Below the pieces are notes generated by a model, which had not been told where the DNA came from, did no database searches, and saw nothing but the letters and a program-made list of their open reading frames with translations. From Ulva prolifera (taxonomy: Eukaryota > Chlorophyta > Ulvophyceae > Ulvales > Ulvaceae), in contig CM041200.1 of assembly GCA_023078555.1 (NCBI GenBank), positions 4,616,936-4,680,935 on the forward strand: 64,000 nt of DNA. The letters are read 5' to 3'. This document shows positions 1 to 64,000 of this stretch, one piece after another (position 1 is the first letter of the stretch; the number at the start of each line of letters is the position of its first letter). Both the position numbers and the translations under genes were made by a program.

Positions 1-598
1 GACTTGGCAGACATGGACAACGCGGTCACAGGCTTGGTGTGTCCGGGAAAAAATTTCAAGTACCTGTTGTCGTGCAGACTAAGGTATCTGATAGAGTGTT
101 TCGCCTTGGGGTCCAAGGTTGACTGCGCCTGCATCGGGTGTCCTAGTATGATAACATGGACGCTCTGTCCAGCAGCAGCTATGCCGGGCATATCCTTCTA
201 CACCAGGACAGTCACAGCAGAAGAGGCAGGTCGCTGCAACAGATAAGTCGCACCTTGCTGCTTGCATGCAGAATTGACTTGGCATGGTGTGTGAACAGAG
301 CGTTTGTAACACCGTACTTGCTGCAGTCTAAAATGCCAAGACGCTTCCCTTCGACAGTGTTGTAGTATGTGATATAGCCTTGATCATGACCAGCGATGAG
401 GAAGTCACTCGTGCGGTGAAAGTCTACAGAATTGATCTGTCCATGGACGTCCTGCTGGGGCCGACACGATGTCAGCACATGCTGGTGCTGCAGTGAGTTC
501 CTTTGTGTACCCACGCGATGCAGCTATCAACTCAACGTCTTATGTACTCCATTACTCACCTTAAAAACTCTCGCCATGGACATGTCCCATGGCCCCAT
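1..598 (-). CDS. WDR82/Swd2-like WD40 protein, 5' part (C-terminus beyond left edge)
   Basis: WDR82 (yeast Swd2) is a WD40 subunit of the COMPASS/Set1 H3K4 methyltransferase and of transcription-termination complexes in the nucleus. Three exons on the minus strand join in phase: 560-598 (short N-terminus ending ARVFK, donor GTGAGT), 254-454 ([14 protein letters not shown], then [11 protein letters not shown] and [12 protein letters not shown]) and 1-122 ([19 protein letters not shown]). These match the first WD repeats of WDR82, including the hallmark segment YLSLHDN-KY--FPGH. ATG codons lie at 598, 583 and 577. I give 598 as the outermost; family N-termini are some 10-20 residues longer, so a further upstream exon is possible. 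The rest of the propeller is outside the window. Family recognition is strong, the exact start weak. Confidence 0.82.
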
Positions 599-1335
599 CG
601 TGATGGAGCTGCTTCGCCCCGTGAGGGCGGGGGCGAGCCCCGCTCGTCTCCCCGATGGGCCAAGAAAGCTTCAAACTATACCTGATAGGTTGCAAATGAG
701 TACAGCTGCACTACGTCAAGCCGATACGCTTGCTGTTCACCGCGAATAACGGACGATCGAATTCGACACCAGTATGGCAAAGGTGGGCATGATAAACACA
801 AAATGTCACACTCGGCACGCCGACGATCATGGGCCATTCACCGATGGTACATTGTCCGCAAACAAGTTCACCGAACAACGCACGTCGTGAGGCTGGATGT
901 GGCCATAAGGGCAACCGTGGCAATTCTTGCGCCTGCGGAGCGTGGAGCGGCCGTTTCATGTAGATGCAGGAACCGCAGTCGAAAGGGCAAAGGGCAACAT
1001 CAGCAGTTGGAAACGGCGGTATAGTCGACGTAGTGCCGCTTGGAAGGACTTCACCTTCTGTGAATGGAAGTGGCAGGACTGTCAATTCGTGTGTGTTGCT
1101 GCACGACAGTGTTGTTGCTTGCACCCGACCTCAACCGTCGTAGCACGGGACGATCTTGATGCCCTTGCTTCTTCGCCGTGTCGCTAGGAATGCATGACTT
1201 TGCGCAATACCCTCCTTGGCAATTCCGCTAAGTCCAGGCTTTCAACGACTGTGCCGTGCAAGGACTGCGGGGTACCACCGTCGCCCGAAGCATCTTCTAC
1301 TATCGTTGTAACAGGCTGCACATTGGAAATTAGCA
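599..1335. other. Intergenic: divergent WDR82 and UFL1 promoters
   Basis: About 740 bp between the divergently transcribed WDR82-like gene and UFL1. It holds only short incidental ORFs on both strands. No clear TATA box or repeat was recognised. Confidence 0.5.
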
Positions 1336-4300
1336 ATGGATACAGACCTAGCGGCCCTTTTACAGCAACTGCAACAAGTGCAGGAGCAACCGGCCACAGT
1401 ATGTACCGAACTGTGCAGGCTTTCGAGGCGTACTTACGACACTTGTCCCGCGACTGTTTGAGGGGCCAATCGGGCACGTTTGTGCTGTCAGCTTGCCTTC
1501 CCCTTGCGCTGAGGCGTCTGTGTATCCTGCAGTGCCATGTTCATGCAACGTTGCAGTGTGTATACACAGATGAAGCCGGTCTGTACTGCCATTGATGTCC
1601 ATACCAATATTCTGGCACCGTTGCCTCCATATTTGATGTCGTCCCAGTGAGCCTGTCCCCTCTGCACAGCGGTCATCTGACGATGCGGTGTGACCGCAGA
1701 TTCGCCTTTCAGATCGCATGGCTGTCGATCTGATCGAGAAGGTCAAGAAGATTGGCGTCCTGGAGGACACCTTGCTCCACACAACAAATGGAAAGGAGTA
1801 CGTTACCACTGGCAAGCTGATCGAAGAGATCTCTGAAACTGTGGATGCTCAGGGTGGCCGAGTGGCCATTGTGGATCTGCCTGGCCTCCTTGGCGTCGAC
1901 TTCGGTCATTGCAACGCCCAGGCACAGGTTCTGCTGCAGGTGGGGACCTGCTGAGGCATGCTGACCAGCGCACAGCTTCCTGTGCAGGGCTAGACTGCAC
2001 AGCCTTGCCTCATCAGGTTGGCAACTGCAGGGCAGCACAACAGTGCCAGCCTTCCATGCACCCGGCCGATGCAGTACAGCATCGATGGTCTGCTTTATGC
2101 AGGCAAGATCAGGTACAATCAAGCTCGTGAATGGCGACCTTATCTCCCAGAAATTCTTCGCGAAAATGGCAGAGCTGGTAAATGACATGCTCACCATTGC
2201 CCCTGCGCTTGGGGTGACAGAGCTGGCTCAGCACTTTGCTCTACCAGCCGAGCAAGTGCGGGCCTGCCTGGAAGCACACATGGGCTCCGTGATACACGGT
2301 GAGCTTTTTTGCGGCTGACTGGTGGCCTGTCAGCCCTGCATGGCGTCGTACAGTCTTTGCCCAAGGCTCCGGTGTTGGTCACGATTTGAATGTGGCCTTG
2401 CAACGGTGCAGGCACGCTGGAAGGCAGCATGCTCTACACGCCAGCATTTCTTAGGTCAGCGAAAGACTTCCTGCGTGGCACACTACATGCTGCGCTCCGG
2501 CCAGTCCACGTGGCTGACGTCCTTGCGTGCAATCCCTTCCCGCATTCTGCTGCTGTCAACAAAAAGCTGGCAGCATCGCTGGTACAAGAACTGCTCGTCG
2601 ACCGTGCGATTGCTGGCACCTTTCAGCCTGCAGGCCTGGTGTTCCATCCCAGTGCATATGAGGCGGCCCAGGTCCGTGCTGCACATTCCTCCCTGGCGCA
2701 GAACCGAGTCATTGACTACAGCATGCTGGCATCGTGGGGCATCTCTGATGCCAAACAGTTTCTGCGGAAGCACTGCCCAGATGGCATCGCTTTGGAGACA
2801 ACATATATCAGTAGGCTCCTGGTGGACGAGGTGAGCTGCTGCTGCATGATCCAGGAATAAAAAATTGTGCATAGCCTTCTCAGTCCGCCGTTGGTTGATG
2901 CAACTTCAACTTCAGATGTTGCCTCTATGCGCACTGCGTGATGCCTGTGATCAATCTGCTGGCCAAGTGGAATGCCAAGTGGAATGCTGACAGGTTGGGA
3001 GGCATCATGCAGTGCAGCACTTTTGGAAGAGCCTGACATTCACTGTGCACAATCATTGTGCGCCTGCCACAGTGCCTTGACGCCATTACAAACCCTTGCA
3101 TAAACGAATTGCCAATATTATGCACTCCAGCTGCCACAGCGCCTGTGCCTGTGCAGATCGTCGCTGCTGTTGAGGAGGGCCTTCCAGCATGTGGCTTCTT
3201 GGATGTCCACGAGGCTGTCTCGGTGCACTTGGACACACAGACCTGGCATGCACTTGTGCCCATGAGCGAAGCCATCCAGTCAAGAGTGCAACAAGGCTGC
3301 AAGCTACTGGCTCACCGCTTCCTCGCATGTCCAGAGTTTCTGGACCTGTGCAAGGAAGCTGCCTGCAAGGCAGGTGCTGCAACTGCAGAACATGACCTGC
3401 TACAATCCAACTGCCCAGGCACAGGTAGCAGCCCTATCAGGGTTGGCTCAGCCTTGACTAGTGCCATGAATAGTGCGCTGCTGCTGCTGCTGCTGCCTGT
3501 TCAACAAGGACAGAATCAGATAGGACACAAGCAGGACAGGAGATGATGCTTTGAGCAGTCTGGTGGGGTGGCTGACCCCCTGCAACTCGCACTGTCTGCC
3601 ATGGCTGTGTCATTGTGCTGGGCCAGTTGCATCATGATGTGCCTGGTGCCAGCAGGCCATGAGGGAGGGGGAGGCTTGCCAGAGGGGGATCTGAAGAAGA
3701 GGGGACGCGAGAGTGGCATGCATGGCAGTCGGGCTGCAGCTGCTGGAAAGAATCTGCTGCAAGTGGCACTGCATGGAGCACTGCTGGAGGGCTGCTTTGC
3801 GGAGGAGCGACCCTGTGACGACCTGGTGGATGCACTGCTGGAGGCTTTCCACAGGGAGGCAGAGGAGGCCTACCTACAGCGGGTGCACAAGGGCCTTGCT
3901 GCGGTGCGACCTCCAGCAACCTTCAGCATGGATGCTATCTTCGACAGCCTCTATGGCAACGAATGGGTCCATTTGTCTACCTGTTTCTGCATGAATTGAT
4001 TTTGTGTCTGACGTCAAGGGTCCTGCACCTGCAAGTATGCTATATGCCATGGTCATGCCTGCTTGGAGTCCTGGCTCTCCTTGCCGACACAACTTGTATG
4101 AGACTTGCTCCTGACAATCATGCATATTGCACCAGATACACTCCAACAATTCCAAGCACACCAGCATACTGCAGTCCTGTTGGCTGTCCAAGCTGACCAC
4201 ATGTGAAACTTGGGTGCTGCCCAGACACGGCGGCGGGGTAATCTCATGTTGTGCTGTTGTGCTGTTGTTTGAGATGACAACAGGTTCAGGTGTTCATTGC

Positions 4301-5834
4301 AATTGGATCTGAACTGGCTTGCAGACAGCTGAGGAGGCTGCGACTGCAGCCATTGCCACTGCGAACCACATGCTCCAGCAGCTGGTGTTCTATGCCAGGG
4401 GACTGCAGCGCCTCTGCACAGCAGCACCACACCCAGACACAGCTGCTGCAGAGGTTCAGGTGCTTGAGACGCACCTCATGCGTGTGCATGGCATCCCCAC
4501 GGCAGAGAGTGTTCTGGAGGTGGTGGCTGTGCATGTGGTAGGGTGCTGCACCTCCGAGGAGTTGAGAGGCTTGCCAGGGCTGAGCGACCGGTTCGCTCTG
4601 GTCGGTGAGCACCTGCCGCGAACCCTCCAGCAGCCCGTGGCACAACTGCAGCAGGTGTGACGGTCTGTGTATGTAGATCCCAGATCCGGAGGTGTTGAGC
4701 ACAAGCTTGGTGTATGCGCATCTGCATGCATATCCTTGCAAGCATGTTCATCATTGCACCCAACCCCCACACACATATACACCAATCTTCAAACCGAGCT
4801 CTTGCAACATACACACCAGGTATTTGCCACTACAACCCGCCCGCTGCAGCGCCCCCCACCCGCCTCTGGGGCGGCGCCCGTGTGGTACATGGGCAAAGTC
4901 GGCGCCCATGTGTGCTGTAGACAGATTGGTACTGCAGCTGAGCACCATGCATGCGTAACATGTCTCCCTGAGGCGTGGACATGTCTATGCAGCTCTCTGC
5001 GGACTTCCAACGGCCACATTCTGTGCAGATAATGCTGGAATCGCGGCCAGACCGCCTGATTGCCAGTATAACTGCTTTGCTGGACAGAGCTGGCTTTTTG
5101 ACCTGTGACAGGAGCGCCGAGGCCGAGTTGTCTGAAGTGAGGGCGTTCCATCATAATCACTTTGTGGCTATGAGGTGCCCTGGATGTCATGCTGCGGACG
5201 CCTTTTCGAAAGGGATGCTATGCATGGTGGCCAAGCACCTGAGCATAATGGTGTGACCACCCATCGAAAGTTCGATTCGAATGTGAAGTGGTCGACAGTA
5301 ACAGGCATGGCAGGACACAGTAGGTGAGGCAGGAGGCACCTCATACACGTCCCTCCATCACAGCAGCACTGCCCTCGAACGTAGACAACACCCCCATCTG
5401 TTGTCCTTGCATCATGCGGGGGTGCTATGCACGCAAGGCCTGCAGTAATTGTTGGGGAGATGTGCACAGGCTTGGTGTGTGTGTGTGTGGGTGTGGGTGT
5501 GCACGTTACTCAGCCTGCTCCGCCTGCTCAAGGTTATATTTGCATGATGCAGCTTCCCCTCATTGCACGATGTGCTCCACAGCTGGCATAAGACTAGATT
5601 GCTACTGTGCAGGTCATGGTACCGGGGCGCATGATCCCTTTCATGATAGATAGCCTGTCAGGTGTAGTGGAACCTGCCGATTGCACATTCATGAGGCAGA
5701 TGCATACGAGCGTGATGGCGTATCTGAAGTACTCAGTCCAAAGATCAAAGGGCCACGGCGGTGCGGTGGAGCCAGCATGGGATGCCCGAGCAGATGTGAG
5801 GCAGCTGGTGCACCTTTGTGAAATTGCCCGTTGA
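1336..5834 (+). CDS. UFL1: UFL1, E3 UFM1-protein ligase 1 homolog
   Basis: UFL1 transfers the ubiquitin-like protein UFM1 from UFC1 to substrates such as ribosomal protein uL24 at the ER membrane. Nine exons join in phase: 1336-1398, 1700-1939, 2103-2298, 2412-2830, 3157-3424, 3683-3966, 4325-4654, 5029-5250 and 5613-5834, giving about 747 residues (human 794). Visible matches are the N-terminal winged-helix part (RLSDRMAVDLIEKV, NGKEYVTTGKL, GGRVAIVDL), the segment LVNGDLISQKFFAKMAEL, the exon-4 region with SMLYTPAFL and VFHPSAYEAAQ, and the C-terminal VPGRMIPFMIDSL. The charged linker after exon 5 (LKKRGRESG) is much shorter than the Lys-rich linker of animal UFL1. The donor of exon 6 (GTCCAT at 3967) is unusual but keeps phase, and a GTCC donor also occurs in PRP16 here. 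The start is the ATG at 1336, in frame with MDTDLAALLQQLQQ. Intron 5 carries a CTG run at 3478-3498. Confidence 0.88.
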
Positions 5835-8007
5835 GGCTATTGGAAACCCTGACCAAACTGATGATGTGTGGCCCCATGGAGCCGCGGGACAATGGTCGAC
5901 TGGACCGAGCCGTGATCTAGGCGCGACGCTGCCCATGTCGCCACATGCCATGCGCATGCCGTACGCATGGTACCATTCGCGGCCCAAGATTGCTTCGTTG
6001 TACACGCACGCGCGTTCTCGAGCTGCAGGGGCACTGGTCGTGCCGTTGTGGGTGTGCTTGAACAAGTTTTCTACCGCGCAGCTGATCCTAGCCCATCACA
6101 ACAGCCCAACAAAGCGGGACCAGGGCAGTAGGCTCGCGCTGGTTTCTCAATCACTCTGCATGCCTGTCCTGGTCGGTCCCTGGTCATACGTGGCCGTCGT
6201 TCTCGCTCGACAAGAATGCGACAATGCTGTCCGCATGCTACACAGAAGAGCAGTTGATAGGTCTGTGTCGGAGTACGTAGCATGCGAGTCAGCTAGCTAG
6301 GTGTGTGCTCCGGTTCAGCCAGGCCCCCGTCGAGCCAGGTCACTGCAGCAGCGCCCAGGACGCACAACAGCGCGCTGTGGCGGGCACATACCGCTCAGCG
6401 CAAACTTGTTGTTGGATATAAAGTGATGTCCGGAAGCGCAGTGCCTGTTGCCCGCGAGGTTTTGCACGGGTTGCAGGACCAGCGGATTGTTGTCAATGAT
6501 GCGCTGCAGCATGACGGGTGTGACCCGTGTGAGGCAACTGTACCCTTGTTCCTCGCCTCGCGCATGTGGTCGTGGATGTTTACTCCAGCCGTGTGAGGCC
6601 CGGCCGTCGCCGCAGAGTCGCAGTGGCTCGAACGTCAGTGTGGATGTCTATCAGCGTCTATCAATGTTGCCAACGTGCGTTGGCAGACCTCTGATCACTG
6701 CTTGGTACGACACGCGCATGTGCCCATGTTTAGACCGTTCAGATTTCGCAGGCTTATATATATAAGTTTGTGTACCCCTTGCCATGGCTGTGGCCAACCC
6801 TACACGCAGATCTGCCTCTGTCCAAAGCCACCACGTCAACGCAGCTGGGCAAGGCAACTGCCAAGCTTCCCCGCTGGCCCACACTTTTCTCGTACCGATA
6901 CGTGATAGTAGATGCGTGAAACAAATCGCGCTGGTTCGTCGGGGCACTACATGAGTGAGTGATTCTAATGCGTGCTCTCACTGATGTCAAGCATTGACTT
7001 GTTCGTTCCTTTGGTTCCGCCCTGCATGCGCACCCAAGCATCCTGTGCTGGTTTTTCCTGTCCTGTGCTGTTGTGCCCTGCGCTGACAGGCCGGCCCGGC
7101 CCGGTCCTCCAGGTGCTCCCTCTTGAGGGCGGTGCTTAAGCTGCCAGGTGCTGCTGTCAGGCTGCTGCCATCCTTCTGAGCCGACTTGTTGTGAAGCTTG
7201 CTGTGAAGTGTGCAAAGTGCACGTGCAATTGTGATGTATTTTTCTGTGCACTATAGGCTGAGTTGCTGACAGTATGCGGCCTCGGTCTTGTCCTTGCTGT
7301 GTGTGTGTGTTGACTCCTCTGCGAGGAGCTGGGTGCCTGAGGTCCTTGGAAGGCAGGGATGAGTGCCTGTCACCAGGGTTCCACAGGCCGCCAGGGTTCC
7401 ACAGGCCTCCGTCGCACTTCAATGATTGCCACATGCAGCATCATCAATGAGCCCAACCACCACTTTTTAACCATGCATTGTCAGGGTCCTTTTCCAATGT
7501 TCAATCGAGTTGACTGTTGAGTTGTGGTTTTAGGATTTGATGGATGATGTACGTGTACTCAGCCTCCAGTCCTGGAGCAACAGCAGCTTCAGAAGCCCAC
7601 CAGACACATAGAATCAGGAAATCTGAGTCAACACAACCCAAATGCACCCTGTGCATCAGTTTGCCTTGTTGCCAGTAGCACTTCCTTGAACCCTGTGCCT
7701 CTGTGGAGGCAGTTGACCCTGATCACTTCCATGTTGTCATCTCCACTGCTGAGTGCATGCCTGAATGCCAGGCTTCAGACTCCAAGTTGCCCTGTGCGTG
7801 ATGTCATCATTGCACCATGCCATCTTTCATCTATCACACAGCATATCCCTGTGATGAAAGCCGTGCTCTAGCCTCTGGTCTGGTCAATCCTCCTGTGAAG
7901 TACCTCTTGAATTACACCTGGATCTACCAGGCAGGTCCTTGTCGGATGTGGCATACATGTGTTGCGCACGACCCTTGACCCCTGATCAGGGCTCGACGGT
8001 GCAGGAC
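5835..8007. other. Intergenic, no gene recognised
   Basis: About 2.2 kb between UFL1 and the five-module Cys4 gene. Several ORFs of 60-226 codons exist (the longest on the minus strand, 6754-7434), but none resembles a known protein and their composition is repetitive. Two visible items are a CTTATATATATAAG palindrome at 6753-6766 and a direct duplication (CCAGGGTTCCACAGGCC, twice) at about 7372-7406. The last few hundred bases presumably hold the promoter of the downstream gene. Confidence 0.45.
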
Positions 8008-11000
8008 ATGGAGGCTTTGCCAAGCAGCAGCAACAAGGATGAGAAAGACAAAGCCTGCACAGGTGGCACTCTCCCTCATGCCCGCAGCTCCTCTCCTGTG
8101 GCTCGCTCGAGCTTAATGATGCCCAGAATGATGTACCTGCAGACTCATTGCAGCCCTTGCTGCCCACCAGGTTCGGGTCGTCGGGCCCGACCACACAGAA
8201 CAGGGTCACCTGTGTGGATAGCAGCCCTTGAATGATGCAAGGCGACCCCACACTGCTACCCACACCTGCCCTCTCGTGCACACATCTGCGGTCTGCCGAG
8301 CTACCCGTGACTGCCCCCTATAGACATACCCCCCCCCCCCCCCCCCCCCCCAAAACTTCCGCACAGACGCCTCCACTGTGCAGGCTCTCCCTCGCCGGAT
8401 CCAGCACACAAGCGCAGCCCGGCGCATGAGGCTGCAACGCCCAGGCCTGCACCGGCCGCACCCCCCAGCCCTGGCGGCGCCGGCCCGGCAGCACAGAACC
8501 CGCCGGAGGCCACCGTGGCCAGCACCTCCACCACTCCAGCCACCAGCGCGGCACAGCTCAGCACAGGGGTCCGTGTGGCCGCGCGACCGAGCGGCGAGAC
8601 CGCCTCGAACCCGGCACATGAGCCTGGGGGGCCCGCCGCGGAGCCGGTGAAGAGCTGCAACCTGTGCGGCGTGGAGTTCCCGCGCAGTGAGTTCAAGGTG
8701 CTGTCGGGGGGGCGGAGGGCGTCTTACTGTGTGCGCTGCACCGGCCTCGTGTGTCAGGGCCGGACGCGGCGCCTGTCAATCCGAGACCTGCGCGACGCGA
8801 TGAAAACTGGGGAGCTTGAGACCCTGCTGCGTGGCGAGGCCCCGCTGCCGGCGGATCACAAGCGCTGTCAGCTCTGCGCGGAGGTGCTGCGGCTGAGCAG
8901 TTTCCGGCCGCTGCCGCGGGGTGGGCACGAGTCGTACTGCGGGACGTGCAGCAAGTATGTGCGCCGAGGCACGAAGCTCGGCCTGAACATCGATGGTGTT
9001 CGGAAGGCACGGGAGGTGAGGCCGCTCCGAGCTGGGAAGCGCTGCGGATGTGCGCAGGAGCGCGGCGTGTGCGTGTGTTGCTGTGTGTGGCTGCCTACAG
9101 CCTGTGCGGGATCGATGTGGGTATAACGTCTCTGGAAGCTAGGTAAGGGGCCCTACGCAGGAATCTGAAGCCCCAGCACACATGCCCACCGCACAAGCTG
9201 AGCCTGGTTCCTTACCCGAGCAGTTGTGGGCTGGCAAGCCGTTGTCTGGAGGTGGTTTTCAATCCGAATCGAACCTTCCATTCATATGATGAATGCCGTG
9301 TCGTCTTCTTCTTCTTCACAGCGATGTGTCAGTGCTGAGACTGTTTGGTCACTGCAGGGCAGTGGCTGCTGTCGTGGGTCGTGGGATGACAGCGCTTTGG
9401 GCCTGCTGTACCTATCAACTGTGTTCTATCGGCCATGATTTTTCGGAAGGAAGGATGCCAAGTTGACAGTTGTGTGCAGGATGGGACTCTTGACAAGCTG
9501 GTGAAGGATGTAGGCACGGCATGTAAGCCCGGGCACAAGCGATGCAACCTGTGCAGCGAAGAAAAGGCTAACGACGACTTTTCAACAACGTCCAAAGGCC
9601 GAAGCTCCTATTGCGCTTGCTGCGAGCGCCTGGTGCGTCGCGGTCACAGCAAGGGCCTTCAGATGGAGACGATGCGCAACGCATTCAAGGACGGCACCAT
9701 CCACACGGTGCGTCTTCAGTCCGTTCCACTCTGGAGTGTCGACAAGCGTCGCCGCCGTCATGACGCGTCACAAGGTATGCCCATGCACGACGGCAGTAAT
9801 AATGGTTGTGCAGCAGACACCGCAGCTGCGCGCAGAAATGATGGGACGGTCAAACATCGAAACGCTCGACTTCCATTCTGATCCAGTAGGTAGTGGCGTG
9901 TGCAAGCTGCGGGGATTGCAAGCCAGGTATTGATCAACGGCGAGGACGGCGGTTCACGAGAGCCACGAAATCGCTCACCTCGGACGTCACGCCTTCCACA
10001 CCGCATGCAGCAACGCGTTGGAACGTTGCAACTTTCCAAGCTCCATATCCCAGCAACCACACTCTAGGGCGCACGCTGGACGACGCACAACAGCCCGCCT
10101 CAGCGATACCCCCTGTCGTCACATTGTTCAACGCAGAACGGTACAGATGCCATCTCGAGATGTTTTCAAAGGCCCCACAAGCTGGTGCAGATATGAACGA
10201 CGCTGTTTTCTCGGACGGAATTCTGGGTTTTCACCATTCACGTAAGCCTGGCTGGCGATGGTAGTGTCGTGCTCAGTGGCGACGGACGCATATGAGGGAC
10301 GCGTCCGTTTCATCCGGGGCGAACGGCGTCTTGCATGTAGCGGCGAACATTGTAATCCACAACAACAGCACCACCACAACTGCAGGGGAGCTCTTCACAA
10401 CCGAGCGTAATTGTGCGTATGCATCGCTCACGTTTACGCCAGCGTTTCGTGCACCACGGTGTTGATCGGCGATCGGTCCAACTTCTTCAAGCGATCTTGG
10501 ATTGTACGCGACGATGGCCTGCGTCCGCGTCACAGGAATGCGTCCGGTGGGATGTGTCAACAGGACACAACCGGGGACAGCTCCGCACGATGGTCCCGTA
10601 TCTGCTGCATGTACGCATGATTACGTAGCCATGTAAAGTAAAGAAAATCTAGATTTACTGAGCTCAGTAAATCTCAGCTGAGCCGTGTCCTGACGAGGAC
10701 ATTGACAACTCCGAATTAACGGGACCACATGTCGAAGGGGTAAACCCCCCTCAGACGGTCGACCGACTCAGGGCCTCCTCCTGCGCTAAGCGAGGTGGTC
10801 ACTCATGGCCGCTTCGATTCCCCAAAGCGCACGCGGAATCGAACTCATGACCTCCTGTCATACTGTCCTCACCCCATTGGACTAATGTGGGCATGGCGTT
10901 GCCTTTTGCTGTCTCCAGAGCATCGCCGGCTGTTGCACACCACCTCACATTTGACGGACGGCCGTGCATGTGCAGCTGCTTCCACCCCCAGCGACGTCAG

Positions 11001-12313
11001 CCCGTCCAGACCGCAAGGCGCTGTCTGTACCAGACGGCCACAAAGCGTGCAACCTCTGCGAGCAAGTGCTATCGGAGGCTGACTTCAAGCTCAAATACGA
11101 CGGCTCCCTGGGGTCGTATTGCAGCCCATGCGACCGGCTCGTCGGCCGCGGCCGCCGCCGGGGCCTCACGATGGAGGCCATGCGAGCCGGCTTCAAGGAC
11201 GGCAGCCTGCATGCGCACCTCGAGAGCCAGCCGGTGACGGGCAGCGTGACGCCGGCGCCGGCGGACGGCCGCGCGGGCGATGGCACCAAGGCGTGCAACC
11301 TGTGCTCACACGAACTGCCGCTGACGCGCTTCCGGGTGTCGTCCGGGGCGCGCATCGGCGCGTACTGCATGGACTGCGACAAGCTCATTGGCCGCGGCCG
11401 GCGGCGGGGACTCACGATCGACATGCTGCGCACATGCATGGTGCAAGGGGTGCTTCACGAGACGCTGAGCCTGCCGCGGGAGGGCAGCCGCTCGGGGGAG
11501 GGTGCATCGGAGCCGCTGGCGCATAGCATGTCGAGGGACGGCACCGCCGCCAGTGGCCCGGTGCCGGGCCTGCCAAACGGCGCCAGCATCACGTCGGCTC
11601 AATTGCCGCTGTTTCCGGTGCCGCTCGGGGCGGCGGCTGCGCATAGCGACTGCGTGAGCCCCCAGTCTGGCGCCAAACAAGAGGAGCTGCTGCGAGATCA
11701 GCAGATTGGGTGTGTTTCGCTGCTGCCTGCAGCTGCGAGTCTCTGTGCCTGTCCAGTCGGTTGCTGCGGGGTGAATCGGCTTCATGCTGTGGGCACAGCC
11801 ATCCCTCTGCGCCCCTGTGTCTGAGGCTGGGCTAATGCTGCAGCACATACGCAGCTGCACTGGCCCAATGGTGTTGACTTGGCGTGACGCAGCAAGGATG
11901 CTGCGGTCCATTTGACAGCGTTGTGAGACGACATAGTGTCTAGAGGGTTGACTTGCATGTCGTGCTGTTTGTGTGTGACAAGGACAAAGGCTGCGAGGCA
12001 AGCAGCACCGCGATAATAGCGAGCACCGCAAGGATACGACCACCGATGTGCCATGTGCAGGGCGCCATCTGTGGCGGCGGCGGCTCTCACTCTGGCGTCA
12101 ATGGCGGCACAAAGCACAGCAGGGCATGAGGCTCTTTGCGCTGCTGGAGTTGAGGGCACATCGATGGCCCCGGAAGGACGGGAGCGGGCTTCCCCCCTCG
12201 GCTTGAAACGTGACCTGGAGGGCACGCAGCCTAGTGGGGAGAGGCACCGGCCTAAGCTGTCAGAGCAGGCAGCCGACTTGGAGCGTACGGACTCTGAGAC
12301 ACTGTCTGACTGA
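8008..12313 (+). CDS. Protein with five tandem Cys4 finger modules, function unknown
   Basis: Five exons join in phase: 8008-8062, 8384-9015, 9480-9707, 10976-11709 and 12061-12313, giving 633 residues. Five copies of one module begin at about residues 110, 180, 251, 330 and 412. Each reads C-x2-C-x(19,20)-C-x2-C with Phe inside the loop and Tyr just before the third Cys (CNLC...YCVRC, CQLC...YCGTC, CNLC...YCACC, CNLC...YCSPC, CNLC...YCMDC). Each is followed by a basic stretch (RRG, RGRRRGL) and, where complete, a helix-like MR-x(5)-G-x(2,3) tail. The exon 2/3 junction falls inside the module-2 tail. The start ATG at 8008 gives MEALPSSSNKDEK. The region before module 1 is rich in Pro and Ala; the C-terminus is polar (LGLKRDLEGTQ to SETLSD). 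The four Cys suggest a zinc-binding finger like those ahead of HNH/endonuclease VII domains, but no nuclease motif is seen. I do not recognise the family; a DNA- or RNA-binding role is inference. Introns 1 and 3 carry transposon remnants. Confidence 0.78.
8168..8256. mobile_element. MITE-like element T, diverged copy in intron 1
   Basis: It shares GGGTCGTCGGGCCCGA and CACAGAACA near its left end, and GCGACCCCACACTGC at its right end, with the copies at 26522-26617 and 40761-40860. It lies inside intron 1 of the five-module Cys4 gene. Confidence 0.5.
8329..8351. repeat. Homopolymer C tract, 23 nt
   Basis: An uninterrupted run of 23 C in intron 1 of the five-module Cys4 gene, ending 32 nt before the acceptor used by exon 2. 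The exact length could be an assembly approximation. Confidence 0.85.
10629..10905 (-). mobile_element. SINE-like element S1 in intron 3 of the Cys4 gene
   Basis: Read on the minus strand, it starts with a tRNA-like head: A-box-like TTAGTCCAATGGGG and B-box-like GAGTTCGATTCC, followed by GCTTAGCGCAGGAGG, which resembles the 5' half of elongator tRNA-Met. A body follows (CCCGTTAATTCGGAGTTGTC, then TCAGGACACGGCTCAG), then an 18-bp palindrome of half-site AGTAAATCT, and an AC/TTT-rich tail of TTTAC units. Related copies lie at 24344-24605, 25076-25262 and 26329-26475. The tRNA-like stems no longer pair well, so this is not a working tRNA gene. Confidence 0.6.
11972..12026 (-). repeat. SINE-like family S2, 3' tail copy
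   Basis: Minus-strand copy of the S2 tail (as read on the plus strand: TGTGACAAGGACAAAGGCTG, then GCGAGGCAAGCAGCACCGCG). It sits in the last intron of the Cys4 gene, about 35 bases before the acceptor of the final exon. Confidence 0.55.
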
Positions 12314-13523
12314 TGCGTATCGGTGGTACATAATAGTTGTGGAATGCGCAGATCGGAACGGACGAGATGCTGTGTTGTGGTGGAAGAGTTCCGATGGGAT
12401 TTTGCGCCGAGGAAAGGCCTGTGTGTTGCGGTGCTTCATTGACAGACCGCAGCCTGCTTTGGAGACATGTCATCGCCAGGAGACATGCTGTGCTCCCAGT
12501 GTGTGCTGTGTGCTGTAGGCGAGGTATAGCCACATTGCATGGGGTGTTGATCAATTCTGATTTTGAGACTGTGCAGATGGGCAGTTGGGGTGCCGTTGAG
12601 GTGCACATAAGGCGCAGTCGTGCACGCTATTGGTGGAATCCAACGAATTGTGGGTGGAGTGTGATGTCTTCATACGGGGAGTGCAATTACCCAGCGGCGT
12701 TGTATGGTGGATTTGCAGGCATCTATCCCTGAGGTCAGGTGGTGTGTTCGCATTCTGTCGCAGCTTCTCAATGCATCGCTTTGTTTACAACTTTGGGAAT
12801 TGTACCACTACTGAAGGCAGCCCTCATGCCGAGTCTTTCACCTGCCTTCCGTCTGTCATAACTCCCTTTTCGTATGACCAGGCTCATGTTGGGATCCAAG
12901 GGCGAGAACGTTCACAGGCGGGCACGGCAGCAGTGGCTAGTGCTTCAGCACCGCTGTGCAGGCTGTGAAGAGGGAACTCTTTCGCCATTGACCTCTCGAC
13001 CTTGGTCATGGCTCTAGGAGCGCCACCTATATGGCCCTCATAGGATGGCATTTTTGACTTGACATCCAGATTCCTTGTGCGTGACAGGACCGACATGGCT
13101 TGGGCACTCGCACTGTTTACCGAGGTATCCATAGTGGACTGGATTTCAGGGCGCTGCCTACGAGCCACACTGTACTTTGTCATCTCGACAAATACAATGC
13201 GGATCCCGTAGCGGAAAGTTTGCGCCGCACTGAGCTGGTTTCAGACTTCCAACCGTTGCGTGCTGTACGCAGCGGCTGGCGAAACAAGGAATACCAGAAT
13301 TCGACAGCATACGCATCTCACAACATTGGTTTCCTACGGGCACACTTTCACACTGTGACCCGGCAACTTAGCGCATCGTTGGCAGCGATGAGACCGCAAT
13401 ATACAAGTCTCAGGCGAACACAGCTCATGCATGCGAAATCAGACTCTTACAAAAAAAAAAAAAACCACGATCGTTGCAATTGGCTACATGGCAAACAGTA
13501 CTCAGACAAAACCTCACGTATCT
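12314..13523. other. Convergent 3' region between Cys4 gene and ISWI
   Basis: About 1.2 kb between the stop codons of two convergent genes, presumably both 3' UTRs and terminators. It includes an A13 run near 13451. No further gene is supported; ORFs of up to 185 codons do not resemble known proteins. Confidence 0.5.
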
Positions 13524-16500
13524 TCACTTCGCTGCTTTCTTCGCAGCGGGTGTGGCGCCACCTTCTGAAGCTTTGCGCTTCTTGCCCCCACTACCTTCAG
13601 ACTTGCGCCCATTGGTACCCCGTTTGGCATCTGCTTCCTCATTTTCTTTGTCAATGAGACGGATCAGAGTGTCGCAACGCCTGTTGAGTTCAACAGGCGT
13701 GCGGCTTTTAAAGAACCAGTCAAAGCGGAAACGCCAGGACTTGCGAATTTCAGCTTTCATTTCATCCCACGCACCATAACCTAGCTTATGCATCATGCAC
13801 ACCAGGAATCGATCCTCCTCCTCTGTGTACGCCTTGTTCTTGTTTGCCCCATACTGGATTTTGAGCTCCAGCCATGGATTGCGGTATCTGCCCATTTTCG
13901 CTTGGATGGCCTGCACGCACGGTGAGGCAGTGCAGACACCCTGATGCAATGGCCCCAATTACATGTGCCCTCCTGAAGTGATACCTCCTTGGCACCTGTA
14001 GGGCAGCAGAAGCACCCCTTTCACACAGGAGTGAGGATTCGCACCTTCATGATGCTCTGCTGGCGCTGAATCTTTTGCTCTCCACGCTCTATCTGCTTGA
14101 TGTAGCGCTCATAATCGTGCAGCTCTTTATAGCGTTTGAAGAACACCTCGGCGTAGGCCTTCACTTCCTCTTCGCTCTTGCTCTCGACTTCCTTGGCAAT
14201 TGCATCGATGTTTTCACGTCCGTGCTTCTCACACGCTCGTAGGAATGCGTTGAAGTCACGGCGCATCCAGTCCTTGAATGGGTTCTCAGTGAGCAGCCGA
14301 TCACGCTCTAGCTGCTCCTCCTCAGTCAGAGGCCTTGCAAAATTATCATCCCTGCATCATGTGCGCCATGGTGTAAGGTGCACCGTTCATGCGCAGTAAA
14401 CATGGCGATGATGGCAGCAAGCGTTCTTGGAAAATGGACAATCCAAAGCAGTGATGAGAGGCAGGGAACACGCACGCTGCAAGCTGAGCATCAATCTCCT
14501 CTGGAGTCACGTTTGCCTTCTCCAATTCATGCCGGCGGTGTGTCTGATTGTACTTCCACATCTCGTGAGCGTGCTCAATGTTGTACAGCTCCTCAATCCG
14601 CTTGGTATCAAAGAATTGGAAATCATTCAGCTGCGGCATCTTCGCAAGCCGAGGTCCCTTCTGTCGCTCTTCCTGCTTCGCCGTCTTGACGCTGGCCTTG
14701 ATGAAGTCAGCTTCGTTGTAGTTGATGCGCGTTTTACGCTGCCTGGGCTGCTCCACCCAATTGGACGCCATGGCCTTCTTGAGATGGCTGAGGTCCTTTT
14801 TGGCAGTGCGGTAGTCATCTTCATCTTTGAATTCGTAGACAATTCCACCATCCATGGTGAACTGCTTTGCGCTGGCAGTAAATTCCGCCATCTTCTCGTT
14901 GAGAGCAGCCTGCAGAGGGGCCGCACAAGTCAAGAGCAGACATGCCACTTAAGGCAGTAAGGGTGTCACACCTGCTGCCATTGAACAGGAGCTGGCAGCA
15001 GATATGCAAGGTGTTGAACTCAGGATCACTGTTGCTTTGATCATGTGTCCTCACTCATATATTCACAAGGACCAGATGAAAGCCATAGGACAAGCTTGCG
15101 AAGCCTGCATTCGAGCTTTGGGAATGCTTCGGGCTGACAGCAGGAAGCTGTACATAACACCTAGACAGGGAAGTCGTTACACTGCTGGCACTTGAAAGCT
15201 GATCGTCCAGACATGTGAGATAGTATGCAGCAATGAATACAAGCTGCGTTATCATGTGTGCAGTGAAGTATGCAGCAGGCACACCGTCTCGGATTCACCC
15301 TTGCTGATGATCAGGTCAATGTCTTCATCAGTAATTTTAGCAGGCTCCGAAGAGAAGACCTTCTCAGCGCCATACTTGACCATTGAAAGCAGGTCATCCT
15401 TGCCTACCTTGCTCGCATTCTGAGTCAAGCGGCCCTGCTGAATGACAAGTGCATCCAGACGAAGCTTCTTGTACGCCTTTTCGATAACCTACAGACAGAG
15501 CCGAAACCTTACAATTTGCAATGCACAAGGACGCTCAACGCCACTGTTGCTTCAAATTGCAGCAGCTTGTGGGGCAACAGTGGAGTGGGTGTTGAGCTTG
15601 CAAATCACGCAAGACTCTGATACGTTGCACACCTTTTCCTCGATTGCATGCTCTGTGCAGAAGCGGAAGACCTGTACCGGCTTTTTCTGTCCGATACGAT
15701 GTGCACGATCCATGGCCTGGAGGTCCATCTGCGGGTTCCAGTCCGAATCATAGAGAACGACAATGTCCGCGGTTGCCAGGTTGATACCCAGGCCACCAGC
15801 ACGTGTGGACAGCAAAAACACGAACTTCTCTGAATTTGGTGCATTGAAGTTGTCGATCATGTTCTCACGGTCCTCTCCTGACGTGTTGCCATCAATGCGG
15901 CAGTACTGGAAGCCGCGATAGTGCATGTAATCTTCGAGGATGTCAAGCATGCGTGTCATCTGGCTGAAAATCAAGACACGCGAGTCCCGCTCTTTCAGCT
16001 TTGGCAGGAGCTTATCAAGTAACACCATCTTGCCACTGTTCTCAACCAGGTGGTCACCTGCACCGGTGTCTCTTCAAGTCTACTGGACACATTGTGAGAC
16101 ATTCTCTGCATTTCGCATAGTTGTGCATGCATCGTGTTTATACAGCAGCACAACAGTAAAGCTGTGACGCACACCTGTGATGTAGGGAGGCCCGGGTTCC
16201 GCTCCCTGAAAGAGGTATGGGTGATTGCAACATTTACGCAGCTGCATCACAATGTTCAGCAGCTTGCTACGGTCTGCCCCCCCAGTAAGTGTGGAGATGT
16301 CCTTTTGAAGCAGTTTCTTGTACCATGTCTGCTGCACTTCAGACATGCCAATCTTCAGGATGGTCTCCTTCTTTGGGGGAAGGCTCTTCTCGACATCATT
16401 CTTCACACGACGCAGCAGGAATGGCCGCAACACCTACACATCTGAGCTGGTGTAAAAAGTCGGCTTCTTTGCAAGAAGGCTCAGACTCATCACAAAGCAC

Positions 16501-18576
16501 ATCCAGGTTGCTGCGATTGCAAAGCCCAAATCTCACCTTATGTAGTTGCTGGACAACCTCAGCTTCACTGCCACCAGCACCTGCCCCGAACCACTCATCA
16601 AACTTCTCTGCAGAAGAAAACACTTCTGGAAGCAAAAAGTTCAGCAGCGCCCAGAGCTCATGTAGGTTGTTCTGCAGCGGTGTGCCGGTGATGAGGAGGC
16701 GATATGATGTCCGAAACATGCGGACTGTCCGTGAGAGGATCGAGTTTTCGTTCTTGATCCTGTGAGCCTCATCGATGATGATGTAGCGCCAGTAGGTTTT
16801 CTTGAAGAAATTCTTCTCCTTGATTACCATCTCATACGACGTAATCATGGCATCGTACTTCCCCGGCTGCAGCTGTTCTGCCTTTTGGTGCTCTCGCTGC
16901 TCAGCATTACCATGAAACTTGACAGCCCGCAGGGACGGGCACCATCGCTTGAACTCGTTCAGCCAATTATGCAGCGTTGATTTCGGGACGATGATCATAT
17001 GTGGTCCTCGAATTCCACGGAACTCCAAGAGGTAGCCTAGCAACGAAATTGTCTGCAGTGTTTTCCCCAGTCCCTGCAAACATTCGTGCAGCTGTCATGT
17101 ACACTATGATACGTTGTAGCGCAATTATGTTTGGCGATGCAATGGCTTCATTCTACCTCACCCTTAGAGGCTTGCATTGACCATGTGCACATGTGCATGT
17201 TGCTGCTGTACCATCAAATACTTTAGTGATATATCATTTCAGAGAGATCCATTGTGACATACATACTTATTGATGTACACTTCAATGAACAGGGCTTGGC
17301 TAAGGACTGTCTACCCCCACCCAAAAGGTAATCAATCATGATTGCATCTGTCCTGGGCATATGGACAGATGCAACTATGCACTGCTGCCTGCATGCAGAC
17401 TTGATACCAAGAGAATCTCCATATGGAACAAAGAGACACGGGCAACTGTGACTGATCAAGTATGCCACACTCTGCACGCAAGCCACACGAAGCAACAGCG
17501 TATGCAGTGCGCCGTGTGCAGCAAAAGCCCACATGCAAGATGATACACGCAATCATTTACTTCAACTCGAAAACCAAGTGTCCATTCTTGTCAGGGACTG
17601 CACTAGCGCAATGCCGGACTAGGAGGTAGCGAAGCAAACCGCCTCCCGGGCTGAATCACGCACCATTTCGTCGGCAAGGATGCCATTGATACCATTGTCG
17701 TACAGATGAATCAACCAGTTCAAGCCCTGTAACTGATACTCCCGCATGGTACCAAACTTGATAACAGAAGGCTGCACAGTGAGTCGATGCCCCCGTGCGG
17801 TTTCACCCTCTGTTTCTTCATCCGCAAGCAGTTCTGCATCTTCATCTTCCTCACCAGAACGGTCGTGGCGATCGCGTTTTTTCTTCCTGCACACACTTCA
17901 AATTGACAGCTTGTGTCACATGAGCGCTTGGGTTCCCGCAACAGGCACACAGGTATGTAGGAGTACTTTTGAAGGCTTGCTCCTGCAAAATGCTGGAAAA
18001 CCTCTGCCTGCTTTAGTAAAAACTGAAGCCGATTCGCCTTCACCTGTTCCTGCAGGTCTTTGCCCACTTCAGAATCATCCCTGTAAAATCTAGGCACCGG
18101 GGAGTGATAGATTTAGGCATAAACATAGCCAACAAGATATTCAGAAATCAAGGGGCAAACAAGAGCTGCTGATGAAATACCTCGGAGTTTGCGGCCGACG
18201 AGTTCTGCTGTTGGCGGATGTCGTCGAGGCGCTGTCGCTTCGCTTGATCCTGCTTGCGGAGCCTTTCCCTTTCCTTGCGAGCTATTTCCTGCCTTTCATT
18301 CTCGGAGTAGTCCTGTATGCAAGTGGCACCTGTTTCATAGAGCCCAGCAAAGCACGCAGCCCCACGCGGCGAGCAATATACACCGCCTGAAATTTTGCTG
18401 CTACAACAAAGAGAATTTACATCATCATCTTCGTCGACATCGGGGATAGCGTCATCCTCTTCGTCTGCCGTGGTGTCTTCAACACCGTCGACCTCCTCCG
18501 CGTTCACAATGTCGAAATCGTCATCCTCGGCGCCGGATGGAGCCGTAGACGCTCCAGGAGTTGTAGTATCTACCAT
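13524..18576 (-). CDS. ISWI chromatin-remodelling ATPase (CHR11/CHR17, SMARCA5 type)
   Basis: ISWI slides nucleosomes using ATP. Exons on the minus strand: 18421-18576, about 18161-18312, 17967-18080, 17664-17886, 16537-17073, 16175-16433, 15633-16057, 15285-15488, 14476-14909, 14045-14351 and 13524-13910, giving about 1065 residues. In order they encode an acidic N-terminus; AutoN-like [14 protein letters not shown] and [12 protein letters not shown]; the SNF2 ATPase with Walker A ([15 protein letters not shown]), DEAH box ([13 protein letters not shown]), [76 protein letters not shown] and [21 protein letters not shown] ([15 protein letters not shown]); SANT ([18 protein letters not shown]); and SLIDE ([27 protein letters not shown]). 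Wording is closest to plant ISWI. The exon 2/3 junction is the only awkward one: the obvious donor (GTATTT at 18180) breaks phase, whereas GTTTGC at 18160 keeps it. Start taken as the ATG at 18576. Confidence 0.93.
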
Positions 18577-19349
18577 CCGGCCTATACGATTGCAGGAATC
18601 TGCCTTCGAGGCCGGCGGAACTCAAGCGCCAATGTTCTAACAGTACGCACAAACGGCGCAGTGTAAGCACACGCTTGCGTCACGCCGTGTGGAAGACACT
18701 TTGAGCAATGAAGAGCATCAACCGGATAGAAGCAGTGATGTACACTGCCCTCGTTGAGTGATCTTAGACCTTGGCTCGTACAGGCGCGTGCGGCGCGTGC
18801 CACTTGGCCGCGAAAGCATCGGATCTCGATCAGTTCATATTGGCGAGTGGGTGCGAGTCGCCGCAGCTGCGGTGACACCCCGGGCAAAGATTCCAGGTGC
18901 GAGGGCAGGACGGGCTGTACGAGTAAATCTGAGCGGCAGCGTCCTTGCAGCTATGAGCACTGCACTCACTGCGAGAGCAATCGAGCAAATCGACGAGAAC
19001 ATGCAAGATTCACGATGGCTGATCTGTAAACTACAACCGGGGCTATACCAGTCGTCTGGCCTTGCAGCTTTGAACGCTGTACTTATGTCTTATGTAGTAC
19101 AGTATGTCCATTGTGCACCAGATGAACGGGACTTTCAGGCTTGGGTTTTGAGAATGGCAGGCAAACCCCAAATCGAACCACATCGGCAAAGCACAGAAAT
19201 TCCTGAAGACCAAGGTGGTGTTCTGGCCGACAAACAGCGTGTGAAAAATGCTTGGAGCACAACAAAGCTTTGTTACATCTACGTGGCATATTGCATGACA
19301 TCGGTGGAAAGACGTTTTGCGGTACAAGCAACTCCAGCTTGTGTGGGAA
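18577..19349. other. Intergenic upstream of ISWI
   Basis: About 770 bp between the ISWI start and the stop of the next minus-strand gene. A 204-codon plus-strand ORF (18758-19372) overlaps it, but has no recognisable motif or homology and is treated as chance. Confidence 0.5.
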
Positions 19350-20933
19350 CTATGTTAAAACGACATATCTGAGCGTCAAGAGATGGCACTCTCGCAAAGG
19401 TGCAACAAAATGGCCTGAAAATGTGTCACTACGACAAGTCAATCCCCTCAAATACGCCAGCTTATCAAGCAGCCTCTGCATGCAGTCTGCGTTGTGTACA
19501 GCAGGCTCCCCCGCGAGACCGGTGTAGCAGTTGTGATCCTTCGTAAAGCTGCCCTATGTGCGCTTGGCACTGCCTGTCATCAAAAAATGCCTCCAGCTCA
19601 CCTTCCCCTGTCGCCCTTTGTCAGCTGCATCACGGACCATCGCTCGTCTAGGTGCGCTGTTGTTCACTGTGCTGTGTACATGCCCCCAATGATTTACCTG
19701 TGCAGGGCGGTCTTCGATCGATACTGTTGGCCTGCTTGAGGGAAACGACATGTCTGATATGCGAGACCGCCTTCCAGAACATGCCGAACACATTGGGGAC
19801 TGCCCCGACTGCGAGCTGTCCCTGCGCAGAGCAGCCAGCACATCACCAGCCTCTGAGTCTCTGGAATAACACAAGTCACTTGGGCGTAGCCTGAGAGTGT
19901 CCAAGGCATCCTGCTTCACCTTGAAGTTGTGCCTGGTGGATTGTGTCTGAGCACCGTCTCTGGCGTGCCACTGTTCATTTTCGAAATTTGACGCCCCTGG
20001 AACATAGGCATCAGTGCTGTCGCCGAAATTTGTCTTGGGCTGGGCGGCTCTTGGTCGGGGGCCGATGTCGCTTTGCACGCTCTTGCGCTGTGACGTCCCT
20101 CGAGAGCTGAAAGTTGTGTAGTGAAAGACTTGTGTCTGCAGCAACCTCAGCTCCGCCAGTATCGTCGCCTGCAGATATAGTCAAGCGGCATGAGCCTGAT
20201 GGATTGCTGCAGTAACGGTACTGGTTTCTGACACTGCTGCAGGGCTCTCAGTCTGTTTCGACTCGTGGGCTGTGGCTTACTCACTTACTGCCTGAGTGTA
20301 CATCTCTCTTGTCACCAGTTCACTTTCAAAGATTGATCTGCATGATTTGGGGCCGGGAGGTGACGCACATGCGGTTCAAACTTGTACTTCATGAGTTCAG
20401 TGGCATAGGTCCAGGCTGCAAAATTTAGGCGTTTGGTAGAACGGGTGGGGCTGAGCAGCAGAGCAGCCATGTCATGAGCTCGGGCTGCTACAACCTCATC
20501 TTGAAACTTATTCCCCAAGACAATCGGAACTTCCTGGATGGTGATGGTTGCTCCCCAGGCCATCCCGATAGATCTGCAAGGGTACCTCACATAGCGCCGG
20601 TGGAGCCCCAGCATTACAACAACCAGCCGATGCACCACTGCATACCATGCTAGACCAGGACTGTGCAGACAAATATGGCACGAGACCAAGCATAGATACA
20701 CACCGCTGCCGCTTCCGTACACCAATGAAAACTGACTCTTGGCTGACACGGCGTTCCAGCTCCTGCCGCGTCACTTCTCTGTATATTGCGTCATGAATTT
20801 CCGGCGTCAGATATTGTTCTGGGAGTTGAAGAAGTTTTCGCAGGTCAGCCTCGCCTGGCAGCAGGGCTGGTGGCGCTTGCCAGCGGTGTCGACTCTGCTG
20901 GACATGGCCCCCGTCGGTCGCGAAGCTGTGCAT
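19350..20933 (-). CDS. Conserved-looking hypothetical protein, 332 residues
   Basis: Four exons on the minus strand join with consistent phase: 20704-20933, 20369-20573, 19698-20135 and 19350-19475. The protein starts MHSFATDGGHVQQSRHRW and has a helical, charged first part (PEQYLTPEIHDAIYREV, TRQELERRVSQESVF), then a globular stretch (TITIQEVPIVLGNKFQDE, RAHDMAALLLSP, LNFAAWTYATELMKYKFE). A long polar, Ser/Arg-rich and probably disordered region follows (residues about 146-291, with a CSAC pair), ending in RLLDKLAYLRG. I do not recognise the family. Reasons to accept it as a gene are the four open, phase-compatible exons with standard GT and TGCAG borders and the sensible amino-acid composition of exons 1-2. 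Possible alternatives are an algal lineage-specific or ciliary protein; neither is shown by the sequence. Confidence 0.6.
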
Positions 20934-21767
20934 GATCCTTGGACAGCAGTACAACTTACGCCATGGTCTTGCAGGAAGCAATTATCCGCATATACAGGAT
21001 ACGAGCGATAATGCGTCTCGGCGTCGTCCGGCGGTCGCAGATGTCACGGACTCTTCCGAGAGCTGAAAATGCACACAGGCGGGTAGCCAAAGCGCGCAGG
21101 TTGTATATACACTGTGTAAAGTAGACGGAAAACCGGTGTACGCACACTGAACACAGGGAGTCAAAATTGCACGAACACACGCCTGACTACGACCTATTTG
21201 CACGAGTCGCTGCCGGTGGAGGGTCGGGCTGCAAATGGAATGGGCCAATAAAATTTGTGTCAAATGCCAGCGGTGCCTCACAGTGGTCCGTCTATAGGTG
21301 AAACTTGTCTCGAGTCCAGTTGTTTGGCTTTGTTCGAATGAGCCCGCGCGGGCCTCGAAAAAAGGTACGGCCTGATCAAACTTGAATATACATGACAGCA
21401 TTCGGAGACCGCCATGGCGCACCACACACCTGCACGTGCATGCATGAGTCTACTGCACTCTTCGTGACTCCACCTGCACGTGATTGATTCTCTGTGCGTC
21501 CGAATCCATGCCTGCTAATGTGCTGTGGCGGAAGCGGCATTTGTGTGTTTGTGTACATCGGTCGGGAACTTGATGTGCACGGATGTCTGCAGCCTGTGCA
21601 CGCTGCTCCGTGCAAGGCCTCCCTCGTGCACCCGAGACAGCTCCATGGATATCGAAGTCCGAATTGGCAGTCACCTGCACGAGGTTCACCCGCCCGAGGC
21701 GCAGTGTGGCCACATGTATGCGCGGGCGGTCATTCGCGTGTACACGTGTAACCCGAACGCAACACTG
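20934..21767. other. Intergenic, no gene recognised
   Basis: About 830 bp upstream of the unknown minus-strand gene. Only overlapping incidental ORFs were seen, and no repeat family was recognised. Confidence 0.4.
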
Positions 21768-21793
21768 CAGCCCGGCAGTGCACTGCCGGGCTG
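21768..21793. repeat. 26-bp perfect palindrome (centre TGCA)
   Basis: Half-site CAGCCCGGCAGTG, followed directly by its exact reverse complement with no spacer. It could form a GC-rich hairpin in single-stranded DNA or RNA. It lies in non-coding DNA about 100 bp before an S2 element. Confidence 0.9.
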
Positions 21794-21880
21794 TCACAAC
21801 ACGTGCAGATCTAGAGATATGGACGAAACGTGTCATTATCAATGCTGCGAGTGCATGAGATATGCACGTGAGACCGGACT

Positions 21881-22062
21881 CACAGTGCATCCGAGTGGTT
21901 GTGTGGCCGTGTCGCTGTGTTCGGCGCGGGTGCTGCCGTTGCGTGGGTGTTTTGGTGTGCGCTTCGTGTGGCTTGCTGCGTGGTGTGCGTTTTCCCCTGC
22001 TTCTTGCTTGCGGTGCTACCTGCCTCGCTTGCTTTGTCCTTGTAACACAGTGCATCCGAGTG
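21881..22062 (+). mobile_element. SINE-like element S2 with 17-bp target-site duplication
   Basis: The 17-base sequence CACAGTGCATCCGAGTG occurs at 21881-21897 and again at 22046-22062. Between the copies is a G/T-rich body of about 150 bp (GTTGTGTGGCCGTG..., ending GGTGCTACCTGCCTCGCTTG and TTTGTCCTTGTAACACAG). The same body in reverse orientation, also essentially full length, is at 40508-40675. The 3' part recurs at many other sites in the window. This fits retroposition of a short non-autonomous element. Part of the repeated CACAG may belong to the element end, so the true duplication could be a few bases shorter. Confidence 0.7.
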
Positions 22063-22565
22063 CGCGAGTTTGACCACAGAGCGTGGCTGCACGAGCTGGG
22101 ATGTGCAGAATGCTGTTCGGATAGCGAATTCTGGGCTGTACCACCCGATCAGCCTCCGCTTGATCTAATTTTCAGCAGGTGTCGGTGGCGCGCGCAGCTG
22201 GCCACCGGCATCACATTGTATGTATGCCGGGTGAGTGGCACATCCGGAATCCGGCTCGTGTAGCTAATGCGATCGCTGCACGGATGCCCGCCAGCAACGA
22301 ACCGAAATTTATGCATACGCGATGAAGGGCATCGCACAGCGAGCGGAGTCGGACGCACTCGGCTCACGAAGCATCCTGACCGCATGGCAAACGTCGAAGC
22401 CACCGAAGCGAGCGGAGCTTGCCGCGTGGGTTTTACTGTCTTGTTTGCAGCTGTACAGGTGATTGGAACTGTGGCCAAGCGCGACTACATGCGGCTCAGA
22501 TCCCGGGAACCACACACAGGCGTCGACCCAGGCTGGTGGGCTGGGGTGGGTGTGACTTGCACACG

Positions 22566-22650
22566 TTGTGGGTGGGGGTGTTTGTTGTGAGGACATGATC
22601 AGAGACCAGTAGCACCGCCAGGGCAACGCACAAGCACTCCAACGCCACCA
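22566..22650 (-). repeat. S2-related copy
   Basis: Shares GTAGCACCGCCAGGGCAACG and CCAACGCCACCA with the copy at 22790-22862. Together they look like a sub-family of S2 in minus orientation. Confidence 0.45.
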
Positions 22651-22789
22651 ACCATAGCGAATGTAGACCCACATCGAATCCGGCTTTGGTTGCCCAGCAC
22701 CGCACGACGGCCATACACGTCACACCGGCGCTCGAGTGATCACGCACACAGACGCACACAGACGCACACAGGCGCATACACAGCTGGGG

Positions 22790-22862
22790 GTGAGTTACAA
22801 GGACAAAGCCGGAGAAGCCGATACCACCGCCAGGGCATCGAAGAAGCACGCCAACGCCACCA
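22790..22862 (-). repeat. S2-related copy
   Basis: Begins GAGTTACAAGGACAAAGCCG (reverse of the S2 3' tail), followed by ACCACCGCCAGGGCATCG and CCAACGCCACCA, as in the copy at 22566-22650. Confidence 0.5.
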
Positions 22863-24343
22863 GTGCATGAATGACAGTAGCTGCTATCTAGATGACAACC
22901 CCTATCGAACCCGACCACGGCGCCCTAGGACAGCATGACAGGCACCCACCGTACACGCACCCGCACACCCACTCAAGCTGCAGCATGCCCCGACGGCGCA
23001 ACCCCCTCCCGCACGGCTGACCGGCCTGACTCCTCTCCCTCCCCGATCCGAACATGCTCGCTCTCTCTCATGAGGCCCAGGCATCCCCCCCCCACATACG
23101 CCGCCGTTATCGCGCCCTCCGGTGACGCCACGGCAGCGTCGCGCTCGCTGTGTCGGCCTCCCCCCATGCGCAGGCGGTGCCGCAAGCTCCACAGCAGTCG
23201 GTGCTAGCACAGGCCGCCCCGTCGGCGGCTGCCCCCCGCTCCTGCAGACCCACACAGCGAGGCGACATCCTGGCATCCTTCACGGGTGCGCCGGTGATAC
23301 GTCGCCTACCTGCTGCCTGCCTCGAATGTCAATTCCGCGGCCCTCCTCGACGGTGTTTCCGCATATGCCGCCGATCGGGCGCAAGCACGAAAAGTATGGC
23401 CGGGCTGGCGCGGGCGCGTTCACGCTGGTCCCACTGTGGCATGATACATATGGATGGGTCGGCCCGGCTGCCATTGCGTTCCTCACCAGGCTTGCTGATG
23501 TGGCTACAGAGTCTGGCGCAGCCTCGCAGCGGCGGTTCCTCGAGAACGCGATGCGCGTTCTCTCCACAACGCTCTGCCGTGCAGTCGCGCGCTAGGGTCG
23601 CGCCGCGGCTCCACTGATGGCATGCCACGCAGGCAAGGCAGTTTTGGCGGGACTCAAAGTCCCTTCGTTGACCTCTCACCCCTCACAGGCCGTCCGGCCT
23701 GAGCAGCAGCCCGCCTCTCGAGGTCCCCGCCAACTTGACGCCAACGACCGATGGCCTCTGGCTCTTGGACGCCTGGCTCCGCTTGGCATACGGGGTGAAT
23801 GCCAATTACATTGCCGGGGGGTGGGGGGACTAATTAGGCGCCGCCTTGTCCCTGGTGCAGTGCGATACGGGCCGGGCGCGCCAGGCAGGCCGTGTGCGCT
23901 ACGGGTCTCTGGGGGGGGTAGGGGTTGGGGCTTGGGCCCCCGGCGGTCGGGTGGCCAGGCCGGGTGGCCTCGAGCGGAGCCCTCCCGGGCGCCGCGTCGT
24001 CGTGTGGGAAACACGTATTGGAGTGTGGGGTGCGGTGAGGATGGGTCTGTGGCGGTGTGTGGGTTTGGCGGTCTGGGAGTCTGTGTCGGTCGTCGGGGGC
24101 ACGGTGGGGCTTCGTGTGCGCTGGTGGCGACTGTGGCGAGACTGCGTTGGACCGGGTTGGTGGTTGTTTTCTTGTGCGGCTGGCTAATTTCGTTGTGCTG
24201 CCCGCCGCGCCGCCTTGTCCTTGTGGCACACAGGCGGGTGCAGCGGGGAGTGCTCTCCGTCAAGCAGCATGGTCCACAACAACCCCAATGAACAGGCCAG
24301 CTGCTGTGGGGCTGTTTGCGTTGTGTTCCGTGAATCGGGTGGT
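22863..24343. other. GC-rich stretch, no gene assigned
   Basis: About 1.5 kb with long overlapping ORFs in several frames (for example 22935-23207 and 23122-23595 on plus, 23676-24524 on minus). The frames compete with each other, show no recognisable domain, and follow from GC-rich composition. An S2 tail (TGCTGCCCGCCGCGCCGCC, then TTGTCCTTGTGGCACACAG) lies at about 24190-24236. Confidence 0.4.
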
Positions 24344-24605
24344 AAATTAAAGTAAATCTAAAGTTACTGAGCCGTATCCTGTTGGACATTGACAACTCCG
24401 AGTTAATGGGACCACATATACCGCAGGGTGGTACTACTGTGCTCTGTGAAGGTGAAGTAAATCTGGATTCACTGAGCCTTATCCTGAAGAGGACATTGAC
24501 AACTCCAATTGATCGGGACCACATGCCGCAGGGGTAAATCGCCTGGAAATCCCCCCTCAGACGACCGTACGCAACTCACAGCTCTGTGGCGACGCAGGAT
24601 GTTTG
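24344..24605 (-). mobile_element. Two S1 SINE-like copies in tandem
   Basis: Two minus-oriented S1 copies follow each other: a truncated one (about 24344-24430, tail then GACATTGACAACTCCGAG) and a longer one (about 24455-24605, tail, GACATTGACAACTCCAATTG, GGGACCACATGCCGCAGGGG, CCCCTCAGACGACCG). Each starts with an AGTAAATCT-type tail, as in the copies at 10629 and 25076. Confidence 0.65.
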
Positions 24606-25075
24606 GACACCCCTGCCTGGCCTACCTTGCCGGGCGTTCCTAGTCCACTGACGACGTCGTGCGTTGCAGCACCCAGTCGGGAGCCCTCCCTTCGATGTGA
24701 GCAGTGCTATCGATGGAACATGTGGCACGTTGCCGTGTGTTCTCCGGCCGGAAGCACGCCTGTGAGACGCTGGCGCTGGTCATCAGCATCATTTGATCAT
24801 AGGTCACCATAACAGCATATCCCAGGGCGTAGGCACCAGCCAGGTTGTTTCACTGTAATCAGGCCCCTCGCCGGCTGCATGATCGACAAAGCTCGTGCAG
24901 GGGCCAGGCAATATTGCCATATGCACCCCAGAACTGAGCCACGAGCTGCACCTGTCGCACCTGTCAGAACGGTCATGTTTCAGTTCGCATCAACACTGCA
25001 TCTGGGCTGAGCCTATCTCACACATAAGAAGAGCGAACAGACCACCCAAATAAGGGCCTGGGCGGTCAAAGTGAA
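24606..25075. other. Non-coding spacer
   Basis: About 470 bp between S1 copies. I see nothing that can be named here. Confidence 0.4.
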
Positions 25076-25262
25076 CTGAAGTAAATCTAGATTTACCGAG
25101 ACGTATCCGTAAGAGGATATCGACATTTCCGAATGAACGGGACCCCATCCCGAAGGGGTTAACCACCTGGAGCACCCCCTCACACAGCCATACGCAACTC
25201 GGGCCTCCTCCTGTGCTAAGCGACGTGGTCACGCATGGCTGTTTCGACTGTGGTGCCGCCTG
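25076..25262 (-). mobile_element. SINE-like element S1
   Basis: Nearly complete minus-oriented copy: AGTAAATCTAGATTTACC tail palindrome, then TTCCGAATGAACGGGACC, CCGAAGGGGTTAACCACC, and the tRNA-Met-like head (on the minus strand GTCGCTTAGCACAGGAGGAG). Confidence 0.65.
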
Positions 25263-26328
25263 CCATTTCACCCTTGTGTTTGCATCACACAGTGGCCGAT
25301 ACAGTCCGATTAATCAAGTCATCAGTTGTGGCATTTGGATGTATGCAGTCACAAAGGACAGAGGCCGGGCAAAAAGCCGGTTCTGTGGGAAGCAGTGGCT
25401 CCCCAGGTGCAAGTGTGTCGTAGCTGTGATAACGAGAGTGCAGCAGATCAGAAGCATTTGGATGTGAGTCTGCGGGCACTCTGTAGGTCGGCTGTCCAGT
25501 GCACAGAATATAGGACGTTGCTATCAAGTCCAGGTCACCTTTGACAGGCAACGTACAGATGAGATATCTCTGCTGTTTGTGTGTCTGCAGTCATGAGTGC
25601 TGACGACAGCCGCGATCAGTGTGCTGAGCAAGGGACGAGGTGCAGGACTCTTCACTGTACGATGTGTGATCATTGCTGGTGTCAGAGCTGATATTGCCAC
25701 AAGTGAGACACACGGCATAGTTATACTGTAAATCTTTGACTGGCAATTGACAGGACTCTTCACTGTACGATACGTGATCATTGCTCGTGTCAGGGCTACT
25801 GTGACGTACACAGGAGGGCGCCGGCCTCGCTGCCGTGCCAGCCCGTATCCAGTGCTGCAACCACTGTCATGTGGCACATGACAGCCCAAGGTACGCAGGC
25901 GATACTTTCAGGCGTGCCGAGTGTGTGCAGACCGACTGCTGCCAGGCACAAGACTCCAGGACTTCATGTACGAGAACCCGTGCATGTGCTACAGCACACA
26001 GGTCTGTCCCTGTTTACAATAGCATGGCGTCAAGCCAAGCCCGGCATCTGAGGTTATGAACAAGATCACCTAACAGCACTCTGAGCACTTCAACAAAATG
26101 TGTTTGGAGTGGCCAGCACTCTGCAAGATAGCTGCGGTTTGCTCCGGAACCCTTCCACCTCTCAGTGCCAGCCTCTGACGTCAAAGTCGACTTTGCTGTG
26201 CCCTGGCTGCAACGCAGATCCCCGGCGAAACTGCAGTCACTGTCATGGCTGCTGCAAGACTCGAGCTGCTCTGAACCCACACAGCGATCGCTGTCCATCT
26301 CACGGCTTGCCACCACATATGGGAGGAG
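25263..26328. other. Non-coding, with a local direct repeat
   Basis: About 1.1 kb without a supported gene. A segment containing CAGGACTCTTCACTGTACGA occurs twice (around 25643 and 25751), each followed by a GTGATCATTGCT match, giving a direct repeat of roughly 40 bp with a spacing of about 108 bp. Confidence 0.45.
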
Positions 26329-26475
26329 GTCCTGGGGGTATACGTCTGTCTGAGGGGGGTTTCCAGGTGGGTTGCCCCTTCGGCGCATGTGGTCCCGTTA
26401 ATCCAAAGTTGTCAATGCCCTCTTCAGGATCCGGCTCAGTACATTCAGATGTACTTTGCTTTACTTTTACATGTC
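26329..26475 (+). mobile_element. SINE-like element S1, plus orientation
   Basis: Plus-oriented copy lacking most of the head: TCTGAGGGGGGTTTCCAGG, then CATGTGGTCCCGTTAATCC, TTGTCAATGCCCTCTTCAGG and a TTTACTTTTAC tail. It mirrors the minus-oriented copies elsewhere in the window. Confidence 0.65.
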
Positions 26476-26521
26476 TGGTGATAGACATGGTAGACGCGCG
26501 GCAGCCCTCTGTGCACCAGCC

Positions 26522-26617
26522 GTTGGGTCATCGGGCCCGATCACACAGAACAATTCCGAATATTCGGATCTAATTTCGGGGTGGCAGTCCTAGAAATGCT
26601 GCAAAGTGACCCAACAC
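26522..26617. mobile_element. MITE-like element T
   Basis: About 95 bp with short terminal inverted repeats (left GTTGGGTC, right GACCCAAC) and an internal TCCGAATATTCGGA palindrome. It is closely similar over its whole length to the copy at 40761-40860 (shared TCATCGGGCCCGAT, AACAATTCCGAATATTC, TAATTTCGGGGTGGCA). Confidence 0.7.
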
Positions 26618-26796
26618 TGCTGTGCACATTGCAGCCAGGTAAGTATGCACCTGGCAGGTTGCATGATTATGAGGAGCACATGTGTTCGGAGCGGCATTCG
26701 GCAGCCGCACTTAAACACACACCAGATTTATCACAAGCCAGAGGCAGTCGTCGTCATCATTGGCCCCGTCCGCTAAATGCCGTGTCTGACTGGCCA

Positions 26797-26826
26797 ATCA
26801 TCCTGCAACACGTGTTGCAGGATGAT
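26797..26826. repeat. 30-bp perfect palindrome (centre CACGTG)
   Basis: Half-site ATCATCCTGCAACAC, followed immediately by its exact reverse complement. The centre is an E-box/G-box core. It lies about 16 bp upstream of a candidate exon, so a regulatory site or a transposon footprint are both possible. Confidence 0.9.
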
Positions 26827-26841
26827 CGTTGATACCAACGA

Positions 26842-27129
26842 GCTGCAGGTGGCCGGGACGCCCTCAGATAAGCCACTCGCGTGCATGCACCTCCCCTGGA
26901 AGCCGATCCGCGCGGGTGCGGTCGCAACGGAGGAGCGCGACCGTGGTGCCCTGCAGGCGCTCACGCGCCACCGCCCGCTGCTCCTCAGCGGCTCCTCCGC
27001 CTCCGCCGCCGTCCAGAGCCCCGGCAGCATGGCGCAGGCGGCGATGGAGGCTGCGGTGCACTGGAAGCGGCACGCGGCTGCCCCGCGCCCGCCTGTGAAC
27101 GCCGCTGATGTGCCGCGGGCCGCGCAACA
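26842..27129 (+). CDS. Candidate exon, unassigned
   Basis: After a CTGCAG acceptor-like site, a GC-rich open frame encodes about 96 residues with protein-like composition (TPSDKPLACMHLPWKPIRAG, ATEERDRGALQALTRHRP, MAQAAMEAAVHWKRH). No family is recognised and no start or stop can be placed. It ends just before an S1-type tail. It may be one exon of a gene with further pieces near 27807-28130, or it may be chance in GC-rich DNA. Confidence 0.3.
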
Positions 27130-27152
27130 ACGGCACCCAGACCACGGCGGCA

Positions 27153-27182
27153 CAACTTAGATTTACTTTACTTTACTTTACA
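27153..27182 (+). repeat. S1 tail remnant (TTTAC units)
   Basis: Tail-like sequence AGATTTACTTTACTTTAC following a short non-matching stretch; only the 3' end of an S1-type element is visible. Confidence 0.5.
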
Positions 27183-27806
27183 ACCAGTCCGTTACAGACC
27201 TGTGCTCCGCGACGGCGGGCGGCGCTGCGTCCGTGAGGCACCCGCTTTGCATTGCGGCATCCCTTGTTTTGCCTCTTTGCACTCACACACACGTGCGGGA
27301 ACGCCGAATCCGTGTGCAAGTGGATCCGCGAGAGACTCCTCTCTGGCATGATGCACGCGGGTGCACATTTCGGCACGCCCTCGGCGTTGTCTCGCGTGAA
27401 CGACATGGCCGCCTCGAGTGTCTCTGGGTGCGCGCAGTGCTGTCCTGAAAATGTGTGACCCACGATCACAAATCGCGCGTTGGCGTGCGCAGTGCACCCA
27501 CTTGCACCGTCGTCGGCGATGATCGCTGTCGCTGACCCTGAAGCTCAAAGGGACCCAGGCGAGGTGACCATGCATGTGTGGCATGATTCACCGGCAACTC
27601 AACAGCCGCATAGCTCCTCCTTCCGAATGCTACTCGGTGTCAGCTGCGTCTCTTTAAGGCCGAACTGGCCTGTCATGCATTGACGAGGCATCCACCAGGT
27701 AACCAGCGCAATGCTGTCTCCTGGAGGCAGTGATGCCTGCCTGCGTGAGCAAGAGGCGATGCTCAAGACACTGAGCGGCGTCAACACGGCGCTGCTCACA
27801 TTGGAT

Positions 27807-27946
27807 GACAGCAACAGCTGCGCGACAGCACCAAGCTCAATCCAGGCCTCGACGTCTGGCGTACCCTGTACGAGCGCCTCCGCGCCGCCGCCCTCTTCGC
27901 GGGCCGCGGCCGCCTCCTGGAGCTCCATCAGGAGCTCCCATGCTGT
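27807..27946 (+). CDS. Candidate exon, unassigned
   Basis: After an AACAG acceptor-like site, one frame reads LRDSTKLNPGLDVWRTLYER followed by LRAAALFAGRGRLLELHQEL, which looks like a helical protein segment. Downstream to about 28120 the plausible frame changes (LPQLLPERSASPVV in one, PDIQLRQLVNTTVLG in another). Either very short introns or a decayed gene could explain this. No family is recognised. Confidence 0.3.
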
Positions 27947-28430
27947 ACTTGCCGCAGCTGCTGCCAGAGCGGAGCGCCAGCCCGGTTGTCCCGACGTCTC
28001 TGGCCGTGGCCGTGCGGCCGAGCGTGGAAACGGCGCTGGACGACGGCGGCGGCACCTCGCCGCCCCGGACATTCAGCTGCGCCAGCTGGTCAACACAACC
28101 GTGCTGGGTGCGCTGATGCACGCTGATGCGTGAGCTGCCACACGCCTGCAACCCTGTGTGACTCTGCGGATGCACACCTGCAGGGTTTGAACCCTATTAG
28201 TCTGGCAGCTGCCCATGTCCACGCGCTGCAAGCTTGCAACCGTTGGGCTTTGCTGGTGGCTGATATGTGCAGGGACTGCAGCAGCTACTCGTGGCGAATC
28301 GCATGCATGCATGTGGCGTACTCCGTATGGCAGCCGCAAGAGCCGTGGCTGTGTGCAGAGGCGCCTGAGTTTCTGGGGCTGGAGGTAATGGCCGGGTCTG
28401 TAGCAAAATTTCTGCAGTCGGCCTACTGCC

Positions 28431-28455
28431 GGGGGGGGGGGGGGGGGGGGGGGGG
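28431..28455. repeat. Homopolymer G tract, 25 nt
   Basis: An uninterrupted run of 25 G in non-coding DNA. Assembled length may be approximate. Confidence 0.85.
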
Positions 28456-30186
28456 ATGCTGCCACTTTAAACCCATACTCCGTGGTGCCGGCGCTGGACC
28501 GGTGAGCCACAGATTGTGATGTGCCTTCGATAGGGTGAGCATCGCGCGGGGGCCTCGCGAGATGTCATCGACTGGGTGAGCACTGAGCAGCGCGCAGGCA
28601 CCTCGTGTGCCGCGGCTGCTGGGACTCCTGGAGGCTCGGAGGTGTGATGCATCTATCACTGCCGATCGGTGGGCACCAGAAGCAATTGCTTAAGCGACGA
28701 TCTCTGCCGGGAGGCCGCGCGTTGGCTGTGTCGGTTCAGCCTGGGCCAGGCCTGGACGTACGCGGCTGCTGCTGGTGACGACATGTTGGCAGTTACTGCC
28801 TGTTCAGCAGCATCGGCGGCTGCTGCTGCTGCTGCCGGCGTTATGCTCACTCGTTTTGTCGGCAGGCTGGGCCGTCAACATGGTGTGTAGTGAGTAGTGC
28901 TGCTGATTACATTCTCCAGATCTCAGATTAACACGTAATTACAAAACATAGTTACACTGTCAACTATCTGTTAACAAAATTATCGAAATTGACATCTTTA
29001 CCATTAACTTGTTGAGCTTTTTCGGTGTCAATCCACACTCAATGATGCAATTAACTATTCCCTTTAACTGCCTTTTAGGCCTGTCAGCTACTCAGCATTC
29101 GCGAGTTCATTCCAAGCAGACACTGGCCACTGCTGCATACCGCCCACTGCCTCTGTCCACGCGCCAGCGGGGGTGCTGTGCAGCAAGCTGAGTGCTGCAG
29201 CTGTGCTTGCCAGGAGTGCTCCAGGCTGTTTGCCAATGGCTGCTGCCGGTGCAACACTGCCAGCAGTCTAGAGTGAGCTGTAGTGAAGACTTCTTCACCG
29301 CCGGGCACCGTCCTTGGCAATGACGCAGATGCTGGGAACTGTCGAACAGCATGATGGGCACAATGTTGCAGTCCAGTGGTATGGCGGTCTTATGATATGA
29401 CTCATATCACTCGACTGCAACAAAAGCTGGGGAACCCTCACAAAGCAATGTGTCCTGCTTTGCAGTTTTCCAAAAAAAAGGCCCCTATTGAATCATGTCG
29501 GCTGTGCTAGCACAATAGCAGCTCCACTGTTAGACTGGGTGCATGACACACTGCATGCTGGTTGTACACAGAGCTAAAATACAGCTGCACCTACCGATGG
29601 TGACAACTGAACTGTAACGTGAAGTAAAATAAAAAGACACAAACCCAGACGAATACAGCCTGTCAAACTACATCAGAGTGGTCGGCATCAGCGTATGGAA
29701 ACACGTCCGCATCCACCAGCACTGCATGAACGGAGCACGGCCCCGATTGCAACCGAATGGAGTGATACAGAAGCGTGGCACACATGACTTTGCAACAGCG
29801 TCATTGCTAGCAGCACCAGCGACAGGCATGCCCTCCACACTGCATGTACACCTGGCCGGCATGGATGCTGCTCAGTGAATTGCTCAAAGTAAGGCATGTT
29901 TGAATAGTGGGCCAGGTGGATGCTTGCATCCAGTGTCGTAAATATTATGCTCTCCTTGGGGAGACTATCCCTAGAACATACATAATCTATCCGGCCAAAG
30001 TCCTTCGTGTGCAGGTGGACCATTGACATTAGCACCTTCTTTGCTTAACTTAATTAAGATGCACACTGTGATTGTAAGACAAAATTAATAATCATCGGCT
30101 TTGAGTTAGTTAATCACATATTTTCAAGTTGTCACTTGATCACAACAGCAGACTTGTCTGTAGTCTCTGCTTTGACCCGTGCTTAT

Positions 30187-30208
30187 AATTACAATTATAA
30201 TTGTAATT
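30187..30208. repeat. 22-bp AT palindrome
   Basis: Half-site AATTACAATTA, followed directly by its exact reverse complement, inside an AT-rich patch. Confidence 0.85.
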
Positions 30209-30596
30209 CAGCCGCCCTAGCAGTGACGTCTGTCTAGACAGATCTGCAGCTGCAGGAGACCTCTGGAGCATGGTAGGATCTGGCCGCTACACAGAAGAGT
30301 TCTTCATACAACTCAAGATCTGTTTACGTCGTTGTCTCCGTACTTGCCAGCACTACGTATTGGGTGGAAGTGGTTAGAGTGGTTGCAGCTCTCTTGTCCA
30401 TGCATCTGTCTCTTGTCCATGCATCTGGGTTGCACGTTGAAGGTGACATAGAGGCCTGGTGGATGTCAGGCAGTTCCCTGCGTGCAGCTCCAGACGCCTC
30501 CGGGACTGGAGGACCGATAAATGTTCTGTAAGAGTACTTGTGTTCTGCCGTAATCACACTTTTGCTAGGCGCTCCTTGGATGGTATACGTATACAC

Positions 30597-33310
30597 GTGT
30601 GATGTGATTCTGCAATAGTTGTGGGGTGGGAATGTGCTGACGTTGTGGGGCGAATGGGGATGGTGGTGCCGCGGTCGGATAGGATGAGCGATAGAACGTT
30701 GCCAGGACTGATATTCTGCACGTCTCTCCATTACTTGAGACGGTTGTGCCCGGTAGGTGTTGTGAGATTGGAAAAAACGGCACGGATGAGCCAGCGCCTT
30801 GATGTGGTCTTGATGCGGCGCAGGTGGAAAGTCAGAGTATGAACACCCTTGGTCCAGCATACTGCACTCGAGGGGTGTTTGATGGGAGCGTCAGTGGCTT
30901 AATTGTGACCTTCTTGGTATGCGAGTGCGGATCATCGCAGTGCAGGGGCGGAATCATGGAAACATGGCAACGCAGTGTGATTCAGAACAACAAGGTCCAA
31001 ACGGGTGCACTGCACATAGGCAGAATCGTTGCTAACCACGCATTAAGGAGTTGCAGGGAATGGTGATTTCGCTTTGGGAGGTGGTGCACGACATAGTCTC
31101 ACATGCCTGGATGTCATTGTCCACAATCAACTCTGCGGTGCAGCAGCATGGCAATCCGGATACATGCGGCAGTCGAGCATGAGTTCTTGTTAGACGTGTA
31201 CGCACGGCGTCTGCAGTCACTCAACAAGGTGAAAGGCAGCAACAGTCCTCGGTGATGTGACCACAATGTCACCAATTCCCTGACGATGTTCTCTGAGGGC
31301 AACTGAGTGGAGCATGCCAGGCTGCAACACCGGGCACTTCCGCAGGCACTTCACCAATCTCACACGCTGGGGTACACACACCAGCCCAGTGCATATCAGC
31401 TGCCCCGACATCAGGCATAGCACCTGCTCTGCCTGCACAAACAGATGCCATCAAGCAGGCAGCGGACTTACATGCTGTGCTGCGCAGACGTGAGGTGAGC
31501 TCCGCCACAAACAACCTGCCCCATCCGGATACCCTATACATGCAGAGCGGCTGCGGAGGCTAGCACAGCGCTGTGCAAATGTCGTCATGTGTTGTAGGAA
31601 CCGACGCCTGCAGAGGGGGCGGGGATGTGTGTTCGCTGGGTATGCACGTTTAAGGATTGTGTTAGAGGGGTATCTGTGTGTTCTGCGAGAGTTGGCGACA
31701 TTCAAACCAGTCCAGTCTAGTGTGATGTCACGGGCGAATGATGTGGATATCTCGAGGTAACGGTCTTCGGGTGAGTTTAAAAACTGTTATGTTGTAACAA
31801 CGTAATTTACACCTCCACATGAATGCAACAGGAAATACTTTGTTCATTACAAATCTTTGCTAAGGATTGCGGTTAATGGATGCATTATTGCGCCGGCTGT
31901 GCGGTAGCTTTTTGAAATGCCCCCATGCTCGCAGGCCCTATCCAAGTACGGGGGCCAGCCTTGAATCGAAGGGAAACTGCTAGTTGTATGAACGTTGCCC
32001 GTTGTCAGGGTGTCTGAAAGGACGGTGAACTCTTCGACAACGTGTGAAAGACAACGGTTGGGAGGCAGGTAGGTGAGTGGCCCACATACGTCGCCGACGC
32101 ACAAGGGTCAGGCCATGTTCAGCACATGTGTCCCATAAGTCCCATACCAAAAAGCAATCGTAAATTCCATGAATGAAGCTCGTGCGTAACATGAAACCAT
32201 GTTTTATGTACTACCGGATAGGTCGCATGTCCTGATTCGATGTTACTCGAATGTTGTCTTATGAAGCTTGCTGCGTCCGGACAATGTGTCTGGGGCGGTA
32301 TGTGTCCACCTCTGAGGCGGCTACACATTCCCAGGCACACATTTCACGAGGACGCCACCGGGGGACACCGGAACTAGAACCAGAGGACACATACCTTGCA
32401 ATGACTACAACCTCATCGCAAGGCACACCAGAACATGGAATATGTCATATAAAATCACATCTAGCATGCGCAAGTGCTTTTCATTCATTTCGAGCGGGTT
32501 TCACAGTCAATTGTGATGTCTCGAGTTTCACGCCATATATTTCCTCTCGACATAGCCCCTGTTTTGCCCTGTCGCATCGCCCGTGTCCACCCCATGTGCC
32601 CTATCATGGACACGATCCGCTGCACACGGCCTTACAAGGCGGCGAGGCGGGCAGCACCACGGAAGCAGCATGCACAGCTTTGCATTGTGTGAGTGTTGGT
32701 GGTTGGGTGCACACTTGCTAGCACATATGGTTTTAGCGATCTTCTGGGCTTCCTGCTCTAGCTGGTTTGTACAACTGCTAGTCCTTACCCAACATTTGCC
32801 ATGTCATGACATATGTCAAATCCCAACTCGCCAAATGTGGACGGATATTATCACGTAGCACATACTGCATGCACTTGGAGCTGTAAGATGTCTCACTTGG
32901 AGTGGCCGGCTGCGGCTACGCACATGGTCACGCATACTGCGTTGCCATGACCTCAACATGCACCACGACGATCTGCACCTGCCTAGCAGGGTGGTTACAA
33001 TTCAACCAGTGACGTTCCCATCAATCATCCCTCTAGTGGAGCATGCTGGCCCAAAGGTTCTCATACTCTGACTTTCCACCTGCGCCGCATCGAGACCACA
33101 TCGAGGCGCTGACGCATCCGTATCAATCGTTCCAATCTCACAACACCTACCGAGCCCGACCCTCTCAAGTAATGGAGAGGCAGAAAATTCGTCCTAGAAC
33201 CCTGCTATCCCTCGTCCTATCCTACAGCGGCTGCACCACCATTCTCATTGGCCCCACAATGCCTGCACACTCCCACCCCACACCTGCTGCGAAATCAAAT
33301 CACATCACAC
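30597..33310. mobile_element. 2.7-kb element with long terminal inverted repeats
   Basis: The left arm (about 30597-30985) and the right arm (about 32925-33310) are reverse complements of one another at roughly 75-80% by eye. Outer ends both read GTGTGATGTGATT inward. Shared blocks include GTGGGGTGGGA, CTCTCCATTACTTGAGA, GGTAGGTGTTGTGAGATTGG and GCGGCGCAGGTGGAAAGTC. ATAC stands just outside both ends (30591-30594 and 33312-33315) and could be a short target-site duplication. The 1.9-kb interior has no recognisable transposase; its ORFs are under 160 codons and anonymous. This fits a non-autonomous DNA transposon with long inverted repeats (MULE-like or foldback), but the superfamily cannot be decided. 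An S2 tail (about 32633-32685) is nested inside. Confidence 0.7.
32633..32685 (-). repeat. SINE-like family S2, tail copy
   Basis: Minus-strand tail (CTTACAAGGCGGCGAGGCGG, then GCAGCACCACGGAAGCAGCA) nested inside the long-inverted-repeat element, showing that S2 inserted later or travelled with it. Confidence 0.55.
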
Positions 33311-33626
33311 CATACGACCCAGCGCCGCCGCGCCCTCGCTGACCACGCCCAAGTACTCAATTGATGTCACCCCAGCCGGGGGGCAGCCCCGGCCAGACGC
33401 AGTGCACACGGATCGGAAGGGCCTCATGCGCATGTCAGCGCGCCGTCACAGGCCATGTCCTCGTGTCCTCCTCCTCTCGTCTGCACCTGGCCACTCCCCG
33501 CCTGGTTGGGTACACCCCGGCGCTGAGTGGGACGCCTACGCTGCGCGCTTTGCGCGCGGGGCAGTCCACGTTCCACGTACCGCCATCACCGCGCGTCGCC
33601 GCCGGATCTCGCATCGCCGCCGCACA

Positions 33627-36412
33627 TCACATGTCGCCGTCGTACGAGCGCGCGAGCCATGTGTGCGCCTGCAGGTCGTCCACCGTCGGCCGCCGGGAGG
33701 GGTCACTCTGGAGGCAGCGCGACATGAAGTCCTTCGCGAGGGGGCTCACGAAGGACGGGAAGACGACGTGATTGCGCATGATCTTCTCCAGTGTGACCTT
33801 CATGTGCGGCCCGCTGAACGGCAGTTCCGTGGTGAGCAGCTCGAACGCCAGCACGCCAAGGCTCCAGATGTCCACCTGCACCAACCCCACACCGCCCACG
33901 TCAATACCGGCACGCCGTATCTCGTGCGCACGGCACGACGGCCCACTGCTCCCGCAGCGGCGCGGACACGCGGCAGCGCAGACGCGCACAGCGAAGCACG
34001 CTGCTGCACCATCGAGCCCCGGCGTCATGCATGCACCGCGCCGGAGGACAACGGCCCGGCGAGCACGCATACGGCCGGCGTCAGAGACGGCAGCCGTGAG
34101 GTGCAGGGGCGGATGGAGAGGGGGGAACGGCACCTTGTTGTCGTAGCTGAAGGAGTCGGACTCCTTGTTCTCGAGGGGATGGTGCTTGTAGGGGCACTGC
34201 AGGATCTCCGGGGCTATGTAGTTGAGGGTGCCGAGGCGAGTATTGGCGACCTCGATGTGGTGGTTGATGGACAGCCCGAAGTCAGTGAGCTTGATGGCGA
34301 AGTTGTCGCCGAGCAGGATGTTCTCGGGCTTCAGGTCGCGGTGGATGAGGCCCTGAGCGTGGATGAATGACAGCGCAGACAGCAGCGGCCGGAAAATCTG
34401 CACACGAGCCAGAGCGCTCAATGCGAATGAATGCAGGTGCCAAGCCGGTACGGGTCCATGAGGCCTGCTGGGCATAACAATTCTGCAGCAGGGCCAGAGA
34501 TACCATCTCGCACGCCGATCTCGCAGGCGTGCATGAGCCCTCGAGCGGCGCCCCGGCCTGTGTGTGCATCTGTGTGCGATACTGGCACGAACTCGGGAAC
34601 AGGTGTGACACTTCTTTCAACGGAACGGAACGAAGGGTCAGCACACCCCATCCCGTTGTCAGTCATCCTGTCGACACGTGTCACTGTGCTGTGACCTTAC
34701 CGAGCGGCGTGTGCGGGCAGGGGGGCTGTACCTTGGTGACGACGACGCTCTCCGCGACGCCGGAGGGGCCGTGGCGCTTGAGCCAGGTGTAGATGTCGCC
34801 GTGCGGGGCGTACTCCTCCGCGACATGGATGAACTGCGAATCCTTCCACGCACAGTACAGCCGGATGATGTTGTCATGTAGCAGCTGGCTGTGCATCCGG
34901 ATCTCCCGCGCCACCTGGTACCTACACGCAGACATCACCGTCACTCGCCCGCCCGGGGGGAAGCCGCCGCCTGGCCGCGAGGCCCCTAGACGAGACCGTG
35001 AGAATCGAGGCCCGCCGCTGTGAAGAGCGCCGCGCACGCGAGAGAACGCCTATTCACTCACTGTTACTCGGAACAACCGAAATGAATCGCTCAGCGGCAC
35101 GCGGCCAGTGATGAGTGAGCGCGCAGCAGGCGGGACGGTGTTTTGTCCCTATCGTGTGGGCGCTCACCGCTCCATGTCGCCGAGCTGCTGCTTCTTGTAC
35201 ACCTTGAGGGCGACGGTGGTGCCAGTGACCTTGTCGATCGCCTGCAGTACGCGCGAGTTGTGGCCGACGTACAACAGCTTCTCCAGCGTGAACTGCTGAA
35301 CGCTCCACGTGCGCCGCTGCAGCACGGCGGGGCAGTGCGCCGCGAGCACGAGCAGCTTCGACTCGTCCGCATCCTGCAGCGCGGGCACCGTCGTGAGCAC
35401 TCATTCCCAAGCGAAGTGGCGAGATGATGGATGGCTCAACTGGTTGGTGAACTGTGCTGCGTGGCCAGACATGCGGCGTGCAGTCACAACGCCTGCCACA
35501 TGTCAGCAGGATGTGTGAGCCAACAGCGTCGCCAAGACATTTAACATGCTGAGGTGTTGATGTGAGAACGAAGCAAAGGTGTGTTACAGAGAGGGACATT
35601 TTCACTCTGGCCGCACGAAAAGAGCCAAACTGAGTATTGAAAACTCCAAGCAAGCGAAGGACGGTGTCAGGTTTCGCAGGGAGGCGCTGCCGGGGGGGGG
35701 GGGGGGGGGCAGCGCACGTCCATGGTGTTGCTGGAGGACATCGCATTCGTCGACGGCCCGAGGCTGTGCTCCTTGGGCATGTTCTGCATGTTCATCGGCA
35801 CGGACATCGACAGCGCGGCATTCGACTGGTGCATGATGTCCTGCAACCGCTCCTCGTAGTCCGGCATGTCGGCGTCAGCGTTCATACGCGCGGCCGGCTG
35901 TTGCTGCTGTGCGTGGTGGGGGGGATGCGGCCAGTGGGAGCCGGACAGCGCCTGGCTGTGCCGGGCCGGCGCGGCGGGGGCGCGGAGGTCCATCGGGGGG
36001 ACGACCGGGCTGTTCATCGTCGGGGACGGCGGCGCCGGCCGGTGCAGCAGGCCTAGCGAGGGTGCGGAGTTGGCGTGGGGCATGGAGCGGCCCGGGGACA
36101 TGCCTCCGTCCTGCGGGCTGAGCCAGGACGACGGGGAGCCTGTGGCAGCGGGGGGGTGCCATGAGCCCTGAGCTGATGGCTGCGACATCGCGGGCATGAA
36201 GTCTACGGGGAGGAGAGAGAAGTCATCTTGGTCGTCCGGCGGCATCATCGGGCCCATGCCGTGGTGGACCTGTACGGCTTGGGTCGGGTTGGATTGGATG
36301 CATGCATACGTGGTATAACGCGTTATAACGGCGACGTTCGACGCTGGCTCGGGCGAAACGGTCACGTAGGGAAGCGCACATGTGGGTTCATCTGGGAGTA
36401 AGGCATCGCCAT
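33627..36412 (-). CDS. Aurora/CALK-like serine/threonine protein kinase
   Basis: Six exons join in phase: 36380-36412, 35718-36269, 35168-35373, 34732-34921, 34134-34397 and 33627-33875, giving 497 residues. Residues 1-195 are a Pro/Met/Ser-rich, probably disordered tail starting [11 protein letters not shown]. The kinase domain spans about 222-495: Lys252 (VALKVYKK), Glu270 of helix C ([10 protein letters not shown]), HRDLKPEN at 346-353, DFG at 366-368, [12 protein letters not shown] at 380-391, then [13 protein letters not shown]. The glycine loop is unusual: LYVGHNSRV has a single Gly. The block [17 protein letters not shown] after APE resembles the CPxKxxPxxNKxx segment I associate with the algal CALK group of Aurora-like kinases, which act in flagellar length control and disassembly in Chlamydomonas. 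That assignment is by memory of the family, not by alignment. A G18/C18 tract lies just inside the second intron. Confidence 0.85.
35692..35709. repeat. Homopolymer G tract, 18 nt
   Basis: A run of 18 G (C on the transcribed sense strand) starting 8 nt after the donor of intron 2 of the kinase gene. Confidence 0.85.
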
Positions 36413-39124
36413 CTCAGCGTTTCAGGGCTGTGGCAGATGCAGCGTTGAGGAAACCCGCTGGCAGCTGCAAAGGCACACCCACAGGTTGCCACATGTAGTG
36501 GGGAATCGGAAGGGCTCATTGGAACGCCGTAGCTCTCGATCCGACAGAAATTTTTTGCAGAAGGAGAGGAGATGCAGGCTATCGAGCTGTCGGGTGGAAC
36601 AGCATCGTCGCTGCGCTGTGTGTGGGCAACAGGGCGAGAACATCAGCGCAAAGGATGGCTGAAATCCGTCGAGCCCGTTGACGTTATCTTGTGATTCCCA
36701 GATCAGCATCGCTGCTGAGCATAATGGGGGTGCAGATGTAGCACTACCGTAAAAGCAAATCCGTGTAACGCCACGCAATCGAAGCACTGTACACCTCCGG
36801 CCTCGCAAGACCATGCACGGGCAGGTAACGAAAGTGACGAGCCTGCACAGTCCTGCGTCCATGTGTGTGAATGATAAAATGAAAATTAAAACGAATCGTG
36901 GCTCCTGTATTTGACATGCAAGCGAGGTGCTGTCCGAGACAGTGATCCCGGCGCAGAACAATCTGAATTGGAGCCACACAGCCGGTAGGCGCAATACTTG
37001 ATCCAAACATGCGCGCGGCACATGGCCTTATGAAAAAACTCTGGGTTCAGACAACCACGCTAGAGTTTGTTCGGTGACCTGCGCGGAAGACTCGCTAGAC
37101 TCGTCAGCTGAGAGGTCACACACTTCAAGACGCGTGCCGTCTGGAGTATCAGCTTGTGAAAGAGTTCTGAATTGCAAACATCGTTCGCATGGAAGCCGTT
37201 GATATCAGCATCACTGCTGGATCAGTGAGTGTGATGGAGCGCGTTCCACGGCTTCAACTAATCGTCGCACTTCCTGAGCCCAAACGGGCAGGTCACCGCC
37301 AAGCGATGCACACATATTCTACACGGCCTTCACAACCACATCTCATGTCACATTTGATGCGGACCCCGAGCTGTCCATCGGGGCTGTCCCCTGGGCTGGT
37401 GACTGCAGCCGAGTGTCAGGGACGGGAGTATCGAATGGACACCATGAACACGACCGGCCATACTTCGCTTAGCTCACCATGAATGCTTGATAATTTGTTG
37501 AGCATATTCTCGTGTCAGGTGTAGATCGCCAGCTCTGAAAAGGCCCGAGAACAGTTTGCGACAGAAGCGCACCAGTTGTGGGAGGACAAGGCTCCGTCGG
37601 GCAGATAAAGAAGCCCACTTGCCAGTAGTCTGATTCTCAGCTAATCACTGCAGATTTCCACAACGTCAAGCTCTGTTATGTTGATGGAAAATTTTCTCGC
37701 AGGTGTTCACGGATCAAGTTTACACAGCAAAGAGAAGGTAGCTAGTGAACACACGTACGTCCGGTGGACCAACATATCGTCGGCGATGGGAATTGCTTGC
37801 TGCAACGAAGTTGTCTGGCGATCTCAGATCCAAGTTAACGCGGCGTTAGACTGGTGCCAAAACGGCGTGCGGCATATCCACAACCACAGGTGATGGCTTT
37901 TCGACAACCTCGGCTGAGCCCACAGAATCTGAAACAATTAATGCAGCAATAGGCCATATGGCTTAAATCGCTCGCCCTTGTCAGGTGGCCGCTTTCGAGT
38001 GTCCATCTGATTTGGGCTGTGAATTGCGGCACTGCGCATACATCATACTAAGTCATGAGCTGCCCGCATTACGGGTGACAAGGAGCTCGTACATGCATAC
38101 AAAATCGCACTCGGTAGGTGTTGTTCGACGGATTACAGAACACAGACTCATCTGACAAGATCGGACGCAGCCGCTGCATACAAAGTGGACAAGCAACCTT
38201 GTGAAGCAGGCTTCGTCACCGCGCGTCGCTGCAGCGCACCCGTCGGCGCAACAACGTTCTCAAGCCGCGTCTGCATGCCGCAGCTGCACACTGAGCTCCA
38301 GCACAACATCGTCACCGACAAGACGCGGTCCTTGAGCAGCTCCAGCGTGGTGCTGACATGCGCAGGCCGTCTGTGAAGGCGAAACAAACGTGCGAACGCG
38401 GTGTTCGGCTCGAGTCAGGCGACGCTGCAATTGCAACTCAACAGCGCACAGACGTCATGCACATCCGATGCAGAGCACATGAGCACCGTGCACGCTCATA
38501 AAATTCCGCAGGCAAGCCGACGCAGTGCATCATTGCCGTCACGGCAGGCGTAAGTGCTGTCACGGAGCGCTAATTATTATGAGGGCGCAAGCAAGTCGTT
38601 CGCAGTTCGAGGATGCGGTGCTGGCGAGGCGGTCATCGCTATCGCCAGCCACGCCTTGCTGGACGAATTTTTAAATTGTATGTTTCGTTGTAGTCAGTCG
38701 CCGCCTTGAGCATTTACCGCGTCGCATCACTGCACCACGTCATACCGCTACACATCCTGGTCTGACGGGAGGCGGCCGGGCCTGTCAGCGGCATCAGCCT
38801 TGCTGCCGCATTCTTATTCCTTTACAGCTCGTGTTGATGTCTCTCAGTGTACATGCGAAGCAGACAGCGTGACCGCCAGCACGAAATTCATAGCGTCTGT
38901 GCCCTGGACCGTGCACGACCATCTGGGCACACGATATCAGCGCTGGCCCATACCAGATGGGTGCCGCGACACGGGAGACAGCATCTGTCAAGGGATGATT
39001 CAGCAGCTGCCGTGACCGTGCTGCTGCACACTGCGGGCTCTCGTGACGTCAGGTGCTGTGGCCCTGCTGCTCCGGGCAGTGAGAATGCTCGACTCTCACT
39101 CCCTGAGAACACACTCTTGACCTA
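36413..39124. other. Intergenic, no gene recognised
   Basis: About 2.7 kb upstream of the kinase gene. Only anonymous ORFs under 200 codons were seen, none with a known motif or exon-like borders that I could join. The kinase promoter should lie at its left end. Confidence 0.4.
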
Positions 39125-40507
39125 CTTGCTGCTTTCGCGGTGCTGCCCGCCTCGCCACCTTCATCCTTGATGTCCACACGCACACCTCAGCAGTGGGAGA
39201 ATGCCGTGCGGACTTGGCGAGGATCACCGGGTCGATCAGGCTTTCGCAGCTGCATCTTCCGGAGTGCAAGAGTGCAGTAAATACAATCAGAATGGGTGGA
39301 CACACATTACCACACGATGCTCCGCTAGCATGCGTGCCATGCACTTGACCAGCAGACATCGCGGATCTGCAGAGCCACGGCCTCCGCAGTGTAGCGCTTC
39401 GATGCGAGATCGGCACCAGTCGCTAGCAGTGCAGTGATGCGATGCATATCTTGAGATAGCCCCTGCCTCTAAGCCCACGTACACAGGTACAGGACATCTT
39501 CTCGAGCTGATTGCTGGTTTCGCGGTGCTGCCCGCCTCGTCGCCTTTGTCCCCTTGTAACACAGTCCAGACTAACTTGACTTTACCTACTGGTGGTCCTC
39601 CAGCCGTGTGCAGTAGAACTTGCGTCCAGTGCACGTACATATACTATGCGGTGCAGTGAAGGTCCCTTTTGGTCCTGGCGGTGCTACCGGCCCCTCCGGC
39701 TTTTTCCTTTGTAACACACACCCACACAACACACCAATGCTGTGCCACCTCAGCACTGGAGTGGGCCTTGATTGCAGCCCCCAGACCGCCTAATTGCCCC
39801 ACACGCTGGCTGACATGCAGCTGCGGCTGTGGCATGGGTGCGGTGTGCTGTATCGGCGGTCGAGTTCCTGCACTGCTCGCAAGAACAGCGGTGCTGCCCG
39901 CCTCGCCGCCTGTGTCATTGTGAAACACTGGCTCGCACTGGGGGAAGGGCCTGAGGCGCCGGCACCGGGATGTGCACGTGATCAATCTGAGTGCAGCTAG
40001 ACGAGCAACGAGGTGCAGGTCTTGCTGGGCATTTGCTGCCGGGCAGCTCAGACGGGGCACTGGGTAGACACACAGGAAGCGGGGCATTCGAGATCCGCGG
40101 CTGTGATGCAAGGAACAACATGACGAGGTCGGCAGCACCGCCATTCCAGCGAGCATCACAACAACACCGGCTCCACCCAACCACCGATCCGGCCCAACGC
40201 ATGCATGCCACAGCCGCACCCGGCGCGCGCAAACCCCACAGCACCCCCAGCGACCGTCACAAACACCCTTGAATTGGCGGCTGTGTATGCGCCCTTCAGA
40301 GCAGCTGTTGTCAACTGCGCAAGCGTGAGCCGCTGCTGTGTGTGCGTCGCAGTGACCGAATCCGGCAGGCCGCCGCAGCCGGCACCCTCCGCACCTCGCG
40401 GCGTGCCCCTGCGTCGCAAGATGATGTTGGCCAACCATGGCACATGCTGTCTACATCAAGGGCATCAGCAACCTCCCAGCACGTGACTGTGCTGCCGCTA
40501 TGGCTGT

Positions 40508-40675
40508 GTGTGTTACAAGGACGAAGCAAGCAAGGCAGGTAGCACCGCGAGCAACGACCAGAGGAACCGCACGTCCACGCAGCCAGCCACACGCAGCACA
40601 CATCAGCACACCCACGCAACGTCAGCACCTGCGCTGGCCACAGCCACACCGCCACACACATGTGTGTCAGCTGGC
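40508..40675 (-). mobile_element. SINE-like element S2, full-length copy
   Basis: Reverse orientation of the 21898-22045 element. It begins TGTTACAAGGACGAAGCAAG and continues GGCAGGTAGCACCGCGAGCA through the C/A-rich body to ACACCGCCACACACA. No convincing target-site duplication was found. Confidence 0.65.
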
Positions 40676-40760
40676 ATGCATCGTAACTCTTCCGCACCCT
40701 TTGTGCCCTGTTCTCTGTTTGATAGATGTCTTTTGGTTGTTCACAGCGGAGGTGGCCGCC

Positions 40761-40860
40761 AGTGTTGGGTCATCGGGCCCGATTACATAGAACAATTCCG
40801 AATATTCAGATCTAATTTCGGGGTGGCAATCCTGGAAAAGCTGCAAAGCGGCCCAACACT
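40761..40860. mobile_element. MITE-like element T
   Basis: About 100 bp with 11-bp terminal inverted repeats (left AGTGTTGGGTC, right GGCCCAACACT, one mismatch). Closely similar throughout to the copy at 26522-26617. Confidence 0.72.
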
Positions 40861-40940
40861 GGTGTGCACACGTTTGGTTGTGTGTTTGATTTGCTTGCTG
40901 CTGTCACGGTGCTGCCTGCCTCAACAATCCAGCAGGCCAG

Positions 40941-42353
40941 GGGTCCTGCGCCTAATTGGTCTGCCGCCAGTTGTGTCCCCGCCGCAACAATTGTGGCGGC
41001 GCACCGAACTCGCGTACGCATGTCGCGCACCATGGGCGCGTGACACACCCGTCGTCCCTGTGATCGCTGTGATCATGAATCCGATCCGAATGGTACCTTT
41101 GGCTATTTCATGGATCCGATCCGAGTCGGACCTTGGGCACTGGCACGCACAGCACTGCCGGCACCTCAGGACTGGCCTATTGGAAGTTCGGCCCCAGCTG
41201 CCGGTACTTCAGGACTGACCTATTGGAGTTTCGGCCGCAGCACGGGGGCTTTGGAAAGCGGCAAATCTTCGGGAGGTGTGACAGCGGTTGCGCTTGGAGG
41301 GCCCGGGGTACTGCGGTCACCCTGATCACCTGGCATAAAAAAAAAAAGGGGGTCAATAATGTGCTCCGCGCCTGTACGCTTCAGGGTGCCATGTGTGTGG
41401 CCAGAAGGGCCGGGATCATGTGCCGGTTTCAGCAGGTTTCAGCAGCAATCATCTCGGTGAGAAGCCCTGCATGCATGCAAGCGTGAGCATTTCTGGACGT
41501 GATTCAGACATGTTGGCAGATAAGCAGCATGGTTGCTGGGCAGCAACATGTGCCGCCCTGCGTGTGGTGCTCTGACCTGTGGCTGCAACTTTAGCCAGCA
41601 AGGTTTGTCAACCGGCTGGCTTGTTCTGTGGCTCCTGTGTGCACCAGGCTGCCAATCCTAGGCAGCTGCTGAGTTCCTTAGTGACATGTACAGGATATCA
41701 CGTGATATCCTGTGCACAGGCATGCAACTTGAAATGTTGTGATATGGTTCTGTGTGTCATTGCGTTAGTCACTTGAGCACAGCCCCGAGCCGCCAGCCTC
41801 GGTGCTGCATCTTGCACTCACAGCCGGGGTGCGCCAGCTGCTTGAAGTGACACCCAGTCAAGTGTGCTTGAAGTATAGTTCTCACGTACTTGCATAGTGT
41901 GAATTGGTGCCCTGTCTCAAGGCGTGCAAGCTGATGTGTCATACTGCTCGGCCTGACGGTCCTGATTGACCGGCGTATGATTTGAGGCAGCTCAGATGCC
42001 AGGGGAACAGAGCGCTGGCCGCGCGCCCGTGGTTGTGATTCATGCATGCATGAAGCTTGAGGGGACAGCCGCTCGGTTGCCGCTCGGGGCCCAGTTTCCG
42101 CGTGGGTGGCAGCAATTGCCGAAAGCAGCAATTGCGAAGAATGCTGTGCATGATCTGTTCGAGACAGTCGACAATGCTGAGCTTGACGGCTCCGCCTTCT
42201 GCTTCTGTGTGTAGGCCCGACGTCGCGTTCGTGCCCTGAGCTGATCAGGGAGCCGGCTGTTGTCGCTGCTTGAATTGGTATTCTTTGTACACGGCACCAT
42301 TTCCCATGAATTGCGAAATAACGTGTTGGTTCGGATGAATCTGGGCCGTTTGC
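40941..42353. other. Intergenic with local tandem duplications
   Basis: About 1.4 kb without a supported gene. Two imperfect tandem pairs are visible: about 41076-41138 (units with GATCCGATCCGA and CCTTTGG/CCTTGGG) and about 41160-41242 (units with TCAGGACTGGCCTATTGGA and TCAGGACTGACCTATTGGA). There is an A13 run near 41337 and a palindrome at 41691-41712. A 201-codon minus-strand ORF (41769-42374) has no recognisable features. Confidence 0.5.
41691..41712. repeat. 22-bp perfect palindrome (centre CACGTG)
   Basis: Half-site CAGGATATCAC, followed directly by its reverse complement. It has the same CACGTG centre as the 30-bp palindrome at 26797-26826. Confidence 0.9.
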
Positions 42354-44309
42354 ATGATCCCAGGCGCTGCACACGCTGGGCGTGTCTTGGCAGCATCGTC
42401 ACGGGCCGTCACACGCGGAGCCAATGAACAGCGTTGCTGGAACCTGCTGCACTGCCACAACGGTCTGATAAGCTCATTCCGCAAGGTGCAATCCCCACAG
42501 GCAAGAGCGGGTGTCAGGACAATGGCATACGTGCCCCAGGTGGACGTGACACAGTATGAAGATGAACTGCTGTCGAAGGTAGAGAAAGTCAAACGGCTGT
42601 TTGCCGACCGCAAGCCGCTGCCAGATGTCGAGGTGTGTCTATTCGCACATGCAGGGGCAGCAGATTCAAAGATACAGTGGCAGTGAGCGTGCATGGCGCT
42701 CACATCTTTGCTCTCCTAGTGGTGGTGCGGTGGCTTTCGGCTGAGCCATCGCAGCGAAAGCGACAAGTCCACCGCTTGAAATGTTAGATCAACGGCGAAT
42801 GACAATCGAAACCGCTGTAGATATTTCGGAGTCCGCCCCAGCACTACCGGAACCGTTGTGACTTCTCAGTCTTCCATGATGATGATGGGTCACACTACAT
42901 CATGTACGGAGCAAAAGAGCCCGGCGCCAAGTTTGCCAACAGGATCAAGGTCGAGCAGTACCCAGTTGTCAATGAGATGATCAACGCCATGATGCCGGTG
43001 GTGATGAAGCACGTCGCAGTGTCAAAAGTGATGAAATTCAAACTGTTCCAAGTCAGCTTCCACACCACGCTGTCAGGGCAGGCTGTGGTGACTTTGATAT
43101 ATCATAAGAAGCTGAGTACAATGGAGTCAGAGTGGAGGGAAAAGGCGGCACTGCTCAGGTGCGTTTCCACGCCCGAACACCCCACATGTTCCCAACCTAC
43201 ACGAATTCGACTATGAGAATGTGAAGCACGTGTCCGCCAGAGCACATGTCCGCCGACTGCTCCCCTTGCCCGGTGCAGGGCTGACCTTCAGCAATGTCCT
43301 GGTGTAGAGGTTGTGCACCTCCAGGGAAGGAGTAAAGGTGTGAATATTCTCATGGATCAGAACTATGTTGTTGAGACACAGGAGATCTGCGGACGCACAT
43401 ACAGCCAGAAGCAGATCGAGGGATCATTCTCGCAGCCCAACGGTGCTGTCTGTATACACATGGTCTCGTGGGCAGTCCAGCAGACACGCGGTTCGGAAGG
43501 CGATGCCCTAGAGCTCTACTGTGGAAATGGCAACTTCACGATTCCCATGGCACAGAACTTCCGCAACGTTGTTGCCACCGAGGTGCTGCCTCGCCATCTC
43601 AGACTTGCAACAATGTGTTGAGAACCTGCTCCTGCCTTGCTGCGGTCATAGATGTGTGGCCATTCACTGTACGGCCAAGTAAATCCAGATTCAAGTGAGG
43701 CAGATTCTTTTTCTTTACTTTTTTCTTTACTTTACTCACACGCTGCTGTGCATCGTGCAGCTGTCCAAGAGTTCAACAGCTGCGGCAAGGGACAACTTAG
43801 AACACAATGATGTGAGTAATGTGTTCATGGTCCGCATGTCCAGGTACGACCAGTTCCCAGCCCTGCTCAATTGCGATGTTTGGTCCTGGCAAGCCCGTCG
43901 CAGCACTGCTTGTGCAGCTGCTGACTCAGGTGTCTCTGGCTCGTTTTGCGCATGCACAGCCCTGCATCTGTGCAGTGAGGAGTTTGTAGAAGCATGGAGA
44001 ACCAAGGCAAAGAAGAACAGGCTGAAGGACATCGACTGGGACACCCTGGATCTGAAGACGCTGATTGTGGACCCGCCGAGGGCCGGCCTGGACTCTGAGA
44101 CCGAGAAGCTGATGTCGGAGTTTGATAACATTGTCTACGTGTCTTGCAACCCCGAGACCTTGCATGAGAACCTGAAGGCCGTCGAAGACACCCATGATAT
44201 CAAATCTTTTGCCATTTTCGATCAGTTTCCGTTCACGCACCACATTGAGTGTGGAGTGTACTTGACAAAGAAGGCAGGAGAGCCTGCGCCAGAGACGACA
44301 ACAGGCTAA
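42354..44309 (+). CDS. trmA: Bacterial-type tRNA (uracil-5-)-methyltransferase TrmA
   Basis: TrmA uses SAM to make 5-methyluridine at position 54 of tRNA. Five exons join in phase: 42354-42632, 42821-43158, 43279-43582, 43761-43843 and 43976-44309, giving 445 residues from the ATG at 42354 (389 from an in-frame ATG at 42522). The match to E. coli TrmA is colinear: QYEDELLSKVEKVKRL, IFRSPPQHYRNRCDF, FKLFQVSFHTTLSGQAVV, LIYHKKL, QKQIEGSFSQPNGAV, SAM-binding LELYCGNGNFT, DPPRAGLDSETEKLM (367-), catalytic Cys392 in VSCNPETL, and the base Glu426 in THHIECGVYLTKK. The first ~56 residues are rich in Arg, Ala and Ser with few acids and could be an organelle transit peptide, which would suit a bacterial-type enzyme. 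The third intron carries an S1-like AAATCCAGATT and pyrimidine/TTTAC tail. Confidence 0.93.
43674..43740. repeat. S1-like tail in TrmA intron
   Basis: Contains AAGTAAATCCAGATTCA and then TTCTTTACTTTTTTCTTTAC; resembles the S1 tail but no head or body is visible. Confidence 0.4.
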
Positions 44310-44858
44310 GCCATGGGCACAGATTATTTTCCGGCTGTCCTGTAATGAAACTCGTCTCTCATGCGGGCTCAACATGTCTGCTGTACATGGTGCAAGCACT
44401 GTCGCTCACAAAACACACGAATCAGAAATGGCATCTCGATTGTGCGTATCATGAGCACTTCCGTGCTTGGCTCTCCCATGTCGCACTCACGTAGCAGGTT
44501 TGAAGGCAGCACATCCACATGTCATGTGGTTCATTCGCCGCAATCTCTATCGGTATTGTGGGGCACACGTCAGCCCACCAGCCAGACAGTCACGTACATG
44601 TGGGCCATCACATGCAAGGCTACACCATGCCTAGGTTACCTCTCGAGTCTGCCACATTCTTGGCTGCATCAAGCTGATCCATTTTTGTGGCTGCAATGCC
44701 ACAACGAAAGAGATGCCCGTGTGCACGCAAGCTCAGCTCCCCACAGCAAGCCAGGCCTGGGGCATATCTGCATCTGGTATACCTACGCCTACGTAGGCCT
44801 GTGAACATTGCCGCAGCGGCCCAATGCCATACGGAACTTCTGCTGACAAGCACATGCC
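44310..44858. other. Convergent 3' region TrmA/WDR55
   Basis: About 550 bp between two convergent stop codons, presumably both 3' UTRs. No further gene was seen. Confidence 0.5.
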
Positions 44859-46341
44859 CTACGCCAGCCCACTGAAGAAATCTGGATTCACTCCCCGTTT
44901 CTTTGTTGCCTTGCCCCTGGATGACTTTGCCATCTTGGTGCCCTTCTTCCCGCTCGCTCTTGATTTCTTTGCGGGGCGTTCATCATCATCGTCATCAGCA
45001 TCATCGTCGTCGTCCTCATCATCATCGTCATCATTGTCATCATCTTTGTCGTCTTGTTCCTCTTTGTCCCCTGCATGCACCATAAAGCTTTGACCTCATG
45101 GCATGCGAGGCAGCTCTCTCACACCTGTTGCAGCTCAAGTTTCAACATGATGGCAGCAGTGACGGGAGTTTTGTTCATGACTCACGCGAACTGCACACGG
45201 CGAGAGTAGAGAAGACACATACCCTTACTAAAATCGTTGTCCTCAAGCAGGGCGTCCAGACTCCACAGGTGCACATAGTGATCATCCGACACCCCCACCA
45301 GTACCCGCTTGTCGCCTGACATCGCCATGTCCTGCAACTGTGCATTCTTCAGCTCTCCCACAACCCCCAGGAGCTTATTGGGGAGGATTGAGACGATTCG
45401 GACGCCCCCATCACCACCAGCAGTGATGACCGTGTCCTCATCGAATGGCACGATGCAGTCGATGGTGTCTGGGTGGCCAGGGAAGCGGTCACTGCAGTCC
45501 TCGAAGTGGCCCCAGCTGAAGATGCTCAAGACACCTTCTTGTGTGCCAGCCACCACCTTGCGGCCCCGCTTGACAATCACACAGGAGAGCATCTCATCCT
45601 CGTCTGGCTCTGACTGCTGCCTGAGGCGTGCCTTCCTGATATCATACACAGCAAGGGTGCCATCGCCGGATGTCGCCACAAGAGACATGTCCTGTTGCCG
45701 GTATGCAAGGCATGATATGTAGTCCTCTTGTTCGCTCATGCTGTGCTCATTGTCCCAGGTATTCAAGGAGCGTTTGTCCCAGATCTGGACCGTTCCGTTG
45801 TCGTCACCTGAGTTTGCGTTGGTGGGGTGAGCCATGCAGAATGTCAGGCTGTGCTGCTCAGCAGCTGTGCGGTCAACGACTGAAGCGGACATTGCTGTAC
45901 ACACATGGAAGGCACATCAGGAGGGTGCAAACCTGTAGCAAACATGTCTCTTTCCATGCAGACAAGCGAGTGGAATGAGTCATTTGCCTCCGCCGGTGTT
46001 TGATCTACGTCTTGTCCGGTCTCGCTGTCCAATATCATTAGACTCCCAGCAGCGTTCACACTCACTACATGTGCCCCGTCTAGACTGTACGCGACCGCTC
46101 GAACATCATCCTCAGCAGTTTCTTCTGGCTCAAAGGCTGCAGTCCAGCCCTGCTTCAGCAGCACGAATCGATCTGCGTAAGGGCTGTCTTCGTAGGTGTA
46201 GCAGTCTAGGTCCCCGATTGTGCTGCCCACGCAGAAGGTTTCTTGAGTAGGATGAACGGCTACCACAGAAGATTCCATTGCGTGCTCACGTATTTCACAA
46301 AATGGATCCATCGCCGCCCGCGACGGGCGGGTGATAGACAT
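44859..46341 (-). CDS. WDR55 homolog, WD40 ribosome-biogenesis protein
   Basis: WDR55 (yeast Jip5) is a nucleolar WD40 protein needed for rRNA processing. Three exons join in phase: 45933-46341, 45223-45807 and 44859-45070, giving 401 residues from the ATG at 46341 (an in-frame ATG at 46389 would add 16). Matches to WDR55 run along the whole protein: VVAVHPTQETFCVG, ATGDDNGTVQIWDKRS across the first splice, TSGDGTLAVYDIRKARL, SEPDEDEMLSCVIVKRG, GTQEGVLSIFSWGHFED, DRFPGHPDTIDCIVP, GGVRIVSILPNKLLG, then a long Asp/Glu run, a Lys-rich tail and the conserved ending NPDFFSGL. The acidic run is pure Asp/Glu for about 30 residues and is encoded by GAT/GAC/GAG repeats, as in other family members with acidic C-terminal linkers. 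Confidence 0.9.
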
Positions 46342-46493
46342 GGCAGTGTGCTGTGATCTGAGACACCAGGCGGCAGCTTCAATTGACACAACTAACGCTT
46401 GATCTAAGGTAGAAAATTCCCAACATAAATGTTTGTATATATAGTGTTGCAGTCGGGTGATTTCCTACATCTCTGCTTGGCATCTGCGCAACT

Positions 46494-46611
46494 GTGCGAT
46501 CAGAGGCTGAACACTATGCGAAGGACAGCAGCTTTCGCGACACGATCAGGAATGTGATCATCCCCAAGCGGCACGAAATGATTGTCCTGCAACTGATGAA
46601 GGCTGTGAAAA
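46494..46611 (+). CDS. Candidate exon, unassigned
   Basis: An open frame reads SEAEHYAKDSSFRDTIRNV then IIPKRHEMIVLQLMKAVK, which looks like a real helical protein segment. It has no ATG in frame and no clear family. A second open stretch (IERIVEDVVHAGGTEGLGW) follows after a CTGCAG site at about 46796. They could be exons of a small gene divergent from WDR55. Confidence 0.3.
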
Positions 46612-47009
46612 TAGGCCGCGCGACTTGTGGTGCCTCGGTGGTACAGATTCGCATGGCAACCCGCACAGCGCGCTCAGCACTGGCACTTGGCCGAAAGGGA
46701 GCACGCCCAGTGCTTGCCCGCTGCATGCTGTGAAGCAACCAGCCAGAATCCGGCAGATCGATCTCACGATTGGCTTTGTCGATGTGTCTGCAGCATTGAA
46801 CGCATTGTCGAAGACGTGGTGCACGCGGGAGGGACGGAAGGCCTGGGCTGGCACAGCTGCTTCGCAGAGAAGCAGCCACACCTGAGGGCATGCACAATCT
46901 GCCAGTTCACGCCCTGCCGCCCTGCTGCCTACACAAGGATCGCGCCTGGCGGGGTCTGGATTCAGCCGTCTCGGTGGTGGGCGTGGATCTGGGTGCTTGC
47001 ACCGACATG

Positions 47010-47246
47010 ATACAAGGGTCAAGGCGAGGAGGCAGGGAGCACCGCGGGCACAGCGTCCATTCGGCAATGGTCAGTGATGGAGTTGATGTCATGGTGCTAG
47101 TGTGGTGTGTGTACGCTCGGATGTGTTGCTGTCAAGGTGATGCAGGTGGGGGGAACTTGCTGATGTGATCGGGTTGTCTGTTGTTGTGTACCCTGCGCAA
47201 TGTCTGCGACGCTACCTGCGTCGCCAACTTTGACCTTATGAAACGG
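47010..47246. repeat. Inverted pair of S2 tails
   Basis: A minus-strand S2 tail (TACAAGGGTCAAGGCGAGG at 47011) and a plus-strand tail (GCTACCTGCGTCGCCAAC, then TTTGACCTTATGA, ending 47246) face each other across about 150 bp, so they form an inverted repeat of roughly 40 bp. Confidence 0.5.
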
Positions 47247-49412
47247 ATCGCGTGCCCTCTTTGGGACGCTGGCCTCGCCCATAGGGTAGACACAGAGTAC
47301 AAACAAACTGCAATCGATTGATCTCCACACCTAAGCATACTCAGCGTTGACCGTCGATGCAGGGGACTCTACTGCGATCCGAACCGTCCGCATTGGCCGC
47401 ATCCCCTTTCGCCGCTGACAGATGCGCGCCGGTCCATGCATGCATTGCACAGCAGGATCAGATGACGGGTCGGTCACATGCGCGCCCGCCTGGAGCCCGA
47501 GCCCCGTTGCACCAGCGCTGTACACTCGACACGCCAACGAAGATGCTCGAATTCACTCTCAGCCCGGAGCCGGTCGCTGCGGGCACACACCACAGCTTCA
47601 CACGGTGTGATGTACACCGCCCCAATGGCAGGACGATGTACATGCTTTGATTAACGTGCGATGTTGCGCCTGTTCCCGTGACGCTGTGCGCCGCATCTCG
47701 CGGGGGACCGCGAGAACAGGTCTCAGTCCAGTCCTCGCCAGATGCGTCGCACAGAGTCGCGCGACTGTGTGCAAAAATGCGCCTTTTAGGGCTCCTTTCG
47801 GTTTTAGGGACCCAGAGGGCCCCCTTTGTATCCATGATGTTTCACCTGCCGCGTGGCTGCTGCAGGGTGCCGCAGGCGCAGACCCGGACCAAGGCAGAGG
47901 CCATGGTTCACCGGCCGGTTGTTCACACCAATACACCATTCAGGCAGAGGCATGCCGCCCGCAACCGGCCATGAAGACTCGGTCGGATGCTTTGCTGTGT
48001 GTCGGTGCATGCATGGGTGTGGCCCTGCTAGCATATGCAGCCCAGCTATCGACCGCCCTTGGGCAATCACACTAACCATATGAACAGATAGCATGTCTGA
48101 CCCACAAATGTTGACATTGGGTAAGCTGTTCATGTATGCGAACTGAAAATGTTCTCTCATACTCTCTTTCGCATCATGAAAAAGCTGGCAGATGCATGTG
48201 TGCCGAAAGTGAGCAGCAAACAAGCCCCATAGATGCGGCTGTGCACAATCATCATGTACAGGAAACTGTTGTGCTGCTAGGAAGCAGGCAGAGAGGTAGG
48301 TGATCATGTGCGATGCAGCTGCATCGCAGCTGTAGCGGCCGTCCACCATGGGGCAGCAGCAAGCATGTACAGCTGCGCCAATGACGGGGGCATGCTTCTC
48401 TCTCTGTGCCACAGATGAAACAGGCCACTGCACAGACATCAGGACAAGCGATCCGGCAGTAGCAGGCCATGAACAACAAAGTCGGCTGACAGGCTGCCTG
48501 ATGGCAGAGAACAAGTCCTGGAACATCACGGCTTGCAGCAATTGCTCGAGTACCCCGGCCCATCCTAATCGCAAGCTTTATTGCCAACATCTGTGCCATG
48601 GGACCAGCTGGAGCCTACCTTGCATGCATGGCTACCAGATAAACGACGCACAGTCGGATGCGTTGGTCATGGCCCGTGGTCGAGCCATTGCTGATGCGAG
48701 TGAATCAGCGAGCTGCTGCAAGCAACGAGCCGTATGATGCATTGTGCACGGGCTGCCCGGACACACGATCACAATCTTGTGATACAAACCCTCGGAAGCT
48801 CCAGCGACTGCATTGGGCGGTGTCGCCGGAAATTGTAGTCGTATGAGGGATTTGGCGGGACGAGGGACACGCCCAGCTGGTGACTCGGCCTTGGCGCTGG
48901 CCTGAAAGCCCAAGACTCCTCGATTGCAACACGCACAGGCCCAAGCACGTGACTGATACTTCCAGCTGGCGGAAGATTCCATTTGGGAGTCTTCGACAAA
49001 AGTCAGTGCAAGTCATCAGCATCACTGTATCTAGTAGAGCTAGTCAAAACAACATAATGGTAGTCAGTGGCTTGGACGCCAAAGATTCTCCGATGTGTGA
49101 ATCTCGCAGCCGTGAATACTGTCTGAATGGATGAAGACTCAATGTCGCTCTGTATGTAGCCTCACAGCGCGAGAGAGCTTGCCAACAGCTTTTGTGTTTT
49201 GGCACAGACCCGAGAATTCGAGGTATGTACGTACCTGCGGATGGCTGCACACCTCCGAGAACCAGCGAGCACGATCAGCCAAGAATGTTGTGATCGCGTG
49301 CAGGCGTTGGAGACTGTGCATATGTTGGCGTTTCCTTTAGTCTGCTGTGGCCCTTCTGCCAGATTAGTTGACAGTGATTCCGGTCCATTCTTCAAACAAG
49401 CTGACCAGCACG

Positions 49413-52037
49413 ATGCGTGCGACCGTGACGAATCATGCACGCTATCGCATAAGAGAGTCTGCCGTATGCTATCGCGTCCGCGCGCCTGATCGTGCCTTCC
49501 GTTGTCAAAGCAGACTCCCGAAGTATTTCGCTGTCTCGCGAACAGGCGAGGCGCAACCAGCTGATGATGCGCGGCCGTCTCTCATCACGAGAGTTAAAGA
49601 TTTCTTTTGTCCATTTCATGATGCAGGGGCTAATGCGCGCTTCATGGCGTTGGCATTGGGCGGAATGTTATGCTCCATCGCGACGCTGATCCATGATTCA
49701 TACCTGCCCGTTTTCATGCGGGATGAGCTCGGCATGAGCAACTCGGTACGCAGCAGCTCAACGTAGCTCACAACTCATGAATAGAGATATATGTTTATGT
49801 CTGGGAATGTTCAGGTTTCAAAGATTCGTTGCATGCATTGCAGAGGATTGGGAGTGTACAAGCCTTGTCGCAGCTGCTGTGTCAAATCTCAAAATCATTC
49901 TCCGGAGTATTGGGCGATCTTCTCGGCTCTCAAGTCAAAATACTGTTATTTGGCACAGTGATGACAGCAGTTTCAAAGCCGATGTTTGCAGCGTCCCAGC
50001 TGGTGTTTGTTGGTTTCGGTGCAGGTGCATGCTTGTGGTGTATAACTGTCGGGAAGCTCATGGACCGGGTCTCTAAGGGGTTCAGAGAGGCCCCAACGAA
50101 AGCCTTAATCAGTCAGACAGCACAAAGAGTCGGGGAGACGTCTGACTCAGCCTTTAGTACGATCCCGTTGTGCTATCCTGCGTTGCCAGGCATTGCATGA
50201 TCACATACACATGTCGAGTCCCAGGCCAACACAAGGTCACTCGGGTTCTGCCTTTTTCAACCCATTCCCTTCAGCAAATGTCATGTTGATGATCGATTAT
50301 TGTTCCAGCACCACAAGCTGCATGTACAGTACACCTCAGAAACACCTGTGGCTGCAGGCATGAGGCAATCCTTTGTCACAATCGGATCGCTGGCTGGCAG
50401 TGCAGTGGCCTCATTGATATTCTTCCTGAGCGGACAGAGTTATGTGGCCACCTTTGCAGCAGCAAGCGTGCCGCCATGCCTCGCACTGGTATGGCTTGCG
50501 GTCGCATTCCGCAAGGAGCTAGGGCCAGCACAGAATGCAATAGCAGAGACGGGGCCAAGCCGGGGGGGTGGCAGTGAACGAGGGGCTGCAATGGTCGACA
50601 GCACACCAGGCACGGTAGCAGAAGCGGAATCGGGCCAGGACACGCCACAGCTGAGCTGGCTTCAGAAGATCCGGACTGTGATCTCAGCATTCTCCCCAGC
50701 GTACTGGCAGGCTCTGCTGGTGGTGTCCGTGCTGTATTTTGGCAGGTTTGACTTCACGTGGGTGACGCTCCGGGCCAAAGCGGTGCGGTGCACACCTCTC
50801 ACATGGCTTTCCTTTGTTTGGTTTTTGTTATTTTACACACCTGCCTGAGATTCATAATGCTCCTTACCTTCCAAGGTGAACCTTGTTCAGCTGGCATCTG
50901 TCTGTCGACAAGGTTGTGACGTCGCCATAGCAGGACCTCATCATGTGCAACCTTAGCAGGTGGAGTAATGTTGTGTGGTGCTGTCAGGCATGGTGATGCA
51001 TGTATGTACGTGTGTTTGTGGTTACAATGGACAGAGGTCGGGCATTCGACCGGTTCTCGGAATCCACTCGCAAATTCACTCACTCATACATGGCACTAGG
51101 CCGGGCACAAGCCCGCACCACAGCCCTACCAGGAATACCTGCCAAAGATTGAAGCCCCATACGGAGCACACAAGCATGCTGATGTTTGTATGTCCGTACG
51201 TGTCTGTATGTATGTGGGCATCATCGCAAAGCCATGTCCACTGGGACATTGCCAACTCCAACATCCGGGTGATGTAGTCAGCTGTGGTTGCAGTGTGCGG
51301 TTCCCAAGGTCATGCTGCCGATGCTGGCGTCAGCAACGATGCTGGGCACCACCTTGACAGCTCTGACCGTTGGCCGCATCGCCAAAGGCGGAGGTGTCAG
51401 AGTGCGCAACACCCTGCTCGTGGTCGGCTTCTTGATGCTGCTAGTTGCCAACACGCTCCTCGCCGCGCCGGTCTCTGCCACGCCTGCGGGTATGTTTGCA
51501 GCGTGCTCATTCATCGGGATCCACATGGGCATGACACACGGCTTGACTCTGTCAATGGTGTCTTCTTATATGCCGCACCAACAGCTAGAAGGTGAGCACC
51601 AACCACCCCCATGTCAACAGAGCTGTATTGATGGACAAGTCCCTGCGTAGGTTGTTACCTGTTTTATGTTTTCTTTCTTTTGTGGTGCCCCGTGTGTGTC
51701 GTCCCCTGCATATCTTCCTTGTCCTCAATACACACAGACATGCCTGTGTGGCAGACCATGCTGCCGCTAAAAGAGCAGACGATTTATGCTTGTAGGTGTG
51801 GGGAATGTGTCAGGCACAGCCTGGAGCGTGACCGACATGGTGCTGGGGTGTATTTTGGCAGCTTCCAATCAGCTGGCTGGGCGGCTGACGGACCTGACGG
51901 TGGCCAAGTCGATGGGGAATGTGGGGTGCTTCTTAGGAGGCTCGGTTTCAGCAGTGCTCGCGACAGTGGTACTGCTGATGTTTGCACGTTTTGGGGAGCT
52001 GGGCAAAGAACTGCCCAATCGGGGCAAGAAGGTGTAG
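49413..52037 (+). CDS. Major facilitator superfamily (MFS) transporter
   Basis: A membrane transporter; the substrate cannot be told from sequence. Five exons join in phase: 49413-49745, 49844-50156, 50340-50782, 51294-51591 and 51796-52037, giving 542 residues. Many hydrophobic spans are visible (FMALALGGMLCSIATLI, LVFVGFGAGACLWCITVG, SFVTIGSLAGSAVASLIFF, LLVVGFLMLLVANTLL, LATVVLLMFARFG). Residues 185-200, DRVSKGFREAPTKALI, match the DRxGKGxRxAPRDALI motif of a bacterial/archaeal-type MFS subgroup, and NVSGTAWSVTDMVLG fits the C-terminal half. The ATG at 49413 gives an Arg-rich, acid-poor N-terminus of about 50 residues that could target a plastid or mitochondrion; the sequence context alone does not prove this. 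A loop of about 60 residues in exon 3 is polar and Gly-rich. Confidence 0.85.
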
Positions 52038-52743
52038 ATTCAGGCTGTGGTATATGCTCACAGCAGCTCTGTTGAAAAAATGGAAAGAATGGCAGCCTAT
52101 GGTAGTACCAATTGCAGTGTGTTGAGCCACACTTCCTTTCGTTATTTGCGTGGTGCACATGATCTGCAGGGATGTACAAGAGTTGTAATTGCGAACGTGA
52201 TCCGGACACTGATGTCAGCATGCTGTCTGCTCAACTTGCGGGCGGGATTTATGCAACTTTCTGCATGCTGGTCGTCGTGCACTGTGTTGACGTCCGTAGC
52301 CAAACTCTCACACAGTCGCTGCAGCTAGTATTCATGAGCCTGCGAACATGGAACTGATCCGTGCATGCGATAACCAGGTTTGACCGCGGTGCATAGTCAT
52401 GCCTCTGAGCATCTCAGGAGTAAATCTTGCTGGATGAGACAGTTCTGACAGGGGTTTTCGTGACTGGACCACAGCTCGCCGTTTAGTGCTTGCAGCCTTT
52501 GTAGAATCCTCTGAGCCCCTACTTCAGGGCTCCAGGCAACAGACTACTTTATGACAAGACATCTGCACCACGTGCGCGACGCTGGGCAACTTTGTTCTGT
52601 CCACCAGCGGAGGTTCCTGCAACAGCATGTTCGGCGCGGTGCAGTACAAAAGCATGTATCAGACTGGTCGTCTGACTGTGGCATTCAAAGCCTTCATGAA
52701 CGATGCTTAAGTATTGTGATCCAGCAATGGCTGTCACGACAGC
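52038..52743. other. Convergent 3' region MFS/BBS8
   Basis: About 700 bp between two convergent stop codons. No other gene was seen. Confidence 0.5.
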
Positions 52744-54804
52744 TCACAGTGCGAAAAGACCCTCCACAAGCCGGAGCAACTCTTGGCTGCTTGAATGCTC
52801 CGGAAAGCGCTCTAGCGCCTCGTTCACTTGCTGGTGTGCACTCTCGAGCTCCCCAGCCTTGAAGGCTGTCAATGCCCCATTATAGCGAGGTTCATACAGC
52901 GCAGGTCCACTGTCCCGTGCAGCCCGATACTCGGCCAAAGCTGCATCGGCAGCACCCTTGTGAAACTCCAGCACACCCAGGTTGTTCCTGGCCTCTGCAT
53001 GGTTGCTATTCAACGACACTGCAACCTTCAGGGCTTGATAAGCCAGAGTTCTGTCACCAAGACCCATGGCGACATGGCTAATATTGTACCTGCACCAAGC
53101 ACCCTGCATGAAGCTCCCTCCAAACGCAGCCATGCCTGGGGCAGGCGTTCAGCAAGGGCCGCACCAGACGTCGGCCTGGGCGACATCGTCTCCTACCAAG
53201 AGAGCGTTCTCAAAACACCGCAGCGTGATGTCAAACTGGGATGCATAGAAGCAGCAGAGCCCCATGTTGTTCCACATCTCTGCGTTGGCCACGCCCAGCA
53301 TCAGCAGGCGCCTGTAGAAGCGCAGGGCGACCTCGGGCTGGTCAGAGTAGAAGTGCTGAGCAGCCATGCACGCAATGGCCTCGACATTGCTGGCTTCCAG
53401 ATGCAGAACCTGCTTGTACAGCGCCAGGCTGGACTCCAGATCGTTCAGTGCATCATGAATCCGAGCCTCTCCCAGCAGGTACAGGGGGTTGTCTGTAACG
53501 CCAGGCTGGTTCACACTGCTGCGATCCGGGCAACACTGATGCGGCGAAAGCAGGGCAATACAGACATCAGCTTGGAATGATCAATCACATGTAGGAGTGG
53601 TGCACCCGGGTTATGCATTGCCATCTGCTTAAACATCTGGGCAGCTAGGAGAGGTTGATCGAGCCTAAGGTGGCATTTGCTGAGGTGGAGCGCTGTCTCG
53701 TCCATTGAGCAGATGGCCATGGACTTTTCATGTTGTGCTATCGCCTCCTTGAATAGAGATAGCTGATAGAGGCACATCGCCAGGCGCAAGTGCCACCACC
53801 AGTCAGTTCCATTTGTGTGCTTCTGCAGGTGCCGGGGTTCTGTGATTCCACCGTTTTGCATCGCAAAGCAGCGCCTATCCTTTGGATGGCTTGCTTGAAT
53901 ATTATGAAAGGGGTATACGTACAATTCTACCGCACGAGCTTCTCGTGCTGTCCGTTGGGGACAGCTCGTATAGGAGTCCAGCTGACAGTGGTTTCTCAAT
54001 AGCGATACAGATGGACATAACACACCGTGGCAGCAGGACCAGGAGAGCGCACAACAGCAGCTTGGCAGAGGAGTGTCGCAATCTTTGCGTTGTGCTCACT
54101 GTACAAGATGTAGTCACACAACGCGCGAGACAGATGTTTCCGCTGTGAGTACTTTTCCACGTTGAGCTTTCCAATGTCAATAAACGGGCCTCCAGGCTGG
54201 GACGCCAGGGACGCTGTCCCCAACCGAACAAACCTCCCGGATGTCGTTGTGGGTCTTGCAGTTCCTGGCTTATTCCCTCGCAGTGCAGTTGCAACTCGCT
54301 GTTGATGTGCTGTCCCCTTCCGCTGGGCAGTGCCGACACGCGGTTCGCCTGTCAGTGGGCGAGATGAAGTCCCCGGGCGTAAAAATCCAGTACTTGGGCG
54401 TCCAGACTGCGTCAAAGGACGCAAGGCTGCTGAAGTGCTGGCCTGGGTCAGGGGCCTTGACAATGAGGTGCCAGGCCTTGCGGCAGACTGCATTGCATTG
54501 TCCTCCAGCAACATATCACCAGCTCCTGCAAGACCCGAGGCTTTACCTGGAGCCCATTGACCGGCACACCAGCGACTGCGTGGCGAGAGAAAACACCTTC
54601 CTCCTCGAGTTCAGTGTCATCCACCCAGTTTTTCAGCGTGGTTGCTCTGACCTTGAGGAACCAAGCTTGCTGATCGAGAGGATTCTTATTTAGCACGTCT
54701 GAGCATATACTAATTGTGTCGTCAAATCGACGGCGACGGAGCCGGCTATGTGCCAGGTAAAGTGGATTGACATTCTCAGTGTCCGAGGCACTATCGCTCC
54801 GCAT
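52744..54804 (-). CDS. BBS8: BBS8/TTC8, BBSome subunit (TPR protein)
   Basis: BBS8 is a tetratricopeptide-repeat subunit of the BBSome, which carries membrane proteins in and out of cilia. Five exons join in phase: 54597-54804, 54053-54525, 53562-53822, 53165-53505 and 52744-53089, giving 542 residues (human 541). Near-identical blocks include RPGTSLSRPLTQ, GRPSTGFLRPGT, SGRFVRLGTAS, GGPFIDIGKLNVEKYSQR, TDWWWHLRLAMCLYQL, EAIACMAAQHFYSDQP, VALRFYRRLLMLGVAN, MWNNMGLCCFYASQFD, YNISHVAMGLGDR and SNHAEARNNLGVLE. The ATG at 54804 gives MRSDSASDTENVNPLY. The third intron would be only 56 nt (53506-53561), much shorter than the others here. The gene implies that the organism makes cilia. Confidence 0.95.
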
Positions 54805-55386
54805 ATCTTTACGACGTGACTAGGGCAGACCAGCAGGAGGCCTGTTTGAATAAATGCAGGAAAGGCCTGTTTACACCTCCATGTGCACTTGGACGTGCGG
54901 GCCAGCAGTCCCGGAGTGCTTCGTCAGCAGATGGCAGACACGACTGCGAGGTGATGGAATGTTCGCGTGACTGGTTGAACAGCTGAAATCGACGTACTGC
55001 CCGGATGTCGACACTGAGGCCGTTCGGTTCGCCGTTGGTCATGTCAGTTGCTGTCACATTGCCCTGGTGGTCACAGCACTGCATTCCTGGATGCGCCAAC
55101 GAGCAGAGCAGAACGACTCGCTCCTACGTCAAAATGTAAGGTCAGCTGGTTGTGAGTCTGGCAGAGCATGCCGCTTGCAGTATAGTGGGATGATCACAGC
55201 CGAACTCTTGTTCCGCATGTCCGCATTGTTGAGCACTGGTCACAGGCAAACGTGACGTGTACCGCCGACGTCCTGAATACAGGCTACCGTTATCATCAGT
55301 GAAATGTGTCTAAGTAATCAAGATGGGTTTCTTGCGACTTCCAGGCCCAGCGAGGTATGGCTGTATAGGTGGAATCTAACGGAAGC
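54805..55386. promoter_or_regulatory. Divergent intergenic region BBS8/LPA1
   Basis: The two start codons point away from each other across 582 bp, so this stretch must hold both promoters and 5' UTRs. No clear TATA box was seen; it may act as a bidirectional promoter, which is inference. Confidence 0.45.
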
Positions 55387-58300
55387 ATGAGCACTGAGGC
55401 TGCAGCTCAAGCGCAGCAGTGCAGCGTCATCTTCGCACAGGTGGGCATCATATCACCTGTTATTTCTGCAGCAACACTCCGTGAGAGTTCAGAAGATCTC
55501 ACAATGTGGCATCGTGTGCGTGGCATCAGCACCTGCGCCAGTTCTACCCAACGCCTATCACGACCGTCATCAACATCATTGCAATGCAGCCGATCACATG
55601 GCATTTCGTTGCAGAAATGCTCCTCAGATGCGGCCAAAGGCGTAGCAGTTTACAATAGCCACCTTCTCCAGCAGCTCTTCTCCATCCTGGGGCTCAAATT
55701 CAGGCAAGCCAAAACTCTGGCGGAAGTGCTGCTACACAATCTGGGCGAGCGTATAGTAGGCTCTGCAGTAGATGGTTTCGAGGGCAGTTCGTGCCAAGCA
55801 CGACCAGATGGCACGACCGCGGTCTCCGTACAGAGGTTCGTCCTGCACCATATACAATGCTCTGCATGACCACACTCCCTGACCGAACAGCCTGAGTGAC
55901 ATCTTGCGTTGCAGAGATCCACTGCTCGACTTGATTCTCAAACTGATCCACCAGCATCAGCCGGCATGGGGTATGGAGATGAAGCAGCTGGTGCGAGCAG
56001 ATGCCCTCCTCCAAGGTGACCAGGGGGTGATCATCATGCTGTGTGGCACCGCTGGCACAGGCAAGTCCACCCTCGCCTCTCTCCTCGGACAGCGGCTCGG
56101 GATCACGACGATCCTGTCAACAGACTCGATCCGCCACATGCTCAGGTGCTGCCTCCCACACCTGTCCCACTCCCGGCCAAGCCTCACTTGGGCCCCATTC
56201 ATCCCTGCAGCGCGGGTCTTCATGCCAAGCAGCAGTGTGTCAGATGTGCTTGGACACCAGAGCATGTGCTGCCTCCCGCATGTGTGCCCCAGGCCTGCCA
56301 TTCTGCTATGACTCCATGCAGTGGCTGTGCTTTACAAGGACAGAACCGGTGAAAAAACAAACTTCATGCAGGGGCTTTGTGACAGAAGAGGAGGACCCCG
56401 TGCTACATGCAAGCACGTACGAGAGCGACGTCGCGGTGCTCAAGATGCGGCCGGACCTCTCTGCCGAGCTGCCCAGGCGGCTGGTCAAGATCGGGTACAA
56501 GGCTCAGAGCGGGGTCGTGCTGTCCCGGCTGGAGGGGCTCGTCGCGATGTGGCATGCCGCCGGCCGCAGCGCAGTCGTGGAGGGCGTCCACCTGCACCTC
56601 AAGGCCGTTGTCCGCCTCATGCAGCAGTACCCGAGCATCATGCCGTTCCTGGTGCAGCCTCTGCCGCTCCCACGCTGTGCGCATTCGGCCCCTGTGGCTA
56701 CGGGGGCACGCGCACTGCCTGACACCGGCCTCTGAATGTGCTGTGGACCATGTGCCGCACCACACTTCACTGAACACTTAGCGCTATGTCAGCACACGAA
56801 TCCAATGCATTTGAGCAGATGAGCTACTTCTCAGAGAAGCCGATAAAGGTATTGCTGTATCTGGGCAAAGCGTGACGCCAAACCGCTCCACACTGACAGC
56901 CGGAATTTGTACATAAGATCAAGAACGCCAAGTGCACACAGCATGCGTTGACTCGGCGGTGATGGTGTGCAGCTGTACATCCGGACAGAGGAGAAGCACG
57001 CGCAGCGCATGGCCGTGCGTGCGAAGTACATGACCACCGACCCCGCCCGCAACAAGTACGTGCGCAACATGCGCAACATCCGCACCATCCAGGACTACCT
57101 CGCCCGCGCCGCCGACAAGCTCGCCGTGCCCAAGCTCTCCAACTCCAACCTCGACATCTCCGTCGAAGCCGTGCACCGCTCCGTCATGCGGGTCGTGCAC
57201 AGGTGCGCGCTGGTCGCCATTGCGCCGCCTGTGGCCACTGCCGGGGCGGCCCTGGCGTTACTGCCTGCGACCTGAACGAGCGCGAGCTGTGGTCAGGCTG
57301 GACACTGCGCCCGTTTTGCGTGCTGTGTGATTGGCGACGCCCTTGTTGCTGGGTCAGCCTGTGTTCTGTCGGCGTGGCTACAGGGGTCTAAAGCGCTGGG
57401 GATCATGTCGATTGAGGTAGGGCAGCACAGTGTATGCCGAGGCACGTATCCCCACGATTGCATCAGGGGCGGTGTTGTGCCAGAATTGTCTGGCTGTACA
57501 CAGCTAAACATGATACCCCGAATTTGTGCTGTCACAATCGCCCAGGTGGTGCGGACATTCGGGCAGCGCTGGCATGCATGTGCAGGATTGCGGACGGGGA
57601 GGAGCTGCTGGACGAGAGCGGCCACGCGGCAATGCTGCTGGAAGAGTTCACCAGCATCCGTTCCGCGCAGAAGGCGAAGCAGGCCCAGATCAAGGGCATG
57701 CATGCGCAGGTGCAGTCCGTGCTGCAATCGTCCGAGGCCACCCGCACGAGCGCCGGGCCCGCCCCCGCCGCACCGGGACCCCTGCCCCACGTTGCGTCAG
57801 CGACGGGATCTGTTCGAGATAGCGACGGGGGCGGCGACAGCGGCGGCGCGGCGGTATCAAGGAAGCGGCAGTCTGAGGGCAGCGGCGGGGTGGCCGATGC
57901 GGCGCCAGCGGCGGGAGGCGGCCGGGTCGGGCCTGGCCCGGCAAGCGACCGCGCATCGTGTGGGTCCAGCCACAGCGGGACGCTCGCGGCGGGGAATTTG
58001 GGGCAGGAGGATGTCGCCCTGAGGGCGCAGAGTTCTGGCGGGGTGCCGGCTGCGTTTGAGCCACCGGTGCGGCCTGGTCTGCCGCATTGCTAGGCTCGGC
58101 CATGTCCAGGAATTCTGGGTACACCAAGCACAGCGGTCAGGCTGCTGTGCACGCTGAACGGCGCAGATGTTGACACTGCCTTGACCAACTTGTTTTCGGC
58201 ACGCAACGGTGCGTGCAGCAACACCCTGGCCATGGTGGTGCGATCGCGCCGACCCGCCCAAGGTCGCTGTGGATTGTGTGCCATGCAGATACACCAGGCA

Positions 58301-60382
58301 TATGGATGACGCGTTGGTGCTGCAGGCGGCCAGTGGTGTACGGGACAGCAGCTCAGAGTCGGAGGGGCACCCCGGACAGGAGGACACGCACGACGAGGAC
58401 TCCGACGACCACATGCTCATGCACGGCTCCAACTTCTCAGTCACCGAGGTGCGGCCTCACAGCGAGCCATGCGGCGGGCAGCTCACTTGTGTGAAGCTAC
58501 CGAACGTTGACAGCGGTCAGCCCATCCGCTTTTGCGGTCAATTGTACAGACGGGTGGCAGGCGGTCAATTGTACAGACGGGTGGCAAGTGGTCTGGTGGC
58601 TGGGGTGTCCATCTAAAGTACGACAGGCACACGTGCAGGACAGGCGACCGTGCCTTGTGAGTGTGGATGGCGGGATTTGTGTATTTCCTGGGGTGACACC
58701 TGCCCCTCTGTCCTCGTGGCACAGACGTGCGCCATGGCGGGCGACGTCCGGGCCACAGTCATGCCTCACTGAATCAGTATCTGAACGCCTGGTCATCGCA
58801 CATTCCGACTGGAGCGCAAGTGCACAACACGGACGCGATCATGCAGTTCAAGTCATGCGCTTTCAATCATCACCCATCCTTGGTCTCGTGAACTATCTGG
58901 CCTGACTGCATGTGTGAAGTTCACAGTGTGAACGCTCAGACGAGGTATGACTGTATGAATCTCGTATTTTGTACGCACACGCAGCACGCACTGCAGATTG
59001 GGTCACTGTGCGACTCAGCAGACTTCGACGACGAGGGCGCCCTCGCACGCCTTTGGGCTGTGCTGCTGCCGTCGGCCGGCGCGTGGCGCGATGCATTCGA
59101 GCCGGAGCGCTCCACTCGGCTCTGCCATGCGCTCGTGTCTCACATCGCAGCGCAGCAAGCACCCCCCGGCCGCCTGCCGTCGCTGCCCTCCCGCACCGGC
59201 ACAACACCCCGCACGATGCCGCTGCGGTCATCGTCCCTCGCGCACACGCTCACTCGCCGCTCCACGGATGCGGCCGGGGCGGGGCGCCCGCACGGGCTCG
59301 GCGCGCGCCGCGACTCCGCGCCTGCAACACCCGCCTTCTCCCCGGCCCGGACGACCCCCCCCAGCTGGACGCCCCAGAGGCCCGGCCGGAGCCCTGCCCG
59401 GCCTTCAGCCGTACACCCCTCTGATGCCAGCCTCTACAGCCCAGGTGCCCCGGCCGTGCCGGCGAAGCTCCCGGAAGGCGAGGCCGCGGCGGCAGACGCG
59501 CACAGTGCCGACTCGCGCAGCATGCACAGCACGTACACACAGATCTCAGCACATCTAGACACGCTGCTCTCCGGCGACACGCTGCGGCAGCCCCCGGCGC
59601 TGTCGTCTCTGCGCTCGGCATTGGCCCACCTCACGCCACGGCATGGCGGGATGAGCGGGGCCATGCGCAGCCGCTCAGCGCACCTGCTGGCTGCGGTCGC
59701 GGAGGACCCCAGCCCGACTCCGCCGTCCGCGGCGCTGGCCGCCGGCAGCCCACCGGCGTGGGCGGTCGAGCCGCCGCTGAGGCAGTTGACGGCGTCGGAG
59801 CTGCGGACGCTGCGGCGGCGGCGCGTGCTGCGTGGGCTGCTGTCGTGGCGCCGCCTGAGCCGCTTTGGGCCCCGGCATCACCGGCCGCCGCTGCTGGATG
59901 GCGGCTGGCGCGGCGCGATGTCGCATCCGGGGTCTGACGCGAGCGCTGGCGGCGCTGGGAGCCCACGCTCCTCCGCGTCGGCGGATGGGGGTGAGGGCGG
60001 AATGCTCCGGCTCTCTGTCGCCCACTCATGGGCTGGTGTGTGCAGCGATAGCGCCACTGATGATGGCACCGGAACGGAAAACGACGCAACGGCCGCCGTA
60101 TGTGCCGGGTGTGGCGACGGGGGGGCATGTTGTGCGGTGCACGAGCCGCTGGAGCGGGACGCTTCGCATGGAAAGCATGCACCTGATGGGATAGGGGGAC
60201 AGTCGCCGGGTCTGAGCCCGACCCGCCATCGGTTGGGTTCTGTACGGTTTCGACATGAAGAGAAAAGTAGCACAGGCACAACAGCGGCAGAGGAGGAGGC
60301 TCTGCCACTGCTGCACACTCTGTTGAATCGGGTCGTGAGCCACTGGGGCGCAGTCCCAGGCACAAGCACTCGGTCGGAGTGA
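55387..60382 (+). CDS. LPA1 (low phytic acid 1)-like P-loop NTPase / 2-phosphoglycerate-kinase-related protein
   Basis: Plant LPA1 proteins, related to archaeal 2-phosphoglycerate kinase, affect phytate levels; their exact reaction is unsettled. Exons: 55387-55440, 55615 to 55835 (or 55790), 55915-56145, 56372-56651, 56973-57202, 57586-58066, 58326-58448 and 58997-60382, giving about 1000 residues. The core match is clear: Walker [18 protein letters not shown] (GTAGTGKS at about 136-143), [102 protein letters not shown] and [12 protein letters not shown]. The C-terminal ~460 residues are a single large exon rich in Ala, Pro, Ser and Arg with low-complexity character, longer than in land plants. 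The second-exon donor and the 58066 donor are chosen by phase only. A 28-bp tandem duplication (units with GGTCAATTGTACAGACGGGT) lies in the intron at about 58535-58592. Confidence 0.85.
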
Positions 60383-60573
60383 GCTAGAATTGATTACTTG
60401 TCTAAGTAGGCGTGGCCATGTTGATGAGAAATTGATGCAGGTTGGTCAGTTTATGGCCGGATGGTGATAAGGCCGGATGTCTGTAAACAAATTGAACGAC
60501 TATGATCTTGCTGAAGACGCGGAAGTGCATGTAGCGAATGCAGCCTCCGTTTGCATGCTGCACATGCCACTAT

Positions 60574-63356
60574 CTAGATCCCCATCCGCCTGCGCACGCC
60601 TGAGCCGCCCGCTCGCTCCTTGTCCCGTTTGCGTTTCTCCCGGGCACTCAAGACACCCGCGACGCCGTCGTCGGCGTCAGCAGCTGCCGCCGCCACCCTG
60701 AGGCCCTGCGCACTCTCCTGCACCGCCTTGGCCTTGGCCAGCGCCTGGGCCTCCATCTCTATCGCGGCGTGCCGCTGCACCGAGCGCTTGTCCATGCCCG
60801 GCTGGTTGCGTTTCTGCACGACACAAGAGCATCAGTCACCGCCCGAGCGCTCCACCAGACCTCCCATCGTCTTCCTAGCCCAGCCTGAAATCTGGGTTCC
60901 TGCGTGTTGGGTTATGTACCACAGTGGCTGTTGGCTGCACATATCCGAATGGTCGTGCCTGATTCGTTGAGACGGCATACCTGTGGCTACGAATGTGTCT
61001 GGTGCTTTCTCAAGTAGACTACAGCGACACCGCCACGCACATCAACAATTCGTGAATTCGGGACTGAACAAAGCAGAAATTAGCAAATTAGCAAGCAGAA
61101 ATTATGTAGCGCCAAGCACTCCGCACTGCAGGCGGTCACATCACCGCCGCCAGCTGACCCCCCCCCACCCCACACCGTGCGGCTTTGGTCCACCCCCAAG
61201 GCCGCACTCCCCACCTACACGCCACAACACACTGCCGCCGCGGCATCGCCGCCCGCAGAGAGGCCGGCCGCACCTTGATCGAGAAGAACATCGGCCCGAG
61301 CTCCGCGAGCCACTCCGGCTCCACCGCGGTCACGTTGTTCATGTACTCCTTGTGCGTGTACACGAGTTCGTGGTACACGAGGTAGTCCGGCGAGACGCCC
61401 ATGCCGAAGAGGGCGGAGGAGGGGTGCAGGTGGCAGGGCATGCCGGAGCGCGCGTTGCTGTACTCCCCGATGCCCTTCATCTTGGCGGCGTTGTGGAAGT
61501 ACGCGGAGCAGATGGCCTTGCGCACGATGTCCCACTCCGCGGCCGCGCTCTCCACCGGAAGCTTCTGCTGCTCCATGATTTCCTTGAGCTGCTCACGCAC
61601 CTGCAGCCGGCGGGGGGGGACTGTCGGAGCAGAGTTCATGAACAACATGGTACAGATAATGCCCTGAGATTTGATTGTGAATGCGCCGGGGTCTCGGCGT
61701 GCATCAGCTGGGACGCCACCGGGAGCTTGTGACAGGCACGTCTGGCATTGCCCCGAGCCCGGCTGAGGAATGACATTACGCATCAAGGTAACTACTCAAA
61801 CGGTGGAATGGTGCGAGGGGGGGGGGGCGCGTGGCATGGGGGCCAACAGGCGCCGCGCTCGCCGTAGCACAGGAGCGGCGGGTCACCTCATAGCAGGGTG
61901 ACCCCAGCACGCCACCAACACACGAGGCGGGCGGGTGCAGGCAGCAGTGAGTGAAGGCGCATGCATGCCGTTTAGAGGGCGCCACGGGCCACGTTGCCGC
62001 CACACTGGCGGCACCGTCTGCCAAAAACAGGAGCTGCTGCACCTCGCCTCCATGCATGCCCTGCTGTTCTGCAACAGCTAACATCGAGCGCAGCAGGCAG
62101 GTGGTGGCTGTGCCTGGGTTGACGGTCACTTGAACCGGTCGCTGTGAAAGGGGGCAGAGGCGGACCTCCTTCGCCTTGCGCAGCGCCTTGGGGTGGAGGA
62201 AGTTGAGCATGGCCCACTTGTCGCGGTAGCCGTGGCTCTTCCACTGCAGGTACACGTTGAGGAGCGTGAGGTGGTCGCTCTCGGGCACGAAGAACTTCTC
62301 GTGCGCGGCGTCGGCGGCCTCCTGCCTCGCGGTCGGGCGGTAGAAGATCGCGGGCGCGGACAGCATGCTCACGATCGTGAGCACCTCGTCGCCGCACGCG
62401 AGCTTCGCGCCCGTGATCAGCATCTTCGCGAGGGGCGGGTCCAGCGGGAACTCCACCATCTTAGCGCCTAGCGGCGTCAGCGCCCCTGCACACATCACAG
62501 GCTGTGGATAATACAGTGTGACAGCTTTACCAACTATTGCAACGCAAACTGGAGATTCAAGTGCTTGTGTTCCAACAAACGTTCATCAATATACTAAAAA
62601 GCCAACCTTGCCACCACGATGCCTGGCAGTGCACTTTTGAGACTGTCGGCCACACAACGGCCCGAGCTCTCTTGTGTTTTGCACTCTCACAGACCGCCAC
62701 AAACGCGAGTGTACGTTATTGTGGCCCCCCTGCTTGTTTGAAGCAGCGGGCGCTGCTGCGCCAGCAGCGGCAGTTGCAGTTGCAGTGGCGGCTGTCTGTG
62801 AGGACACACGCCGCTGTGGGTGCTCATGCATGCACGTAGCGGGAGGGCGCTCGATCACGGATGCGCAGCGTGCTGGGCAGTGGGCCACGCGATGATGTGC
62901 GTGTGCATGTGCGCCGCAGCGCATGCAAACACTCGTGCAGATGCGCGCGTAGCTGACTGCATGAGCGCTCGCAGCAGTCCCGTGCTCCAGACCGGACGAG
63001 GCGAACAGCTGCAATTGAAACAAAAAAAATTATGATTCCAAACTGTTTGAGAGCAGAGAGGTGCCCGCACCGAGGTTGTCAAACGCGCCGAGCGTCCACA
63101 GCTGGAACATACTCGACACGATGTTCTCCTGCGGCGGGGGGTCCATGAACGGGAACTGCAGGAGGTTGTCGACCTTGAGGCTCTTCAGCAGCAGCACCAC
63201 GTTGGCCAGGTTCGTGCGCTGGATCTCCGGCACGTTCGCCGACAGCATCTCGTGCTCGAACTGGCCCTTGGTGTACATAGGGTACGCCTTGCCGGGCCCG
63301 GTGCGGCCCGCGCGGCCCTGCCGCTGCTTGGCGCCGGCCTGGCTCACCGGAAAAAC
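60574..63356 (-). CDS. PRP16/DHX38 pre-mRNA splicing DEAH helicase, C-terminal part
   Basis: PRP16 is a spliceosomal DEAH-box ATPase that remodels the complex between the two catalytic steps. Four exons join in phase: 63071-63356, 62166-62485, 61274-61600 and 60574-60813, giving the last 390 residues. Visible are [20 protein letters not shown] (helicase motif VI), [154 protein letters not shown] and [14 protein letters not shown], then a charged tail. The pattern SLFGMG-PDY--YHELV with EYM--VTAV is the PRP16 version rather than PRP2, PRP22 or PRP43. No upstream exon is found between 63357 and the window edge, so that interval is intron. One donor is GTCCGC (62165). Confidence 0.93.
61817..61827. 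repeat. Homopolymer G tract, 11 nt
   Basis: G11 in the PRP16 intron between 61601 and 62165 (C-rich on the sense strand). Confidence 0.7.
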
Positions 63357-64000
63357 CTGTATCGCGCTCGCATCTCCAGCGGTGCGTTGAGCACCGTCCG
63401 CGGCAAATCACCATGGTGCGCTCTTTTCTGATGTGCATTTGCTGACAGGCAGGTCACTTTGAAGCATTAGGAGCACTACCGACATCAAACACAGGGCCTT
63501 GGCGACACTCTGAGGTTGCGTGCCGGAAGGCAAAGCCACCTGGAGATACAGCTCCAGACAAGTGCATGCAACTCATACAGGTACCCACTGACTGGGGGCA
63601 CCCCATTCCAACCTACCACTCTGGCACAGCACACACATCTTGCAGGCTCGTGGCCCCAAGAGCGTGTGATGGCCGGAATAGGTCCCTATTGCTTTGCTTG
63701 ACATATGTAGTGTGAGACCATCGGCCATGACGGCGATGTTGGATGTTAGTATGAAAAACCAGCAGCGGAGCCTGTCCTGTATGAGGTCAACTCGAATATA
63801 CTCATTGTGACCCTGTAGCCACCTTGAAACACACCCAGGTGCCACACCATCGGCCGGTTGGACACAGACGATGCAGGCTTGTCTGAGGTCAGCAAAAATC
63901 AATCCTTTGCAGGACAGTGTGACTGCAAGTGTGCCATAGGAGATGCAAACACTTGAGACCAGACATTGTTTTGAGCATCAGTCAGGGCCGACCAAAACGG
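63357..64000 (-). other. PRP16 intron running off the window
   Basis: No PRP16 coding sequence upstream of motif VI is found in any frame of this 644-bp stretch, so I take it as intron, with the remaining exons beyond the edge. No repeat was recognised. Confidence 0.5.

What the first reader, a model, noticed from the sequence alone, without database searches (positions are those of the whole stretch)
8008..12313. Five tandem Cys4 finger modules in one protein, family not recognised
Seen: a phase-consistent five-exon gene whose 633-residue product has five copies of C-x2-C-x(19,20)-C-x2-C, each with Phe in the loop, Tyr before the third Cys, and a basic RG...GL stretch after the fourth Cys. 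Spacing between modules is 70-82 residues, and modules 4 and 5 are most alike after the fourth Cys (GRGRRRGLT). Known: single Cys4 knuckles with a similar first half occur ahead of HNH-type nuclease domains. Inference: here the module has been multiplied without a nuclease, suggesting a nucleic-acid-binding array. This is the best candidate in the window for an undescribed protein family.
Basis: partly seen in the sequence, partly recalled or inferred. Interest (0 to 1): 0.75.

Follow-up and report, generated by a model that had tools for sequence, protein, structure and literature searches.

The report
Algal tandem zinc-module protein family
A green-lineage alga carries at least three genes, on different contigs, whose proteins are strings of four or more small predicted zinc-binding modules that no family model we scanned names; each module resembles a non-cutting zinc part of phage and bacterial DNA-cutting enzymes, so these proteins may grip DNA or RNA, which has not been tested.

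The parts
   Evidence: 62 frame-consistent donor/acceptor pairs exist, so frame does not discriminate
8384..9015 (+). exon 2; 5' edge uncertain, 3' edge (GTGAGG donor) good; holds module 1 and most of module 2
   Evidence: GC3 0.85 over the module part
8641..8835 (+). Cys4 module 1
   Evidence: paralogue-only profile i-E 4.5e-8; leave-one-out 6e-15
8851..9015 (+). Cys4 module 2, first 55 residues (last 10 encoded at 9480-9509)
   Evidence: paralogue-only profile i-E 6.7e-10; leave-one-out 5.9e-14
9016..9479 (+). intron 2, phase 0, inside the helical tail of module 2
   Evidence: GTGAGG...TGTGCAG; joining gives 'RKAREDGTLDKL'
9480..9707 (+). exon 3 (end of module 2 and all of module 3)
9528..9707 (+). 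Cys4 module 3
   Evidence: paralogue-only profile i-E 9.3e-13; leave-one-out 1.4e-19
9708..10975 (+). intron 3, phase 0; contains a dispersed repeat at about 10666-10857
   Evidence: GTGCGT...TGTGCAG; repeat copies elsewhere
10976..11709 (+). exon 4 (modules 4 and 5 and a tail); 5' edge 10976 or 11018, 3' edge uncertain
11033..11227 (+). Cys4 module 4
   Evidence: paralogue-only profile i-E 2.3e-10; leave-one-out 5.3e-19; modelled with module 5
11279..11473 (+). Cys4 module 5
   Evidence: paralogue-only profile i-E 4.8e-10; leave-one-out 2.8e-17; AlphaFold2 pLDDT 86.3: strands, then helices 36-47, 52-61, 64-69
12061..12313 (+). putative exon 5 (no module); weakly supported
   Evidence: frame-consistent with a donor at 11710, picked by hand

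Best explanation
The gene encodes a protein built from five copies of a zinc module of about 65 residues: a treble-clef-like Cys4 knuckle (short strands, a hairpin, a helix starting at the second Cys pair) followed by a two-helix tail. It is one of at least three paralogues on different contigs, each an array of such modules without a recognised enzyme domain. The zinc half resembles, in sequence and fold, the non-catalytic Cys4 part that precedes the nuclease in phage endonuclease VII/HNH proteins and the N-terminal part of Hpy99I. The most likely mechanism: zinc holds each module folded; the basic stretch after the fourth Cys contacts nucleic-acid backbone; several modules on flexible linkers bind jointly, so the protein is a DNA-binding (or RNA-binding) scaffold without cutting activity. 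Shown here: modules, paralogues, predicted fold, no D-H pair in the Cys loop, similarity to the pre-HNH Cys4 part. Inferred: zinc binding, nucleic-acid binding, nuclear location, common descent with the phage knuckle.
Confidence: 0.5

Rival explanations
1. Protein-protein interaction scaffold: the tandem treble clefs act like LIM or FLZ fingers and gather partner proteins; the basic patch is incidental.
For: Beads-on-a-linker arrangement; divergent loops and variable charge between paralogues; treble clefs of LIM and FLZ type bind proteins (passages of PMC4047054); RBR/RING and FYVE chains are among the next structure rows.
Against: The most consistent sequence and fold matches are to the DNA-enzyme Cys4 part; neither LIM nor FLZ is among the Pfam rows listed; five of five window modules keep a basic stretch.
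Confidence: 0.27
2. RNA binding in place of DNA binding, for example in RNA processing, with each module clamping backbone as zinc-bearing ribosomal proteins do.
Confidence: 0.18
3. Decayed nuclease lineage: the arrays are remnants of HNH/endonuclease VII mobile elements and have no selected function.
For: Zinc half resembles the pre-HNH part; two C1 Cys4 stretches look degenerate by eye and one C1 module (P2) is not found by leave-one-out.
Against: Open frames with conserved modules in three genes; introns split four modules at different points and GT...TGCAG joining restores them; third codon positions differ more than first and second in 6 of 6 pairs among four window modules (module 3 left out, pairs not independent); no Endonuclease_7 match over its cut-off in the genome.
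Confidence: 0.05

Closest known systems
Phage endonuclease VII / HNH families PHROG 1035, 2255, 2633, 2340 (N-terminal Cys4 part; e.g. SEA_NOOTNOOT_39 of Streptomyces phage NootNoot)
   Same: Cys4 knuckle with C-x2-C, a Phe in the loop, C-x2-C and a leading H-K-x-C (NootNoot Cys 22, 25, 48, 51, counted by eye); window matches cover the first 40-45 residues of the module.
   Different: There it precedes an HNH domain; here it is repeated and no nuclease domain was found. The tail is not covered on window pieces, though on one C1 piece PHROG 2255 and 2633 matches run through it (144-204, 146-209) and on another PHROG 1035 runs over 10-127.
Hpy99I (PDB 3fc3), residues 53/57-106
   Same: First structural row for both modelled modules; lies almost wholly within residues 1-105, the part that mediates DNA binding and dimerization (passages of PMC3765158). 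I recall, without having seen it, that Hpy99I has two beta4-alpha2 Cys4 repeats of which only the second is catalytic.
   Different: Weak Z (4.4-4.7), 18-24% identity, only the zinc half aligns; Hpy99I is a restriction enzyme with a catalytic domain.
FCS-type and FLZ (DUF581) zinc fingers
   Different: Z tied with unrelated rows; FLZ reported absent from the five algae examined there (passages); no FLZ row listed.
IRF-2BP1/2 C3HC4 and Stc1 domains (Pfam PF25454, PF12898)
   Same: Weak matches over the Cys4 region (best E 0.0095 and 0.012).
   Different: All below the curated cut-offs; on single modules each matches 1 of 12.

Membership tests
Pfam Endonuclease_7 / HNH nuclease (beta-beta-alpha-Me) | catalytic Asp-His in the hairpin and Asn/His after the fourth Cys | tested here: not met
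   No D-H pair in 14 of 14 loops; a His somewhere in the loop in 3 of 14 (M2, M5, T4); Asn after the fourth Cys in 1 of 14 (P1) (one search had mis-cut P4 and left out T4)
Pfam Endonuclease_7 / HNH nuclease (beta-beta-alpha-Me) | score over the family cut-off | tested here: not met
   No Endonuclease_7 row for window and C1 pieces or 12 single modules; genome search 0 over cut-off, best E 0.209 at window 26603-26704. C4 exons were not scanned as whole pieces.
Pre-HNH Cys4 knuckle (non-catalytic part of PHROG 1035/2255/2633) | profile match over the Cys4 part | tested here: met
   Best per window piece 1.2e-6, 2.3e-4, 3.2e-6; 5, 6 and 6 of 12 single modules at E<=0.1; 0 of 10 shuffles, whose best match to any PHROG was 0.01
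Pre-HNH Cys4 knuckle (non-catalytic part of PHROG 1035/2255/2633) | followed by an HNH nuclease domain | tested here: not met
   No nuclease domain reported by Pfam in the window and C1 pieces scanned
Treble-clef zinc finger (fold) | knuckle, hairpin, helix with the second Cys pair at its start | tested here: met
   Predicted strands, then helix 36-47 at Cys35/Cys38, block pLDDT about 92; prediction only, Cys4 geometry not measured because no coordinates were available
Treble-clef zinc finger (fold) | bound zinc | not testable with these tools
   needs protein
LIM domain | two zinc fingers in tandem separated by about two residues | tested here: not met
   first-Cys spacing is 70-82 residues with long linkers; definition recalled
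FCS/FLZ finger | family profile match or clear fold match | tested here: inconclusive

The most novel reading that the evidence does not exclude
An algal lineage took the non-cutting Cys4 module that phage and bacterial HNH enzymes carry ahead of their nuclease, kept or added a helical tail, and multiplied it into modular arrays spread over several genes, making a separate eukaryotic class of multi-finger DNA-binding proteins in which each module reads or grips a short stretch of DNA, analogous to (but unrelated to) C2H2 finger arrays.
Probability: 0.18. Interest if true: 0.7.

Novelty: new variant of a known kind. Interest (0 to 1): 0.42.

Why it matters
Modular zinc-finger arrays are among the few protein architectures that can be re-programmed to new nucleic-acid targets. 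A family with its own module, apparently related to the zinc part of phage and restriction HNH enzymes and not to C2H2 or GATA fingers, would show a separate route to such arrays and would give a name to at least three genes of this genome. If it proves to be a protein scaffold, it is still an unnamed domain that merits a family entry.

Tried and rejected
Chance Cys patterns: rejected by paralogue-only and leave-one-out profiles, although the bare pattern occurs 9 more times in the window. Active nuclease: rejected for lack of D-H and of an HNH profile match. IRF-2BP, Stc1, DksA/TraR (NCBIfam, 0.0015), ROS/MUCR (0.005 on one C1 piece), double zinc ribbon, FYVE: below cut-off. PDB by sequence: best E 0.16 with five modules, 0.2 with twelve. 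Giant-virus or prokaryote source: 4 viral-contig scans and 1 genome-contig scan gave no confirmed relative; they use short peptide patterns and exclude only close relatives. tblastn in phages: 16 and 2 records, best E 0.2 and 2. Further family members: eight weak places (loci L009, L017, L035, L054, L057, L058, L060, L062) had best i-E 0.18 with the 14-module profile. Against this, the window-only profile gave 0.0043 to a 31-residue stretch of L017 and 0.023 to one of L009, neither a Cys4 module, so single rows near 0.01 are not safe; P5 at 0.029 with that profile was rescued by leave-one-out (1.6e-5), P2 was not found. Divergent members may be missed. Structure: Foldseek 'pdb' and 'viral' were off; VIA-align saw only 354 and 419 chains, and families not listed are not excluded. 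Literature: nine searches, seen as listings of at most 12 papers each (searches had 879 and 228 hits, not all seen), showed no paper about such an array. One search had an off-by-one exon edge and gave nothing; one search replaced it.

Full report
What is there. The window lies at contig C5:4616936-4680935 of an unnamed 88.9-Mb genome. The genome has 38 exon-level matches over the cut-off to the chlorophyll a/b-binding family, and one of them matches chloroplast chlorophyll a/b-binding chains over its whole length, so the organism is photosynthetic; by recall, several of those chains come from green algae and plants, hence 'green-lineage alga'. I could not name the species. The five modules share 12 invariant columns (K, C, L, C, F, Y, C, C, G, L, R, G).

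Gene model. The two inner introns have GTGAGG...TGTGCAG and GTGCGT...TGTGCAG, both phase 0. The first splits module 2 inside its tail, and joining gives 'RKAREDGTLDKL', in line with the other modules. In the paralogues, GT...TGCAG junctions complete one C1 module ('..ADGTKPCKLC..', close to the leader of modules 4 and 5) and two C4 modules. The outer exons are not established: 62 exon-1/exon-2 pairs stay in frame, and exon 4 has an open end of its own. Among four window modules (module 3 left out because of its gap), third codon positions differ more than first or second ones in 6 of 6 pairs, as expected for a maintained coding sequence, although the pairs are not independent.

A family, not a single gene. 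Nine searches of the genome with single modules or a module pair and profile scans of the fetched loci show two more genes: C1:3346795-3350990 (-) and C4:6811161-6815182 (-). A profile from the five window modules finds five C1 modules (1.9e-11 to 0.029) and four C4 stretches (5.3e-5 to 0.0012), but also gives 0.0043 and 0.023 to two stretches that are not Cys4 modules. A profile from nine C1/C4 modules finds 5 of 5 window modules at 9.3e-13 to 4.5e-8. A profile of window and C1 modules finds four C4 stretches at 4.4e-8 to 5.9e-5; T1 and T3 were seen there only in part, as they run out of the open frame. Leaving out one module at a time, 13 of 14 are found, at 1.4e-19 to 1.6e-5, while reversed decoys never do better than 0.0066; C1 module P2, which has a long insert, is not found. 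So C1 has five supported modules, P2, and two more degenerate Cys4 stretches by eye; C4 has four. These E-values are for small sets of fetched loci. The genome search scores only its best candidates, so three genes is a lower bound.

Fold. AlphaFold2 on module 5 with the five window modules as alignment (module 2 cut at its intron) gives mean pLDDT 86.3 and the order strand 8-10, 17-19, 23-26, 30-35, helix 36-47, helix 52-61, helix 64-69. Helix 36-47 begins at the second Cys pair, which is the treble-clef arrangement. Modules 4 and 5 together fold as two copies with the linker 71-87 below pLDDT 50 and pTM 0.41, that is, beads on a string. No coordinates were available, so Cys4 geometry was not measured.

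How it probably works. Fourteen of 14 loops lack a D-H pair, 3 of 14 hold a His somewhere, and 1 of 14 modules has Asn after the fourth Cys; no nuclease domain was reported, so cutting is unlikely. The module array with its linkers has net charge +24 and pI 9.4, with +3 or +4 in the 12 residues after the fourth Cys in all five window modules. Several basic, flexibly linked modules suit joint binding to a nucleic acid. I therefore favour a non-cutting nucleic-acid-binding array (0.5), then a protein scaffold (0.27). The charge is less marked in some C1 modules (P8 is -1 in that stretch and -5 overall; the P4 entry was mis-cut and is not used), which speaks for diversification or for the scaffold reading.

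Novelty. The fold (treble clef) and the zinc half (pre-HNH Cys4 knuckle) are known. The composite module, its multiplication, and a three-gene family without a nuclease are not named in the Pfam and NCBIfam copies scanned, and the listings of nine searches of the held library showed no paper on it (listings capped, most subscription journals not held). Because no eukaryotic proteome was searchable, I rate it a new variant of a known kind and not a new class.

Noticed in passing
window 10666-10857 (intron 3); also window 24351-24538, 25098-25247 and 26322-26439, L017, L052: Dispersed repeat, copies 74-87% identical over their matched stretches. The strand opposite the gene has stretches that look like tRNA A and B boxes (recalled consensus), so it may be a tRNA-derived SINE; ARAGORN and Rfam (gathering threshold) reported nothing in the window.
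   Followed up: partly
G000:C1:3346795-3350990 (-), locus L026: Paralogue with five supported modules, a sixth with a long insert that leave-one-out does not find, and two degenerate Cys4 stretches by eye.
   Followed up: yes
G000:C4:6811161-6815182 (-), locus L050: Third paralogue with four modules, at least two of them split by introns at different points of the module.
   Followed up: yes
window 14349-17094 (-): SNF2 ATPase exons with Helicase_C and a HAND match below its cut-off, suggesting an ISWI-type remodeller near the array gene.
   Followed up: no
window 2390-2857 (+): Exon matching E3 UFM1-protein ligase 1 (2.4e-17).
   Followed up: no
window 33630-34616 (-) and 61779-62582 (-): Protein kinase exon (1.3e-37) and a helicase-associated HA2_C exon (1.6e-14).
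   Followed up: no
window 8329-8351: Uninterrupted run of 23 C upstream of the putative exon 2 acceptor (counted by eye).
   Followed up: no
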